Origin: Microbacterium saccharophilum
GTDB taxonomy: Bacteria > Actinomycetota > Actinomycetes > Actinomycetales > Microbacteriaceae
Reading direction: 5' to 3'
NCBI RefSeq assembly: GCF_007992455.1
Contig: NZ_BKAH01000002.1
Location: forward strand, 124,001 to 188,000
Length of the DNA stretch: 64,000 nucleotides
This document shows positions 1 through 64,000 of the stretch, in pieces (within the stretch, counting starts at the first letter, position 1; every line of letters begins with the position of its first letter). The notes under the pieces were generated by a model. The model worked only from the letters and a program-made list of their open reading frames with translations. It was not told the DNA's origin and did no database searches. Made by a program: the position numbers and the translations under genes.

Positions 1-1
1 G

Positions 2-1660
2 CAGACTCCGCCCGAACCGGGCCCGCAGCCGAAGGGGTGGTCGTGGCGTGACCGGGCCCGCGGCTCGGTCGTCAAGGGCACCGTCCTCGACCCCGGCACC
101 GAGCCGCTGGACGGGATCGAGGCGTTCCAGACCGCGTACGTGCCCGATCGGCTCCTCCTCTCCGGCGGGGAGAAGGGTGCGCTGCTGCCCGACAACCTCG
201 AGCGGGTCCGCCGTGCGGCGGGTGCGTTCGGCTGGGGCGTCGAGCGCGAGGCGCTGGACGGCAGCGAGACGGACGACGACGCGCCGCCGCCGGAGCCGCG
301 GTTTCCCGGTGCACCGGTCGTCATCCGCGTGCGCCTCACGACGCCGGACGGCGACCGGGGGGTCTCACCCGCGCTGCCGGACGCCTGGCGCGTGCTGCAG
401 CAGGTGCGGCGCGACGCCCTCGGCGGCGATCCGGTGCGGTCCCGGGACGGCCGCGTGGACGCCGCCGCGACGCTGCGGGCCGCGGGCCTCGACCGCGTCG
501 GCCTCGACCACCTGCTCACCGTCGACCCCGTCGGGCTGAACCCGTACACGAAGTCCAACCCGTACACGAAGTCCAACCCGTACACGAAGTCGAACCCGTA
601 CACGAAGTCGAACCCCTACACGAAGTCCAATCCCGTCGGCGAGTACGGCGAAGCCGGCCTCGGCGGGCGGCAGCCCGTCGCGTGGGTGGGCCCGCCGCTC
701 GTGCGCACCGAGCCGGCGAAGGGGCGCCGTCGCGCGGTGGTGGCCGTGCTCGACACGGGCGCGGGCGTCCACTCCTGGCTGCCCGACGACATCGTCGACC
801 GGGACGTGCAGATCGACGGACGCCCTCTGGGGCTCACCGACGAGGCCGACCCGGAGGTGTACCCCGACCTCTACGGTCCGCTCGACGGCGAACTCGACCC
901 CGTCGCCGGGCACGGCACGTTCATCGCCGGCATCGTGCGGCAGGCGGCACCGGATGCCGACATCCTGGCGATCCGTGTGGCCGACGCGCTGGGGATCGTG
1001 GAGGAGTCGGCGCTCCTGCGGGTGATCGAGGACCTCGGCGTGCTCGTGCACCGGTACCGCACCGGGCAGGGCGGGGGGCGACCGGTCGACGTGCTGAACC
1101 TGTCGCTCGGGTACTACCACGAGACCCCGCAGGACGGGCTGTACACCCGCGACCTGTACGACCTGCTCGCCGCGCTCCGCGCGCTCGGGACCGCGGTCGT
1201 CGTCTCGGCCGGGAACGACGCGATCGACCGGCCGACGTTCCCGGCGTCGCTGTGGCCGTGGCCCGGGTCCGACAACGGGATCCTGCCGGACGGCGGCGCC
1301 GCGCACGTCTCCGTCGGGGCGCTCAACCCGAACGGCTGGACGACGGCGCTGTTCTCCAACGTCGGCCCGTGGGTGCGCACCTACGCCGTGGGCGCCGGCG
1401 TCGTCAGCACGATCCCCGACTTCCGCGGCGGCATCCAGGCGACGGCGCGCGACGACCAGTACGGGCGCCGCCGGCTCACGATCGGCCCCGAGGACTTCCG
1501 CGGCGGGTTCGCCGTCTGGAGCGGCACCTCCTTCGCGGCGCCGCTCGTGGCGGGCCGGATCGCGGCGGCCCTCACCGATCTCCCGGCCGAACCGGAGAAG
1601 GCCGAGGACGCGGTGGCGGGCATCGCGAAGGCGGCGGAGGCGGTGATCGCCCCGGACTGA
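2..1660 (+). CDS. S8 family (subtilisin-like) serine peptidase, 5'-truncated by window edge
   Basis: The reading frame is open from base 2, and the first 46 codons read like real protein, so the gene begins upstream of the window; the internal GTG at 140 is not a convincing start. All subtilisin landmarks are present: catalytic Asp in AVLDTG (codon 752-754), catalytic His in GHGTFIAG (911-913), the oxyanion Asn in VVVSAGND, and catalytic Ser in SGTSFAAP (1529-1531). Roughly 180 residues of non-catalytic sequence precede the Asp and end in five NPYTKS repeats, so the layout is prodomain-like region, repeat linker, protease. No C-terminal membrane anchor is visible. A TPR-CHAT protease gene follows after 53 bp on the same strand. 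The family is sure; the substrate, the location in the cell and the N-terminal end cannot be seen. Confidence 0.95.
   Translation, partial: QTPPEPGPQPKGWSWRDRARGSVVKGTVLDPGTEPLDGIEAFQTAYVPDRLLLSGGEKGALLPDNLERVRRAAGAFGWGVEREALDGSETDDDAPPPEPRFPGAPVVIRVRLTTPDGDRGVSPALPDAWRVLQQVRRDALGGDPVRSRDGRVDAAATLRAAGLDRVGLDHLLTVDPVGLNPYTKSNPYTKSNPYTKSNPYTKSNPYTKSNPVGEYGEAGLGGRQPVAWVGPPLVRTEPAKGRRRAVVAVLDTGAGVHSWLPDDIVDRDVQIDGRPLGLTDEADPEVYPDLYGPLDGELDPVAGHGTFIAGIVRQAAPDADILAIRVADALGIVEESALLRVIEDLGVLVHRYRTGQGGGRPVDVLNLSLGYYHETPQDGLYTRDLYDLLAALRALGTAVVVSAGNDAIDRPTFPASLWPWPGSDNGILPDGGAAHVSVGALNPNGWTTALFSNVGPWVRTYAVGAGVVSTIPDFRGGIQATARDDQYGRRRLTIGPEDFRGGFAVWSGTSFAAPLVAGRIAAALTDLPAEPEKAEDAVAGIAKAAEAVIAPD
539..628 (+). 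repeat. Five tandem 18-bp units encoding NPYTKS
   Basis: Five exact-length 18-bp units encode the hexapeptide Asn-Pro-Tyr-Thr-Lys-Ser five times, and a partial sixth copy (Asn-Pro) follows. The protein repeat is perfect, while the DNA copies differ at a few third positions (TCC/TCG for Ser, TAC preceded by CCG/CCC for Pro). Synonymous drift with an unchanged peptide suggests selection on the peptide and not only recent slippage. The array sits between the N-terminal region and the catalytic domain of the S8 protease. Confidence 0.97.
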
Positions 1661-1713
1661 GGCCGGCGCCGGAATCGTCGCGCAGGGGGCGCGAGGCAGG
1701 GCATGCTGTCAGG

Positions 1714-4191
1714 GTGACCCCCACCGCGGACGAGCTCCACCGACGGGGCCTCCGTCTGACGAACGAGCGCCGCTACGCCGACGCGCGGCGTGTGCTCGAT
1801 CAGGCGGCGGCGGCCGCCGTCGACCCCGATCTGGCTGCGCGCATCGCCGGGACGCTCTCCTATGTCCTCGTTCAGACCGGCGACCCGCAGGCCGCGGAAC
1901 GACTGTGCCGCGACGCGGTCGCCGCGGACGGGCTGAGCGCCCACACGCGGGGTGTGCTGGCCGGGCAGCTCGGGAGTCTCCTGGCCAATCAGGGCCGGCT
2001 CGATGAGGCGCTCGTGTGGCTGGAACGGGCCATCTCCACCATCCCGGACGATCCCGTGGCGGTGGCCAACATCCGCATGAACCGCAGCGTGCTGCTCATG
2101 CAGCGCGGCGACCTCGTCGCCAGCACGGCCGACCTCGAGGAGGCCGTCGCGGCCTTCGCGGAGCACGGCGACGCGGTGGACGTCGCCGAGGCCCAGCACA
2201 ACCTCGGCTACGTCTCCCTCCTCGGCGGCGACATCGTGCGCGCGATGCGGGAGATGGCCGCGGCGCGACCCGCGATCGCCGCGGCCTCACCCGCGAACGC
2301 CGCGATCGGCGACGTCGACCGGGCGGAGGTGCTCCGCGACGCCGGCCTCGTGACCGAGGCGGAGCGGCTGCTGGCACGCGCCGCATCCGTCTTCGGCGAG
2401 AACCGGATGCCGCAGGCCCGCGGCGAGGCCGAGTTCCACCTCGCGCGCTCGCTGCTCCGGCACGACACCGCCCGGGCCGCCGCCACCGCCCGCGCGGCGG
2501 CCCGCCGGTTCAAGCGGCTCGGCAACCGGCTCTGGGCCGCGCGGGCCGAGGCGATCCTCCAGCGCGCCGCATTCGCCGGGGGAGCGCTGGACCGCGCGGG
2601 CCGGCGCTTCCCGGAGATGCGCCGCCGCCCGACGCCGGAGGACGTCCGCCGCGTCGCCCGGGTCCTCGATGCCGGCGGGCTGCGCAGCGACGCCGCCGCC
2701 CTGCGGCTCGCGCAGGAGCTGTGGCGCGCACGGCGGGACGCCCCCGCCGGGCGGCTGCCGCGACTGCCGGCATCCGCATCGGTCGAGGTCCGCCTCCTCG
2801 CGGACGAGGTCCGCGCGGCACGCGCCCTCCGCGCCGGCCGTGTCGCCGAGACCCGCCGGCACGCGGCGCGCGGCCTCGATGAGCTCGCCGCATCGCAGGC
2901 CTCCTTCGGCAGCCTCGACCTGCAGACCTCCCTCGTCATGCACGGCAGCGGGCTCATGCTCGCCGGCCTCGACGCCGCCGTGCAGTCCGGCCGTCCCGAT
3001 GTCGTCTTCGAGTGGTCCGAGCGCGCCCGGCACCTCAGCATCCAGGTGCTGCCGCTGCGCCCGCCGCCCGACCCGGAGCTCGCCGGCGACCTCGCCGAAC
3101 TGCGCGTCCTGCGCGCGGATCTCGCCGGCGCCGACTGGCTGTCCGACCCCCGCGCCGTCGAGCTCGGCGAGCGGCTCCGGCAGCGCCAGTGGACGACGAC
3201 CGGCGCGCGCGGCGTCGAGGAGCGCGTCGGCCTCGGGGCGGTGCGGGCGACGCTCGACGCCGATACCGCCGTCCTCTCCTTCGTCTTCAGCGGGAAGGAC
3301 ATGCACTGCCTCGTCGTCACCCGCGACGCGGAGGCCGTCGTCCCCCTGCCGGGATGGGACGATGCGCGCACCGCGCTGGCGGGCCTCCGCTCCGACCTCG
3401 ACGTCGCGGCGTCGGTGCGCTCCGGCCCGATGGTCGCCGTGATCCGACGTGGGCTCGACGCCCGGCTCGCCGCCCTGTCGGCAGCCCTGCTCGACGGACC
3501 GCTGCGGCGCACCGCTGCCCGGCGCCTCGTGCTGACCGCGCCGGGCGTCCTCGCCGGACTGCCGTGGGGGATGCTGCCCGCGCTGCAGGGCCGCGCGTTC
3601 ACCCTGGCCGGCTCGGTGACGCGGTGGGTGCGCGGCCGCTCCGCCGCCGCGCCGATCACGAGCGCCGGGTTCGCCGCCGGCCCGCGCGTCGCCCGCGGCG
3701 AGGAAGAGGTCGCCCGCGCGGCATCCGCGTGGCCCTCACCGCCCCTGCTGCGCGGGGGCGACGCGACGGTCGATGCGGTCTCGGCGCTCGGCGGCGAGGT
3801 GGACCTGCTGCACGTCGCCGCGCACGGCCGGCACGCCGTGGACAACCCGCTCTTCTCCGGTCTCGAGCTCGCCGACGGCGTGCTGTTCGGCTATGACATC
3901 GACCGGATGCCGCGCGTCCCGGCCACCGTCGTCCTGTCGGCCTGCGAGGTCGGCCGCTCGGCGGTGCGCTGGGGGGAGGAGGCGGTGGGGATGACGCGGT
4001 CGTGGCTGCACGCCGGCGCCCGGTGCGTCGTCGCCGCCCCGGTCGTGGTCGCCGACGACGAGGCCTGCGAACTCCTCGCGGCCATGCACGAAGGCCTCGC
4101 GGCGGGTCGTCGGCCCGCCGACGCGCTCGCCGACGCGACCGCGCGCACCGGCATCCTCGCGCCCTTCCAGGCGCACGGCGACGGCCTCTGA
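1714..4191 (+). CDS. TPR-CHAT domain protein (caspase-like cysteine protease)
   Basis: The 825-residue protein starts with helical TPR-like repeats (about residues 5-280; for example NLGYVSLLGGDIVRAMREM), continues through a helical middle region, and ends in a CHAT domain (about 560-825). The caspase-type dyad is visible: His704 in HVAAHGRH and Cys744 in VLSACEVG, followed by the usual MTRSWLHAGARCVVAAPV strand-helix. CHAT proteases are clan CD relatives of caspases and separase, often fused to TPRs that sense a partner. I chose the GTG at 1714 because the TPR homology begins there and a -10-like CATGCT lies 6 nt upstream (1702-1707); the same frame is open far upstream but only as a shadow of the S8 gene. 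It probably forms an operon with the S8 protease. Partner and trigger are unknown. Confidence 0.93.
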   Translation: MTPTADELHRRGLRLTNERRYADARRVLDQAAAAAVDPDLAARIAGTLSYVLVQTGDPQAAERLCRDAVAADGLSAHTRGVLAGQLGSLLANQGRLDEALVWLERAISTIPDDPVAVANIRMNRSVLLMQRGDLVASTADLEEAVAAFAEHGDAVDVAEAQHNLGYVSLLGGDIVRAMREMAAARPAIAAASPANAAIGDVDRAEVLRDAGLVTEAERLLARAASVFGENRMPQARGEAEFHLARSLLRHDTARAAATARAAARRFKRLGNRLWAARAEAILQRAAFAGGALDRAGRRFPEMRRRPTPEDVRRVARVLDAGGLRSDAAALRLAQELWRARRDAPAGRLPRLPASASVEVRLLADEVRAARALRAGRVAETRRHAARGLDELAASQASFGSLDLQTSLVMHGSGLMLAGLDAAVQSGRPDVVFEWSERARHLSIQVLPLRPPPDPELAGDLAELRVLRADLAGADWLSDPRAVELGERLRQRQWTTTGARGVEERVGLGAVRATLDADTAVLSFVFSGKDMHCLVVTRDAEAVVPLPGWDDARTALAGLRSDLDVAASVRSGPMVAVIRRGLDARLAALSAALLDGPLRRTAARRLVLTAPGVLAGLPWGMLPALQGRAFTLAGSVTRWVRGRSAAAPITSAGFAAGPRVARGEEEVARAASAWPSPPLLRGGDATVDAVSALGGEVDLLHVAAHGRHAVDNPLFSGLELADGVLFGYDIDRMPRVPATVVLSACEVGRSAVRWGEEAVGMTRSWLHAGARCVVAAPVVVADDEACELLAAMHEGLAAGRRPADALADATARTGILAPFQAHGDGL

Positions 4192-4390
4192 TCGCCTCGC
4201 TCCTCGCCGCCGCAGCCGATTCCGCGGCGCGTGTATCAGGGTGGGTGCGGACTGCTCTTGATGCATGGAACGACAGTGCGGGCGGATCGGCTGGATCCCG
4301 CCCCGATCACCTCTGGGGGATCGCCGCCCTGCTGGGGGCGCGCTGGTGAGTCATTCCGAGGACGGCCGTCCGGGGGTTCACGCCCGTCCA

Positions 4391-4424
4391 GGGGCCGGTG
4401 GCATTGGGGGATGCCATCGGCCCC
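4391..4424. terminator. Strong terminator-like hairpin between convergent genes
   Basis: A 14-bp stem (4391-4404 with 4411-4424) contains one G-T wobble and has a 6-nt loop TGGGGG. It lies in the 295-bp gap between the CHAT gene and the convergent LysR-like gene, so it could stop transcription from either side. No T-run follows, as is usual in high-GC actinobacteria. I see no gene in the rest of the 4192-4486 gap. Confidence 0.65.
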
Positions 4425-4486
4425 GGTCCGGCCACCGGCCGGGGCCGGACGGCGACGCCCCGGTCCGGCCGGCGACGCCCGGCGGG

Positions 4487-5221
4487 TCAGGAGCGCGACG
4501 AGTTCGCGGTGCGCCCGCGCACGATGCCGATGAAGGCGTCCACGAGCGGGGAGGCCTCATCGCGCGGCCACGCCAGCGCGACGGTGGAGGTCGGCCCGTC
4601 GGTCAGGACGCGGTGGTCGGCGTCCTTCCGGTGGTGCAGGCGCGCCAGCGACATCGGCACGATCACGATCCCGACGCCGGCCGCGACCGTGGCGATCGCG
4701 TCCGCGGTCGTCTCCGGCGGCGCGAAGGCGGGAGCGACGGCATCCGGGACGTGCACAGCCAGCACGTCGTCCTCCGGGACGATGAGGATCTCACCCGCGA
4801 GATCGGCGAGGGTCAGCTCGTCGGCGGCGGTGAGGTGCGAATCGGCGGCGCAGACGACGACGGGCAGCTCGTCGTACAGCGGGATGACGTGCAGCGCCGC
4901 CCCGTCCACGGGAAGACGCACCAGGGCGACATCGGCCCCGCCGCCGCGCAGCGCGTCGAGCTGCGTCGCGACGGAGAGCGGGACGAGTTCGACCGCGATG
5001 CCCGGCATCCGCTCCTGCCACCGGTCGATCCACGAGCCGACGGTCGCGCCGGGGATCGTCCCCAGCCGGAGCGGCCCCGCGGGCAGCGATGTCGCCTCGA
5101 CCGGCTCGGGCTTCTTCGGGGTCTTGACCGGCCGCGGCGCGCCCTGCGGAGACTTCCGCCGGACGGCGCCGGGCCGCGCCGGTCGGCCGCGCCCCCGCTG
5201 AGAACCTCCGCCTGCCGCCAT
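4487..5221 (-). CDS. LysR-type substrate-binding domain protein without HTH
   Basis: The 244-residue protein has the effector-binding fold of LysR regulators (about residues 48-235): it opens with PLRLGTIPGATVGSWIDRW, has two lobes, and includes DVALVRLPVD and GVGIVIVPMSLARL. A LysR protein normally starts with a winged HTH of about 60 residues and is about 300 long. Here the HTH is absent and is replaced by about 45 basic, Pro/Gly-rich residues including GRGRPARPG, which resembles an AT-hook. The C-terminus ends in a short basic tail (GIVRGRTANSSRS). The start codon is 32 bp from the divergent DUF1304 start, so the two share a promoter region. It could be a ligand sensor that acts through the basic tail or through a partner. 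Fold confident, role unknown. Confidence 0.85.
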   Translation of the reverse strand: MAAGGGSQRGRGRPARPGAVRRKSPQGAPRPVKTPKKPEPVEATSLPAGPLRLGTIPGATVGSWIDRWQERMPGIAVELVPLSVATQLDALRGGGADVALVRLPVDGAALHVIPLYDELPVVVCAADSHLTAADELTLADLAGEILIVPEDDVLAVHVPDAVAPAFAPPETTADAIATVAAGVGIVIVPMSLARLHHRKDADHRVLTDGPTSTVALAWPRDEASPLVDAFIGIVRGRTANSSRS

Positions 5222-5241
5222 GGGTTTCAGCGTAGCCGCGC

Positions 5242-5247
5242 TATCGT
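5242..5247 (+). promoter_or_regulatory. -10 element TATCGT placing the transcript start at the ATG (leaderless)
   Basis: TATCGT lies 6 nt before the ATG at 5254 with no Shine-Dalgarno sequence between. This spacing puts transcription initiation at or next to the start codon. The same arrangement recurs at many genes in this window. Confidence 0.6.
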
Positions 5248-5253
5248 CTGCTC

Positions 5254-5652
5254 ATGGTGCCCCTCATCGCGACGGTCGTCGCGGCCCTGGCCGCTCTGCT
5301 GCACGTGTACATCTTCGTGATGGAGAGCATCCAGTGGACCCAGCCGCGCGTGTGGAAGCGGTTCGGCGTGCCCGACCAGGCGGCGGCCGAGACGACCCGA
5401 CCGCTCGCGTACAACCAGGGCTTCTACAACCTGTTCCTCGCGATCGGCGTCATCATCGGGCTCGCCCTGTTCTGGGCGGGCGGAGCGGGAACGGTCGCCG
5501 ATGTCGCGGGCCGGACGCTCGTGCTGTTCGGCCTGGGCTCCATGCTCGCCGCCGCGCTCGTGCTGACCACGAGCGGCGCGAAGTACCTGCGGCCCGCACT
5601 GATCCAGGGCACGCTGCCGCTCATCGGCTTCGTCCTGATGCTCTTCGCCTGA
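5254..5652 (+). CDS. DUF1304 family small membrane protein
   Basis: The 132-residue protein has four hydrophobic segments (about 4-24, 65-82, 88-106, 113-131) and the family's conserved first-loop sequence around ESIQWTQPRVWKRFGV together with NQGFYNLFLA. This matches the DUF1304 (YqjF-like) family in length and motif order. The function of the family is not established. It is transcribed divergently from the LysR-type ligand-binding gene, which may regulate it. The start is set by the -10 element 6 nt upstream. Confidence 0.9.
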   Translation: MVPLIATVVAALAALLHVYIFVMESIQWTQPRVWKRFGVPDQAAAETTRPLAYNQGFYNLFLAIGVIIGLALFWAGGAGTVADVAGRTLVLFGLGSMLAAALVLTTSGAKYLRPALIQGTLPLIGFVLMLFA

Positions 5653-5681
5653 GCCGCGGGCCGCCCCCGCGTCGAGCCCCG

Positions 5682-6266
5682 TCACCGGCACGCTGACCAC
5701 TGCCCGCGCCCGGCCGTCTCCGCGTCGGCCTCGAGGGCGGAGAGGAGCGCGGCATGCGTCACGTTCGGGGGGACGCGGAGCGCCGCCGCCTGGCCCGCTG
5801 CGACGAGCTCACCGGCGACGAACCGGCCGTCGTCGGTCCACAGGTGCAGCAGCCGGCGGCCGTACCGGTCCTGCGGCTCCGCCTCGACGGCCGCCCACAC
5901 CCGCGCTCCTTCGAGGAGCAGGCGGGCAAGGTGATCGCGCGCCGCATCCGCGCCGCAATCGAGGGTGGGCTTCCCCTCCGGGGCGTCGATGCCGATGATC
6001 CGCACCCGCACGGCATCCGTCGGCCCGAGGAGTTTCGCCCGATCCACGGGACGCGCCCGGATGGTGTCGCCGTCGTAGGCGTACTCCATCGTCATCGCGA
6101 TGGCGTCGGCGGGCCGGGGCGGCGTCTGGATCGCGACGGGGACGTCCGGCGGTGCCGCGTCCGGTCCGGAGCGGCGCTCCACGGCGATCCACGCGGCGAA
6201 GAGGATCGCGGCCGCGAGCACGAGCACGCCGAAGAGGCCTGCGCGAGGGTGCGGACGCCGTGCCAT
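5682..6266 (-). CDS. Membrane-anchored or secreted thermonuclease (SNase) family protein
   Basis: The 194-residue protein has an N-terminal hydrophobic helix (about 11-28) after basic residues, so it is exported or anchored with the nuclease outside. The staphylococcal-nuclease core follows: YDGDTIRA (Ca-binding Asp), VRIIGIDAPEGK (catalytic Arg, Asp and Glu), a Cys in place of the usual loop, and RYGRRLLHLW (second catalytic Arg). All active-site positions that I can align are kept. It is probably an extracellular Ca-dependent DNA/RNA nuclease. It stands alone and converges with the DUF1304 gene with only 29 bp between. Confidence 0.92.
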   Translation of the reverse strand: MARRPHPRAGLFGVLVLAAAILFAAWIAVERRSGPDAAPPDVPVAIQTPPRPADAIAMTMEYAYDGDTIRARPVDRAKLLGPTDAVRVRIIGIDAPEGKPTLDCGADAARDHLARLLLEGARVWAAVEAEPQDRYGRRLLHLWTDDGRFVAGELVAAGQAAALRVPPNVTHAALLSALEADAETAGRGQWSACR

Positions 6267-6317
6267 CCGCCGATGCTGGCGGCGGCCGGTGACGTCGTTC
6301 CGGGGGGATGCCGGCGG

Positions 6318-6725
6318 TCAGGCCGCCAGGCGCAGGCCGCGCGGATCGGTGGCGACGCGCTCGTTCTCGCCGACGCTCTCGTCGTCGCGGATCAGGGAGC
6401 CGACCGCCACGCGGGCGTTCGCGCCCACGTACGCGCGGACGCCGATCTTGGCGCGCGCGCCGATGGCGGCACCCGGGCCGATGTGCGCGTGCGGCGCGAT
6501 CTCCGCCTCGGGGCCGATGACGGCATCCGGCTCGATCCAGACCCCGCGGCCGATGTGCGCGCCCGCGGCGACCTGCACGCCCGGCTCGACGTACGCACCC
6601 TGTTCGACGAGCGCGGTCGGGTGCACCTTGGCGCCGTTCGCGATCAAGCCCCGCCCGTTGACGTGCTTGCGGTATCGCAGCGTCTCGCCCCGGTCGTTCT
6701 CGATGTCGACGTAGTTCTTGCCCAC
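6318..6725 (-). CDS. Left-handed beta-helix (hexapeptide repeat) protein
   Basis: The 135-residue protein consists almost entirely of hexapeptide repeats from about residue 20 on (GLIANGAKV, HPTALV, GAHIGRGVWI, DAVIGPEAEI, GARAKIGV), the signature of left-handed beta-helix acyltransferases and gamma-carbonic anhydrases. It is shorter than a complete acetyltransferase and I see no acceptor-binding or zinc-binding histidine set, so the chemistry is uncertain. I chose the GTG at 6725 because AGGAGG lies 4 nt upstream of it on the minus strand, among the best Shine-Dalgarno sequences in the window; the frame stays open much further upstream only as a shadow of the YitT gene. Confidence 0.85.
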   Translation of the reverse strand: MGKNYVDIENDRGETLRYRKHVNGRGLIANGAKVHPTALVEQGAYVEPGVQVAAGAHIGRGVWIEPDAVIGPEAEIAPHAHIGPGAAIGARAKIGVRAYVGANARVAVGSLIRDDESVGENERVATDPRGLRLAA

Positions 6726-6821
6726 TGGTCCTCCTAGATGAATGACAACCGTGTCAGGGGGCCGGGCATTCCCCGCGGGCCCCCGTTCCGCAGGTCCATA
6801 GGGATTTGTCAGGATGGGCTG

Positions 6822-7478
6822 ATGAGCGATCCTTCCGGCGGTTCCGAGACGACGACCGGACCCTCCCTCGTCTTCGAGGGGACCACCGCGCCCCACACGC
6901 TCGCCGACGATGTGCTCGGCATCCTCACCGGCACCTTCGCGGCATCTCTGGGACTGCACCTGCTGCACGCCTCGGAGGCCGTCACCGGCGGCACCGCGGG
7001 GCTGTCGCTCCTCCTCGGCTATGCGACACCGTGGCCGTTCTGGGTGCTCTTCGCCGTCATCAACATCCCGTTCGCGGTGCTCGCGGTGGTCAAGAAGGGC
7101 TGGGACTTCACGATCCGCACCGTCATCTGCATCGCGCTGGTGTCCGGGTTCGCGCTCGTCCACGAGACCTTCTTCGCGATCGAGCGGCTGCAGCCGCTGT
7201 ACGGCACGCTCGCCGGGAATCTGCTGGCCGGCATCGGGATGCTGATCCTGTTCCGACACGGCGGCAGCGTCGGCGGCATCCACGTCGTCGGCCTCCTCAT
7301 CCAGGAGCGCACGGGCGTGCGTGCCGGATGGACCCTCATGCTGTTCGACGTCCTCGTGATCCTGATCGCACTGCTCGTCGTGCCGTGGCCGAACGTGCTC
7401 ATGAGCGCGGCCGGGGCGGTACTGCTGAACCTCGTCCTGGCGCTCAACCACCGCCCGGGCCGCTACATCGGCCGCTGA
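6822..7478 (+). CDS. YitT family integral membrane protein
   Basis: The 218-residue protein has five to six transmembrane segments (about 30-50, 65-85, 90-108, 125-142, 170-195, 197-210) and the family motif GGSVGGIHVVGLLIQERTGV, close to the conserved YitT/DUF161 glycine-rich stretch. It lacks the soluble C-terminal DUF2179 domain of many Firmicutes members, as usual for the short actinobacterial form. The transported substrate is not known. The start at 6822 is supported by CAGGAT 6 nt upstream (6810-6815) used as a leaderless-type -10. Confidence 0.88.
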   Translation: MSDPSGGSETTTGPSLVFEGTTAPHTLADDVLGILTGTFAASLGLHLLHASEAVTGGTAGLSLLLGYATPWPFWVLFAVINIPFAVLAVVKKGWDFTIRTVICIALVSGFALVHETFFAIERLQPLYGTLAGNLLAGIGMLILFRHGGSVGGIHVVGLLIQERTGVRAGWTLMLFDVLVILIALLVVPWPNVLMSAAGAVLLNLVLALNHRPGRYIGR

Positions 7479-7581
7479 ACCGGGTGCCGTGCGAACGGCA
7501 GGATCGGGTGTGACTGGTGAGGCCAGTGACCGCTCATCCGCCCCAGGAGTCACGTCGGATCCTGCGGATCGCCTCGCGCCC

Positions 7582-7614
7582 CGCGCCGAATCGGCGCGCC
7601 GGCCGCGCGGCCGG
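7582..7614. terminator. Two adjacent palindromes between convergent genes
   Basis: The convergent gap holds CGCGCCGA-A-TCGGCGCG (7582-7598) immediately followed by the perfect 16-bp palindrome CCGGCCGCGCGGCCGG (7599-7614), which ends 2 bp from the Nei-type gene's stop codon. A weaker ACTGG/CCAGT hairpin lies at about 7510-7525. They are likely intrinsic terminators for both flanking genes; no U-tract is present. Confidence 0.5.
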
Positions 7615-7616
7615 GG

Positions 7617-8390
7617 TCAGCGCTGGCAGGACGGGCACCAGAACACGTTGCGCTCGCTGGTCGCGCTCGCGCCCAGCTGCGCGGCGCGGATGAGCGTCCC
7701 GCACCGCCGGCACGGCTTCCCCTCGCGCCGGTACACCCACATCCGCTGGCCGGGCCGGTTGTCGCCGGTGAAGGTGCGGCCGCTGCGGTCGCGGTTGAGG
7801 AGGATCATGCGCGCGCCGGTCTCCAGGAGGCCCGCCGCGTCCACCTGCGACGCGGGCGTGGTGGGCAGGATGCCGCGGACGAAGAGCAGCTCGTTCGCGT
7901 AGACGTTGCCGAACCCGGCGACGTTGCGCTGATCCAGGAGCGCGACGTGCACGGCGCGATCATCGGCGTGGAGCCGCCGTGCGGCCTCGGCGGCGTCCCA
8001 GTCAGGGCTGAGCGGGTCGGGGCCGAGGTGGCCGACGATGCGGTCCTCGTCGGCGGTGGGCAGCACCTCCACCATCGCGAGTTCGAAGCCGACCGCCTCG
8101 GCACGGGCCGTGCCGACGATCGCGCGCGCCTGGAAGGCGGGCTTCCGCCAGCGTCCTCCGGGCCGGTACACGTGCCATTCGCCCTCCATCTTCAGGTGCG
8201 AGTGCAGCGTGTGCGCGCCGACGCGGATGAGGAGGTGCTTGCCGCGCGGCACGACCTCGTGGACGCGCGCTCCGGTGAGGTCGGCCGTCGCGCTGCCGGG
8301 CACGCGGATGTCGAAGCGCGTCACCTCGCCGCCGGCGAGCGCGTCGTGCAGGTTCCGGGCCGTCCGGAAGACGGTGTCGCCCTCAGGCAT
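7617..8390 (-). CDS. nei2: Fpg/Nei family DNA glycosylase (Nei2-type)
   Basis: The 257-residue protein begins Met-Pro-Glu-Gly-Asp, so the catalytic N-terminal Pro and Glu of the Fpg/Nei family are present after Met removal. The lesion-binding Lys lies in RGKHLLIRV, the H2TH region around LLDQRNVAGFGNVYANELLF is intact, and the C-terminal zinc finger (CRRC...CPSC) is complete. Length and the PEGDT start fit the mycobacterial Nei2 subgroup, which removes oxidised pyrimidines and uracil-type lesions. The start overlaps the end of lhr by 8 nt, so translation is coupled; this lhr-nei pairing is recurrent in actinobacteria and suggests a joint repair role. Confidence 0.93.
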   Translation of the reverse strand: MPEGDTVFRTARNLHDALAGGEVTRFDIRVPGSATADLTGARVHEVVPRGKHLLIRVGAHTLHSHLKMEGEWHVYRPGGRWRKPAFQARAIVGTARAEAVGFELAMVEVLPTADEDRIVGHLGPDPLSPDWDAAEAARRLHADDRAVHVALLDQRNVAGFGNVYANELLFVRGILPTTPASQVDAAGLLETGARMILLNRDRSGRTFTGDNRPGQRMWVYRREGKPCRRCGTLIRAAQLGASATSERNVFWCPSCQR

Positions 8391-11300
8391 GGCCCGCCGC
8401 GGCGGCGCGGGCGCCCGCCGTCACGCGTCGCAGCGTGAGCCCGCGCGCCGACTCGACGAACCCCGCCTCCCGCAGGGCGCGGCCCGCGGGCGTGCCGTAG
8501 ACGAACGCGCCGCCGACCTGCTCGATCGTGAGGGTGTCCAGGCGCCGGGCGCGGGCGGTCTCGACGAGGCTGCGGGTCGCGGCGGTCAGCACGTCCTCCT
8601 CGTCGGTGAACGCCAGCGCCGAGCGGCCCCCGCGTTCGAGGTACAGCACGAGGGCGCCGTCGACGAGCACCACGAGGCCGCCCGCCTTGCGCCCGGGGCG
8701 GTGCGCGACGCCGTCCAGTGCGGGCCACGGCAGCGCGGCGCCGTAGGGGTTGGCGGGGTCGGTCGCCGCGAGCGTGCGTGCGAGCAGCGGGGCGGGATCG
8801 GCGATGGCCGCGAACTCGCGCAGCCGGTCGACGGTGGCCGAGGTGGCGAACTGCGCGGCGCCCAGCTTCTCGATGAAGTACCCGCGGCGGCAGTGCCCGG
8901 CATCCTCGAAGCCGGCGAGCACGCGGTACGCCTGCGCGAACCCGCCCGGGAGCCCCTCGGCCTGCACGGAGCCGCGCGTGACGACGCCGTACCGCTCGAG
9001 GAGGAGGCTCGCGGCCGCGGCCGCACGCAGCGCCGGATCGGGTTCGGCGGCCGGCAGCAACGACCAGCGGCCGCCGACGAGCGGCGGACGCTGCGGCGCG
9101 GTGCGGGGTGCGGCCGCCAGCGGCGTCCCCCGGAACATGCGGCTGCGCGGCGTGCGGCGCGCGACACGGTGCGCCTGCGAGCCCCCGCCGAGCAGCGACC
9201 GGACCGGCGCGAAGGTGTCGTTCGTGACCCGGCCGCCCCACGTGAGGTTCCACAGCGCCTCGACGACGGACTGCTCGTTCTCCGCGCCGATCATGGGGAC
9301 GAGCTGCGCCGCGAAGTACGCGCCGCCCGCCGCGAGGGCGTCGAGGATCCGCTGCTCGAACGGGGTCGGCTCCTCCTCCGGTGGGGCGAGGGTCAGGGCG
9401 GTGGTGTCGGCCGGGTGCAGCGCGATCCAGCCGTCCCGCCCGGGGAGCGACCCGTGCCCGGACCACAGCACCTCGCCGGTCGCGGTCAGCTCGTCGAGCA
9501 TGGCGGGCGTGTACCCGGTGACCCGCGAGGGCAGCACGAGCGACTCCCACGCGCTCGCCGGCAGCGGCACCCCGGCCAGCTGCTCGATGGTCGCGAGGAC
9601 CCCGTCCACCCCGTCGAGAGGCCGGGCGAGGTGCTGCCAGACCGGCAGGAAGCGCGCGAACGCCTCCGGGGAGACCGGTTCCACGGCGCCGCGGATCGCG
9701 GCGAGGGAGCGCAGCCGCAGCCGCCGGAGCACCTCGCTGTCGCACCACTCGAGGTCGTCGGAGCCACCGGCATCCGACCGCTCGGGCAGGAAGAACCCGC
9801 TCGCGATCCGCCCCTGCGACTCGAGACGCTGCAGCGCCTGGCGGGCGACGGCGGCGCCGATGCCGAGACGTTCGGCGACGTCGGCGGTGCGGAACGGCCC
9901 GTGCGTGCGTGCGTGCCGGGCGACGAGGTCGCTGAGCGGGTCGACGACGGGCTCCAGGAACGCCGTCGGGATGCCGACCGGCAGCGCTGCGCCGAGCGCG
10001 TCGCGCAGGCGACCGGCGTCTTCGATGCCCGCGACGCGGGCGGCGCCGGCGATCGTGACGCGGATGGCGCGGCGGGCTTCGACGAGGTCGTCCAGAAGAG
10101 CCTGCGCGGTCCCGACCGGCGCGGCGTCGGCGGCGCGTGCCGCCGGCTCGCCGCCGGGATCGTCCACGGCCGTCGTGTCGGGCTCGAGGCGCGCCGCCAC
10201 CTCCGCGGCGTCGAGGGGCCCGAGGAGACGGAGCAGGTCGGCCACGCCCTCGAGCCCGCGCACGCGCCGCGAGGGGTCGAGGCGCTGCACCTCCCGCTCG
10301 AACTGCGCGATGATGCCGGGGTCGAGGAGTTCCCGCATCTCCACCTTGCCGAGGAGTTCGCTCAGCAGGGCCGGGTCGACCGACAGAGCGGCGGCGCGGC
10401 GCTCGGCGAGGGGCGAATCTCCCTCGTACATGAACGCGCCGACGTAGCCGAACAGCAGGTCGCGGGCGAACGGGGAGGGCTGGCTGGTCGTCGTCTCCAC
10501 CAGCCGGATACGGCGGTCGCCGATCGAGCGGGCGATGCGGAGCAGGGCCGGGAGGTCGTAGACGTCCTGCAGCACTTCGCGCAGGGTCTCCAGGATGATC
10601 GGGAACGTGGGGTGCTTCTTGGCCACTTCGAGCAGCTGCGCCGACCGCTGCCGCTGCTGCCACAGCGGCGACCGCCGGTTCGGGTTCAGCCGGGGCAGGA
10701 GGAGGGCGCGGGCGGCGCACTCCCGGAACCGCGAGGCGAAGAGCGCGGACCCGCCCACCTCGTCGGTGACGATCTGCTCCAGCTCGTCGGGTTCGAAGAC
10801 GAAGAGCTCGGCGCCGGGCGGCTCGGTCTCGGCATCCGGCACCCGCGCGATGATGCCGTCGTCGCTCGCGACCGCCGACCCCTCGACGCCCAGACGCTCG
10901 CGGATGCGCGCGTTCACCGCGAGCGCCCACGGCGCGTGCACGTGCATGCCGTACGGGGAATGCAGGATGACGCGCCAGTCGCCGACCTCGTCGCGGGACC
11001 GCTCGACGGTGAGTGTCTTGTCCGTCGGGAGGCTCCCGGTGGCCTCGCGCTGCTCCGCGAGGTAGGCCAGCAGGTTCCCGATCGCGTTGTCGTCGAGTCC
11101 GGAGTCGCGCAGTCGCGCCGTCGCCTTCTCCGAGGTCGCGGCGGAGACCTCGCGGGAGAACTTGCCGAGCGCCTCGCCGAGTTCCGCGGGACGGCCGAGG
11201 CCGTCGCCGTGCCAGAACGGGAGCTTCCCGGGCTGCCCGAACGCCGGGAGGACGTTGACCCGGTCGTGCGTGATCTCCACGATCCGCCAGCTCGTCGTCC

Positions 11301-13122
11301 CGAGCGTGAACACATCGTTCACGCGGGACTCGTAGACCATCTCCTCGTCGAGCTCGCCGACGCGGGCGTTGCGCGTCTCGCCGGCGACGAAGACGCCGAA
11401 GAGGCCGCGGTCGGGGATCGTGCCGCCGCTCGTGACGGCGATCCGCTGCGCGCCGGGGCGGCCGGTGAGGGTGCCCTGGTCGCGGTCCCAGATGACGCGG
11501 GGCCGGAGTTCCGCGAACTCGTCGGACGGGAAGCGCCCGGCGAGCAGGTCGAGGGTCGCCTCGTACGCGGAGCGGGGGAGGGAGCGGAACGGCGCCGAGC
11601 GCTTGACGGTCTCGTACCAGCCCTCCACGTCGACCGACCCGGTCGCGCACGCCGCGACGGTCTGCTGGGCGAGGATGTCGAGCGGGTTCTGCGGGACGGA
11701 GATCGCCTCGATCTGGCCGGACAGCATCCGCTCGGTCACGACGGCGGTGTGCAGCACATCGCCACGGTGCTTCGGGAAGAGGGCGGCGCGGCTCACCTCG
11801 CCGACCTGGTGGCCGGCGCGGCCGACGCGCTGCAGCCCGGAGGCTGCCGACGGCGGCGCCTCGACCTGGATGACGAGGTCGACGGCGCCCATGTCGATGC
11901 CGAGCTCGAGGCTGCTGGTCGCGACGACGCAGCGGAGCACGCCGGATTTCAGCTCGTCCTCGACGATCGCGCGCTGCTCCTTCGAGACCGAGCCGTGGTG
12001 CGCCTTCGCGAGGACGGGGTCGGCGCCCGCGGTCGCGCCGGCCTGCGCTGCGTGGGCCCGCATGGCCGCGGGTGTCGCCGGATCCGGCAGATCGAGGCCG
12101 AGCCGCTCCGCATAGATCTCGTTGAGGCGGCCGGTGAGCCGCTCGGCGAGGCGGCGGGAGTTGGAGAACACGATCGTCGAACGGTGCGCGAGGATGCGGT
12201 CGACGATGGCCTCCTCGACGTGCGGCCACACCGAGCCGGTGACCTCGGTCGTCTGCGGTGGGGTGTACCAGGCGTCGCCATCGCCATCGCCATCGCCATC
12301 GTCGTCCGTCGCCGGGGGCGCCGATTCGGCACCGGGCGGCGGCGGAGGGTTGAGCATGTCGTCGATCGGCACCACGACGGACAGGTCGAACGCCTTCGTG
12401 GCGCGCGGCGCGACGATCTCGACGGGGGCGGCGCCGCCGAGGAAGCGGGCGACCTCGTCGATCGGCCGGACCGTCGCGGACAGCCCGATGCGCTGCGCGG
12501 GCCGTTCGAGCAGGTCGTCGAGCCGCTCGAGACTGACCGCCAGGTGGGCGCCCCGCTTGGTGGCGGCGACGGCGTGCACCTCGTCGACGATGACGGTGTG
12601 GATGCCGCGGAGCGTCTCGGCGGCCTGCGAGGTGAGCATGAGGTACAGCGACTCGGGGGTAGTGATGAGGATGTCGGGCGGGTCGGCGACGAGCTTCCGG
12701 CGATCCGCGGACGTCGTGTCGCCCGAGCGCACGCCGACCGTGACCTCGGGGACGGCGATGCCCAGCCGCCGCGCGGACTGCCCGATCCCGACGAGCGGGG
12801 AGCGCAGGTTCCGCTCGACGTCGACGCCGAGGGCCTTCAGCGGCGAGATGTAGAGGACGCGCGTGCGCGGCGCCCGGTCCTCCTTCTTCCTCTTCTGCTT
12901 CTTGACCGGGGCCGGCGCGGCATCCTTGTCGTGGAAGATGCGGTCGATGGCCCAGAGGAACGCGGACAGCGTCTTGCCCGAGCCGGTCGGCGCGACGACG
13001 AGCGCATGGCGGCCGGCGGAGATGGCATCCCATGCCCCCGTCTGCGCGTCGGTCGGGCGCGCGAAGGCGGAGCGGAACCAGTCCTGCGTGGCGGGACCGA
13101 ACCGCTCGAGAACATGGGCCAT
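8383..13122 (-). CDS. lhr: Lhr-type ATP-dependent helicase
   Basis: The 1,579-residue protein matches full-length Lhr (about 1,500 residues). It carries the Walker A motif APTGSGKT (Lys50), the DEVH box (Asp180-His183), IGLSATVRP (motif III) and LQRVGRAGHQ (motif VI), then the Lhr-specific winged-helix and beta-barrel core and a long C-terminal domain. Lhr is a 3'-to-5' single-strand DNA translocase with a preference for RNA:DNA hybrids and acts in DNA repair. An acidic Asp-Gly repeat insert (about residue 275) is encoded by four copies of a hexamer at 12275-12298. It is followed in an overlapping operon by the Nei2-type glycosylase. A weak leaderless-type element (GAAGAT) precedes the ATG by 6 nt. 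Confidence 0.95.
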   Translation of the reverse strand: MAHVLERFGPATQDWFRSAFARPTDAQTGAWDAISAGRHALVVAPTGSGKTLSAFLWAIDRIFHDKDAAPAPVKKQKRKKEDRAPRTRVLYISPLKALGVDVERNLRSPLVGIGQSARRLGIAVPEVTVGVRSGDTTSADRRKLVADPPDILITTPESLYLMLTSQAAETLRGIHTVIVDEVHAVAATKRGAHLAVSLERLDDLLERPAQRIGLSATVRPIDEVARFLGGAAPVEIVAPRATKAFDLSVVVPIDDMLNPPPPPGAESAPPATDDDGDGDGDGDAWYTPPQTTEVTGSVWPHVEEAIVDRILAHRSTIVFSNSRRLAERLTGRLNEIYAERLGLDLPDPATPAAMRAHAAQAGATAGADPVLAKAHHGSVSKEQRAIVEDELKSGVLRCVVATSSLELGIDMGAVDLVIQVEAPPSAASGLQRVGRAGHQVGEVSRAALFPKHRGDVLHTAVVTERMLSGQIEAISVPQNPLDILAQQTVAACATGSVDVEGWYETVKRSAPFRSLPRSAYEATLDLLAGRFPSDEFAELRPRVIWDRDQGTLTGRPGAQRIAVTSGGTIPDRGLFGVFVAGETRNARVGELDEEMVYESRVNDVFTLGTTSWRIVEITHDRVNVLPAFGQPGKLPFWHGDGLGRPAELGEALGKFSREVSAATSEKATARLRDSGLDDNAIGNLLAYLAEQREATGSLPTDKTLTVERSRDEVGDWRVILHSPYGMHVHAPWALAVNARIRERLGVEGSAVASDDGIIARVPDAETEPPGAELFVFEPDELEQIVTDEVGGSALFASRFRECAARALLLPRLNPNRRSPLWQQRQRSAQLLEVAKKHPTFPIILETLREVLQDVYDLPALLRIARSIGDRRIRLVETTTSQPSPFARDLLFGYVGAFMYEGDSPLAERRAAALSVDPALLSELLGKVEMRELLDPGIIAQFEREVQRLDPSRRVRGLEGVADLLRLLGPLDAAEVAARLEPDTTAVDDPGGEPAARAADAAPVGTAQALLDDLVEARRAIRVTIAGAARVAGIEDAGRLRDALGAALPVGIPTAFLEPVVDPLSDLVARHARTHGPFRTADVAERLGIGAAVARQALQRLESQGRIASGFFLPERSDAGGSDDLEWCDSEVLRRLRLRSLAAIRGAVEPVSPEAFARFLPVWQHLARPLDGVDGVLATIEQLAGVPLPASAWESLVLPSRVTGYTPAMLDELTATGEVLWSGHGSLPGRDGWIALHPADTTALTLAPPEEEPTPFEQRILDALAAGGAYFAAQLVPMIGAENEQSVVEALWNLTWGGRVTNDTFAPVRSLLGGGSQAHRVARRTPRSRMFRGTPLAAAPRTAPQRPPLVGGRWSLLPAAEPDPALRAAAAASLLLERYGVVTRGSVQAEGLPGGFAQAYRVLAGFEDAGHCRRGYFIEKLGAAQFATSATVDRLREFAAIADPAPLLARTLAATDPANPYGAALPWPALDGVAHRPGRKAGGLVVLVDGALVLYLERGGRSALAFTDEEDVLTAATRSLVETARARRLDTLTIEQVGGAFVYGTPAGRALREAGFVESARGLTLRRVTAGARAAAAGHA

Positions 13123-13263
13123 GACCCCATCTTCCCCCGGGCCGCCGACACACGGGCGGGGGTTGCGTCGGCGGGCGGTTTCGTGCGTTTCGGCCCGACC
13201 GCGCGCGGTCCGGGCTATGGTGGGGGATTCGCCGTCGACCGCCGGCGGGAGGGAGAAGCAGCC

Positions 13264-13668
13264 ATGCAGGACCAGACCGAGACCGTGTGGATGACCCCCG
13301 CGACCCTCGCCGCGCTCGAGGCCGAGCTCGCGACCCTCACCGACAGCGACCTCGACCGCGCCCGGGCCATGGAGGTCCGGGAACTGATCCGCCGTGCCGA
13401 GGTGGGCACGAAGCCCGACGACGGCCTCGTCGAGCCCGGCATGACCGTCACGGTCCGCTTCGAGCGCGACGGCTCCACGGAGACGTTCCTGCTCGGCAGC
13501 CGCGACCTCGTCCGGCAGGACGCCGGCCTCGACGTCGACGTGTACTCGCCGACCTCGCCGCTCGGCGCGGCCATCACCGGCCGCTCGGTCGGCGACAGCG
13601 TGACGTTCGAGGCGCCGAACGGCGCGACGCTCGCCGTCACCGTCGTCGCGGCCGTCCCCTACGCCTGA
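13264..13668 (+). CDS. Short GreA/GreB-family transcription factor
   Basis: The 134-residue protein has a GreA/GreB-like C-terminal FKBP-type domain (about 50-134): GMTVTVRFERDG, SRDL, SPTSPLGAAITGRSVGDSVTF and a terminal beta strand. The N-terminal coiled coil is only about 45 residues, against about 75 in GreA, and the acidic tip (DLSENAEY-like) needed for RNA cleavage is not recognisable. It therefore resembles Rnk/Gfh-type secondary-channel binders such as mycobacterial Rv3788, which inhibit rather than rescue RNA polymerase. RBS GGGAGG lies about 12 nt before the ATG, and a likely -10 TATGGT lies at 13215-13220. Confidence 0.85.
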   Translation: MQDQTETVWMTPATLAALEAELATLTDSDLDRARAMEVRELIRRAEVGTKPDDGLVEPGMTVTVRFERDGSTETFLLGSRDLVRQDAGLDVDVYSPTSPLGAAITGRSVGDSVTFEAPNGATLAVTVVAAVPYA

Positions 13669-13678
13669 CCCGGCCCGC

Positions 13679-15373
13679 TCACCCGAGGCTCACCTCCGTC
13701 AGCGACCCCGCCCGCAGCTCCAGCGTCCGGTCCACGCCGAGACGGCGCAGGAACGCGTCGTCGTGGCTCACCACGAGCACCGCGCCGCGGTAGGCCGCCA
13801 GCGCGCCGATCAGCTGGTCGACCGTGTCGAGGTCGAGGTTGTTGGTCGGCTCGTCGAGGATGAGCAGCTGCGGCGCCGGGTCCGCCAGCAGCAGCCGGGC
13901 GAGGGCCACGCGGAACCGTTCGCCGCCGGAGAGCGCCGCCACCGGCCGGAGCGCGGCGTCACCGCGGATGAGGAAGCGCGCGAGCCGGTTCCGCAGCTCG
14001 ACGTCGCCGACGCCCGGCGCGGCCGTGCGCACGTTCTCGAGCACGGAGGCCGCGTCATCCAGCCCGTCGACCCGCTGCGACAGGTAGCCGATCCGGTCGG
14101 TGTGCGCCTCGGCCGACGGGCCGGGTGTGTCATGACTCCGCCTGGACGGGGTCCGTGCGGCCTCGTCCGGTGCGTCCGCGGGTGCTGAGGCGGAGTTGTG
14201 ACCCGCCTCCCCGCCCGCCGCGGGACCCGCCGAGGCGACGAGCCGCTCGAGCAGCGTCGTCTTCCCGGCGCCGTTGGGTCCGATGAGGGCGACGCGCTCC
14301 GGCCCCTGCACGATCCACGACCGTGACGCGTCGCGCAGGGTCGCGATGCGCCGGCCCGCCGAGACCGCAGGGTCCGGGAGGTCGATGCGGACCGCGTCGT
14401 CGTCGCGGACGCGCCGTTCCGCCGCGTCGTGCGCCGCCCGGGCCGCGGCCTCCTTCCCGGACGCCTCGACCCGCAGCCGCCCCGCGGAGACCTGCGCTGC
14501 GCGCTTGCGGGCGCTCGCGACGATCCCCGGCACCCGCTTCTCCACCTGGGCCTTGTGACCCATCGCCGCGCGGGTGGCGAGCACCGACTCCTGATGGATG
14601 CGGTCGCGCTTCTCGCGCCGCACGAGCTGCGCGGCCGCCGCCTCGGCCTGCCGCGCCGCGGCCTGCTCCGCGTCGAGCCATGCGCGCCATGCCGTGTACG
14701 GGCCGCCGAAGACCGAGAGCTCGTTGTCGTACAGCTCCGCCGTGTCGTCCATGAGGTCGAGCAGCGCCGTGTCGTGGCTCACCACGATGAGGGTGCCCCG
14801 CCACGCGCGGACGAGGTCGTGCACGCGCCGCCGCGCGTCGCGGTCGAGGTTGTTCGTGGGTTCGTCGAGGAGGGCGATCGGCGCCGCCCGCAGTCGGACG
14901 CCGACGAGGGCCGCGAGCACGCCCTCACCGCCGGAGAGCTCGCCGATCCGGCGATCGAGCGCGTCGGCGGGCAGGCCCGCCTCGGCGAGGGCGGCGGTCG
15001 CGCGCGCCTCGACATCCCAGTCGTCGCCGACCGCGTCGAAGTGGCGCGGGTCGACGTCCCCCGATTCGATGGCCCGCACCGCGTCGAGCGCCCGCGCGAC
15101 CCCGAGCGCCTCGGCGACCCGCAGACCGACGTCGAGGGTGAGCTGCTGCGGCAGCAGATCGACGGCGCCGACGCGGGCGAGCGTTCCGCCGGTCGGCTCG
15201 AGCGCTCCCGCGATGAGCTTCAGCAGCGTCGTCTTGCCGGAGCCGTTCCGGCCGACGAGGCCCGTGCGTCCCGCGCCGAACGCGCCGGACAGCCCGCGCA
15301 GGGCGACGGTGCCGTCCGGCCAGGTGAAGGTGAGGCGGTCGAGCGTGACCGCGGAGGTGAGGGTGGTGGGCAT
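13679..15373 (-). CDS. ABC-F family ATPase (ribosome protection type)
   Basis: The 564-residue soluble protein has two ATPase domains and no membrane segment: Walker A GRNGSGKTTLLKL and GPNGAGKTTLLERL, signatures LSGGEGVLAAL and LSGGERFRVAL, Walker B followed by DEPTNNLD twice, and a charged inter-domain linker (about 230-320; REKRDRIHQESVLATRAAMG). ABC-F proteins enter the ribosomal E site; antibiotic-resistance members displace macrolides, lincosamides or pleuromutilins. The second ATPase domain carries a 24-codon low-complexity insert made of an inverted repeat (14130-14201). I chose the ATG at 15373; the frame is open 36 codons further, but those bases form the structured leader. The strong distant promoter and leader suggest drug-inducible expression. 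Confidence 0.9.
   Translation of the reverse strand: MPTTLTSAVTLDRLTFTWPDGTVALRGLSGAFGAGRTGLVGRNGSGKTTLLKLIAGALEPTGGTLARVGAVDLLPQQLTLDVGLRVAEALGVARALDAVRAIESGDVDPRHFDAVGDDWDVEARATAALAEAGLPADALDRRIGELSGGEGVLAALVGVRLRAAPIALLDEPTNNLDRDARRRVHDLVRAWRGTLIVVSHDTALLDLMDDTAELYDNELSVFGGPYTAWRAWLDAEQAAARQAEAAAAQLVRREKRDRIHQESVLATRAAMGHKAQVEKRVPGIVASARKRAAQVSAGRLRVEASGKEAAARAAHDAAERRVRDDDAVRIDLPDPAVSAGRRIATLRDASRSWIVQGPERVALIGPNGAGKTTLLERLVASAGPAAGGEAGHNSASAPADAPDEAARTPSRRSHDTPGPSAEAHTDRIGYLSQRVDGLDDAASVLENVRTAAPGVGDVELRNRLARFLIRGDAALRPVAALSGGERFRVALARLLLADPAPQLLILDEPTNNLDLDTVDQLIGALAAYRGAVLVVSHDDAFLRRLGVDRTLELRAGSLTEVSLG
14130..14201. repeat. 72-bp palindrome-ended insertion inside the ABC-F gene
   Basis: TCATGACTCCGCC (14130-14142) and GGCGGAGTTGTGA (14189-14201) form an inverted repeat matching at 11 of 13 positions and bound exactly 72 bp, or 24 codons in frame. 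The encoded Ala/Ser/Asp/Arg-rich stretch is unlike the surrounding ATPase fold and falls shortly after Walker A of domain 2. It looks like an in-frame palindromic element tolerated as a surface loop. Confidence 0.5.
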
Positions 15374-15575
15374 GGTGTCTCCGTGTCGGTGGGTGCACTG
15401 ACACGGGGATGCCGAAGGGCCGGGGATCCCGGGAGGTGGACGGCGGGTCGACGTGTCAGCGCGGATGGGGCGCGAACACATCGGGACCTCGGAGGAGGGG
15501 ACGGCTCAGCGCGGATTCACAGCGCGGTGGCGTCGATACCCTTCAACGGTCTTCCTCACACTCGGGGACGAGAAC
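15374..15575 (-). promoter_or_regulatory. About 200-nt structured leader of the ABC-F gene (candidate attenuator)
   Basis: From the predicted transcript start (about 15575) to the ATG there are about 200 nt, unusual in a window where most genes are leaderless. Three segments compete for pairing: segment 1 (15452-15459, CTGACACG on the minus strand), segment 2 (15398-15406, CCGTGTCAG) and segment 3 (15381-15387, GACACGG), which includes part of the RBS GGAG. Pairing 2:3 would bury the RBS; pairing 1:2 would free it. A 17-codon open frame lies at the 5' end. The layout resembles the translational attenuators of erm and ABC-F resistance genes. Confidence 0.55.
15506..15559 (-). CDS. Possible 17-residue leader peptide for the ABC-F gene
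   Basis: A GTG-started frame 16 nt after the predicted transcript start reads M(V)-RKTVEGYRRHRAVNPR and then stops. It contains Arg-His-Arg, the basic-X-basic pattern at which macrolide-bound ribosomes are known to stall. There is no strong Shine-Dalgarno sequence, though a start this close to the 5' end may not need one. The last 11 nt before and through its stop codon (ATCCGCGCTGA) recur 42 nt downstream in segment 1 of the leader. This is inference from position and motif only; such short frames also arise by chance. Confidence 0.4.
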   Translation of the reverse strand: MRKTVEGYRRHRAVNPR

Positions 15576-15581
15576 TCGGAA

Positions 15582-15610
15582 ACGCTATGCCACCCGGCAT
15601 CCGCTGTCAA
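15582..15610 (-). promoter_or_regulatory. Sigma-70-type promoter of the ABC-F gene
   Basis: On the minus strand a consensus -35 TTGACA (15605-15610) is followed by a 17-nt spacer and the -10 TAGCGT (15582-15587). It is one of the best-matching promoters in the window, and it lies about 200 nt from the ABC-F start codon, which defines the long leader. Confidence 0.75.
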
Positions 15611-15621
15611 GGGCGGGCCGG

Positions 15622-16287
15622 TCAGCTCTCGATGCGCTCGAGCTGCTTGTCGAGGAACACCCGCACGTCGCGCAGCTCGTCCTCCGAGACGCTGTGCGTC
15701 AGGCCGGGGTACACGCGGCCGCTCAGGTCCACCCGCCCGGGCAGCCAGTCCACGGTGTGCTCGACGAGCGCGAGCGGGATCGTCTCATCGTGCGAGCCGC
15801 GCCCCCAGAACACCGGCGGGCGCACCTCGGCGAGCTCGGCATCCGTGTCGAGCGCTCCGGGCGTGACATACCCGGAGAGGTTCACGGCGAAGGCGATGCC
15901 CCGGGGTCGCAGCCGCAGCGCCTGCAGCGCGACCGCGGCGCCCTGGGAGAACCCGAGCAGGCCCACCGGACGACCCTCGGCGACGCCGTCCAGCCAGCCC
16001 AGCAGCACCTCGGCGGCGATCGTGACCTGGGTGGGGTCGCGCCCGTCGAGCCCGTCGATCGGATACCAGGAGTACCCGGGCAGGGGGAACGGCGGCGGCA
16101 GCGGTGCCCGTACGGCCGCGACGACGAACCGGTCCGGCAGGTACGGCACGAGGCCGAACAGGTCGCGTTCGTCCGAGCCGTAGCCGTGCAGCAGCACGAG
16201 CAGGGGCCGGCCCTCCCGCTCGGCGGGCTCGGCAGACCACAGCACCGCCGTGGGATCCAGCGCGGAGGGGGAGACCATGGCATCCAT
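15622..16287 (-). CDS. Alpha/beta hydrolase (phospholipase/carboxylesterase type)
   Basis: The 221-residue protein has the serine-hydrolase motif GLLGFSQGAAVAL (nucleophile elbow), an oxyanion-side VLLHGYGSDERDLF, a catalytic Asp in WGRGSHDETIP, and a catalytic His in GLTHSVSEDELRDV. This is the pattern of the phospholipase/carboxylesterase (YpfH/AphE) family, small cytosolic esterases with broad specificity. There is no signal peptide. I chose the ATG at 16287; another in-frame ATG at 16341 lies 5 bp from the divergent gene's start and lacks an RBS, and a third lies at 16278. It is followed 46 bp later on the same strand by the ABC-F promoter region and seems to be a separate unit. Confidence 0.87.
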   Translation of the reverse strand: MDAMVSPSALDPTAVLWSAEPAEREGRPLLVLLHGYGSDERDLFGLVPYLPDRFVVAAVRAPLPPPFPLPGYSWYPIDGLDGRDPTQVTIAAEVLLGWLDGVAEGRPVGLLGFSQGAAVALQALRLRPRGIAFAVNLSGYVTPGALDTDAELAEVRPPVFWGRGSHDETIPLALVEHTVDWLPGRVDLSGRVYPGLTHSVSEDELRDVRVFLDKQLERIES

Positions 16288-16334
16288 CTTCGCAGGGAGG
16301 TCCGACGGCGCCGCCGCCCCGACGGGGTTCGGGG

Positions 16335-16340
16335 TATACA
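16335..16340 (+). promoter_or_regulatory. -10 element TATACA, leaderless-type
   Basis: TATACA ends 6 nt before the ATG at 16347, the same spacing seen at many genes here. It indicates a transcript beginning at the start codon of the Nudix-like gene. Confidence 0.6.
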
Positions 16341-16346
16341 TGAGGC

Positions 16347-17015
16347 ATGGCCGTCCGCACCCCCGATCCCGATCCGAACGAGCGCGACGACGACGGCGAG
16401 CCGCGTGACCCGCTGCGCGGACTCGACTCGACGTTCGACCGTCCCGGGCACCCCGGCGGCGAAGGGTCGTTCGGCTCGGGCGGCCGGGGCGCGGCGCGGA
16501 ACCCCGCGTGGCTCTCCGACATCGAACTCGCCGAGGCGCGCCGCCGCCTGCCCATGCTCTACGTGGAGGCCGTCCCGGTCCGCACCGATGGGATGGGGGC
16601 GGTGACCGAGGTCGGCATCCTGCTGCGCGCGACCCCCGTCGGGGAGATCACCCGGTCGATCGTCAGCGGCCGCGTCCGCTACGGCGAGCCGGTGCGCGAC
16701 GCCCTGTTCCGCCACCTCGAGAACGACCTGGGGCCGATGGCCTTCCCGCTCCTCCCGCCCCAGCCGGTGCCCTTCACCGTCGCGGAGTACTTCCCGATCC
16801 CCGGCGTGAGCGCCTTCCACGACGACCGGCAGCACGCCGTCTCGCTCGCGTTCGTGGTCCCCGTCACGGGTACGTGCGAGCCCCGGCAGGACGCCCTCGA
16901 GGTCACCTGGATGACGCCGGAGGAAGCCTGCTCGGACGCCCTCGCCGCCGAGATGGAGGGTGGCCGCTCGACCCTCGTCCGCCTGGCCCTCGCCTCGGTC
17001 GGCGCCCTGCGCTGA
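16347..17015 (+). CDS. DUF4916 Nudix-like protein with degenerate Nudix box
   Basis: The 222-residue protein has a disordered, acidic and Gly-rich N-terminus (about 1-50) and then a Nudix fold. The Nudix box region GRVRYGEPVRDALFRHLEND keeps the first Gly, Glu and Arg at the right spacing, but the metal-binding Glu pair of the REUXEE core is replaced (Arg-His-Leu-Glu-Asn-Asp). It is therefore probably weakly active, inactive, or uses altered metal coordination. The family (DUF4916) is widespread in actinobacteria without a firm function. Further support comes from the beta strand AFVVPVTGTCEP and the closing helix typical of the fold. Confidence 0.82.
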   Translation: MAVRTPDPDPNERDDDGEPRDPLRGLDSTFDRPGHPGGEGSFGSGGRGAARNPAWLSDIELAEARRRLPMLYVEAVPVRTDGMGAVTEVGILLRATPVGEITRSIVSGRVRYGEPVRDALFRHLENDLGPMAFPLLPPQPVPFTVAEYFPIPGVSAFHDDRQHAVSLAFVVPVTGTCEPRQDALEVTWMTPEEACSDALAAEMEGGRSTLVRLALASVGALR

Positions 17016-17103
17016 GCCGCGTCCGCACGGCGGCCTCCGCCCCCGTCCGGGCGCGGGGCGCCGGCGGGCGTGTCGGGGGTCGTGCGCCGGCCCCCGCGAG
17101 CAC

Positions 17104-17109
17104 TATTCT
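17104..17109 (+). promoter_or_regulatory. Likely -10 TATTCT for the coiled-coil gene
   Basis: TATTCT stands out in a GC-rich 208-bp gap. It lies about 115 nt before the GTG at 17224, giving a real 5' leader. It directly follows a CGGGGG/CCCCCG hairpin (17074-17096) that probably ends the upstream gene. Confidence 0.5.
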
Positions 17110-17223
17110 CGATTCACCGGTGACACCCGCACCGGCCTTCCCCGGTCGCTCCTCCCCCCGCGACGCACCCGGTCCGTCCGATGCCGCGATGCTGCCTGCG
17201 ACCGCGCGACACATCGGAGACCC

Positions 17224-18552
17224 GTGAGCGACCAGACCCCCACCGACGACCCCTCCGCGTTCGATCAGCTGCTCGGCGCCGGCTCCGCCGCCTCGTTCAC
17301 GACCGGCTTCCGCGGCTACGACAAGGACGAGGTGGATGCCGCGATCGCCGACCTCACGCGGCGGCAGGCGGCGCAGGCCGACGAGGTCGCACGCCTGAAG
17401 GACGCGCACCACCGGGTGACCCTCACGGCCGGCGCGGGGGCGCGGCGGATCGAGGAGCTCGAGGAGCAGGTCGCACTGCTCACGGCCCAGGCGGCCACCG
17501 CGGAGGACCGGGTGCAGACGCTCAGCGACGAGCTGCTCGCCACCGGCGGCGAGTCGGTCGCGCGGCAGCGGTTCGAAGAGGTGCTCCACGTCGCCGAGGA
17601 GCAGGCAGGCGTGCTGATCCGGAACGCGACGGTCCAGGCCGAGCGCCTGCTGGCCGCCGCGCACGAGGAGATCCTGGCCCGCCGCGCGGAGGCGCAGGCC
17701 GACGCCGAGGCGATCGTCGCCCGCGCGGAGCACGACGCCCAGCAGGCGCGGCTGCGCATCGACACCGAGCTGACCGCGCATGAGGCGCAGCTCGAGCGCG
17801 AGCGGACGCACGCGGCCGAGAAGGTCGCCCAGGCGGAGCGGGAGGCGGCGGCGATCCGCACCGAGGCCGAGAAGGGCGCGGCGGCGCTGCGGTCGATGAC
17901 GGCGCGCGAGGCCGAGCGCACGCGGGCCGAAGCCGAGGAGGCCGTCCGGCAGCTGCGCGTGCGCGCCCTCGAGTTCGAGGAGTCGCTCACCCGCCGGCAG
18001 GACGACGCGCAGCAGGAGTTCCTCGTCCTGCACAACCAGGCGGTCGCGCACGCCGAGCGCATCACGCAGGACGCAAACGACCAGGTCGCCGCCTCGCTCG
18101 AGCACGCACAGCGCGTCGCAGGGAAGGCCGACGACTTCGAGCGGCTGATGCGGGCGCAGGCCCAGCAGATCGAAGCGGATGCCGCGGCGCGCGCCCGGGA
18201 GACGCTCGAGCGCGCGCGGGTGAAGTCGCAGAAGATCATCGACACCGTCACGAACCACTCGCAGGCTGTGCTCCGGGATGCGGAGGACCGCACGCGTGCG
18301 CTGCGCTGGCAGCAGCATCAGCTGACGAGCTTCATGGCCGAGGTCAGGGAGCTCATGCGCACCGACGTCCTCGGCGGCGCCGAGGCGCTGTCCGCGGAGG
18401 ACGCCGCCGCGATCGAGGCGGTCGTCTCCGTCGAGGAGGCGGTTGCCGTCGAACTCGCCGACACGGTCGCGGAGATCCAGGGGGAGTCCGGCCGGGACGG
18501 CGACGCCGCAGCGGGCACCGCGGACGCCGAGGGCGAGCCGACGCCGGTCTGA
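17224..18552 (+). CDS. DivIVA-like coiled-coil cytoskeletal protein
   Basis: The 442-residue protein starts with a DivIVA-type N-terminal motif (FTTGFRGYDKDEVDAAIADL, about residues 22-41), the part that binds curved membrane in DivIVA. It continues as nearly unbroken coiled coil to about residue 370, rich in Ala, Glu, Arg and Gln, with an acidic C-terminal tail. DivIVA/Wag31, Scy and FilP relatives organise polar growth and division in actinobacteria. At this length it is longer than Wag31 and closer to a scaffold. A GTG start gives the motif at the expected distance. It is monocistronic: terminator hairpin after it, own promoter before it. Confidence 0.85.
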   Translation: MSDQTPTDDPSAFDQLLGAGSAASFTTGFRGYDKDEVDAAIADLTRRQAAQADEVARLKDAHHRVTLTAGAGARRIEELEEQVALLTAQAATAEDRVQTLSDELLATGGESVARQRFEEVLHVAEEQAGVLIRNATVQAERLLAAAHEEILARRAEAQADAEAIVARAEHDAQQARLRIDTELTAHEAQLERERTHAAEKVAQAEREAAAIRTEAEKGAAALRSMTAREAERTRAEAEEAVRQLRVRALEFEESLTRRQDDAQQEFLVLHNQAVAHAERITQDANDQVAASLEHAQRVAGKADDFERLMRAQAQQIEADAAARARETLERARVKSQKIIDTVTNHSQAVLRDAEDRTRALRWQQHQLTSFMAEVRELMRTDVLGGAEALSAEDAAAIEAVVSVEEAVAVELADTVAEIQGESGRDGDAAAGTADAEGEPTPV

Positions 18553-18565
18553 CGCCGGTCATGAC

Positions 18566-18598
18566 GCGGCGCCGAGCCCGCGAGGGACCCGGCGCCGC
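18566..18598. terminator. Bidirectional terminator hairpin
   Basis: GCGGCGCCG (18566-18574) and CGGCGCCGC (18590-18598) form a perfect 9-bp stem in the 58-bp gap between the convergent coiled-coil and SDR genes. Confidence 0.6.
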
Positions 18599-18610
18599 GG
18601 ATGACGTCGA

Positions 18611-19348
18611 TCAGCCGGCGGTGTATCCGCCGTCGGCGACGAACTCCGCGCCCGTCGCGAAGCTGGCATCGTCGCTGGCGACGAACGCGATGAGGGCGGC
18701 GATCTCCTCGGGGCGTCCGAGGCGCCCCATCGGGGTGCCGGCGATGAGCGCGTCGCGGTCGGTCTCGCCGAGGATGGGCGTGTCGATGAATCCGGGGTGC
18801 ACGGAGTTGACGCGGACGCCCTCCTTCGCCCAGCCGAGCGCGGTGGTCTTGGTGAGCAGTCGCACGGCGCCCTTCGCGGCGTGATACGCGGGGCTCACGC
18901 CCGAGCCGACGATGCCGTACATCGAGCTGATGTTGACGACCGCGCCGTTCCCGCTGGCCTTCAGCGCGGCGGCGGCGGCCTTCATCCCGAGGAAGACGCT
19001 CGTCTGCGTGACGGCGACGACCTTGTCCCACGTCTGCGAGGTGGTGACTTCGAGCGGCTCGGTGTCGCCGATGCCGGCGTTGTTGACGAGGACGTCCAGG
19101 CGCCCGTGCCGATCGAGGACCGTGGCCACCGCGGAGGCCCAGCCGTCTTCGCTCGTGACGTCGAGGTGGACGAAGGACGCCGACCCGCCGTGGGACTGGA
19201 TCTCAGTGACGACGGCAGCGCCGGCGTCATCCTGCAGGTCGGCGATCACGACCGTCCCGCCCTCGGCGGCGATGCGCTTCGCGGTCTCCTTGCCGATTCC
19301 GCTCGCGCCTCCGGTGATGAGTGCGACGCGGCCTTCGTAACGAGTCAT
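18611..19348 (-). CDS. SDR family oxidoreductase
   Basis: The 245-residue classical short-chain dehydrogenase has the nucleotide motif GGASGIGKE, DVTSEDGW (adenine side), NNAGIGDTEPLE, an active-site Ser in ISSMYG, the Tyr/Lys pair in SPAYHAAKGAV, and PGFIDTP. It resembles glucose/3-alpha-hydroxysteroid-type NAD(P) dehydrogenases; the substrate cannot be read from the sequence. The start at 19348 has RBS GAGGAAG 4 nt upstream. An AT-rich palindromic operator lies 69-88 bp upstream, so the gene is probably controlled by a local regulator not present in the window. Confidence 0.93.
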   Translation of the reverse strand: MTRYEGRVALITGGASGIGKETAKRIAAEGGTVVIADLQDDAGAAVVTEIQSHGGSASFVHLDVTSEDGWASAVATVLDRHGRLDVLVNNAGIGDTEPLEVTTSQTWDKVVAVTQTSVFLGMKAAAAALKASGNGAVVNISSMYGIVGSGVSPAYHAAKGAVRLLTKTTALGWAKEGVRVNSVHPGFIDTPILGETDRDALIAGTPMGRLGRPEEIAALIAFVASDDASFATGAEFVADGGYTAG

Positions 19349-19416
19349 GATCTTCCTCTCTGTCGATGGTCCGACCCGGGGTCGGCGATCACAGACGACA
19401 ACGAGGAAGAAGAGAT

Positions 19417-19436
19417 ATCTATTCCAATGAATAGAT
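19417..19436 (-). promoter_or_regulatory. AT-rich palindromic operator ATCTATTC-CAAT-GAATAGAT
   Basis: A perfect 8-bp inverted repeat with a 4-bp centre sits in an island of unusually AT-rich DNA (about 19405-19440) upstream of the SDR gene. Size and form match MarR/TetR-type operators. On the minus strand the repeat also contains TATTCA and TAGATA, so it probably overlaps the promoter. Confidence 0.7.
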
Positions 19437-19472
19437 TTGGCGGAGCGTCGCGGTGTCCGGCGGAGGGCGCGG

Positions 19473-20540
19473 TCAGGCGGTCGTGAGGCGCGACAGCTCC
19501 GCGACGAACGCGTCCACGTCGTCGGCGTGCGTGTCGAACGAGCACATCCAGCGCACCTCGTTGCGCGCGGCATCCCAGTCGTAGAAGCGGAAGCTCTCGC
19601 GCAGGGCGTCGGCCACCCCGTCGGGCAGCGTCGCGAAGACGCCGTTGGACTGCGTCGGCTGCGTGAAAGCGACGCCGCGGATCGAGCCGTCCGCGATGCC
19701 GGCCTCCACCTCGGCGCGCAGGCGGGCCGCCATCGCGTTGGAGTGCCGGGCGTTGCGCAGGTACAGGTCGCCCTCCAGCAGCGCGATGAGCTGCGCCGAG
19801 ACGAAGCGCATCTTGGAGGACAGCTGCATGTTGAGCTTCCGCAGGAAGATCAGGCCTTCGGATGCCGCCGGCTCGAGCACGACGACCGCCTCGGCGCCGA
19901 GCGCGCCGTTCTTCGTGCCGCCGAAGCTCAGCACGTCGACGCCGACGTCGCGCGTGAAGGCCCGCAGCGGGAGGTCGAGGGCGGCGGCGGCGTTGGAGAT
20001 GCGGGCGCCGTCCAGATGGACGCGCATCCCGAGGCCGTGGGCGTGGTCGGCGATCGCGCGGATCTCGTCCGGCGTGTAGAGGGTGCCGAGCTCGGTGGAC
20101 TGCGTGATCGACACGACGAGCGGCTGCGCGCGGTGCTCGTCGCCCCAGCCCCAGGCCTCGCGGTCGATGAGCTCGGGGGTGAGCTTCCCGTCGTCGGTGG
20201 GGACGTTCAGGATCTTGATGCCGGCCACGCGCTCCGGAGCGCCGCCCTCGTCCACGTTGATGTGGGCGGTGTATGCCGCGACCACGGCGCCCCACCGGGG
20301 GAGCATCGACTGCAGACCCGTCACGTTGGCGCCGGTGCCGTTGAAGACCGGGAACGCCTGGACGCCCTCGCCGAAGTGCTGCGCGAAGACCTCCTGCAGC
20401 CGGGCGGTGTACGCGTCCTCGCCGTAGGCGATCTGGTGTCCGTCGTTCGCGGCGCCGATCGCGGCGAGGATCTCGGGGTGCACGCCGGAGTAGTTGTCGG
20501 AGGCGAAGCCGCGGACGGCGGTGTCGTGGAGGGTGCTCAC
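19473..20540 (-). CDS. Low-specificity L-threonine aldolase family protein
   Basis: The 355-residue PLP enzyme (fold type I) has SDNYSGVHPEILAAI at its N-terminus, FNGTGANV (cofactor phosphate loop), VHLDGARISNAAAAL (the Asp that holds the pyridine nitrogen), and SFGGTKNGALGAEAVV with the Schiff-base Lys. It cleaves L-threonine/allo-threonine to glycine and acetaldehyde. The GTG at 20540 is preferred to the ATG at 20546 because the -10 TAGGCT (20549-20554, minus strand) lies 8 nt before the GTG but only 2 nt before the ATG. Its promoter region is shared with the divergent MFS gene. Confidence 0.93.
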   Translation of the reverse strand: MSTLHDTAVRGFASDNYSGVHPEILAAIGAANDGHQIAYGEDAYTARLQEVFAQHFGEGVQAFPVFNGTGANVTGLQSMLPRWGAVVAAYTAHINVDEGGAPERVAGIKILNVPTDDGKLTPELIDREAWGWGDEHRAQPLVVSITQSTELGTLYTPDEIRAIADHAHGLGMRVHLDGARISNAAAALDLPLRAFTRDVGVDVLSFGGTKNGALGAEAVVVLEPAASEGLIFLRKLNMQLSSKMRFVSAQLIALLEGDLYLRNARHSNAMAARLRAEVEAGIADGSIRGVAFTQPTQSNGVFATLPDGVADALRESFRFYDWDAARNEVRWMCSFDTHADDVDAFVAELSRLTTA

Positions 20541-20610
20541 GAGCATCCAGCCTAGTTCTCGGGGCCCGCCCCCTCGCCGATCCCCCCTCGCCGATGTCGG
20601 TGCCGGCGCG

Positions 20611-20616
20611 TACCCT
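20611..20616 (+). promoter_or_regulatory. -10 element TACCCT, leaderless-type
   Basis: TACCCT lies 6 nt before the ATG at 20623, with no Shine-Dalgarno sequence in between. Confidence 0.55.
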
Positions 20617-20622
20617 CGCGGT

Positions 20623-22095
20623 ATGTCCGACGATCTCCGTCCCGACATCGATCCCGCCGCCGCGGCCGACGCGACCGCCGGCGCCTCGCGCCTGGCCCCG
20701 CCCGGGGGTGAGCGGACGTTCCTGCACGTCCTGGTCAACACGGCCGCCGCCAACGTCACGACCAGCTTCCTGTGGTTCGCGCTGACGTTCTGGGTCTACA
20801 TCGAGACCGAGTCGGTCCTCGCGACCGGCATCATCGGCGGGGCGTACATGCTCCTCCTCGCGATCTTCGGCATGGTCTTCGGCACCCTCGTCGACCGGCA
20901 CCGGAAGCACCGGGTCATGGTGGTCTCCGCCCTCGCGACGCTCGCGGCGTTCCTGATCGCCGGCGCCCTGTACCTCGCCCAGCCCGAGTCGGCGCTGCTC
21001 GACCTCGGCGGCCCGTGGTTCTGGCTGTTCTCGGGCATCATCCTCGCCGGTGCCGTCGTCGAGAACCTCCGGAACATCGCGCTGTCGACCACGGTGACGC
21101 TGCTGATCCCCGTCGAACGGCATGCCAATGCGAACGGCCTCGTCGGCACGGTCCAGGGTCTCGCGTTCCTCGTGACGAGCGTCTTCTCCGGCTTGTCGAT
21201 CGGGCTCCTCGGCATGGGGTGGACGCTCGTCATCGCCATCGTCATGACGGCGCTGGCGCTGCTGCACCTGCTCACGATCCGCGTCCCCGAGGACCAGCCG
21301 GAGCGGGACGGGACGGCGAAGGCCGTCGACGTGCGCGGGGCCGCCCTCGCGATCCGCGCCGTGCCGGGACTGTTCGCGCTGATCATCTTCTCGACGTTCA
21401 ACAACCTCATCGGCGGCGTCTACATGGCGCTCATGGACCCGTACGGGCTGACGCTGTTCCCCGTCGAGTGGTGGGGCGTCGTCCTCGCCATCGGATCGAC
21501 CGGCTTCCTCGTCGGCGGCGGCATCATCGCCGCCAAGGGCCTCGGCCGGAACCCCATCCGCACCCTCCTCGTCGTCGTCATCGCCATGGGCGCCCTGGGC
21601 GCGCTCTTCACGATCCGCGAATGGGGCTGGCTCTACGCGGTCGGGATCTGGATGTACATGGCACTCGTGCCGGCGGCCGAGGCCGCCGAGCAGACCGTCA
21701 TCCAGAAGGTCGTGCCGTTCGAGAAGCAGGGCCGGGTGTTCGGCGCGGCGACCGCGCTGGAGGTCTCCGCGGCGCCCATCACGTCGTTCCTGATCGCGCC
21801 GATCGCGCAGTTCTGGGTCATCCCGTACATGCGCAGCGACGCCGGGTCCGACGCCTGGGGCTGGCTCCTCGGCGAGGGCGAAGCCCGCGGCATCGCCCTC
21901 GTGTTCCTCTTCGCCGGCCTGATCATGATCGTCTTCGGCGCGCTGGCGTTCCTCACGAGGTCCTACCGCGTGCTCTCCGCGGAGTACGCCGAGGCGCCGG
22001 GATCCGCGCCGGCCGGCGGGGAGACCGGCCCGCCGGCGTCGTCCCGCGAAGCGATGGGCGGCGTCGCCGGCGGCGGTGGTGGCGGTCAGTCCTGA
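20623..22095 (+). CDS. MFS transporter
   Basis: The 490-residue protein has 12 predicted membrane helices from about residue 40 to 450, with the MFS loop 2-3 motif GTLVDRHRKHRVM (about 88-100) and a matching charge pattern between the halves. The N-terminal 30 residues and the last 30 (Gly-rich) are cytosolic and low complexity. The family resembles the MFS_3/EntS-type exporters. Substrate unknown. It converges with the SDR gene that follows; their stop codons overlap by 10 bp. Confidence 0.9.
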   Translation: MSDDLRPDIDPAAAADATAGASRLAPPGGERTFLHVLVNTAAANVTTSFLWFALTFWVYIETESVLATGIIGGAYMLLLAIFGMVFGTLVDRHRKHRVMVVSALATLAAFLIAGALYLAQPESALLDLGGPWFWLFSGIILAGAVVENLRNIALSTTVTLLIPVERHANANGLVGTVQGLAFLVTSVFSGLSIGLLGMGWTLVIAIVMTALALLHLLTIRVPEDQPERDGTAKAVDVRGAALAIRAVPGLFALIIFSTFNNLIGGVYMALMDPYGLTLFPVEWWGVVLAIGSTGFLVGGGIIAAKGLGRNPIRTLLVVVIAMGALGALFTIREWGWLYAVGIWMYMALVPAAEAAEQTVIQKVVPFEKQGRVFGAATALEVSAAPITSFLIAPIAQFWVIPYMRSDAGSDAWGWLLGEGEARGIALVFLFAGLIMIVFGALAFLTRSYRVLSAEYAEAPGSAPAGGETGPPASSREAMGGVAGGGGGGQS

Positions 22096-22796
22096 CCGAG
22101 CGTGCGGATCGTGTCGTTGACGCTCGCGGCATCCGCGTCCCACAGCGCGGCGAAGCGTTCGGCGAGGTCGTCCTCGAGACCGGCGAGCGCCTTCGCGCGG
22201 AAGACGACGGCGGCCGCCCGCAGGGGAGCCTGCTCGTCGCGTGCGGCCTTGGCGAACCCCTGCGCGACGGCCCGCGTCCACGCCTCGGAGGCGGCCTTGA
22301 CCGCGGCGTAGTTGGCGCCGCCCGCGAGGGGACGCGCCACGGCGGTGGACGAGACGATCGCGAGGCGTGCCGCATCCGAGGCCCGCAGGTCGGCGTCGAA
22401 GGCGCGTGTGACGTGGCGGAGCGCGGTGAGCCCGCGCTCGAGGAACCGGTAGTCCTCGTCGCTCTGGCCGGCCAGGCCCCCGCCGCCGCGCCAGCCGCCG
22501 ACCAGGTGCAGGATGCCGTCGGCCCGAACGCCGTCCGCCCGCAGCCGCTCCGCCAGCCCCGCGACCTCCCCCTCGTCGTCGAGGTCGCACCGCTCCACGC
22601 ACACCGGCGGCGCGAGGTCGCCGGCGGCGCTCGCCGCCCCCAGGGCGAGCGCCGCCAGCTTCTCCGGGTCGCGGCCGACCGCGATCACCCGCGCCCCGGC
22701 CCCCGCCAGGACGCGGCATGCGGCCGCTCCGCTCGTGCTCGTGGCCCCCGCCACCAGCACGGTCCGCCCCGCGACACCGCGGGGGGAGTCAGGCAT
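22086..22796 (-). CDS. SDR family NAD(P)-binding protein, coupled to DUF6421 gene
   Basis: The 236-residue protein has the Rossmann start TVLVAGATSTSGAAACRVL (an atypical glycine loop, GATSTSG), AVGRDPEKL, an active-site Ser in IVSSTAVA and the Tyr/Lys pair NYAAVKAASEAW, so it is probably catalytic. The start overlaps the end of the DUF6421 gene by 8 nt, indicating translational coupling and a shared pathway. The substrate is unknown. Confidence 0.88.
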   Translation of the reverse strand: MPDSPRGVAGRTVLVAGATSTSGAAACRVLAGAGARVIAVGRDPEKLAALALGAASAAGDLAPPVCVERCDLDDEGEVAGLAERLRADGVRADGILHLVGGWRGGGGLAGQSDEDYRFLERGLTALRHVTRAFDADLRASDAARLAIVSSTAVARPLAGGANYAAVKAASEAWTRAVAQGFAKAARDEQAPLRAAAVVFRAKALAGLEDDLAERFAALWDADAASVNDTIRTLGQD

Positions 22797-24210
22797 CCGT
22801 TCCCCGGATGCCCGCGGTCGATTCGATGATCGGCCGCATCTTCTTCTCCAGCGCCTCGAAGAACATCGACAGCGGGAACTCGTCGTCCAGCACTGCGTCG
22901 GTGTACCCCTTCGGAGCTCCCGTGAGCACCTCATCCGGGAGGCCGCGCGCCCACGCCGAGGCGGGGTGCGGGGTGAGGGTGGCGCGGACGAGGTCGTACG
23001 CCGCGAGCCAGTGCGCGACCTTCGGCCGGTCGATCGACTCCCAGTAGAGGGCATCGATCTCGTCGGCGAGTGCGACGACGGCGGCCGGGACCTCGTCCCA
23101 GTCGAAGGCGAGCGCCGTGTCGGTCCAGTGCAGCACGCCGCGCCGGTGCAGCCAGGCGAACAGCAGCTGACCGCCGACGGCGTCGTAGTTGCGCACGCGT
23201 GCGCCCGTGATGGCGAAGCGGAAGATCCGGTCGAAGATCACGGCGTACTGCACGAGACCCGCGTGCTCGAGCATCTCGCGCTCGGTCGCCGTCGGGTCCT
23301 CGCGCGCGGCGAGGCGCTGCTCGATCGCGACGCACTCCCGGAACGCCGTCAGATCGCAGCGCAGCTCCTCCAGCGAGTACAGGAAGTACGGCATCCGCTG
23401 CTTGATCATGAACGGGTCGAACGGCAGGTCGCCGCGCATGTGCGTGCGGTCGTGGATGAGGTCCCACATCACGAACGTCTTCTCCGCGAGCGTCTGATCC
23501 TCCAGCATCCGCGCGGCGCCGGCCGGCAGGTCGAGCTTCGTGATCCCGGACGCCGCGCGCACGACGCGGCGGTAGCGGGCGGCCTCGCGGTCCTGGAAGA
23601 TCGCCCCCCACGTGAACGTCGGGATCTCGCGCATCGCGACCGTCTCCGGGAAGAGCACGGCCGAGTTGGTGTCGTACCCGGGCGTGAAGTCGATGAGCCG
23701 CAGCGAGACGAACAGGCGGTTCGTGTACTCCGTCTCGAGCCGGGCGATGAACTCCGGCCAGATGACCTCGACGAGCACCGCCTCCACGAACCGGTTCCGC
23801 GACCCGTTCTGCGTGTACATCGGGAACACGACGAGATGCGGCAGGCCGTCGATGCGGTGCTCCTGCGGCTGGAACGCCGAGAGGGAGTCGAGGAAGTCGG
23901 GCACACCGAAATCGCCCTCCGCCCAGCGGTCGAAGTCGCGCACCGACGCGGCGAGATAGGCGGCGTCGTGCGGGACGTGCGGGGCGAGTTCGTCGATCGC
24001 GCCGGTGATGTCGGCGACGAGCCGCCGCGCGGCGGGACGATCGACGGGGTCGGCGACCGAGCCGTCCTGCGCCTGCAGGGCCTGCAGCGCGGTGGCGGCG
24101 GACTTCAGCGACAGCCACGCGGGGTGGCCGGCGAGGGAACGGGCGTCCTCGACGACCTCGGGCTCGCCGATGACGGCCTGCTCCGTTGCGGGGGCGTGGC
24201 TGATGGTCAT
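22789..24210 (-). CDS. DUF6421 family protein
   Basis: The 473-residue soluble protein matches the DUF6421 family, found mostly in actinobacteria and without known function. It is rich in conserved aromatic and charged residues: FPMYTQNGSRNRFVEAV, SLRLIDFTPGYDTNSAVLFP, MWDLIHDRTHMRGDLPFDPF and DRIFRFAITGARVRNYD. The His-Asp-Arg-Thr-His motif looks like a metal or substrate site. There is no signal or membrane segment. RBS GGAGGA lies 5 nt before the ATG. It is the first gene of an operon with an SDR enzyme and is divergent from an Lrp/AsnC regulator, which suggests amino-acid-related metabolism. Confidence 0.85.
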   Translation of the reverse strand: MTISHAPATEQAVIGEPEVVEDARSLAGHPAWLSLKSAATALQALQAQDGSVADPVDRPAARRLVADITGAIDELAPHVPHDAAYLAASVRDFDRWAEGDFGVPDFLDSLSAFQPQEHRIDGLPHLVVFPMYTQNGSRNRFVEAVLVEVIWPEFIARLETEYTNRLFVSLRLIDFTPGYDTNSAVLFPETVAMREIPTFTWGAIFQDREAARYRRVVRAASGITKLDLPAGAARMLEDQTLAEKTFVMWDLIHDRTHMRGDLPFDPFMIKQRMPYFLYSLEELRCDLTAFRECVAIEQRLAAREDPTATEREMLEHAGLVQYAVIFDRIFRFAITGARVRNYDAVGGQLLFAWLHRRGVLHWTDTALAFDWDEVPAAVVALADEIDALYWESIDRPKVAHWLAAYDLVRATLTPHPASAWARGLPDEVLTGAPKGYTDAVLDDEFPLSMFFEALEKKMRPIIESTAGIRGTDA

Positions 24211-24242
24211 GAGTCCTCCGTTCGTCGCTCGCGGTTCCCGAG

Positions 24243-24300
24243 ATTCTACGGGACTTCTTCCGCCGGAGAAATCCGCAGACAGGAAGATTTCCGGTAACCT
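24243..24300. promoter_or_regulatory. Divergent promoter and candidate Lrp operator
   Basis: The 96-bp gap holds a leaderless-type -10 TAACCT (24295-24300) 6 nt before the Lrp GTG, and on the minus strand a -10 TAGAAT (24243-24248) for the DUF6421 operon. Between them an imperfect inverted repeat, CCGGAGAAATC (24263-24273) and GATTTCCGG (24286-24294), would let one bound Lrp dimer block both promoters. Confidence 0.55.
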
Positions 24301-24306
24301 GGCCCG

Positions 24307-24801
24307 GTGAGCACCCCGGACCAGCCCCACGCCGAGACGGGGCACCTCGACGACGAGATCGACGTCCAGATCGTGCGGGAGGTCTCGCGCGACGGGCGGG
24401 CGACGCTCGCGCATCTCTCGGCCGCCGTGGGGCTGTCGGTCTCCGCCGTGCAGACCCGACTGCGCCGCCTGGAGGCGCGGGGCGCCATCCGCGGCTACCG
24501 CGCCGTCGTCGACCCGGACGCCGTGGGCCGCCCGCTCGCCGCCTTCATCGAGATCACGCCCCTCGACCCTGCCCAGCCCGACAACGCGCCGGAGATGCTC
24601 GAGCACCTCGACGCCATCGAGGCGTGCCACTCGATCGCCGGCGCCGCCAGCTACATGCTGTTCGTGCGGGTGGCCGCCCCGCGGGACCTCGAGGTCCTGA
24701 TCCGCGACATCCGCCAGGCGGCATCCGTGAGCACCCGCACGACCGTCGTGCTGCAGACCTTCTTCGAGAACCGCCCCATCGAGCCGGCCCTCACCCGCTG
24801 A
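24307..24801 (+). CDS. Lrp/AsnC family transcriptional regulator
   Basis: The 164-residue protein has an N-terminal winged HTH (about 14-62; DEIDVQIVREVSRDGRATLAHLSAAVGLSVSAVQTRLRRLEARGAI) and a C-terminal RAM/AsnC ligand domain with CHSIAGAASYMLFVRV and the final helix-strand. The family senses amino acids and usually autoregulates. It faces the DUF6421-SDR operon across a shared operator region, so that operon is the most likely target. GTG start set by the -10 TAACCT 6 nt upstream. Confidence 0.93.
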   Translation: MSTPDQPHAETGHLDDEIDVQIVREVSRDGRATLAHLSAAVGLSVSAVQTRLRRLEARGAIRGYRAVVDPDAVGRPLAAFIEITPLDPAQPDNAPEMLEHLDAIEACHSIAGAASYMLFVRVAAPRDLEVLIRDIRQAASVSTRTTVVLQTFFENRPIEPALTR

Positions 24802-24860
24802 GCGCGCACACGGGTCCGGGATACATCTCCCGGCGGATGCCGGCGGGCCCGGCGCTCGCG

Positions 24861-24866
24861 TAGCGT
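24861..24866 (+). promoter_or_regulatory. -10 element TAGCGT, leaderless-type
   Basis: TAGCGT lies 6 nt before the GTG at 24873. The start codon choice for the histidine kinase rests on this. Confidence 0.6.
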
Positions 24867-24872
24867 CGAGGC

Positions 24873-26030
24873 GTGCTCCGCCCGATCCGCAGATACCAGC
24901 TCGTCGTCGACCTCGCCCTCGCGGGCCTGTTCGCCGTCGTCGCGCTGCCCATCGAGCTGCGCGTCGACCCGTCCCTCTCGTTCAACGGACTCGGGACGAC
25001 CCTGGTCGTCGTCGCCATGTCCGGGGCGCTCGCGGTGCGCCGGCTGTCGCCCGGACTGGCGCTCGGCATCGCGTGGGCGGGTGCCGTGATCCAGATGGCC
25101 TTCGGCCGCACGCCGGGCTACGTCGACCTCGCGATCTTCGCCGTCCTCTACGTCACGGCGGCCTACGGGTCCCGGCGGGTGTTCTGGGCGGGCTTCGCGT
25201 CGGTCATCGTCGGCGCGGCCGTCATCACGCTGTACGTCTTCCTCCCGGTCTTCGGCGGCGGCGGGTTCAGCCTGTCCTCCGTCACGACGGCCTTCGCGGT
25301 GCTCATCGCCGCACTGTTCGGCCTCGGCCTGGCCTGGACGATCGGCGCACTCGTCCGGACCGGCGTGCGTGCCCGCGAGACGCGGCGCGCGCAGGAGCGC
25401 GCCGAGACCGCCGCCGCGACCGAGGCCGAACGCACCCGCATCGCCCGTGACATGCACGACGTCGTCGCGCACTCCCTCGCCGTCGTCATCGCCCAGGCCG
25501 ACGGCGCCCGGTATGCCGCGGCCGCCGACCCGAACGCCGCGACGGCCGCGCTGGGGACGATCTCGGCCACCGCCCGCGCCGCCCTCTCGGACGTGCGGAT
25601 GCTGCTCACGCAGCTGCGGCACAGCCAGGCCGACGGCCCCCAGCCGACCCTCGCCGACCTCGAGCAGCTGTACGCGCACGTCCGGGGCGCGGGCGTCGAC
25701 CTGCGCGTCGACGTCGACCCCGCGCCGCGCGCCGACCCGCCGGCATCCGTGCAGCTCGCCGTCTACCGCATCCTGCAGGAGGCCCTCACCAACGCGCTGC
25801 GCCACGGCGGCGACGGCCCCGTCGAGGTGTCGCTGGCATGGCATCCTGACCGGGTGGAACTCCGCGCCGTCAACCCCGCCGCAGCGGCCCGCGCCGATGA
25901 TCAGCCGCGCGGGCACGGCCTCATCGGTATGCGCGAACGCGCGCAGCTCGTCGGGGGCACCTTCGACGCCGGCATCGACGGCGCCGCCTTCATCGTCCGG
26001 GCGACCCTGCCGATCGGAACCGCCGCGTGA
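24873..26030 (+). CDS. Sensor histidine kinase (HisKA_3 type)
   Basis: The 385-residue kinase has about five N-terminal membrane helices (about 12-28, 40-58, 62-78, 85-105, 105-160 region) with almost no extracellular domain, the intramembrane-sensing layout. The HisKA_3 box RIARDMHDVVAHSLAVV carries the phosphoacceptor His195, and the ATPase domain has NALRHGGDGP (N box) and GHGLIGMRERAQLVGG (G box). Such kinases with a NarL-type partner and an adjacent ABC exporter often sense cell-envelope damage or peptide antibiotics. The stop overlaps the next start by 4 nt (GTGA). Confidence 0.94.
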   Translation: MLRPIRRYQLVVDLALAGLFAVVALPIELRVDPSLSFNGLGTTLVVVAMSGALAVRRLSPGLALGIAWAGAVIQMAFGRTPGYVDLAIFAVLYVTAAYGSRRVFWAGFASVIVGAAVITLYVFLPVFGGGGFSLSSVTTAFAVLIAALFGLGLAWTIGALVRTGVRARETRRAQERAETAAATEAERTRIARDMHDVVAHSLAVVIAQADGARYAAAADPNAATAALGTISATARAALSDVRMLLTQLRHSQADGPQPTLADLEQLYAHVRGAGVDLRVDVDPAPRADPPASVQLAVYRILQEALTNALRHGGDGPVEVSLAWHPDRVELRAVNPAAAARADDQPRGHGLIGMRERAQLVGGTFDAGIDGAAFIVRATLPIGTAA

Positions 26031-26686
26031 GCGCCCCCATCCGCGTCGTCCTCGTCGACGACCAGGCGCTGTTCCGGGCGGGCATCCGCATGGTCATCGA
26101 CTCCCAGCCCGACCTGGTGGTCGTGGGGGAGGCGGGCGACGGCGCCGAGGCCCTGCGCGTCGTGCGCGCGACGCGCCCCGATGTCGTCCTCATGGACATC
26201 CGGATGCCGGTCATGGACGGCCTCGCCGCGACGGCCGAGCTGCTGCAGGACGCCTCGTTCGGCGACAGTCCGCCGCGCATCGTCATGCTGACGACGTTCG
26301 ACCTGGATGAGGCGGCAGCCCGGGCGATCCGGCAGGGGGCGAGCGGATTCCTGCTCAAGGACGCCGACCCCGAGTTCCTCCTCGCCGCGATCCGGACGGT
26401 GCACGCCGGCTCGGCGGTGATCGCCGCCGCCGCGACCCGCGAGCTGTTCGCCCAGTTCCCGCAGTCCGCGGCCGCACCGGTCCCCGCCAGCTTCGCGACA
26501 CTCACCGACCGCGAGCGCGAGATCTTCGCGCTCGCCGCCCGGGGGCTCTCGAACGCGGAGATCGCGGCGAGGGAGTTCCTGTCCGAGGCGACCGTCAAGA
26601 CGCACATCAGCCGCATCCTCACGAAGCTCGCGCTCCGCGACCGCGTGCAGCTCGTCGTCTTCGCGTTCGAGCACGGGCTCGCCTGA
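26027..26686 (+). CDS. NarL/LuxR-family response regulator
   Basis: The 219-residue protein has a receiver domain (1-120) with acidic pocket VDDQ, phosphoacceptor Asp57 in VVLMDIRMPVMDG, the switch Thr in MLTTFD and Lys in LLKDAD, followed by a LuxR-type HTH (about 155-212; LTDREREIFALAARGLSNAE, EATVKTHISRIL). It is the partner of the upstream kinase through the 4-nt overlap. Its likely target is the ABC exporter operon 98 bp downstream. Confidence 0.95.
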   Translation: MSAPIRVVLVDDQALFRAGIRMVIDSQPDLVVVGEAGDGAEALRVVRATRPDVVLMDIRMPVMDGLAATAELLQDASFGDSPPRIVMLTTFDLDEAAARAIRQGASGFLLKDADPEFLLAAIRTVHAGSAVIAAAATRELFAQFPQSAAAPVPASFATLTDREREIFALAARGLSNAEIAAREFLSEATVKTHISRILTKLALRDRVQLVVFAFEHGLA

Positions 26687-26771
26687 CCGCGACCGGTGAC
26701 GGCCCCGGGATCATCCTTCCGATGTACGCCCGCGCGACTGCGGGCGGACGCGCCCGCACCCGGTGTCTTCG

Positions 26772-26777
26772 TAGCGT
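26772..26777 (+). promoter_or_regulatory. -10 element TAGCGT for the ABC exporter operon
   Basis: TAGCGT lies 7 nt before the ATG at 26785. The exporter therefore has its own start, and the 98-bp gap would be the place for response-regulator binding; I see no clear palindrome there. Confidence 0.55.
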
Positions 26778-26784
26778 CGGAGAC

Positions 26785-27549
26785 ATGGAGATCACATCGA
26801 CCGACCTGGGCCTGGCTGCCCGGGTGCAGCAGCTGACCAAGACCTACGGGACGGGCGAGTCCGCCGTCCGCGCCCTCGACGGCGTGACCGTCGGCATCCG
26901 CCGCGGCGAGTTCACCGCGATCATGGGGCCCTCCGGCTCCGGCAAATCCACCCTCATGCACATCATGGCGGGCCTGGACGCGCCCACCGGGGGCCGCGCG
27001 TGGATCGGGGACACCGACATCACCGGCCTCTCCGACCTCGAGCTGACGATCCTGCGCCGACGCCGCGTCGGGTTCGTGTTCCAGTCGTTCAACCTCGTCC
27101 CGACCCTCGACGCGCTCGGCAACATCCTGCTGCCCTTCGCCCTCGACGGCCGGGAGCCCAGCGCCCTCGAGCGCTCGCGCATCGACGGTCTCATCGCCTC
27201 GCTCGGCCTCGGCCCTCGCCTGACGCACCGCCCGCACGAGCTCTCCGGCGGCCAGCAGCAGCGGGTGGCGATCGCGCGGGCGCTCGCGACCGCGCCCGAC
27301 CTCGTCTTCGCCGACGAGCCGACGGGGAACCTCGACTCCCGCTCGGGCCGCGAGGTGCTCGCGCTGCTCGCCGCCGCGAGCCGCGAGCACGGCCAGTCCA
27401 TCGCGATGGTGACGCACGACCCGGTCGCCGCCGCGTACGCGGACCGCGTCCTCTTCCTCGGCGACGGGCGCATCGTCGCCGACAAGACCGCCCAGACCGC
27501 CGAGGCGATCTCGGCTCACATGCTCGCCGCCGAAGAGGTGCCCGCGTGA
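26785..27549 (+). CDS. ABC transporter ATPase (MacB/LolD type)
   Basis: The 254-residue ATPase has Walker A GPSGSGKST, the Q-loop VFQSFNLVPTLDA, signature LSGGQQQRVAIARAL, Walker B LVFADEPTGNLD and the H-loop MVTHDP. The GNLD plus FNLVPTLTA-type Q-loop mark the MacB/LolD/FtsE mechanotransmission group, whose partner is an FtsX-fold permease. That partner follows with a 4-nt overlap (GTGA). The pair probably exports or detoxifies a peptide or drug under control of the adjacent two-component system. Confidence 0.95.
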   Translation: MEITSTDLGLAARVQQLTKTYGTGESAVRALDGVTVGIRRGEFTAIMGPSGSGKSTLMHIMAGLDAPTGGRAWIGDTDITGLSDLELTILRRRRVGFVFQSFNLVPTLDALGNILLPFALDGREPSALERSRIDGLIASLGLGPRLTHRPHELSGGQQQRVAIARALATAPDLVFADEPTGNLDSRSGREVLALLAAASREHGQSIAMVTHDPVAAAYADRVLFLGDGRIVADKTAQTAEAISAHMLAAEEVPA

Positions 27550-29000
27550 CCGCCGTCACCGTCGCGGCGCCGAGCCGGCGGATGCCGGCGGCCGTGCCGG
27601 TCTGGCTGCGGGAACGCGGCATGGGCGCCACCGTCCTCGTGGCGGCGATCTCCGCCGCGTTCGGCGTGCTGCTCATCAGCGTCACGGGCTTCCTCGGCGC
27701 CTGGCTGAAAGCCGACCCGTACATCGGCGGGGGCGAGACGGTGGCCGTCGTCGTCGGCATCCTGAGCGCCCTGCTCGTCGGTGTCGCCGTGTACGTCGCC
27801 GCGATCGTCACGGCGAACACCTTCGCGACGATCGTCGCCGGCCGCACGCGCCGCATCGCCCTCCTCCGCCTCATCGGCGCGTCCGCCCGGTCCCAGCGCG
27901 CTGAGATCGCCCGGCAGGGGCTCGTGGTCGGCGCGATCGGCGGACTCGTCGGCCTCCTCGGCGGCACGTTCGCGGCGTGGGGGCTGCTCGCGATCGGCTC
28001 GCGGCTCCTGGGCATCGAGGTCGCCTACACCGTCGTGCAGCCGCTCCTCCTGATCCCCGCGGCGATCGTCGCGCTCACCACGTGGGCCGCCGCCTGGGCG
28101 GGCTCGCGCCGCGTCCTGTCGGTGACACCGCTGCAGGCGCTCTCCGGCTCCGTCGAGCGCACGCACGAGGAGGTCTCCGCGACCCGCGGTCGCACCGTCG
28201 TCGCGATCGCGCTCTTCGCCGTCGGTGCCGCGCTGCTGGCGCTCGGCATCGTGGTCGGCATGATCAGCCCGTTCGGCGTGATCGTCGCGTTCTTCGGCGG
28301 CCTCGCGTCCTTCACGGGACTCACGCTCGGCGCCGTCCTCGTCATGCCTCCGCTGCTGCGCCTGACCGGCCGCCTCTTCGGCCGGTCCGTCCCCGCGCGA
28401 CTGGCCGCGGAGAACGCCCTCCGCTACCCGGAGCGCTCGAGCCGCATGGCCATCGGCGTCGTCATGGGCGTCGCCCTCGTGACGATGTTCGCCGTCGCGA
28501 ACGAGTCGGTGAAGATCGTCGTGGCGGCCTCCGGCGGCGGTGCGCTGCCCGCCGACCTCGGGCAGCTCCTCGACACGTTCGCCGCTGTCATGATGGGGCT
28601 CGTCGCGGTCTCCGCCGTCATCGCGGCCGTCGGCCTCGTCAACCTCCTGACGATCGGGATCGTGCAGCGCCGTCGTGAGCTCGGCCTGCTCCGCGCGCTC
28701 GGGCTCACGTCCGCGCAGGTGCGGCGGGTCGTGCTGTTCGAGGCCGCGCACGTGACGGTCACGGCGCTCGTCTTCGGGCTGGCGCTGGGCGTCGCGTACG
28801 GGTGGGCGGCGGCGCAGTCGCTGTTCGGGTCGATCCCGATCCCGCCGGACTGGGCGTCGCCGACGTTCGTCCCGCCGGGGATGCCGTGGGTCCCGTTGCT
28901 CGTCGTCGTCGTGGCGACGGCCGTGCTCACGCTCGTGGCCGCCGTCACGCCGACGCGCCTCGCGACGCGCGCCGCACCGGTGGAGGCGCTGGCCGAGTGA
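27546..29000 (+). CDS. FtsX-like ABC permease
   Basis: The 484-residue protein has eight or more membrane helices in two FtsX-like halves: the first (about 25-210) has TRRIALLRLIGASARSQRAEI, the second (about 310-484) has QRRRELGLLRALGLTSAQVRRVV, both being the coupling segments typical of FtsX folds. The extracellular loops are short, unlike MacB with its large periplasmic domain, so this is the BceB/YvrN-like compact form. Translationally coupled to the ATPase gene upstream. Confidence 0.92.
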   Translation: MTAVTVAAPSRRMPAAVPVWLRERGMGATVLVAAISAAFGVLLISVTGFLGAWLKADPYIGGGETVAVVVGILSALLVGVAVYVAAIVTANTFATIVAGRTRRIALLRLIGASARSQRAEIARQGLVVGAIGGLVGLLGGTFAAWGLLAIGSRLLGIEVAYTVVQPLLLIPAAIVALTTWAAAWAGSRRVLSVTPLQALSGSVERTHEEVSATRGRTVVAIALFAVGAALLALGIVVGMISPFGVIVAFFGGLASFTGLTLGAVLVMPPLLRLTGRLFGRSVPARLAAENALRYPERSSRMAIGVVMGVALVTMFAVANESVKIVVAASGGGALPADLGQLLDTFAAVMMGLVAVSAVIAAVGLVNLLTIGIVQRRRELGLLRALGLTSAQVRRVVLFEAAHVTVTALVFGLALGVAYGWAAAQSLFGSIPIPPDWASPTFVPPGMPWVPLLVVVVATAVLTLVAAVTPTRLATRAAPVEALAE

Positions 29001-29029
29001 TCTGATCGGGCGGGGCGGGGATGCTGCGG

Positions 29030-29554
29030 TCAGGCCGCGGCATCCCCGTCGCCGTGCGCGGCGGGCTCGGGGTCGTGCGCCCAGGACGGCGCCACCTGCC
29101 GCAGCCGCGCGCCGCGCCACTGCCACGTCGCCCACAGCACGGGCCAGAGCGGCAGCGCCGCGGCACCGCCGACGACGAGCCGGTCGCGCCACAGAGTCTT
29201 GGTCGGGTCGCCCGGGGCCGGGGAGACGGCCATCTGGTGGTCCCAGACATCCAGCGCGGCCAGCGGTCCGGTGAGCGGGATGCCGCTGTCCCGCAGGATC
29301 CGGACGGGGCCGCGCGCGTCCTCCGTGTAGCGCTCGCTCACGTGGATGAGCTGCCGGCCGACCGGGATGGCGCCGGCGAACGTCAGCTGCACGGGCACGT
29401 CGGCGCCGACCGTCATCGACGTCGCCGGGTGCGCCTCGAGCGGCTGCATGCCCAGCAGGGGTGCGTACAGCTCGGCGACGGCCCGGGGGGAGTGCAGCGC
29501 CCGCCACGCGGCATCCGCGTCGCAGTCGAGGACGAGCTTCAGAAGGATCCGCAT
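29030..29554 (-). CDS. SRPBCC (START-like) family protein
   Basis: The 174-residue protein starts with the SRPBCC pattern MRILLKLVLDCDADAAWRALHSPRAVAELYAPLLG, continues with RQLIHVSERYTEDARGPVRIL, and ends with a long amphipathic helix region (LPLWPVLWATWQWRGARLRQ) and a disordered tail. The fold binds hydrophobic ligands, but no ligand can be assigned. It is transcribed away from the GH3 gene; the 60-bp gap holds the GH3 promoter and operator and probably this gene's promoter as well. Confidence 0.78.
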   Translation of the reverse strand: MRILLKLVLDCDADAAWRALHSPRAVAELYAPLLGMQPLEAHPATSMTVGADVPVQLTFAGAIPVGRQLIHVSERYTEDARGPVRILRDSGIPLTGPLAALDVWDHQMAVSPAPGDPTKTLWRDRLVVGGAAALPLWPVLWATWQWRGARLRQVAPSWAHDPEPAAHGDGDAAA

Positions 29555-29584
29555 GGTCCAGTGTCGCATCACGCCGAATCCGTC

Positions 29585-29615
29585 TAGAGTGAGAGATCGG
29601 ATGGGAGCGCTCCCA
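29585..29615 (+). promoter_or_regulatory. GH3 promoter with CebR-type operator TGGGAGCGCTCCCA
   Basis: The -10 TAGAGT (29585-29590) precedes the perfect 14-bp palindrome TGGGAGCGCTCCCA (29602-29615), which overlaps the presumed transcript start region and the first base of the ATG. This is the known operator sequence of CebR/CelR, LacI-family repressors released by cellobiose in Streptomyces and Thermobifida. The GGGAG inside the operator also serves as RBS, 7 nt before the ATG. Confidence 0.85.
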
Positions 29616-32119
29616 TGACGACCGCCACGACACACCCTTGGACACCGATGCCCCTCTCTCCCGCCATTGAATCCGGTGACCGCTCGCACGCTGTGACGCC
29701 GGTCGAATCCGTCGCGCAGATCTCCACGCTGCTCGAGGACACCGATCCCACCCTCGACCCCGCCCTCGCCGAGGTCGCGCGGCAGGCGGCCGCCGACGGT
29801 CTCGTGCTGCTGCACAACGACGGCACGCTGCCGCTGGCGGGGCGCCCCGTCGCCGTCTTCGGGCGCGTGCAGATCGACTGGTTCGCCGTCGGCTACGGGT
29901 CGGGCGGCGACGTGAAGGTGCCGTACGTCTGGAACCTCCTCTCCGGCCTGCGCGACGCGGGCGTGGCGGTGGATGCCGCGACCGCCGAGCTGTACACCGC
30001 CTGGTGCGCCGCCCACCGTCCTGCCTTCGAGGGCACGTGGGGGCAGTGGCCCCACCACTTCCCGGAGATGCCGCTGGACCCGGCCGTCGCCGCGGCGGCC
30101 GCCGAGCGCGCCGACACGGCGGTCGTCGTGATCGGGCGTGCCGCCGGTGAGGCGCGGGAGAGCGTCCGGGCTCCCGGCAGCTTCCACCTCACGGGCGACG
30201 AGCGCGCCATGCTGGACGCCGTCACGGCATCCTTCCCGCACACCGTCGTGGTGCTCGACGCCGGCAACGTCATGGACCTCTCGTGGATCGCGGACTACGG
30301 CGACCGCATCGGCGCGGTCCTGTACGCCTGGCAGGGCGGCATGGAGGGCGGGCGCGCGGTGGCCGCCGTGCTCGCCGGGGAGGTCTCGCCGAGCGGCAAG
30401 CTGACCGACACGATCGCGTGGTCCTACGAGGATTACCCGAGCGCCGCGAACTTCGGCGACCCAGACGCCAACGAGTACGCCGAGGACATCTTCGTCGGCT
30501 ACCGCTGGTTCGAGACCTTCGCGCCCGAGCGCGTGCAGTACCCCTTCGGGCACGGCCTCGGCTACACGACCTTCGACGTCACGGTCGCCGAGACGACCGT
30601 GGACGAGGCCGGCCTCCGGCTCGCCGTCGACGTCCGCAACACCGGCGCCGCGCACAGCGGGCGCGAGGTCGTGCAGGTCTACGTCGCCGCGCCGGACGGG
30701 CGCCTCGGGCAGCCCGCACGCCGCCTCGCGGCGTTCGCGAAGACCGGCGAGCTGGCCCCCGGCGCCGCCGAGCGGCTCGAGCTCGCGGTCCGCCTCGACG
30801 ACCTCGCCTCCTACGACGACTCGGGAGCCACGGGACATCGCAGCGCGTGGGTGCTCGAGGCCGGCCACTACCGCTTCCTCGTCGGCACCGACGTGCGCTC
30901 GGCGGCGCCGGCGGCCGTCGTGACGATCGATGAGCTCCGCGTCGTCCGCCAGGTGTCCGAGGCCGCGGCGCCCTCGCCGTCGGCCCCGTTCCGCCGGATG
31001 ACGCTGGCCCGCGACGAGGACGGCCGCGCCGTCGTGGCGTGGCAGGACGCGCCGACCGCGACCGTCGCACGTGCCGAGCGCATCACCGCGGGCCTTCCCG
31101 CCGAGACGCCGATGACGGGGGACCGCGGCATCACACTGGACGCCGTCGCCGCCGGCGCCGCGAGCCTGGACGAGTTCGTCGCGCAGCTGAGCGCCGAGGA
31201 GCTCGCCCTCCTGGCCCGCGGCGACGTGACGATGCACAGTGCGCTGGGCGCCGCCGGGAACGCCGGCGTCCTCGGCGGGGTGTCCCCCTCGCTGCGCGCG
31301 AAGGGCGTGGCGCCGGTCACCACGACCGACGGACCCAGCGGCATCCGCCTCTCCGCCTACGCGTCGCTCCTGCCGTCCGGCACCGCCCTGGCATCCACGT
31401 GGGACACGGCGCTCGTCCGTCGGCTCACGGCGCTGCACGGCGAGGAGATGATCCGCAAGGGCTCCGACGTCCTGCTGAGCCCGGGCATGAACATCCATCG
31501 CGACCCGCTCTGCGGCCGCAACTTCGAGTACTTCTCGGAAGACCCGCTGCTGACCGGCCGGATGGCGGCCGCGGTCGTCACGGGCGTCCAGTCCAACGGC
31601 GTCGCGGCCTGCCCGAAGCACTTCGCCGCGAACAACCAGGAGACCAACCGCACGCGCAACGACTCCCGCGTCTCGGAGCGGGCGCTGCGCGAGATCTACC
31701 TGCGCGGGTTCGAGATCTGCGTCCGCGAAGCCGAGCCGCTTGCGCTCATGACCTCGTACAACCAGGTCAACGGGGTGTGGTCGCACTATCACCACGATCT
31801 CGTCACGACGATCCTCCGCCAGGAGTGGGGGTACGCCGGCTGCGTCATCACCGACTGGTGGATGGAGGAGGCCGTGGACCCCGACTTCCCGGCGCTGGCG
31901 GACAACGCCTACCGCGTCCGCGCGCAGGTCGATGTGCTCATGCCCGGCGGAGTGAAGACCGAGGCCGGACCGGGCGACTACGCCGACGACACGATCCTCG
32001 AGTCGCTGGCGCGCCCGGACGGCCTGACGCTCGGCGAGCTGCAGCGCTCGGCGCGCAACGTGCTGCGCCTCGTGCTCGCGCTCAAGCCGGTCATCGACGC
32101 CCGTAGCCTGGAGGCGTGA
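29615..32119 (+). CDS. Circularly permuted GH3 beta-glycosidase
   Basis: The 834-residue glycosidase has the GH3 domains in swapped order: the alpha/beta C-domain first (about 55-310; LVLLHNDGTLPL, GDERAMLDAV, SGKLTDTI), then an Fn3-like domain (about 315-430; NTGAAHSGREVVQVYVAAPD), then the TIM barrel (about 500-830; TTTDGPSGIRL, LLSPGMNIHRDPLCGRNFEY, CPKHFAANNQETNR). The nucleophile is Asp747 in CVITDWWMEE. No signal peptide is visible, so it acts on imported oligosaccharides. The CebR-type operator predicts cellobiose or other beta-glucoside use. It overlaps the next gene by 4 nt. An in-frame ATG at 29648 is an alternative start. Confidence 0.93.
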   Translation: MTTATTHPWTPMPLSPAIESGDRSHAVTPVESVAQISTLLEDTDPTLDPALAEVARQAAADGLVLLHNDGTLPLAGRPVAVFGRVQIDWFAVGYGSGGDVKVPYVWNLLSGLRDAGVAVDAATAELYTAWCAAHRPAFEGTWGQWPHHFPEMPLDPAVAAAAAERADTAVVVIGRAAGEARESVRAPGSFHLTGDERAMLDAVTASFPHTVVVLDAGNVMDLSWIADYGDRIGAVLYAWQGGMEGGRAVAAVLAGEVSPSGKLTDTIAWSYEDYPSAANFGDPDANEYAEDIFVGYRWFETFAPERVQYPFGHGLGYTTFDVTVAETTVDEAGLRLAVDVRNTGAAHSGREVVQVYVAAPDGRLGQPARRLAAFAKTGELAPGAAERLELAVRLDDLASYDDSGATGHRSAWVLEAGHYRFLVGTDVRSAAPAAVVTIDELRVVRQVSEAAAPSPSAPFRRMTLARDEDGRAVVAWQDAPTATVARAERITAGLPAETPMTGDRGITLDAVAAGAASLDEFVAQLSAEELALLARGDVTMHSALGAAGNAGVLGGVSPSLRAKGVAPVTTTDGPSGIRLSAYASLLPSGTALASTWDTALVRRLTALHGEEMIRKGSDVLLSPGMNIHRDPLCGRNFEYFSEDPLLTGRMAAAVVTGVQSNGVAACPKHFAANNQETNRTRNDSRVSERALREIYLRGFEICVREAEPLALMTSYNQVNGVWSHYHHDLVTTILRQEWGYAGCVITDWWMEEAVDPDFPALADNAYRVRAQVDVLMPGGVKTEAGPGDYADDTILESLARPDGLTLGELQRSARNVLRLVLALKPVIDARSLEA

Positions 32120-32757
32120 GCTCCCCCTTCGACCAGTCCCGCTACCAGGTCCGTCTCGACTGGGGCGTGGCCGGTTACGACCGCCTCGCTCCGGCCGACG
32201 TCACGGTCGTCGTCGACGTCCTGCGCTTCTCGTCGACCGTGATCGACCGGGTCGCGGCAGGCGAGTCGGTGGCGCTGGATGCCGACGCGCACGCCGTGTC
32301 GCTGAACGGCGCGGCGGTGGCCGCGCACGCGGCCGCGTCCGGCACCGTCGTGATGCTCGGGGCCCTGCGCAACGCCGCCGCCGTCGCGGACGCGATCCTC
32401 GCCGAGCAGCGGCGCCGCGGCGCCCGGACGAGCATCGCGCTCATCGCGGCGGGGGAGCTGGCCGGCCGTGCGGCCGGCGCGCCGCTGCGGTTCGCGGTCG
32501 AGGACCTGCTGGGGGCCGGCGCCGTCGTCGACGCGCTCGGTGCGCTCGGCCTCGACCACACGTCGCCGGAGGCGGCCGCGGCGGGCGAGGCGTTCCGCGG
32601 GCTCCGCGGTGCGGTGCGGCACCTCCTCACGGCGAGCGGCTCCGGCCAGGAGCTGATCGACCGCGGGGTGCGGGACGAGGTCGTCGCCGCGGCGACGACG
32701 GATGCCGCGACCTGCGTCCCGGTCTTCCGGGGCGGCCGGTTCACGGCGTACGCCTGA
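32116..32757 (+). CDS. 2-phosphosulfolactate phosphatase (ComB) family protein
   Basis: The 213-residue protein has the ComB pattern: VTVVVDVLRFSSTV near the N-terminus, VVMLGALRNAAAVADAIL, IALIAAGE, and the C-terminal LIDRGVRDEVVAAA. ComB hydrolyses 2-phosphosulfolactate in coenzyme M or sulfolactate synthesis; in actinobacteria without coenzyme M the real substrate is unclear. The GTG overlaps the GH3 stop by 4 nt, yet a full -10 (TAGCCT, 32104-32109) sits 6 nt upstream of the GTG, so it may be read both from the GH3 operon and on its own. Confidence 0.85.
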   Translation: MSSPFDQSRYQVRLDWGVAGYDRLAPADVTVVVDVLRFSSTVIDRVAAGESVALDADAHAVSLNGAAVAAHAAASGTVVMLGALRNAAAVADAILAEQRRRGARTSIALIAAGELAGRAAGAPLRFAVEDLLGAGAVVDALGALGLDHTSPEAAAAGEAFRGLRGAVRHLLTASGSGQELIDRGVRDEVVAAATTDAATCVPVFRGGRFTAYA

Positions 32758-32773
32758 GCCCCGGACGTCGGGC

Positions 32774-33262
32774 TCAGCGCGGCGTCATCGCGGCGAGCCG
32801 CGTCGCGGCGGTGATCTCGCGTCGCCGCCAGCTGAACAGGTGCCGCTCGTCGAAGACCGGCGAGCACTTCGCGCACGATGTCGCCCGGGTGGCGCGGCGG
32901 TGCCGGTAGGCGGTGTGCCCGGCGGGGCAGACGCCGACCCAGGGCGCGAGCTCCGTGGCCGTCTGGCCGTGGTGCGTCACGCCGCCGGTGTACCCGATCG
33001 AGCGCGCCGTCCGCTTCCAGGCGGCGCCGTGCGCGGCCTTCGCCCCGGCGAGCGCATGCGCGACCTCATGCAGCAGTACCTGCCGGTTCTCCTCGTCGTC
33101 GAACCGGGCGGCGAGGTACCGCGACACCGTGATGCGCTTGCGGGTGTAGTCGCAGGCGCCGGCGCGGCGCTTCGCGTTGTCGAACGCGAACGACCACGAC
33201 GCGTCGAGGTGCGCCGCGATGAGGGCTTCCGCCTCGCGGCGGACGACGTGCAGATCGGTCAT
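32774..33262 (-). CDS. SprT-like zinc metalloprotease-domain protein
   Basis: The 162-residue protein has the zinc-peptidase motif LLHEVAHALAG (HExxH), a third ligand candidate His in KAAHGAAWKRTARSIG, and a C-terminal zinc-ribbon-like part (CPAGH...CAKC). This is the SprT-like arrangement; SprT/Spartan relatives cleave DNA-protein crosslinks in eukaryotes, while bacterial roles are less clear. Minus-strand -10 TATCGT (33269-33274) lies 6 nt before the ATG, so the transcript is predicted leaderless. Confidence 0.88.
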   Translation of the reverse strand: MTDLHVVRREAEALIAAHLDASWSFAFDNAKRRAGACDYTRKRITVSRYLAARFDDEENRQVLLHEVAHALAGAKAAHGAAWKRTARSIGYTGGVTHHGQTATELAPWVGVCPAGHTAYRHRRATRATSCAKCSPVFDERHLFSWRRREITAATRLAAMTPR

Positions 33263-33291
33263 GCCGGGACGATAGAGCGTGGGTCGGACAC

Positions 33292-33819
33292 TCAGCTGGC
33301 GACGGATGCCGCGTGCCGACGCCGGTCGGCGGCCTCGATCGCGAGGAGCGTGGACTCCAGCTGGTCCTCCGGCGCTCCGGACTCCTGCCTCAGGAACAGC
33401 GCCCGCTTGAAGTCGGCGCGCGCGGCGCCGTAGTCGCCGGCGTCGTAGTGGACCTTGCCGCGGTGCTGGCAGGCGAACGCCGCGAGGGCCGTCCAGCCCT
33501 GCCCTTCCGCTTCCTCGGTGCACATGTTCAGCTCGTGCACGGCGGCCGCGTAGGCGCCGCGGAACTGCTGCACCGTCGCGTGCAGCACACGGGCGCGGAG
33601 GAGGTCCTTGCGGGTGCCGGCCATGCGGGCGACCCGCACCGCCTGCTCCGAGACGACGAGCGCGTCCTCGAGCTTGCCGAGGACCTTCAGCAGCCAGACG
33701 CGCTCGAGGAGCGCGGGGAGGCTCCGCTGGTCGCCGAGCTCGTCGAGACGGTCCTTGCAGCGGCGGAGATCTACCTGCTCGCGCAGGGTGTCGGGGTCGT
33801 ACCCGAGGATGTAGCTCAC
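33292..33819 (-). CDS. Tetratricopeptide-repeat protein
   Basis: The 175-residue protein is all-helical with four or so TPR-like pairs: SLPALLERVWLLKVLGKLED, LLRARVLHATVQQFRGAYAA, ALAAFACQHRGKVHYDAGDY. There is no enzyme motif and no membrane segment, so it is probably an adaptor. The GTG at 33819 has GGGAG 8 nt upstream on the minus strand. Neighbours (SprT-like and spermidine-synthase-like genes) lie on the same strand but have their own -10 elements. Confidence 0.75.
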   Translation of the reverse strand: MSYILGYDPDTLREQVDLRRCKDRLDELGDQRSLPALLERVWLLKVLGKLEDALVVSEQAVRVARMAGTRKDLLRARVLHATVQQFRGAYAAAVHELNMCTEEAEGQGWTALAAFACQHRGKVHYDAGDYGAARADFKRALFLRQESGAPEDQLESTLLAIEAADRRRHAASVAS

Positions 33820-33926
33820 CGTCGTCTCCCTTCGCGCGTGCCGGTTCGCGCCTCCAGTGTCACCCGAGGTCCGCCGCATCCGGCGAGGCACGCCGCGTGC
33901 CGTCGACCTCGGCGTCGGAACCGGGT

Positions 33927-34790
33927 TCAGCGTTCGAACACGGACGTCGCGGGCTTCGGCGACGGGGCGGCATCCGCATCCGTCATGACCCGCGCGCCGC
34001 GCGCGAACTCGTCCAGCTCGGTGCCCTGCGCGACCTTCGCCGGGTGCGGGCCGGCGGCCATGAGACGCGGCAGCCACTCGACCGGGAGGGGAGCAGGCGA
34101 CGCCGCGATCACGAGGTTCCCGAACCGGCGGCCCTTGAGCGTCTGCACCTCGGCGAGCACGATGACCTCCGGCAGGACGGCGCGCACCGTCGCGACCTGG
34201 CGTCGTGCGAACGCGAGCCCGGCGCCGTCGGCGACGTTGACGAGCAGGACGCCGGCGGGGGCGAGGAGGCGCGTGAGGATGCGGTAGTACTCGACGGTCG
34301 TGAGGTGCGCGGGGGTCTGCGCCCCGGCGAAGACGTCGGAGACGACGAGGTCGGCGGCGCCGATCAGTCCCGGCGGCATCTTCTGCGCGACGGCCCGCGC
34401 GTCGCCGATGCGCATGCGCACCTGGGCGCCGCGGGGGAGCGGCAGGTTCTCCCGCACGAGGTCGGCGAGCGGCTGCTCGAGTTCCACGACCTGCTGGCGG
34501 GAGCCCGGGCGGGTGTGCTCGAGGTAGCGCGGGAGGGTGAGGGCGCCCGCGCCGAGGTGCACGGCGGTCAGCGGCTGCCCCGGCATCCCGAGCAGGTCGA
34601 TGACGGCCGCCATCCGCGCGATGTACTCGAAGTGCAGGTGCGTCGGATCGTCGAGGTCGACGTGCGACTGCGGGGTCCCGTCGACGTCGAGCTCGAAGCC
34701 GCCGGCGAAGCGGCTCGGGAGGATGCGCGCGATCGTGCCGTCGGACAGGCGCCGCGACGGCCCCGCATCCTCCAGGTGTGCGCGCGCCAT
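33927..34790 (-). CDS. Spermidine-synthase-like methyltransferase-fold protein
   Basis: The 287-residue protein has the spermidine/spermine synthase core: LTAVHLGAGALTLPRYL (motif I, GxGxG-like), VVELEQPLADLVREN (acidic adenosine contact), MRIGDARAVAQKM and LVVSDVFAGAQTPAHLTTVEYY. The usual amine-binding tetrad is not clear, and there is no decarboxylase partner gene, so polyamine synthesis cannot be claimed; many actinobacterial members are of unknown function. Minus-strand -10 TAGCGT (34797-34802) is exactly 6 nt before the ATG. Confidence 0.83.
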   Translation of the reverse strand: MARAHLEDAGPSRRLSDGTIARILPSRFAGGFELDVDGTPQSHVDLDDPTHLHFEYIARMAAVIDLLGMPGQPLTAVHLGAGALTLPRYLEHTRPGSRQQVVELEQPLADLVRENLPLPRGAQVRMRIGDARAVAQKMPPGLIGAADLVVSDVFAGAQTPAHLTTVEYYRILTRLLAPAGVLLVNVADGAGLAFARRQVATVRAVLPEVIVLAEVQTLKGRRFGNLVIAASPAPLPVEWLPRLMAAGPHPAKVAQGTELDEFARGARVMTDADAAPSPKPATSVFER

Positions 34791-34851
34791 CCCCCCACGC
34801 TACCCGCCGCCCCGGCCCGCCCCCTCCGCCCCCTCTGTGCCCTTCGCGCCC

Positions 34852-34937
34852 CGAGAAGCCACATCCGGCACGAGAAACCACATCCGGCGTGAGAAACCGC
34901 GTGTGTCGTGGTGTCTCGTGCTCGATGTGGTTTCTCG
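34852..34937. repeat. Hairpin array of 19-bp units in a divergent promoter region
   Basis: Three direct 19-bp units begin at 34852, 34871 and 34890 (consensus CGAGAAACCACATCCGGCA), and then inverted copies occupy 34900-34937. CGAGAAACCACATC (34871-34884) is matched perfectly by its inverse at 34924-34937, a 14-bp stem. The element lies between the divergent spermidine-synthase-like and pxpA genes, so it is not a terminator for either. Confidence 0.85.
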
Positions 34938-34976
34938 GCGCCGCCGGGTCCGCCACTCCGGCTGCGGACGCGGCGC

Positions 34977-34982
34977 TACCGT
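34977..34982 (+). promoter_or_regulatory. -10 element TACCGT, leaderless-type, for pxpA
   Basis: TACCGT is followed by 6 nt and the ATG at 34989. The same hexamer and spacing precede the gene at 48521. Confidence 0.6.
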
Positions 34983-34988
34983 GGGTGC

Positions 34989-35744
34989 ATGGCGGCGATC
35001 GACCTCAACGCGGACCTCGGCGAGACGGTCGATGGGATGCCGACGGCCGACGACGAGGCGATGTTCGAGGTCGTCTCCAGCGCCTCCGTCGCGTGCGGCG
35101 GCCACGCGGGAGACGCCGCCTCGATGCGCGACGCGGTCGAGCGCGCCGCGCGCCGCGGCGTCGCCGTCGGGGCCCACCCGTCCTACCTCGACCGCGCGGG
35201 ATTCGGCCGCGCCGCGCAGGACGTCGACCCCGCCACGCTCCGCGCGCAGGTCGCGGCGCAGCTGACCGCGCTCGTCGGCGCCGGCGCCGACCTCCGCTAC
35301 GTGAAGCCGCACGGCGCGCTCTATCACGCGGTCACGGCGGATGCCGCTGCCGCCGCCGCCGTCGCGACCGCCGTCGCGGACGTCGCCGCGCGCCTCGGCC
35401 GCCCGCTGCCCGTCCTGGGCCTGGACGGCGCGATCGCCCGTGCGGCGGAGTCCCGCGGGCTGCCCTTCCGCCGTGAGGCGTTCCTCGACCGCGGGTACCG
35501 GGCCGACGGCTCGCTCGTCCCGCGCGGCGAGCCGGGCGCGCTCCTGCACGACCCGGATGCCGTCGCCGCCCGCGCCGTGCGGCTCGTGCGGGAGGGCGTC
35601 GTCGAGGCGGCGGACGGGACCCTCGTGCGGGTGGATGCCGTGTCACTCTGCGTGCACGGCGACACCGCGGGCGCCGTCGCGATGGCGCGGGCCGTCCGTC
35701 TGGCGCTGGACGCGGCGGGTGTGGCGGTGCGCGCGCCGTGGTGA
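34989..35744 (+). CDS. pxpA: 5-oxoprolinase subunit A (LamB/YcsF family)
   Basis: The 251-residue protein matches PxpA end to end: IDLNADLGETVDG, SVACGGHAGD, VGAHPSYLDRAGFGR, YVKPHGALYHAV and VSLCVHGDTAGAV. PxpA works with PxpB and PxpC as an ATP-dependent 5-oxoprolinase, turning the damage product 5-oxoproline into glutamate. The next gene encodes the B and C subunits as one chain and overlaps the stop by 4 nt. Confidence 0.96.
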   Translation: MAAIDLNADLGETVDGMPTADDEAMFEVVSSASVACGGHAGDAASMRDAVERAARRGVAVGAHPSYLDRAGFGRAAQDVDPATLRAQVAAQLTALVGAGADLRYVKPHGALYHAVTADAAAAAAVATAVADVAARLGRPLPVLGLDGAIARAAESRGLPFRREAFLDRGYRADGSLVPRGEPGALLHDPDAVAARAVRLVREGVVEAADGTLVRVDAVSLCVHGDTAGAVAMARAVRLALDAAGVAVRAPW

Positions 35745-37411
35745 CCGGCCTCCGCCTGCTGCCGTTCGGCGACCGGGCCGTCCTGGCCGAGGTCCCGAGC
35801 CTGCACGCCGTGCTCGACCTGCACGCACAGCTGACGGCGGCGCCCCCGCCCGGGGTCGTCGACATCGTCCCCGCGGCCCGCACGGTCCTCGTCCGCGTGG
35901 ACCCCGGCGCGCTGCCGCTCACGGCGGCGCGGGCGTGGATCACCGCCGCCGCGGAGGCGCCGGCCGCCGCGCCGGCGCCCTCCTCCCTCGTCGAGCTTCC
36001 GATCACGTACGACGGCGCCGACCTGGCCGAGACGGCCGACCTGCTCGGCCTCACCCCCGCGGAGCTCACCGCCCGGCACGCCGCCGCAGAGTGGACGGTC
36101 GCGTTCACCGGTTTCGCCCCCGGCTTCGGCTACCTCGTGAGCGAGGAGTGGCCGTTCGACGTACCCCGCCGCGCGACTCCGCGCACCCGCGTGCCGGCCG
36201 GCGCCGTGGGGCTCGCCGGCGCGTTCAGCGGGGCGTACCCGCGCGAGACGCCGGGCGGCTGGCAGCTCATCGGCACGACGCCGGCCCCGCTCTTCGACCC
36301 GGATGCCGGCACCTCGGCCCTCCTCGCACCGGGTGCGCGCGTGCGGTTCGTGCCGCAGGTTCCGGATGCCGTGAGCGGCGCCGCACCCGTGACCGGCGCC
36401 GCCCCTGCCGACCGTGCCGGCACGGCCGGTGCGCCCCCGCCTCCCGGTTCCACCCCCTCCGCGTCTCGCGGCCGCGCCGACTCCACCCCGCCCGTGCCTC
36501 GCGTCCCGGCGACCCCGAACCTGACCCCCACCCCCGCCCTCACGATCCGCGAGCCCGGGCTCCTCGCCACCGTCCAGGACCAGGGCCGCCCCGGTCACGC
36601 CGCGGAGGGGGTCGCCGTCTCCGGCGCGCTGGACCGCGCCGCGCTGCGCACCGCGAACCGGCTCGTCGGCAACGACGAGGGCGCCGCGGGGGTCGAGATC
36701 ACGCTGGGCGGGTTCCGCGCCGTCGCGCACACCGACCTGTGGGTCGCCGTGACCGGCGCGTGGGGTCCGATCCGCTGCGCCGGTCGCGAGCTCGCGCCGT
36801 ACGAGGCGCACCTGTGGCCGGCCGGCGCGGAGCTGCAGGTCGACTGGTTCACGCGCGGCGCGCGCGGCTACCTCGCGGTGCGCGGCGGCCTCGACGCCCG
36901 CGCGGCGCTCGGGTCCCGGAGCACCGACATCCTGTCCGGGCTCGGCCCGGCCCCCCTCGCCGCCGGCTCCGCGCTCGCGCTCGCCGCCGCCGCGGCGCGC
37001 CCCGTCCCGCCCGACGACCTGCACCCGTGGAGCCCGCCCCGAGACGACCTCATCGAGGTGGAGCTCGCCCCGGGGCCCCGCGCCGACTGGTTCGCCCCGC
37101 CCGCGCTCGCCGCCCTGTTCGAGGCGGCCTGGACCGTGACCGGTCAGGCGGACCGCGTCGGCATCCGACTCGACGGACCGCTCCTGGACCGCGTGCGCAC
37201 CGACGAGCTCCCCAGCGAGGGGATGGCCCCCGGCGCCCTGCAGGTCCCACCCGCCGGCCGCCCTGTCATCCTCGGCGCGGACGGGCCGGTCACCGGCGGC
37301 TATCCCGTCATCGCGGTGGTGACGGATGCCGGACGCGACGCGCTGGCGCAGGCGCGCCCCGGCACGACACTGCGCTTCCGGCACGCGCGGACCGGGCCCT
37401 GGCCCGCCTAG
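35741..37411 (+). CDS. pxpBC: Fused 5-oxoprolinase subunits B and C (PxpB-PxpC)
   Basis: In this 556-residue protein, residues 1-210 are PxpB (LLPFGDRAVLAEV, FTGFAPGFGYL, RVPAGAVGLAGAFSGAYPRETPGGWQLIG) and about 265-556 are PxpC (REPGLLATVQDQGRPGH, ALRTANRLVGNDEGAAGVEI, YLAVRGGLDA, SRSTDILSG, GMAPGALQVPPAGRPVILGADG). A Pro/Ala/Thr-rich linker of about 55 residues joins them. In E. coli these are separate genes; the fusion guarantees equal amounts. I took the GTG at 35741, which overlaps the pxpA stop (GTGA); a second GTG one codon upstream is also possible. Confidence 0.94.
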   Translation: MTGLRLLPFGDRAVLAEVPSLHAVLDLHAQLTAAPPPGVVDIVPAARTVLVRVDPGALPLTAARAWITAAAEAPAAAPAPSSLVELPITYDGADLAETADLLGLTPAELTARHAAAEWTVAFTGFAPGFGYLVSEEWPFDVPRRATPRTRVPAGAVGLAGAFSGAYPRETPGGWQLIGTTPAPLFDPDAGTSALLAPGARVRFVPQVPDAVSGAAPVTGAAPADRAGTAGAPPPPGSTPSASRGRADSTPPVPRVPATPNLTPTPALTIREPGLLATVQDQGRPGHAAEGVAVSGALDRAALRTANRLVGNDEGAAGVEITLGGFRAVAHTDLWVAVTGAWGPIRCAGRELAPYEAHLWPAGAELQVDWFTRGARGYLAVRGGLDARAALGSRSTDILSGLGPAPLAAGSALALAAAAARPVPPDDLHPWSPPRDDLIEVELAPGPRADWFAPPALAALFEAAWTVTGQADRVGIRLDGPLLDRVRTDELPSEGMAPGALQVPPAGRPVILGADGPVTGGYPVIAVVTDAGRDALAQARPGTTLRFRHARTGPWPA

Positions 37412-37414
37412 GGT
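37409..37414 (+). promoter_or_regulatory. -10 element TAGGGT overlapping the pxpBC stop codon
   Basis: TAGGGT begins with the TAG stop of pxpBC and lies 7 nt before the lipoprotein ATG, so the lipoprotein has its own promoter inside the end of the operon. Confidence 0.5.
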
Positions 37415-37421
37415 TGACCGC

Positions 37422-37994
37422 ATGTCGCGCACAACGAAGTCCGTCCCCCTCGTCCTCGTCGCCCTGCTGGCACTGGCGGGATGCTCGTCGTCCCCCGCCG
37501 TGGAGGCGGACCCGACGGATGCCGCCGACCCCGGCACGTCCGCGGCGACCGGCGACACGATCTCCGGCACCGGCTACTCCTTCCAGGTGCCCGAGGGGTG
37601 GGGCGAGCCCGAGCAGGAGATCGAGGGCTTCGACCCCGACGCGTTCGCCGCCGACCTCGACGACGCCGACGGGTTCTCGGACAACGTCAACGTGATCCTC
37701 TCGCCGGCCGGCGAGGTGACGCCCGAGCAGGTGGAGACCCTCGGCGTCGAGGAGCTCGAGGGCGTCGGCGCGACCGACGTCGAGATCGGCGACCGCATCA
37801 CCGTCGCCGGCTCCGAGTCGGCGCACCTCTCCGCCGCGCTGGCGTCGGAGGGCACCGAGTACGTGGTGGACCAGTTCTACGTCACGGCGGACGGGCAGAC
37901 CTACGTCGTCACGTTCTCCTTCAGCCCCACGGTCTCCGACGCCGACCGGGACGAGATCGCCGAATCGGTCCTCGCCTCCTGGACCTGGAGCTGA
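37422..37994 (+). CDS. Predicted lipoprotein
   Basis: The 190-residue protein has a lipoprotein signal (basic start, hydrophobic 8-19, lipobox LALAGC with Cys21), a short Ser/Ala/Asp linker, and an acidic globular domain (about 45-190) containing GYSFQVPEGWGEPEQEI and DQFYVTADGQTYVVTFSFSP. This resembles the PsbP/LpqN-like fold of small actinobacterial lipoproteins. Function unknown. It lies on the same strand 10 bp after pxpBC. Confidence 0.8.
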   Translation: MSRTTKSVPLVLVALLALAGCSSSPAVEADPTDAADPGTSAATGDTISGTGYSFQVPEGWGEPEQEIEGFDPDAFAADLDDADGFSDNVNVILSPAGEVTPEQVETLGVEELEGVGATDVEIGDRITVAGSESAHLSAALASEGTEYVVDQFYVTADGQTYVVTFSFSPTVSDADRDEIAESVLASWTWS

Positions 37995-38022
37995 CCGGAC
38001 CCGCCGCGAGCGCCGGCCTCGG

Positions 38023-40653
38023 TCACCAGCGCGCGAGCTGCTCCTGCGCCGTGGCGAGCTCGCGCGGGGGCAGCGCGCGGGCGACGGCCTCGGTGAGGGT
38101 GAGCTCCGCGCCGCTGGCCTCGCCCTCGGCGACGAGGGCCGGAGCCTTCGCGCGGGCCGCGTCCAGCGACAGCGCGTGCACCGTGAACGCCTCGACGTCG
38201 AAGACGCCCACGCGATGGCGGATGGTGGTCGCGGCGGCGGAGAGCTCGCCGGCGCGCCGCGCGTCGCCGCGCGCCGCGGCGACGGCGCACAGTCCCTCGA
38301 GGCCGTAGGCGACGCCCTCCTCGTGATGCAGGCGCAGCGAGTCCAGCAGCGTCCGGACGAAGACCGCCTCCGCCTCGTCCACGGCGCCTCCGACCATGAG
38401 CAGCCGCCCCTTCTGGTTGCCCGCGATGGACCGGGTGAAGAGGTCGCCGCCCGCGTCGGCGATGGCGCTCGCCCGCTCGAAGTGCGCGAGCGCGTCTTCG
38501 CGTGACCCGCGGAGCCACGCGACCCTCCCGAGGGAGACGCGCGTGATCGCCTCGCCCCACGCGTTTCCGACGGCGTGCAGCCGCTCGACCGCCTCGTTCA
38601 GCTCCCGCTCGGCGAGATCGATGTCGGGGTCGGGCAGCTGCACGCGCGCGGTCGCCCGCGCCGCGAACGCCATGGCGGCGGCGTCCTCGTCGCCCGCCTC
38701 GCCGAACAGCCGCGCCACCTCGCCGAGGCCGGCGACGACCTCCTGCGCGGGGCGCTGCCACAGCTCCCCCCACAGGGCGTAGAACCATGCGACGGCGCGG
38801 GTGTGCTGCGTCATCGGCTTGTCCTTGCCCAGCAGCTCCAGCATCCACACCCGCACGCCGGCGAACAGGCCCATGATCCACCAGTAGATCAGGAGCGCCC
38901 ACGCGAGGTCGCCGGCGTCGTCGAGCCGGTCGATGTAGACGAGATGCCGCACCGCGGCCCGGAGGTTCGCCAGCTGCAGGCCGAGCTCGGCCAACGCCGC
39001 CTCCTGCCCGGGGCCCCGCAGTTCCGGCGCGATCCGCCGCACGAGGGCCAGGTGGTAGTCGGCGTGCGCGGCCCGCATGAGGTCGGCCTCGCCGCGCTCC
39101 TTGAGCCGGTCGATGGCGTACTCGCGGACGATCGCGAGGAGCGACAGGACGCTCCGCCCGTCGATGTCGGTCTGTGTGACGAGCGAACTGTCCACGAGCG
39201 CCGCGAGGCCGTCGATGACCTCGGCCTCCCAGTCGCGTCCGGCGCCGATGGCCTCGACGGCCTCGAACGTGAACCGCTCCGCGAACACCCCGAGGTCCTC
39301 CAGGAGCGCCCGGTGCGCCGGGGTCAGCAGGCTCACGCTCCACTCCAGGGTGGCCCGCATCGTGCGGTGCCGCTCCGGCATGTCGCGGACGGCCGCCGTC
39401 AGGAGGGGGAGGGCACGGCTCAGCCGCTCCGCGATGGCCTGCGGCGACAGCATCCGCACCTTCGCGGCGGCGAGCTCGATCGCCAGCGGCAGCCCCTCCA
39501 GGCGCCGGCAGATGTCCATGACCGCGCCGGCGTTGTCCTCGGTGAGGGCGAAGCCGGGCTTGGCGGCGAGGGCGCGGTCGGCGAAGAGGGCGCACGCCGT
39601 CGACATCCCCGCCCGTTCCCGCGTGGCGGGGGCCCCGTCGGCAGGCGTCGTGAGCGCGCGCAGGTCGTAGACCCGCTCCCCGCGGATCCGCAGCACGATG
39701 CGGCTCGTCACGAGGAACGTCGCCTGCGGCGCGAGGTCGTACAGTCGCACGAGCAGCGGGGCGGCGTCGACGATCTGCTCGAAGTTGTCGAGCACGATCA
39801 GGACGCGCCGGTCCTCCAGCGCCCGTGCGATGCGGCCCTCGAGCGCGGCTTCGCCGTTGTCGCGGATGCCGAGACCGTAGGCGATCGTCGGGATCAGCAG
39901 CGCCGGCTCCAGGACGTTCTCCAGCGCCACGAAGTACACCCCGTCGGGGAAGAGGTCCCGGGCGCCCAGGGCGAGCTCGATCGCGAGACGGCTCTTGCCG
40001 ATGCCGCCGGGGCCGATGAGGCTCACGACGCGGTCGTGGCCGCGCGCCAGCATCTCCCGCACGGCGGCCAGGTCGTCCTCGCGCCCGATCGTCGTCGTGT
40101 ACGGCACGGGGATGCGCGCCGCCGGCGAGGCGCCGGCGGCGGCCGGATCGTCCCCTTCCGGCGTGCGCCGCGACTCGTCGAAGCGCTCCGCGAGAAGCGT
40201 CGCCAGGTCGGCGGCGACCCGGGACTCCAGTTCGTCGGCCGCCGTGAACGGGAGGTAGGCGGCGGTGTCGTCGGCCTGGATGCGGGCGATGAGCTCCGTC
40301 AGGCGCTCGTCGCGGTGGTCGGTCGCCTTGATGTAGATGAGCTTCGGCATGTCCCGCGGCGCGAGGTTGTACTCGTCCTCCAGCCCCGACACCTCCTCGT
40401 CCGGTGCGACCCAGCCGTAGCTGGCGCCGTAGATGCCCACGAACACGTCGCTCTGCTCCAGGTACGAGCGGTACAGCTCGCGCGGGGGATGCGGGCGGGC
40501 GCCGAGCTCGAACATCACCGGCGCGAGGTGGAGGCGCTCGATCGCCGACCGCGCGGCGCGGCGCTCATCGACGAGCTCGCGCAGGGTAGAGCTGACGAAG
40601 ACCCGGATCCGCTGGTCGGGCGTGCGGATCACGGGGCGGATGACCCCAGTCAT
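38023..40653 (-). CDS. DUF4062-STAND NTPase-TPR protein
   Basis: The 876-residue protein has an N-terminal DUF4062 domain (about 16-110; RVFVSSTLRELVDERRAARS, SDVFVGIYGASYGWV), which has a TIR-like fold, then an NB-ARC/STAND ATPase (about 185-480) with the P-loop LIGPGGIGKS (about 212-221), Walker B VLIVLDNFEQI and the GLPLAIELAA motif, then winged-helix and TPR-like helices to the end. This sensor-switch-effector layout matches NLR-like signalling proteins, some of which are anti-phage systems. The ATG at 40653 puts DUF4062 at the usual distance; the frame is open 12 codons more. It is transcribed divergently from rpoB. What it senses is unknown. Confidence 0.88.
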   Translation of the reverse strand: MTGVIRPVIRTPDQRIRVFVSSTLRELVDERRAARSAIERLHLAPVMFELGARPHPPRELYRSYLEQSDVFVGIYGASYGWVAPDEEVSGLEDEYNLAPRDMPKLIYIKATDHRDERLTELIARIQADDTAAYLPFTAADELESRVAADLATLLAERFDESRRTPEGDDPAAAGASPAARIPVPYTTTIGREDDLAAVREMLARGHDRVVSLIGPGGIGKSRLAIELALGARDLFPDGVYFVALENVLEPALLIPTIAYGLGIRDNGEAALEGRIARALEDRRVLIVLDNFEQIVDAAPLLVRLYDLAPQATFLVTSRIVLRIRGERVYDLRALTTPADGAPATRERAGMSTACALFADRALAAKPGFALTEDNAGAVMDICRRLEGLPLAIELAAAKVRMLSPQAIAERLSRALPLLTAAVRDMPERHRTMRATLEWSVSLLTPAHRALLEDLGVFAERFTFEAVEAIGAGRDWEAEVIDGLAALVDSSLVTQTDIDGRSVLSLLAIVREYAIDRLKERGEADLMRAAHADYHLALVRRIAPELRGPGQEAALAELGLQLANLRAAVRHLVYIDRLDDAGDLAWALLIYWWIMGLFAGVRVWMLELLGKDKPMTQHTRAVAWFYALWGELWQRPAQEVVAGLGEVARLFGEAGDEDAAAMAFAARATARVQLPDPDIDLAERELNEAVERLHAVGNAWGEAITRVSLGRVAWLRGSREDALAHFERASAIADAGGDLFTRSIAGNQKGRLLMVGGAVDEAEAVFVRTLLDSLRLHHEEGVAYGLEGLCAVAAARGDARRAGELSAAATTIRHRVGVFDVEAFTVHALSLDAARAKAPALVAEGEASGAELTLTEAVARALPPRELATAQEQLARW

Positions 40654-40733
40654 GGGGACATCATGGCCTTCCGTCCGCGCTCGCGCCACGGGTTTCCGGC
40701 GGATCTCGCGGCCCGACGCCGCGTGATCGCGCG

Positions 40734-40762
40734 GTTATACCGCAGCATCCGGGACAAATCAA
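40734..40762 (-). promoter_or_regulatory. Promoter of the DUF4062-STAND gene with palindrome over the -10
   Basis: On the minus strand -35 TTGATT (40757-40762), a 17-nt spacer and -10 TATAAC (40734-40739) form a good sigma-70-type promoter, giving a leader of about 75 nt. The -10 is embedded in the palindrome GCGGT-TAT-ACCGC (40731-40743), which could be a repressor site. Confidence 0.65.
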
Positions 40763-40771
40763 GAATCTCGC

Positions 40772-40800
40772 TGGACATGGCGCGTCGCCCGGGCTATAGT
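40772..40800 (+). promoter_or_regulatory. rpoB promoter and leader
   Basis: -35 TGGACA (40772-40777), a 17-nt spacer and -10 TATAGT (40795-40800) make a clear promoter. The transcript start at about 40807 gives a leader of about 160 nt to the TTG at 40967. The leader (40807-40966) contains no gene I can support and ends in RBS GGAGGT (40954-40959). The whole 40654-40966 gap holds these two back-to-back promoters. Confidence 0.8.
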
Positions 40801-40966
40801 GGGTAGTTGCGCTCCCTTCCCCCTGCCCTCATATGGTGGTCGGCTTGTGCCTGTTGTGCCCCCGTCGTATTCCGGCGGCGCGTGCTGCGCAGGTTTTCGG
40901 GTTCGGGAGCACTCCACCTGACGACAAGGAAACCAGCCCCTGCCCGGGCTCACGGAGGTAATCCCC

Positions 40967-44464
<3,498 letters not shown>

Positions 44465-44505
44465 CCCGGCCAGGCTTACAAACGATTTTCGACACAGGAG
44501 AACTA

Positions 44506-48381
<3,876 letters not shown>

Positions 48382-48384
48382 GGC

Positions 48385-48412
48385 GGATGCCGGTGGTCAC
48401 CCACCGGCATCC
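48385..48412 (+). terminator. First rpoBC terminator hairpin
   Basis: GGATGCCGGTGG (48385-48396) and CCACCGGCATCC (48401-48412) form a perfect 12-bp stem with loop TCAC, 3 nt after the rpoC stop. Confidence 0.85.
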
Positions 48413-48419
48413 CTCACTC

Positions 48420-48450
48420 GAAGGCCCTCGGCATCATGCCGGGGGCCTTC
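48420..48450 (+). terminator. Second rpoBC terminator hairpin
   Basis: A 15-bp near-perfect inverted repeat (48420-48434 and 48436-48450; one T-G wobble) lies 7 nt after the first hairpin. Tandem terminators fit a strongly transcribed operon. Confidence 0.8.
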
Positions 48451-48508
48451 GGCGTTCCCGTTCCGCGGCTCCTCGGAGCGCCGGTGCGGGCGCCGGGGCC
48501 GGGGCGCC

Positions 48509-48514
48509 TACCGT
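48509..48514 (+). promoter_or_regulatory. -10 element TACCGT, leaderless-type
   Basis: TACCGT is followed by GGGAGC and then the ATG at 48521. The 6-nt spacer might also act as a weak RBS. Confidence 0.55.
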
Positions 48515-48520
48515 GGGAGC

Positions 48521-49120
48521 ATGACCCGGGTCGGCGGCAGGAATGCGATCTTCGCGTGGGTCGTGGGGCTCATCAGCGCCGCGATCGTGGCGGTGCTCGT
48601 CGTCCTCGCGCTGCCGATGCTCCCGACATCCCTCGCGTGGCTCGGCGATCAGGTGAAGGGCCCGGTATCCGCCCCGGAGGCCCGCGACGAACCCGCCGAG
48701 GGCGGCGCGCCCGCGGAGTGCCGCGATCTGTACAGCCAGCCCCTGTGGGCCTCGCTCGTCTGGGCGCCGGACTCGGTGCTCACGCCCTCGCGCGACCTGC
48801 CGACCACGACGGCGACAGGACTCGTCGAGGCGCTCGCCCCGACCGTCCGGATGACCTGCACCTGGCGGTCGGCGGAGGGCGAGATCTCCACGACGCTCGC
48901 GGAGGTGGCCACGGATGCCGGCGCGATCGCCGCGACCGCCCTCCCCACCGCGGGCTTCGCGTGCGCCGCGTCCGACGGACGCACGCGCTGCACGCGCACC
49001 GACGGCGAACTCGTCGAGACGATCGAGGCTGGCGGCGGGCTGTGGCTGTCGACATCCCAGACGTCCTGGCAGCCGGCGGACTACCCGGGGCGGGTCGCGG
49101 ACGCCGTCTGGGCGGATTAG
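48521..49120 (+). CDS. Hypothetical membrane-anchored secreted protein
   Basis: The 199-residue protein has one N-terminal membrane helix (about 10-35) and an extracellular domain with five Cys residues (CRDLYSQPLW, MTCTWRSAEGE, FACAASDGRTRCTRTDG). I do not recognise a family. The domain shares its Cys placement and closing pattern (Trp just before the C-terminus, RVADAVWAD) with the lipoprotein-like product of the convergent neighbour, so the two look like diverged paralogues. The stop overlaps that gene's stop (TTAG). Confidence 0.7.
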   Translation: MTRVGGRNAIFAWVVGLISAAIVAVLVVLALPMLPTSLAWLGDQVKGPVSAPEARDEPAEGGAPAECRDLYSQPLWASLVWAPDSVLTPSRDLPTTTATGLVEALAPTVRMTCTWRSAEGEISTTLAEVATDAGAIAATALPTAGFACAASDGRTRCTRTDGELVETIEAGGGLWLSTSQTSWQPADYPGRVADAVWAD

Positions 49121-49740
49121 AGCGCGGACGGCCAGATCGCGCGGATGACGGCGGTCGTGTAGCCGGTCGGCGCGAGGTTCGAGTACTGCGTGTCGATGAG
49201 CACGCCGTCACGGTAGAACAGCGTCCGGCCGTCGGTGACCGGGAAGTCGGCGTTCTCCCACGTCTTCTCGCAGCGGAGCCCGCCGGCCGGCTCGTAGCAG
49301 ACGAAGCCTTCGTCCATGCGGGCGTTGAAGTAGTCGAGGACGTCGTTCTTCGGCGCGTAGTTGATCGTCGTCTCGAGCCGCGTCGTGTCGGCGCCGGGCT
49401 GCCCCCAGACGCAGCGCAGCGACCGGTCCGGGAGGACGCCGGTCTCCCCGAATGCCGGGTCGTTCAGGGGAACGCCCTCCAGCTGGGTGCGGACGGCGTC
49501 GTCGACGATCGCCTCGCAGTCCGTCGGCAGCACCGTCATGGACAGCACGGGGCCGGACGGGACCGGCGGGACGCCCGTGGGCGTCGCGGTGGGCGTCGGC
49601 GTCGGGGTGGCGGCGGCCGTCGTGGGGGCATCGGACGGCGCCGCCTCGGGGGTCGGCGCGCAGGCCGCGAGGAGCGCAGCGAGGAGCACGGCCCCGGCCG
49701 GAGCGGCGAGGAGCGCGCGGCGTGCGGACGGGGACGACAT
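49117..49740 (-). CDS. Hypothetical lipoprotein, probable paralogue of convergent neighbour
   Basis: The 207-residue protein has a lipoprotein signal (basic start, hydrophobic stretch, LLAACA lipobox), a Pro/Thr-rich linker with alternating Thr-Pro (about 30-60), and a Cys-containing domain (PTDCEAIVDDAVRTQL, LRCVWGQPGADTTRLET, FVCYEPAGGLRCEKTW). No family recognised. The Cys order and the final RAIWPSAL resemble the convergent gene. Minus-strand -10 TATCGT (49748-49753) is 7 nt before the ATG, and the intervening GGAGGAC may be an RBS. Confidence 0.75.
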   Translation of the reverse strand: MSSPSARRALLAAPAGAVLLAALLAACAPTPEAAPSDAPTTAAATPTPTPTATPTGVPPVPSGPVLSMTVLPTDCEAIVDDAVRTQLEGVPLNDPAFGETGVLPDRSLRCVWGQPGADTTRLETTINYAPKNDVLDYFNARMDEGFVCYEPAGGLRCEKTWENADFPVTDGRTLFYRDGVLIDTQYSNLAPTGYTTAVIRAIWPSAL

Positions 49741-49779
49741 GTCCTCCACGATAGGCGGGAGGTTCCCACCCGACGCCCC

Positions 49780-49826
49780 GACACGTCGCGGGGCTCGGCC
49801 CTGCACGGGACACGTCCCGACACGTC
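49780..49826. repeat. Three copies of GACACGTC in a divergent promoter region
   Basis: GACACGTC occurs at 49780-49787, 49809-49816 and 49819-49826 in the 169-bp gap between the divergent lipoprotein and membrane-protein genes. The last two are 10 bp apart, one helical turn, which suggests regulator binding on one face. Confidence 0.45.
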
Positions 49827-49909
49827 GGCATGGCTCCCGGACTGTGTGCGGCGGGCGCGTTACGCTCACTGTGCGGCGGCGAACGCCTTCGCGTGAGGAG
49901 CACATCGCA

Positions 49910-50956
49910 ATGAGCGACCCCAAGTACGGTGAGCCCGTCGACGACAGCACTCCCGCTCGTGACGACCGGTCCGTCGATGACGTGGTCGGCAGCGCCAACG
50001 CCGGTCTCGCCGAGGCCGAGGCGGCCAAGCGCGACGCCGTGACCCCCGAGGAGCAGGCCGCTGCGGCGCGCTCCGACGAGGCCGCCCGTGACGACCTCGC
50101 CGCCGACGCCGCGCGTGACGACCGCCCCGTGGGCGCCGCGTACGACGACCGCCAGGATGCCGTCTACGGCGACCGCGGGACGCGCGACGCCGCGACGACC
50201 GGCGCCGCGCACGACCGGTCCGCCGACGACGACGGCCTCGACTACCTCCGCACGGGCCCGGCCGCGACCGGCTCCTCCGTCGACGCCTCCGCCGACGACC
50301 GTTACTCGATGGCTCCCTCCGCGGCGCCCACCGAGACGTACCGTCCGGTCGAGAGCGAGCCGGTCGCGCCCGTCGCCGCCCCCGCGCCCCAGCCGATCTT
50401 CGTCCAGGCCCCCGAGGCCCCGCGCGCCCGCGGCAACCGCGGCGCCGCCGGCGCCATCGGCCTGCTCGCCGCGCTCTCCTTCGCCGTGCTGTACCTCGCG
50501 GCCGCGCTCGGCTTCGGCGCGATTCAGGGCGACGTCACCCTCGAGAACGTCGGCGAGGAGGCGCTCGCCGCGCTCACCACGTGGTGGTTCTGGGTCCCCG
50601 TCGTCGTCTTCTTCCTCGGCTTCTGGATCCTCGGTGCGGTCATCAACCGCGGCCGCTGGGGTCTGTGGGTGATCTTCGGGATCATCGTCGGCGCCGTCGC
50701 GTACGTGGGCCACCTGCTGGGCCAGCTGTTCCAGGCGCCGTTCTGGACGCTCACCGCCAGCGAGGGCGCGGAGATCGTCAACGACCAGCTGCTCGCGCCC
50801 CTGGCCATCGCCGCGTTCGTCTTCGGCCGCGAGCTGACGATCTGGTTCGGCGCCTGGGTCGCGGCACGCGGCAAGCGCGTGACCGAGCTGAACTACGAGG
50901 CGCAGCGCGAGTACGAGCGGACGCTCGAGGCGGGCCCGCAGCTTCACCGCGTGTGA
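49910..50956 (+). CDS. Four-helix membrane protein with long disordered N-terminus
   Basis: In this 348-residue protein, residues 1-165 are acidic and low complexity (many Asp-Asp and Ala, with repeated DDR), and four membrane helices follow (about 182-205, 220-245, 252-275, 295-318) before a basic tail. No enzyme motif is present, and I do not recognise a named family with confidence. RBS GAGGAG lies 9 nt before the ATG. It is followed after 4 bp by another four-helix protein, so the two probably form an operon and perhaps a complex. Confidence 0.75.
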   Translation: MSDPKYGEPVDDSTPARDDRSVDDVVGSANAGLAEAEAAKRDAVTPEEQAAAARSDEAARDDLAADAARDDRPVGAAYDDRQDAVYGDRGTRDAATTGAAHDRSADDDGLDYLRTGPAATGSSVDASADDRYSMAPSAAPTETYRPVESEPVAPVAAPAPQPIFVQAPEAPRARGNRGAAGAIGLLAALSFAVLYLAAALGFGAIQGDVTLENVGEEALAALTTWWFWVPVVVFFLGFWILGAVINRGRWGLWVIFGIIVGAVAYVGHLLGQLFQAPFWTLTASEGAEIVNDQLLAPLAIAAFVFGRELTIWFGAWVAARGKRVTELNYEAQREYERTLEAGPQLHRV

Positions 50957-50960
50957 TGCC

Positions 50961-51434
50961 ATGACCGGCCGTGGAGTGGCGCCGCCGGTGGCGGTGGCGC
51001 TCGCGACGGTGGCGTTCGTCGCGCTCGCGATCGGCGGCCTCGGGATGGCGAGCCTCCTGCTCGAGGCCGACGTCATCGCGACACCCGGCGTCGGCCAGCT
51101 CGCCGGCATCCTGGCCCTCACGGTCTCGACGGGGGCTTTCGGCGGCCTGCTGTGGGCGTATCTGCGTCGCCCGCAGCCTTCGTACGTCGCCGCGCTTCCG
51201 GTGACGGTGGCCGCCATGCTCGCGTACCTGGTGGGCTTCGGCCTGGGCGCGATGCTGCAGGGGACGGATGCCGCGCTCGCGCTCGCCGCCGCGGGCGGAT
51301 TCGCGACCTCGTGGTTCGCGCTCGTCCTGGCCGGGGCCGCGTTCGTCGCGGCCTGGTCGGCCGTGGCTCTCGTGCGCACGCGCGCGGAACGTCCGCGCTG
51401 GCCGTGGGAGCGCGACGACCTCGACGAGCCCTGA
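50961..51434 (+). CDS. Small four-helix membrane protein
   Basis: The 157-residue protein is mostly hydrophobic, with helices at about 8-30, 45-65, 75-97 and 108-135 and a short cytosolic tail (RTRAERPRWPWERDDLDEP). No recognised family. It follows the upstream membrane-protein gene by 4 bp. The palindromic repeat array begins 68 bp after its stop. Confidence 0.75.
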   Translation: MTGRGVAPPVAVALATVAFVALAIGGLGMASLLLEADVIATPGVGQLAGILALTVSTGAFGGLLWAYLRRPQPSYVAALPVTVAAMLAYLVGFGLGAMLQGTDAALALAAAGGFATSWFALVLAGAAFVAAWSAVALVRTRAERPRWPWERDDLDEP

Positions 51435-51501
51435 CCCGCCGCTGCGCGCGTCGTCGGCGTGGCTCGGTCGCTGGGGCTCTGGCGGCGGCCGCCCGCCGCG
51501 G

Positions 51502-52060
51502 TTCGCTCGCGCCGAATGGTGGGTGTGCACGCGTCGCACCCGCACTTCAGCGCGGATGAATATCCCCGCTCAGGTTCACTCGCGTCAAATGGCGGGTCTC
51601 GACGCCCCGCACCCGCACTTCGGCGCGGATGAATATCCGGGCTCAGGCTCACTCGCGTCAAATGGTGGGTCGCGACGCCCCGACCCGCACTTCGGCGCGG
51701 GCGAAGATCCCCGCTGAGGTTCAGTCGCGCCAAATGGCGGGTCTCGACGCCCCGCACCCACACTTCGGCGCGGGTGAAGTGCTTAGGGTCGCCGGGCGGC
51801 GACGCCTGGCGCCGCGGACGCTACGGCGAGCTCGCTCATCCGCGCCGCATGGCGGGCCCCGCTGGCACGCACTCGCAATCTGGCGCGGATGAGTGCGGGG
51901 CCGGGAGCGTGTGGTGCCCCGCGGCCGATTCACCCGCGCCGAATGGCGGGTGCCCTCGCCCCCAACCCGGGTTTCGGCGCGGATGAAGACCCCGCGGCCG
52001 ATTCATCCGCGCCGAGTGGCGGGTGTCTTCGCCCTGGACCCGCGTTTCGGCGCGGGTGAA
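51502..52060. repeat. Array of seven 59-nt palindromic units, period 73 bp
   Basis: Units at 51502-51560, 51575-51633, 51648-51705, 51720-51778, 51835-51893, 51929-51987 and 52002-52060 are each 58-59 nt. Each is an inverted repeat: an outer arm like TTCACCCGCGCCGAA pairs with TTCGGCGCGGATGAA, an inner GGGT pairs with ACCC, and the loop is about 13 nt. Within units 1-4 and between 6 and 7 the spacers are exactly 14 nt, giving a 73-bp period (72 once). Unit 5 is diverged but keeps a perfect 12-bp outer stem. Because 73 is not a multiple of 3, the open frames here shift in every unit and are not genes. The 51435-52322 gap holds no gene that I can support. Confidence 0.93.
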
Positions 52061-52148
52061 GATCCTGGCGAGCGCTCGCCCCGGCGAGCGCGGCCCCGAA
52101 CGGCTCCGACCGCTCCCGGCGCGCCCGCCCCACCGCCCCGGCCCGCCC

Positions 52149-52247
52149 CGCCCACGCCGCGTGGCGCCAGCCCCACCGCCCCGGCCCACCCCCGGCGGCC
52201 CCGCCCCCGCCCACGCCGCGTGGCGCCCGCCCCACCGCCCCGGCCCA
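52149..52247. repeat. Two 40-bp GC-rich direct repeats, period 59 bp
   Basis: Copies at 52149-52188 and 52208-52247 share CGCCCACGCCGCGTGGCGCC and then GCCCCACCGCCCCGGCCCA, with one difference. A partial copy precedes them at about 52128-52145. The copies contain the small palindrome GGCGCCACGCGGCG-like core. The stretch is over 80 percent GC and noncoding. Confidence 0.75.
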
Positions 52248-52322
52248 TCCCCGGGGCGCGGCGCGGACGCGGTTTCCGCGGCGCATACAGCGAAACGCCG
52301 CGCCGCACGGAACAATGGTCCC

Positions 52323-52988
52323 GTGGAGCGGTCGATCGAGACCCAGGTCAGCCAGGCGGTGGACGCCTGGCTGAAATGGCTGCCGCGCTGGGAGCCGGCG
52401 ACGCACCGCGGCCGCGTGGCCCCGTGCCGCCGCTGCTTCGGGTCTCCCGTGCTGTCGGCGGCGGGGCTCGGCGCCGACGTGCCGCACGGCGTGCAGCACG
52501 GCCTGTCCACGCGAGTGAAGACCATCGTCGACCGCGCCGTCGCCGAGTACACGGCGCGGAACCTCCCGATGCTGCAGGCCGAGCTCGATCAGCAGGCGGC
52601 GCGCAACCAGGCGCGCAGCTACCGCCCCGCCGAGGGCCTCGACCCCGAGTTCGAGGGACTGCCCATGGACCCCGACCCCGTGCCCGGGTCGCCGTTCCTC
52701 TTCACGATCTCCGGCCTCGCCGAGGAGGCCGCGGCCGCGGTGCCCGACCTTCCCCCGCTGTCCGAAGAGGCCAAGAGCGCCCTCCGCCAGGAGGTGCGCC
52801 TCGCCGACGACTACGCCAACATGATCGGCCGCGAGGTGTGCACCATCCTCCTGCACCACCGCCTGCGCATCCAGGCGGCCGTGGGCCAGTACGTCGAACC
52901 GCAGATCGCGGCGATGCTCGAGGAGCTGACGCGTTCCCTCGACGCACCGTTCGACCCGGGCGCCGAGCCGGGGCTGCCCGACCTGTAG
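52323..52988 (+). CDS. Hypothetical protein upstream of the Ser/Thr kinase
   Basis: The 221-residue soluble protein is mostly helical. It contains CRRC near the N-terminus (possible half zinc site), DRAVAEYTARNLPMLQAELD (coiled coil) and a Pro/Asp-rich middle, and no motif I can name. The GTG at 52323 is chosen because the -10-like AACAAT lies 6 nt before it and the open frame upstream runs into the repeat region. It precedes the kinase gene by 126 bp and may be its partner. Confidence 0.72.
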   Translation: MERSIETQVSQAVDAWLKWLPRWEPATHRGRVAPCRRCFGSPVLSAAGLGADVPHGVQHGLSTRVKTIVDRAVAEYTARNLPMLQAELDQQAARNQARSYRPAEGLDPEFEGLPMDPDPVPGSPFLFTISGLAEEAAAAVPDLPPLSEEAKSALRQEVRLADDYANMIGREVCTILLHHRLRIQAAVGQYVEPQIAAMLEELTRSLDAPFDPGAEPGLPDL

Positions 52989-53114
52989 CCCCGCCCGCAG
53001 CGCCCCGCCCGGCGCGGCCCGCCTTTGTTAGCATTGGCCGGACTCGCCGCAGAGGACGGCCACCCGGCATCCGCGTGGCACAGCGTCTTTTTCCGTCGAC
53101 CGGTGAGGGGTGGC

Positions 53115-54239
53115 ATGGCACAGAGGCTCCCGTCGTCGCCGCCCATCCTCCCCGGCCTGGATTACGTGCGGCCCCTCGGATCGGGCGGTTTCGCCGACGT
53201 GTTCCTCTACCAGCAGGACATGCCCCGTCGCGCCGTGGCCGTCAAAGTGCTGCCGACCGATGAGCGCGACCCCGACCTGCTCCGCATGTTCAACGCCGAG
53301 GCCGACGTCCTCGCGCACCTGTCCGCACATCCCGCCATCGTCACGGTCTACCAGGCCGGCATCTCCGCCGACGGACGGCCGTACATCGTCATGGAGTACT
53401 GCCCCGGCTCGCTCGCGCAGCGATACCGCATCGAGCGGATCCCGGTCGAGGAGGTCATGACGATCGCCGTGCGGCTCGCCGGCGCGCTCGAGTCCGCGCA
53501 CCGGGCCGGGCTCATCCACCGCGACATCAAGCCGAGCAACATCCTCGTCACGACGTTCGGCGCGGCCGTCCTCGCCGACTTCGGCATCTCCGCCTCGCTG
53601 CTGCGGCACACCCCGGGGGAGGTGCTGGCCATGTCGATCCCGTGGAGCGCGCCCGAGGTGATCGCGGAGCAGACCGCCGGCACGGTGGCGAGCGAGGTCT
53701 GGAGCCTCGGCGCCACCGTGTACTCCCTCCTGGCCGGGCACAGCCCGTTCGAGCGCCGTGAGCGCGGCCAGAACACCCGCGAGCACCTCCGCCGGCGCAT
53801 CGCGCGCGCCACCTTCATCCCCGTCCAGCGCCCCGACATGCCCGACGATCTGCAGCGCGTGCTCGCGACGGCGATGGCGCGCGACCCCGCCCAGCGGTAC
53901 CGCACGGCCCGCGAGTTCGGCGAGGCGGTCCGCGATGTGCAGCGGAGTCTCGGCATCGCCCCGACACCGCTCGAGGTGCCGACCGAGGAGTGGACGCCGG
54001 TCTCGGACGAGGTCGACTTCGCCGACGCGCGCGTCCGCGGTCCCGTTCGCACCACCGTGCCGCACGAGACCCGCCGGCGCCGCGGGACGGACTCGGGCCC
54101 GCCCCGCGGGCGTGATGAGGACTCCGCGATCTCCGGCGGCCCGCCGCCCCGGCGGCTGATCTGGCCGTGGGCGGTGGGCGCCGTCGTCGTCGTCGCGGTG
54201 ATCGTCGTCGTCGCGGCCGTCCTCCTGGGCGGGCGCTGA
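53115..54239 (+). CDS. Membrane-anchored Hanks-type Ser/Thr protein kinase
   Basis: The 374-residue kinase has a domain at about 14-270 with the Gly loop LGSGGFADVF, the ATP Lys44 in VAVK, HRDIKPSN with catalytic Asp137, the DFG Asp155 and SAPEV in the activation segment. A basic, phosphorylatable-looking linker follows (270-345), and one membrane helix at about 347-370 leaves only a few residues outside. There are no PASTA repeats, so it is not PknB; sensing probably comes from the neighbouring extracellular Ig protein, whose ATG overlaps the kinase stop by 1 nt (TGATG). A -10 TAGCAT at 53029-53034 gives a leader of about 75 nt. Confidence 0.94.
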   Translation: MAQRLPSSPPILPGLDYVRPLGSGGFADVFLYQQDMPRRAVAVKVLPTDERDPDLLRMFNAEADVLAHLSAHPAIVTVYQAGISADGRPYIVMEYCPGSLAQRYRIERIPVEEVMTIAVRLAGALESAHRAGLIHRDIKPSNILVTTFGAAVLADFGISASLLRHTPGEVLAMSIPWSAPEVIAEQTAGTVASEVWSLGATVYSLLAGHSPFERRERGQNTREHLRRRIARATFIPVQRPDMPDDLQRVLATAMARDPAQRYRTAREFGEAVRDVQRSLGIAPTPLEVPTEEWTPVSDEVDFADARVRGPVRTTVPHETRRRRGTDSGPPRGRDEDSAISGGPPPRRLIWPWAVGAVVVVAVIVVVAAVLLGGR

Positions 54240-57200
54240 TGCGACGCCGCACCGTCGTCGGCCTCGCCGCGAGCGCCCTCGCCGTCGCGCTCGTCACCGG
54301 GATGAGCATCGTGTGGCCCGGCCTCGACGCGCAGGACACACCCCCGAAGGATGCCTCGGTGTGGGTGCTGCAGAGCGACGGCCTCCGCTACGCCCGCGTG
54401 AACACGGCCATCGGCGAGCTCGACACGGTGCGAAGCGTCGCCAACCCGACGCGCATCGTGCAGGCCGACACCGGCGCCTACATGTTCACCGACAGCGACA
54501 GCAAGGTCATCCGCATCGACGAGGCGGCGCCGGTGGACCTCGATGCGCAGGGACTCGAGCAGGCGGACTCCGCCCCGGCGGGGACGCGCGAGGCGGTCAG
54601 CGCGGGGGACTTCGTCGCCTACCGCACCGACACCGGCGCCGTGTACGCGGGCCGGCTCTCCACGGGGTCCTTCGCCCGGGTGGACCCGTTCGGGTCACCG
54701 GATGACGAGGACCGCGTGCCGTACACGGCGGACGCCATCGCCGTGGACCCGGAGGGGATGCTGTTCGGCTACTCGTCGACAGCGGATGCCGTGCTGCGCT
54801 TCGACGTCGTCTCCTCGACCGTGCGGGGCGAGGATCCGGTCGCCGCCGACCCGGATCTTCCGGCGCTGACCGCGGCCGGTGAGGACTGGGTCCTCGTCGA
54901 CGCCGGCGACGGGCGATTCTGGGCCCGCGGCGCCGACGAGGGCGGGCAGGCCCCGACGCAGGGCGCGGTCGTGCTGAGCCGTCCCGACCCGGACGGCGAC
55001 GCCGTGTATCTCGCGGATCAGAGCAGCCTCGTGCGGGTCGGCGTCGACGGCGGCACCGAGCAGATCGTGCCTCCCGGAACCACGGTGCGGGGGACGCCCG
55101 CCCGCCCCGTCATCCGGGACGGCGGGGTGTACGCCGCCTGGCTTCCGGAAGGCGCGGGGCCCGGCGCGCTGTGGGACGCCGGACGGATCCGTCCCCTCGA
55201 GTACGCCGGGGCGGAGCTCGGTCCGCAGCGTCGCCCCGTCTTCCTCGACACCGGTGACGCCCTCGTGCTCAACGACGCCCGGTCCGGGTGGGTGTGGACC
55301 GTGGAGGATGCCCGGCTCCTGCCCTCCAGTCAGCGCTGGGACATCGAGAAGGTGACCGAGACGGCCGCCGAGACCAGCGAGGAGGAGCCGCCGGCCGTCA
55401 TCGACCCGCGGCCGCCGGTCGCGGTCCCCGACGCGTTCGGCGTCCGCCCGGGTGCGCTGGTGCCGCTGCCCGTGCTGCTGAACGACCACGACCCCAACGA
55501 GGATGTCCTCGCCGTCGACCCGACCTCCGTGACGGGCCTCGACCCGGGTTTCGGCGTCCTGACCACCACCGATGACCGCCAGCGCCTCGCGGTGCGCGTC
55601 GCGTCCGACGCGCGCGGCACGGCGACCTTCTCCTACGCCGTCTCGGACGGGACCGCCGAGAAGGGCCTCACCTCCGAGCCCGCGAGCGTGACGCTCACCG
55701 TCGCGGCGGAGGCCGCCAACTCCGCGCCGGTCTGGTGCGGAGTCCCGGGATGCCGGCAGAGCGCCGTGACGCCGCAGCTGCCCCGCGGCGGGACGCTCAC
55801 GCTGCCCGTCCTCACCGACTGGGTCGACCCCGAAGGCGACGCCATGCTGCTGAGCAGCGTCGTGAACACCTCCGGCATCGGCAAGGTGGCGTGGGTTCCG
55901 AGCGGCGAGCTCGTCTACCAGCACAGCGACGCGACCGGCCGGGACGAGAGCATCACCCTCAGCTACACGGTGTCGGACACGCACGGTGCGAGCGCGACGC
56001 GGACGCTCGTCATCCGCGTCGTCGGCGAACCGGAGCCGACGGTGCAGTCCTTCGCCGTCGTCGACATCGCCGGCTCGCGCCTCACCGTGGATGTCGCGCC
56101 GCATGTGACCGGCGCGGCGGGGGAGATGACGCTGACGGCCGCCCGCGTGCTCGACGACGCCGCCGCGACCGCCACCGTCGTCGGCGGCACGACGCAGTTC
56201 GACTTCTCGACGACCGAGCCGGGCACGTACCGGGTGGCGCTCACCGTCGCCGTCGGCGGCGGCGAGGCGACCGGCACCGCCCGCATCACGCTGCTCCCCG
56301 CGGACGCCCCCGCCCAGCTGTCCACCGCACCCGTCATCGCGTTCGTCCGCCCGCAGGCCGACGCGACCATCGACGTGTTCGCCGCCGTGTCCAATCCCAC
56401 GCGGCGGGTGCTGCTGCTGAGCGACGTCGTGGCGTTCCCGGCACCGGGGGCGACCCTGTCGGTGGATGCCGTCGCGCAGAGCCAGCTGCGGGTCTCCGGC
56501 ACGACCGCGACGGCGGAGCCGGGGCTCCTCGGCACCGTCGCCTACCGGGTCAGCGACGGCACGAACGACGAGGGTGCGTCGGTGGAGGGGCTCGCGACGG
56601 TCTACCTGCTGCCCCCGCCTCCGGAGATCGCCCCCATCGCCGTCGACGACACCGTCGTCGTCCGGGCCGGGTCGCAGGTCGACATCCCCGTGCTCGCCAA
56701 CGACTTCGCGCCGTCGGGGGCCCGCCCCCGCATCGACCCGGAGTCGGTCGTGTCCTCCAGCGAGGGCGCCCTGGCGTTCGCATCCGGCGACCTGCTCCGC
56801 TACCTCGCGCCCACCACGCCCGGCACCTACACCGTCGAGTACGACGTCTTCACGACCGGTTCCCCGACCCTGACCGACACCGCCACCGTGCGTATCCGCG
56901 CGCTCGCCGACGATGCGAACCGTCCCCCGCTGCCCGCGAACCTGTCCGGCCGGGTCGTCAGCGGGCTGTCCTCGACCATCCCGTTCGACGGATTCGGGAT
57001 GGATCCCGACGGCGACGTCGTGCGCCTGGACCGTATCGTCGACCAGCCCGATGTGGGGTCGGCCGCCATCTCGGCGGACGGCGCATCGATCGTCTACACG
57101 AGCGTGGCCGGCGACAGCGGTCAGCACTCCTTCCGCTACCGCGTCGTGGACGCCGCCGGCGCGACCGGCGAGGCGACGGTGCGGGTCGGCGTGCTCACCG

Positions 57201-60154
57201 GGGATGCCAACCCGGGACCGGTGACCTACACCGACTACGTGCACGTCCAGCAGGGCGACGGCAACGTCATCCACGTCCGGCCCCTGTCCAACGACCTCGA
57301 CCCCATGCGGGGGAAGCTGACGCTCACGGACGTGCGACCGGACGTCCCCGCTGCCGCGGCCGATGGAACGCCCTCCGAGGAGTACGCGCTGCTGGAGAGC
57401 CGCATCCTCTCCGTCACCGACGACACCGTCACCATCGCCGCGGGGACCGAACCGACCACGATGGCCTTCCTGTACGACGTCGAGTCGTCCTCGCGCAACA
57501 CCGCACGGGGTCTCATCGTCGTGCGCGTCGTCCGGGAGCGTGTGCCGGACTACCCGATCGTGGCCGACACCGTCCTCACCGTCGAGGACCGTGAGGACTT
57601 CGCGACCGGCGTGGATGTGCTCGGCGGCAAGGTGACCTGGTCCGGCGGCGAGGTGGACGAGCTCGCGCTCGGGCTGTGGCGGTCGCCGCGCGGCGTCGAG
57701 GTCGACGGCGATCGCCTGCGGGGCGAGCTCACCGAGCAGGCGCGCATCATCCCGTTCTCCGTCACGGGGCAGACATCCGACGGGCCCGTCACGACCTACG
57801 CCTTCCTGCGCCTGCCGGCCGAGGCCGACCCGCCGCTGACGCTCCGCTCCGGCATCCCGCCGCTCGTCGTCGGGGAGGGCGAGGCGGAGACGGCCGACAT
57901 GGCCGACCTCGTCGCCCGCCCCCGCGGCACCGACCTCGAGATCGGCGACGTGCGCGCGTCCGGCGCGCGCGCGGCCGCCGTCTGCGAACGGGTGCGGGGC
58001 ACGACGGTGCGCTACACGGCCGGGGAGGGGGCGCCGTGGACGGACGCCTGCCTCGTGTCGGTGCGTCTCGCCGGTCAGGGCGGCTGGACCGTGCTGCCGG
58101 TGCCCGTCACCGTGACGCCCCTCGACCCGCAGCCGACGCTCAGCCCCGCCTCCATGACGGTCGCACCGGGGGAGTCGCAGACCTACGACCTCGGCGAGCT
58201 CACGACCTGGCAGGGACGCGCGGAGGCGATCGAGTACCGCGTCGAGGACACCGCCGCCTCGTTCGACATCGAGCTCCGCGGCGCCGTGCTCACCGTCGCG
58301 GCACGCGACGACGCCCGACCCGGCACGTCGGAGTACGTGACGGTCGAGGTCCTGAGCCACGCCGGCGTTCCGCCCGCGCGCATGATCCTGCGGGTCGGCG
58401 CCGCGCCCTCCGTGCTGCCGCAGGGCGGCACGGTGCAGCAGCTGTGCAGCCAGTCCAGCGGGACCCAGTGCACCATCACGGTGATCGGCGCGGCCGGCGA
58501 GGTCAACCCGCTGCCCTCCACCCCGCTCGAAGTCGTGGCCGTCGCCCCCCGCGGCGTCTGCACGGGGGTCACCTTCACCGTCGCCTCGGCGCGCACGGTC
58601 ACCGCCTCCTGGACCGCGGACGCGCCCGGCGCGACCTGCGCAGCCTCCTTCTCGGTCCGCGACGCGCAGGACCGGCTGAGCGCCGGGGAGCGCGACGGCG
58701 CCATCCTCCTCGACCTGCAGGGGTACCCGCAGGCGCCGGCGAGCGTCGTCCAATCCGCCTACGGCGACGCCTCCCTCACCCTGCGCGTCGACCCCGGCGC
58801 CGCGCGCAGCGCCTATCCCGCGCTCCGCGGCTTCGAAGTGCGTCACGGCGGGGTGGTCGTGGCGCAGTGCACGGACGCCGGCGTCTGCCCCGCCCTGACC
58901 GCGCCGAACGGGGAGCGGCGCGAATTCGAGGTCGTGGCCGTCAACGCCGTCGGCGTCTCGCGGACGTCCGTCCGCACGGTCGCCTGGGCGTACGACCCGC
59001 CGGTGCCGCCGCGCGCGGTCACCGCGGCCCCGCTCGTCACGAGTGGCGAGGGCGGCCTCGTGTCGCTCGCCATCACGGGCGTGGATGCCTCCGACACGGG
59101 GTCGCTCCAGATCGCCAGCCCTGCCGGCGAGACCATCACGGTGGCCGTCGCGGAGGGGCAGACCGCGGTGACCGTCCCGTCGTTCCGGGTGGGCGCGAAC
59201 ACGGCGACACCCATCACGGTGACGCCGCGCTCCCGCTTCGAGGTGCCGCCGGTCGCCGGCGCCGCCCCCGTCATCGAATCCCTCACGGCCAGCGCCAGCG
59301 GCATCGGCGCGCCGGTCGACCTCGGGCTCGCGCTGACGGCGACGGCCGCGGGCGGCGGGCGGACCGATGTCTCCGCAGTGGGCTCGGCGAGCCTGAACGG
59401 CGACGGGTCCGAGCTTCGCTGGGGGATCGTGCGGGACGGTCAGCCGTGCGTCGCCTCCCCCGGCGGGCGCACCGCGGAGTTCCGCGGGCTCCCCGACGGA
59501 CGCCTCTACACCTTCGTCCTGTGCGTCGAGTCGTGGTTCGACGGCCGGTCCTTCGGGCGCTCGACGACCACCGCGGAAGTGCGCGCCGTGCAGTCCACGG
59601 CCGCCCCGGAGGGCTTCACCTTCGTCGTCGGGCCGACGCCGCATGTGGACGGTCAGCGCGCCCGGTGGACGATCGACTCCGTCCCCACATCGCGGGAGAC
59701 CCCGCCCTATGACAATGTCGCCGCCTTCCGCGGCTACCCCTCGGGCGTCTTCGACACCGACCCGGGCATCACGGTCCGCTACGAGCACGTCTCCGGGTGG
59801 TGGCAGTCCGCGTGGGGCGCGGTGACCCCCGCGCGCGGCAGCGCCCCCTACCAGGTGCAGGCGCGCTGGTGGGTCGACGCCTGCAACGGCGGTGCCCGCC
59901 TCGTGCCGCAGGCCGCGTCGACGGACTCCCTCGCACGAGTCGACTTCACCGCCGTCGGCATGCGGTACTACGACGCGGCCGGCGCCGAGCTCGCCCCCGG
60001 CACCGACCCCTGGATCGTCCCGGACGCCGCGGTGCGCGTCACCGGCATCGGGGTCGTGGTGGACTGGGTGGAACGCGGCTGGGGTCTGCGTCCGGCGGCA
60101 GCCGAGTTCTCCGCCACCTGCAGCCCTGCCCCATCGCCTCCCCCCGGCGACTGA
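54239..60154 (+). CDS. Giant Ig-like-repeat cell-surface protein
   Basis: The 1,971-residue protein has an N-terminal signal/anchor helix (about 7-28), a beta-propeller-like region (about 35-380; short repeats such as SVWVLQSDGLRYARVN), and then about ten Ig/cadherin-like modules of about 100 residues (from about 390; NDHDPNEDVLAVD, TFSYAVSDGTAE and VAYRVSDGTNDEG mark the Big/cadherin-like type). Fn3-like modules follow (from about 1490), and a C-terminal domain is rich in Trp and Cys. No LPXTG or C-terminal anchor is visible. It is coupled to the kinase gene upstream and followed after 16 bp by moxR, so it probably belongs to the same surface-assembly system. Confidence 0.9.
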   Translation: MRRRTVVGLAASALAVALVTGMSIVWPGLDAQDTPPKDASVWVLQSDGLRYARVNTAIGELDTVRSVANPTRIVQADTGAYMFTDSDSKVIRIDEAAPVDLDAQGLEQADSAPAGTREAVSAGDFVAYRTDTGAVYAGRLSTGSFARVDPFGSPDDEDRVPYTADAIAVDPEGMLFGYSSTADAVLRFDVVSSTVRGEDPVAADPDLPALTAAGEDWVLVDAGDGRFWARGADEGGQAPTQGAVVLSRPDPDGDAVYLADQSSLVRVGVDGGTEQIVPPGTTVRGTPARPVIRDGGVYAAWLPEGAGPGALWDAGRIRPLEYAGAELGPQRRPVFLDTGDALVLNDARSGWVWTVEDARLLPSSQRWDIEKVTETAAETSEEEPPAVIDPRPPVAVPDAFGVRPGALVPLPVLLNDHDPNEDVLAVDPTSVTGLDPGFGVLTTTDDRQRLAVRVASDARGTATFSYAVSDGTAEKGLTSEPASVTLTVAAEAANSAPVWCGVPGCRQSAVTPQLPRGGTLTLPVLTDWVDPEGDAMLLSSVVNTSGIGKVAWVPSGELVYQHSDATGRDESITLSYTVSDTHGASATRTLVIRVVGEPEPTVQSFAVVDIAGSRLTVDVAPHVTGAAGEMTLTAARVLDDAAATATVVGGTTQFDFSTTEPGTYRVALTVAVGGGEATGTARITLLPADAPAQLSTAPVIAFVRPQADATIDVFAAVSNPTRRVLLLSDVVAFPAPGATLSVDAVAQSQLRVSGTTATAEPGLLGTVAYRVSDGTNDEGASVEGLATVYLLPPPPEIAPIAVDDTVVVRAGSQVDIPVLANDFAPSGARPRIDPESVVSSSEGALAFASGDLLRYLAPTTPGTYTVEYDVFTTGSPTLTDTATVRIRALADDANRPPLPANLSGRVVSGLSSTIPFDGFGMDPDGDVVRLDRIVDQPDVGSAAISADGASIVYTSVAGDSGQHSFRYRVVDAAGATGEATVRVGVLTGDANPGPVTYTDYVHVQQGDGNVIHVRPLSNDLDPMRGKLTLTDVRPDVPAAAADGTPSEEYALLESRILSVTDDTVTIAAGTEPTTMAFLYDVESSSRNTARGLIVVRVVRERVPDYPIVADTVLTVEDREDFATGVDVLGGKVTWSGGEVDELALGLWRSPRGVEVDGDRLRGELTEQARIIPFSVTGQTSDGPVTTYAFLRLPAEADPPLTLRSGIPPLVVGEGEAETADMADLVARPRGTDLEIGDVRASGARAAAVCERVRGTTVRYTAGEGAPWTDACLVSVRLAGQGGWTVLPVPVTVTPLDPQPTLSPASMTVAPGESQTYDLGELTTWQGRAEAIEYRVEDTAASFDIELRGAVLTVAARDDARPGTSEYVTVEVLSHAGVPPARMILRVGAAPSVLPQGGTVQQLCSQSSGTQCTITVIGAAGEVNPLPSTPLEVVAVAPRGVCTGVTFTVASARTVTASWTADAPGATCAASFSVRDAQDRLSAGERDGAILLDLQGYPQAPASVVQSAYGDASLTLRVDPGAARSAYPALRGFEVRHGGVVVAQCTDAGVCPALTAPNGERREFEVVAVNAVGVSRTSVRTVAWAYDPPVPPRAVTAAPLVTSGEGGLVSLAITGVDASDTGSLQIASPAGETITVAVAEGQTAVTVPSFRVGANTATPITVTPRSRFEVPPVAGAAPVIESLTASASGIGAPVDLGLALTATAAGGGRTDVSAVGSASLNGDGSELRWGIVRDGQPCVASPGGRTAEFRGLPDGRLYTFVLCVESWFDGRSFGRSTTTAEVRAVQSTAAPEGFTFVVGPTPHVDGQRARWTIDSVPTSRETPPYDNVAAFRGYPSGVFDTDPGITVRYEHVSGWWQSAWGAVTPARGSAPYQVQARWWVDACNGGARLVPQAASTDSLARVDFTAVGMRYYDAAGAELAPGTDPWIVPDAAVRVTGIGVVVDWVERGWGLRPAAAEFSATCSPAPSPPPGD

Positions 60155-60170
60155 CAGACGAGGACGACGA

Positions 60171-61136
60171 ATGACCATCACGCAGGAGCAGGCGACCTGG
60201 TTCGCGCAGACCTTCGGCCAGCTGGCCGACAACGTCGAGCGCGCCGTGCTCGGCAAGCGTCATGTCGTGGAGCTGATCCTGACCGCGATGCTCAGCGAGG
60301 GGCACGTGCTGCTGGAGGACGTCCCGGGCACCGGCAAGACCTCGCTGGCCCGCGCCGTCGCGCAGTCCGTCCAGGGCACCACGACCCGCATCCAGTTCAC
60401 GCCCGACCTGCTGCCGGGCGACATCACCGGCATCACGGTGTACGACCAGAAGACCGGCGCCTTCGACTTCCACGCCGGGCCCGTGTTCGCGAACATCGTG
60501 CTCGCCGACGAGATCAACCGGGCGAGCCCCAAGACCCAGGCGGCGCTGCTGGAGGTCATGGAGGAGTCGCGGGTCACGATCGACGGCGTGACCCGCGCGG
60601 TGGGGCGTCCCTTCCTCGTGCTCGCGACGCAGAACCCCATCGAACAGGCGGGCACGTACCGGCTTCCCGAGGCCCAGCTCGACCGCTTCCTCATGCGCAC
60701 GTCGCTCGGCTACCCGGACCACGCCGCGACGGTGCGGATCCTCGACCGCGCGGCCGTCGCGACCGACGACCTCCCGCCCGTCGTCACGCCCGCCGCGCTG
60801 GTGGGGATGACGGAGCTCGCGGCGGACGTCTATGCCGACGCGCTGGTCCTGGATTACATCGCCCGGCTCGTGGAGGCGACGCGCTCCGCCGACGAGGTGC
60901 GCCTGGGTGTCAGCATCCGGGGGGCGCTCGCCCTCACCCGCGCGGCCCGCGCGAGCGCCGCCGCGCGGGGACGCACCTACGCGACCCCCGACGACGTCAA
61001 GCGCCTCGCCGTCGCCGTGCTGTCGCACCGCCTGATCCTGCATCCCGAAGCCGAGTTCGACGGGGTCACGCAGGAGGCCGTCATCGGCCAGGTGCTCCTC
61101 GACGTCCCACCCCCGACCCGCCGAGACATACCGTGA
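60171..61136 (+). CDS. MoxR family AAA+ ATPase
   Basis: The 321-residue AAA+ protein has Walker A DVPGTGKTSLA (Lys56), Walker B NIVLADEINRASPKTQAALLEVMEE in the MoxR style, sensor 1 ATQNP and the arginine finger region EAQLDRFLM. MoxR proteins act as chaperones that load cofactors or assemble partner proteins and usually sit with DUF58 and a VWA or transglutaminase protein, as here. RBS GAGGA lies 9 nt before the ATG. The stop overlaps the DUF58 start by 4 nt. Confidence 0.95.
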   Translation: MTITQEQATWFAQTFGQLADNVERAVLGKRHVVELILTAMLSEGHVLLEDVPGTGKTSLARAVAQSVQGTTTRIQFTPDLLPGDITGITVYDQKTGAFDFHAGPVFANIVLADEINRASPKTQAALLEVMEESRVTIDGVTRAVGRPFLVLATQNPIEQAGTYRLPEAQLDRFLMRTSLGYPDHAATVRILDRAAVATDDLPPVVTPAALVGMTELAADVYADALVLDYIARLVEATRSADEVRLGVSIRGALALTRAARASAAARGRTYATPDDVKRLAVAVLSHRLILHPEAEFDGVTQEAVIGQVLLDVPPPTRRDIP

Positions 61137-62503
61137 CGAGCCTCGATCAGCGCGGGACCGACAGCCGGGTGACCCGCACGCTCACCTCGACGGGGTCGGG
61201 GGAGCGCACCGAGGTGACCACCCCGCGCTCCCGCGCGCTCGTCGGCCTCGCCGTGTGGGCGACCGGGCTGTGGCGGATGCTGCGGCGCGCGGCGCGCCTG
61301 ACCGCCGCCGCGGCGGGGCGCACGGTGCGGCCCGCGGGGGCGCTCGTCCTCCTGGCCGCGACCGTCGGGCTGACCGCGGGCCTCGCGCTGGGCTGGGTCG
61401 AGTGGATCGCCGCGGGCGTCGTCGCGCTCGTGCTGCTCGCGATGACGGTCCCGTTCCTCTTCGGCGCCCGCGCGTACGACATCGACCTGGCGCTCGCGCA
61501 CGAGCGCGTCGTCGCCGGGACCGGCGTCGCCGCCCACGTGGTCGTCCGCAACGCGGGGTCCCGTGTCGCGCTGCCGGGACGCATCGACGTGCCCGTGGAC
61601 GCCGGGCTGGTCGAGTTCGGGGTGCCGATGCTGCGTCCCGGGCAGGAGATCGTGCACGCGTTCGACATCCCGCCGCAGCCGCGGGGGATCGTGCCGGTGG
61701 GTCCCGCGACGACGGTGCGCTCCGACCCCATCGGCCTGCTCCGCCGGGAGCGCGCGTTCGAGGACCGGCACGACCTGTACGTGCATCCGCGGACCGTCGC
61801 GCTGCCGTCCACGAGCGCCGGGCTCATCCGCGACCTCGACGGCAGCCCGACGCGGCGGCTCGTGGATGCCGACATGAGCTTCCACGCGATCCGCGAGTAT
61901 GCGCCCGGCGACGCCCGTCGGCAGATCCACTGGAAGTCCACCGCCAAGACCGGCCGGCTCATGGTGCGGCAGTACGAGGAATCCCGCCGCTCCCGCATGG
62001 CCGTCGTCCTCGGGCTCGCCGAAGCGGAGTACGCGTCCGCGGACGAGTTCGAGCTCGCCGTCAGCTGCGCCGCGTCCCTGTCCGTCCGCGCCGTGCAGGA
62101 CGCGCGAGACCTCGACATCGTCGTCGGTGCCGAGATCCCGCGCGTCGTGCGCGGCCGCCTGCGCGCCATCCGGCATATCCCGTCCGGGGCGCCCCGGCCG
62201 CTCCTGGACGGGTTCAGCGGCGTGGCGCGCCTCGCCAACACGATGGCCCTCGAGGACGTCTGCCGGCTGACGGCCGAGGCGAACGAGCGGCTCTCCATCG
62301 CGGTGATCGTCACGGGATCGACAGGCGGCCCCGCGCGGCTGCGCCGCGCCGCGCTCGCGTTCCCCGCCGACACGGCGCTGCTCGTCGTGGTGTGCGACGA
62401 GCAGGCGCATCCGCGCTCCCAGGTCTTCCGCCCGTTCACGGCCATCACGGTGGGCACCCTCGACGACCTCGCGGGCCTCCTCCTCCGATCGGCGACGTCG
62501 TGA
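61133..62503 (+). CDS. DUF58 domain membrane protein
   Basis: The 456-residue protein has a cytosolic N-terminus, a pair of membrane helices (about 65-85 and 88-110) and then a large domain with the DUF58 signature RQIHWKSTAKTGRLMVRQYEE (VWA-like fold) near residue 265. DUF58 proteins are the usual partners of MoxR. The GTG overlaps the moxR stop, and the stop overlaps the next GTG, so the three genes are translationally coupled. Confidence 0.92.
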   Translation: MTSLDQRGTDSRVTRTLTSTGSGERTEVTTPRSRALVGLAVWATGLWRMLRRAARLTAAAAGRTVRPAGALVLLAATVGLTAGLALGWVEWIAAGVVALVLLAMTVPFLFGARAYDIDLALAHERVVAGTGVAAHVVVRNAGSRVALPGRIDVPVDAGLVEFGVPMLRPGQEIVHAFDIPPQPRGIVPVGPATTVRSDPIGLLRRERAFEDRHDLYVHPRTVALPSTSAGLIRDLDGSPTRRLVDADMSFHAIREYAPGDARRQIHWKSTAKTGRLMVRQYEESRRSRMAVVLGLAEAEYASADEFELAVSCAASLSVRAVQDARDLDIVVGAEIPRVVRGRLRAIRHIPSGAPRPLLDGFSGVARLANTMALEDVCRLTAEANERLSIAVIVTGSTGGPARLRRAALAFPADTALLVVVCDEQAHPRSQVFRPFTAITVGTLDDLAGLLLRSATS

Positions 62504-64000
62504 GCGGCCCGCGCCACGCCGCAGCGCCCGAGGAATGGCGCGGCCGCTACGTCGCCGGCACCGCATACGTCATCGTCATGATCCTTCTGGCGGCCGTGGC
62601 GGCCTGGCCGATCTACCGCGCCCCGGCGTTCGTCCTCGTCGTCGGCACCGGGTCGCTGCTGGGTGCCGCGCTCGCCGTGCTCATCGCCCGTCGCGGCTGG
62701 AGCGGCTGGGCGACCGCGGGCCTGCTGGCCCTCACGCTGCTGATCGTCGGCGTCCCGCTCGCCGTCCCGGGGCGCACCGGCAGTTCCGGAGAGCTGCTGC
62801 GCGGCCTGGGGGAGCTGGCCGCGGGGGTCGTCGTCGGGTGGAAGGACCTGCTGACGGTCCCTCTGCCGGTCGGCTCGTACCGGAACCTTCTCGTACCCGC
62901 GCTCGTGGTCTTCCTCTGCGGCACCTGCGTCGCGCTGCAGCTGGCGTGGCAGCACCGTCGCATCGCCTACGCGGCCGTCCCCATGGCCCTCGCGATGACC
63001 GGGTTCGGGCTGATCTTCGGCCGCCGGTCCGTCAGCGGACCGTGGGACTTCGGACCCCTCACGATCGCCGCACCCGCCGAGACGATCGTCGGCGTCGCGG
63101 CGCTGCTCGCGAGCGTCCTGTGGCTCGCCTGGCGCGGCCGGCACGAGCGGCAGGACGCGCTGCAGCGTGCGGCGCATGCCGGGGGCGGGCGGCTCCGCCG
63201 CCGCTCGCGCGCGGACGCCCGGCGCGCGGCGCTCGGCGTCGGGATGGTCGCGGTGGCCGCGCTCGGCGTCGCCCTCGTCGTCCCCGGGGCGGCGCAGTCC
63301 GCCGACCGGCACGTCCTCCGCGACGCCGTCGGCCCGGAGGTCGAGCTGTCGCGGGCGCTCAGCCCGCTCGCCGCGTACCGCACGCTCTTCACCGACGACG
63401 CGATCGACGACGTCGTCTTCACCGTCACCGGCCCCGCCCTCCCCGATCGGATCCGGCTGGCGACCCTGGACACCTACGACGGCGCCGTGTTCCGCACCGG
63501 CTCGTCGGGCGCCGGGGGCCGCTTCGCGCGCGTCCCGGCCATGCGCGACCCCGGTCCCGGCGATGCCGTCGACGCCGTCGTGGAGGCCGGCTCGCTGACC
63601 GGGATCTGGATGCCGACGATCGGGGCGCTCGCCTCGGCGCGGTTCGACGCCCCCCGCGCCGCGACGCTGGCGGACGGCTTCTACTACAGCGCCGAGCTCG
63701 GGGCGGCCGTGCAGACGGCGGGATGGCGGGAGGGCGACAGCTACCGCCTCCGCGGGACCGAGGTCCCGGCGACGACCCTCGCCGAGGCCGCCGCGCCGGG
63801 CGGCGTGACATCCCAGGTCGAGGCGCCCACGAGCCTGCGCCGCTGGGTCGACGAGCACGCCGCCGGCACGGGCGGGGCGGCGCTGCAGGCGCTCGTCGAC
63901 CTGCTGCGCACCCGCGGCTACCTCAGCCACGCCCTGACCGACGAGACCGACACCGCGTGGATGGGGCGCCTGGACGGCTACCGGTTCGTGCCCTCCACCT
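62500..64000 (+). CDS. Transglutaminase-family membrane protein, 3'-truncated by window edge
   Basis: The frame is open from the GTG at 62500 (overlapping the DUF58 stop) to the last base, 500 codons. It has six to seven membrane helices in the first 270 residues (for example YVIVMILLAAVAAWPIY, GLLALTLLIVGVPLAV, LLVPALVVFLCGTCVALQL) and then an extracellular part. The layout and the MoxR-DUF58 context match TgpA/DUF3488-transglutaminase proteins. The catalytic transglutaminase Cys-His-Asp core is expected after the cut and is not seen here. The role is probably crosslinking or processing of the surface proteins of this cluster. Confidence 0.85.
   Translation, partial: MSGPRHAAAPEEWRGRYVAGTAYVIVMILLAAVAAWPIYRAPAFVLVVGTGSLLGAALAVLIARRGWSGWATAGLLALTLLIVGVPLAVPGRTGSSGELLRGLGELAAGVVVGWKDLLTVPLPVGSYRNLLVPALVVFLCGTCVALQLAWQHRRIAYAAVPMALAMTGFGLIFGRRSVSGPWDFGPLTIAAPAETIVGVAALLASVLWLAWRGRHERQDALQRAAHAGGGRLRRRSRADARRAALGVGMVAVAALGVALVVPGAAQSADRHVLRDAVGPEVELSRALSPLAAYRTLFTDDAIDDVVFTVTGPALPDRIRLATLDTYDGAVFRTGSSGAGGRFARVPAMRDPGPGDAVDAVVEAGSLTGIWMPTIGALASARFDAPRAATLADGFYYSAELGAAVQTAGWREGDSYRLRGTEVPATTLAEAAAPGGVTSQVEAPTSLRRWVDEHAAGTGGAALQALVDLLRTRGYLSHALTDETDTAWMGRLDGYRFVPST

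Follow-up and report, generated by a model that had tools for sequence, protein, structure and literature searches.

The question raised by this locus is what five perfect copies of a hexapeptide do at the junction between the prodomain and the catalytic domain of a subtilase whose gene is followed by that of a TPR-CHAT protease. The two genes lie at the left end of a 64,000-nucleotide stretch of Microbacterium saccharophilum DNA (the whole stretch analysed, hereafter the window), where the original prediction, made from the letters alone, had seen a candidate two-protease cascade. That picture captured a genuine association, since both proteases and the array are tied to each other, but it missed half of the operon, whose other constant members encode a sigma factor of the ECF type and a small protein. 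We propose here, with a probability of roughly 0.55, that the four genes form a switch in which the array would be the specificity-bearing ligand for residues 1-225 of the TPR-CHAT protein.

A conserved four-gene operon

The operon runs, on the same strand, ECF sigma factor, small protein, S8 subtilase (hereafter S8) and TPR-CHAT protease, with the following features (window coordinates, negative numbers lying left of base 1).

-1191 to -550, left of the window, same direction: ECF sigma factor gene, 213 aa (sigma70-ECF, TIGR02937, E 1e-16)
-560 to -87, left of the window, same direction: gene for a small helix plus beta-sandwich protein, 157 aa
1 to 1660 in the window (ATG at -22), + strand: S8 subtilase gene, 560 aa
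122 to 523 (residues ~49-182), + strand: N-terminal inhibitor-I9-like prodomain of S8, as predicted by AlphaFold2 and VIA-align
539 to 628, + strand: tandem NPYTKS array, five exact copies at the prodomain/catalytic junction, predicted to be disordered
710 to 1597 (residues 253-537), + strand: S8 catalytic domain (Pfam PF00082, E 2.4e-16)
752 to 754, 911 to 913 and 1529 to 1531, + strand: S8 triad codons Asp259, His312 and Ser518
1714 to 4191, + strand: TPR-CHAT cysteine protease gene, 825 aa, GTG start
1714 to 2388 (residues 1-225, about five TPRs), + strand: N-terminal TPR block of TPR-CHAT, the part co-changing with the array unit
3466 to 4140 (residues 585-809), + strand: CHAT domain (Pfam PF12770, E = 3.9e-25)
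3823 to 3825 and 3943 to 3945, + strand: CHAT dyad codons His704 and Cys744

The S8 reading frame, whose stop ends at 1660, is open at the left edge of the window, and the search upstream of base 1 for a further conserved gene, which the original prediction had called for, turned up two, the gene for the small protein overlapping the end of the sigma factor gene by 11 bp. Downstream, the TPR-CHAT gene begins after an intergenic gap of 53 bp, as had been read, and its product combines TPRs and CHAT (both found by Pfam) with the His/Cys dyad of a TPR-CHAT protease, His704 being present in 150/151 homologues and Cys744 in 151/151. The small protein is modelled as two helices and a beta-sandwich (mean pLDDT 85), for which Pfam gives nothing above cut-off, so that no carboxypeptidase domain was recovered, and for which no significant PDB sequence or fold match is found among those listed by VIA-align and Foldseek (best fold E 0.04). 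PADLOC models of anti-phage defence systems yield weak matches for S8 alone (subtilase, E 5.6e-5; IetS, E 4.4e-4) and none for the sigma factor, the small protein or TPR-CHAT. A simple hydropathy scan reveals no membrane-type segment in the four proteins (19-residue maxima 0.83-1.55) and no signal-peptide-like start in S8 (a maximum of -0.61 for 19-residue windows starting at residues 1-22), which makes it probable that all four are cytoplasmic.

S8 belongs to its family by every measure used (PF00082, triad and fold matches), and its Asp259, His312, Asn413 and Ser518 are conserved in 151/151 aligned homologues, in keeping with the intact Asp/His/Ser first noticed. The AlphaFold2 model (mean pLDDT 79) consists of a beta-alpha-beta-beta-alpha-beta N-terminal domain, with block means of 90-96 for residues 51-180 (except 72 for 121-130), and a subtilase domain; residues 189-237, which cover most of the array and the stretch beyond, fall below 50. 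When searched with the whole model, VIA-align matches prodomain-containing chains over 298-310 residues, starting at residue 49, 50 or 56, and catalytic-only chains over 221-236 residues. Among the prodomain-containing chains are PCSK9 (Z 24), aligned over residues 49-560 including its prodomain, and pro-subtilisin E (Z 22.4), over residues 56-560 of the unprocessed form, these extents being first and last aligned residues only. Pfam I9 is not matched in S8, which would thus be a subtilase zymogen with an I9-type prodomain by its modelled fold only. Since the structural alignments span both prodomain and catalytic domain, the array is placed at the usual prodomain/mature boundary of subtilases; the model leaves it disordered and so shows no docking, which speaks neither for nor against a place in the S8 cleft.

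Homologues, sought with the S8 sequence or its profile, are present in 9/199 genomes of a family sample (E <= 1e-20), 46/297 of an order sample (E <= 1e-60), 8/396 of a phylum sample and 190/345 Microbacterium genomes. The pairing of S8 with CHAT, whose recurrence in relatives had been left as a check, is found in all 56 loci that were reached through S8 alone (family, order and phylum samples), each of which has a TPR-CHAT gene in the fetched stretch. All four genes are in that stretch for 86 of 89 non-duplicate S8s (some from loci found through CHAT, whose S8-CHAT pairing is by construction), in the order sigma-small-S8-CHAT in 62 and S8-sigma-small-CHAT in 19, as judged from ORF midpoints. 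The Microbacterium set has four S8s without a TPR-CHAT longer than 700 aa: two are next to copies cut by contig ends (L231 and L235), one next to a copy split between two frames (L176), and the last (L203) has none in the fetched stretch and a copy ~13 kb further on. No fifth conserved gene occurs in more than 5/27 loci, and of the 22 gene clusters present in 4-5 of them, the 12 largest look like clade-local chromosomal context.

A junction array kept alike in peptide despite scrambled codons

The five perfect NPYTKS copies between the N-terminal region and the catalytic domain are indeed there, at 539-628, directly followed by an additional 'NP'. In the 2.99-Mb genome, a back-translated NPYTK pattern has five matches, all in the array, and its reversed control 0, which puts the array beyond chance. 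That NPYTK could be a motif common to another protein of this genome was ruled out, as it occurs in the array only.

A junction array, meaning a 5-9-residue unit repeated exactly and in tandem two or more times, is found in 77 of the 89 non-duplicate S8 homologues (2-9 copies, periods 5-9, period 6 in 64 of the 77), and in 101/101 S8s from 100 Microbacterium loci, of which 85 are new and 16 repeat S8s of the first set. As for subtilases outside the operon, 0/17 S8 ORFs examined have one (20 S8 ORFs from 30 loci minus 3 operon S8s, 10 loci having been lost to a motif filter and further listed matches being without a locus), and the linker repeat thus tracks the gene pairing, a co-occurrence that the original prediction had put forward as a check. 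A 6-mer present twice near residue 48, well away from the catalytic Asp, is seen in one of these controls, and control S8 L150 adjoins the operon of its genome yet is without an array. The 12 operon S8s without exact copies comprise four with two interspersed TPYTIPH-like copies, four that are degenerate, an imperfect one (L106), one cut by a contig end (L125), and two (L033 and L124) with no array at all, though CHAT is present. As a separate observation, the TPR-CHAT proteins of array-poor operons L111, L112, L114, L115 and L124 (one family) do not begin to match the TPR-CHAT model until position 23-49, and those of eight other operons (array-bearing ones plus L094, L096 and L106) begin at position 1-11; this later start is suggestive, comes from few lineages, and excludes L033, whose TPR-CHAT is cut by the contig in this comparison.

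The sequences of the units are diverse and lineage-specific, with 59 distinct ones in 151 operons (NPYTKS, NPFHST, NPHGMT, GYGDGV, GWGQGI, PYWDPV, HPFTQS, PFWVGH, TGGLYWGGQ and PFTSGG are among those seen). Within a protein they are identical, odd copies at the edge or inside being seen in L022, L034, L105, L107 and L134, and paralogues in one genome can have different units (NPFTRT and NPFGKT in L021, HPLYDG and PFTSGG in L130). A tree with 72 tips, built from the remaining proteins of the operon and carrying 51 units, calls for at least 53 unit changes. No single residue is shared by all 59 units, but all of them, when read cyclically, hold [PG][FYWHLMVI] (against 29.6 +/- 3.2 after residue shuffling), as do 12 of 12 mutually distant units (8.3 by shuffle, 14/5000 shuffles reaching 12), a pattern that was chosen post hoc, once the units had been inspected. 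More narrowly, 48/59 have Pro followed by F, Y, W or H. Lys is found in 15/59 distinct units (29/151 operons), and Lys or Arg in 25/59 (101/151 operons, mostly the Microbacterium NPF[TS]RT group). The idea that the Lys-Ser of each NPYTKS copy is where CHAT cuts was rejected as a general rule on this count.

What keeps the copies identical? The drift of third positions under a constant peptide had been taken as a sign of selection on the peptide, and this is supported. In the NPYTKS copies, Pro (CCG/CCC) and Ser (TCC/TCG) codons vary while the peptide is constant and, at the degenerate residues of adjacent exact copies in 77 arrays, the same codon is used in 890/1495 cases (59.5%) against 754 (50.4%) expected from codon usage in the same operons. 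Where closely related species share a unit, corresponding copies have the same codon in 133/230 comparisons, barely above the 514/958 of non-corresponding ones. Copies that are alike in peptide are thus nearly scrambled at the DNA level, for which reason recent slippage or conversion cannot alone explain their identity, and recent DNA homogenisation was discarded as its sole cause because the excess of codon sharing is only small; that excess does indicate that some duplication is ongoing. Purifying selection on each copy would be the simplest cause. The array could of course be a neutral spacer, that is, a low-complexity linker made by slippage and devoid of any sequence-specific role, in line with its variable copy number (2-9) and period (5-9), its AlphaFold2 disorder and the codons shared by adjacent copies above expectation. 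This is very improbable, considering that synonymous sites are near random between copies whose residues are identical, that all 59 units keep Pro or Gly and a large hydrophobic residue, that 17/17 other S8 ORFs examined are without such a linker and that, as described below, the TPR block of another protein co-changes with the unit.

Co-change of the array unit and the TPR block

Whether any part of the partner proteins changes with the unit was assessed in 151 unique operons, which a single greedy pairing arranged into 67 closest pairs without overlap, the unit being the same in 37 of them. We set aside operons in which no exact array is present, in which TPR-CHAT has <=700 aa or in which arrays are paralogous (L021, L130, L131 and L257), and also duplicates by S8 C-terminus (165 rows reduced to 151). 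Under the strictest control, where each region is controlled for the average of the six remaining TPR-CHAT regions together with sigma factor and small protein, the correlation between unit distance and identity is r -0.55 for TPR-CHAT residues 15-120 (0/1000 permutations) and -0.39 for residues 121-220 (2/1000), against +0.05 to +0.21 for the other five TPR-CHAT regions (including +0.21 and +0.18 for the two CHAT catalytic parts) and -0.17 for the S8 catalytic domain (80/1000). With the CHAT catalytic domain, sigma factor and small protein as controls, the values are -0.64 and -0.55 for the same two regions (0/2000 permutations each; -0.51 and -0.39 when the pair L095/L102, described below, is left out), then -0.25 for residues 221-330 (57/2000), -0.21 for 331-430 (97/2000) and -0.14 for 431-540 (268/2000), with -0.42 for the S8 catalytic domain and -0.34 for the prodomain. 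When sigma factor and small protein are the sole controls, every S8 and TPR-CHAT region co-varies with the unit (-0.35 to -0.75, strongest for 15-120, with -0.62 for the S8 catalytic domain and -0.48 and -0.35 for the two parts of the CHAT catalytic domain), which indicates that the S8/TPR-CHAT pair drifts as a whole and that the TPR block only stands out above this general drift.

Other analyses agree to different degrees. In sliding windows, for which the CHAT catalytic domain served as control (pushing the windows of that domain towards zero), co-change weakens sharply past residue ~225, windows 271-300 and 391-420 still reaching p < 0.01. The strictest control above, which treats every region alike, avoids this, and the TPR result holds under it. 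Residues 15-120 stay alike in same-unit pairs of comparable closeness (0.81-1.00 in 18 pairs, for example 0.97 in L187/L180 and 1.00 in L230/L229), and in L201/L200, whose units differ by a Thr/Ser substitution, the TPR has not diverged further (0.92). A first pair test (41 different-unit and 13 same-unit pairs) gave p = 1.3e-4 for residues 15-120, but the catalytic domain and three further TPR regions also reached p 0.002-0.02, and its two groups differ in closeness (0.786 vs 0.851), hence our preference for the tests above. When all pairs are compared with column numbers made equal, the TPR exceeds the catalytic domains by little (0.72 vs 0.68 for that of S8 and 0.66 for that of CHAT), and all-pairs Mantel and column tests, which are confounded by phylogeny, point to the TPR and the S8 catalytic domain. 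The classical groove positions of a TPR are 2, 5, 9, 12, 13, 33 and 34, and the co-varying TPR columns are not enriched at these (p = 0.58; p = 0.10 in a further test, Fisher p = 0.84), which might be expected if whole blocks are exchanged.

Such exchanges are visible in closely related genomes. L095 (PFIATN x5) and L102 (PLIETN x5) differ in their units, although residue identity is 100% for the sigma factor, 95.3% for S8 and 89.9% for TPR-CHAT. Along the operon, 120-bp blocks are 92-100% identical in nucleotides, apart from 71% in the array, 78% where S8 adjoins CHAT, 73-78% over the four TPR blocks that come first and 88% in a single TPR block further on, and the S8 catalytic blocks that lie between array and TPR are 93-100% identical. 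In TPR-CHAT, 56 residue differences fall in 1-210 vs 18 in 211-825. Array and TPR block are thus the main segments replaced, as far as sequence comparison goes. A second kind of event is seen when L229 and L230 (NPFSHT) are compared with L217 and L218 (NPFTRT): nucleotide identity is 82-96% up to the array, where it shifts to 58-82% through S8 and TPR-CHAT (39-49% at the 3' end of S8), before the last three blocks return to 80-96%.

These observations bear on two rival explanations. The first, a generalised form of the original prediction and rather unlikely in our view, is that TPR-CHAT, docked on the array through its TPR block, cuts within or next to it, freeing the S8 catalytic domain from its prodomain, identical sites bringing speed and robustness. 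The position of the array between prodomain and catalytic domain, the co-change of the TPR block with the unit, a Lys or Arg in the unit of 101/151 operons, and the fact that Csx29 cuts a partner encoded in its own locus (according to the accessible text of PMC10028731) are what one would expect from it. It sits less well with two S8s having no array, with the absence of a residue common to all units and of Lys or Arg from all but 25/59, which leaves no fixed P1 for CHAT visible, and with the CHAT catalytic parts, which do not co-change beyond the rest of TPR-CHAT (+0.21 and +0.18, but -0.48 and -0.35 under sigma and small-protein controls), a second point against the Lys-Ser cut site.

The second explanation, autoinhibition only, is quite unlikely: each unit would act as a pseudosubstrate in the cleft of the subtilase itself, as the LIPY/F motif does in intracellular subtilisins, with avidity gained from the number of copies and no part played by CHAT. 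It is favoured by the start of S8, which is not signal-peptide-like, by the correlation of the S8 catalytic domain with the unit (r = -0.42 under the CHAT-catalytic, sigma and small-protein controls) and by the 48/59 units with Pro then F/Y/W/H, LIPY/F being [LVI]-[IFLV]-P-[YFH] in the accessible text of PMC6220982. Nevertheless, it leaves unexplained both the stronger co-change of a TPR block that belongs to another protein and the co-replacement of array and TPR across a conserved S8 catalytic domain, and LIPY/F resides in a short N-terminal extension, whereas S8 has a prodomain of ~130 residues.

A possible switch and its known relatives

The best reading of these sequences, in our opinion, is that the N-terminal TPR block of TPR-CHAT reads the array, which would serve as its ligand or as the precursor of a peptide; a species-specific repeat that co-changes with the sensing end of its partner is suggestive of a private intracellular recognition code. 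The proposed cytoplasmic switch, comprising ECF sigma factor, small protein, subtilase zymogen and TPR-CHAT protease, might work as follows: (i) TPR residues 1-225 would read the hexapeptides repeated in tandem between prodomain and catalytic domain of the subtilase, the copies having to be identical because one TPR site reads every one of them, and a physical array-TPR contact is likely, (ii) engagement of the array, either intact or as released peptides, would couple the states of both proteases, for which we see even odds, and (iii) the protease output would most probably act on the small protein, and hence on the sigma factor, as Csx29 does on Csx30 and its sigma factor, a step we consider tentative, with the small protein as a candidate for the Csx30-like role of sigma partner.

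The units themselves could carry two layers of information. Subtilases have an S2-S1 preference of the Ala-Ala-Pro-Phe type. The Pro/Gly and large hydrophobic or aromatic residue of the first layer fit this taste as well as the Pro-Tyr/Phe/His core of LIPY/F, and would suit the cleft as pseudosubstrate or processing site, the variable residues of the second layer carrying the private code. The sequence fits three modes of action alike, in which the array would be an intact docking or avidity element, a CHAT substrate or a supply of released peptides. One version, which is unlikely as it stands, is that the subtilase is both precursor and maturase of an intracellular peptide signal: it would cut its own array after the Pro/Gly-aromatic pair, and the freed 5-9-residue peptides, read by the TPR block in the manner of RRNPPA ligands, would switch on CHAT and, via the small protein, the sigma factor, lineage-own codes arising and spreading by joint replacement of array and TPR.

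What TPR-CHAT proteases sense outside CRISPR is, to our knowledge, largely an open question, and ECF sigma factors that have protease neighbours but lack an anti-sigma factor pose an unsolved problem for actinobacterial regulation. Here, sequence evolution singles out the array as a candidate ligand and TPR residues 1-225 as a candidate sensor, and L095 and L102, as natural near-identical alleles, are a ready-made swap pair. If the array is a private code, it would keep parallel protease pathways apart in a new manner, and might also be an intracellular peptide signal.

How does this system compare with known ones? Intracellular subtilisins with LIPY/F are similarly cytoplasmic, with a Pro-aromatic motif before the catalytic domain; they differ, as far as the accessible text goes, from S8 with its large I9-like prodomain, tandem lineage-specific units and CHAT and sigma operon (PMC6220982). 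Their short N-terminal propeptide with LIPY/F is not found in S8, only the Pro-aromatic part recurring in the units.

RRNPPA quorum-sensing receptors are TPR proteins. Their pheromone propeptides can be tandemly duplicated (PMC11343458, accessible part), and the likeness lies in short peptides, sometimes multi-copy, that are read by a cognate receptor, which makes them the nearest example, by analogy, of receptors reading tandem short peptides. The secreted small propeptide beside a TPR receptor is not what the array-bearing S8 is: here, the array is inside a 560-aa subtilase without a signal-peptide-like start, the reader is fused to CHAT and the host is actinobacterial.

The gene set itself is not new, because the context of sigma group ECF54, with subtilase and CHAT, has already been published. 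In the accessible text of that description, ECF54 is mainly actinobacterial, has no anti-sigma factor in its context and was proposed to be under proteolytic control since carboxypeptidase, subtilase and CHAT proteins are conserved nearby (PMC8999054). Our operon shares the sigma factor with conserved subtilase and CHAT neighbours (which places it with ECF54 by gene context), and it differs in that no carboxypeptidase was recovered by Pfam in its small protein. We did not find any mention of the array in a search that covered mainly papers free of subscription, and the accessible ECF54 text names no array, hypervariability or array-TPR link (PMC8999054).

Finally, in the Craspase of type III-E CRISPR, the TPR-CHAT protein Csx29 acts on Csx30, partner of CASP-sigma (PMC10028731 and PMC9729208, accessible parts). 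Compared with Craspase, which is associated with Cas7-11, the operon studied here adds a subtilase with a tandem array, clusters of its neighbouring genes show no fifth gene in more than 5/27 loci, and no Csx30 chain is among the listed PDB matches of its small protein. Both encode together a TPR-CHAT protease, an ECF-type sigma factor and a further protein, and Csx29-Csx30-CASP-sigma is, by analogy, the nearest worked example of a TPR-CHAT protein acting on a sigma partner.

Start of the operon

The operon begins outside the window, with two genes that overlap by 11 bp (negative positions lie upstream of base 1; L004 is the locus stretch holding them):

-1191 to -550 (L004:12809-13450), ECF sigma factor gene
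-560 to -87 (L004:13440-13913), gene for a 157-aa protein with a predicted two-helix plus beta-sandwich fold

Gene order and neighbours

The S8 subtilase and TPR-CHAT genes, otherwise adjacent, are separated by ~4 kb at one locus (L089:7233-11310) and by ~13 kb at a second (L203/L276, G1102:C2:398129-411260). At another locus, the gene set is complete though rearranged, the sigma factor and small-protein genes being inverted and downstream of S8-CHAT (L044:10519-11668). In one Microbacterium genome, two frames share the TPR-CHAT reading frame (L176:3973-6413), a split that reflects either a frameshift or a sequencing error. In one genome, an ORF for an ordinary 327-aa subtilisin, possibly an extra effector, adjoins the operon's TPR-CHAT gene (L150, G326:C2:3012496-3013236).

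Repeat arrays and duplicated S8 genes

The array is absent from the S8 homologues of loci L124 and L033, both of which have TPR-CHAT; in L124, alignment of the TPR-CHAT N-terminus starts only at model position 49. In Microbacterium sp. cf046 (L021:4690-7979; L257), two tandem S8 genes precede the TPR-CHAT gene and their repeat units differ (NPFTRT versus NPFGKT). In a distant actinobacterial family, S8 and CHAT are both present twice, as adjoining copies (L130:4404-14709; L131:2-7181) with unrelated units, HPLYDG/HPMYDG versus PFTSGG.
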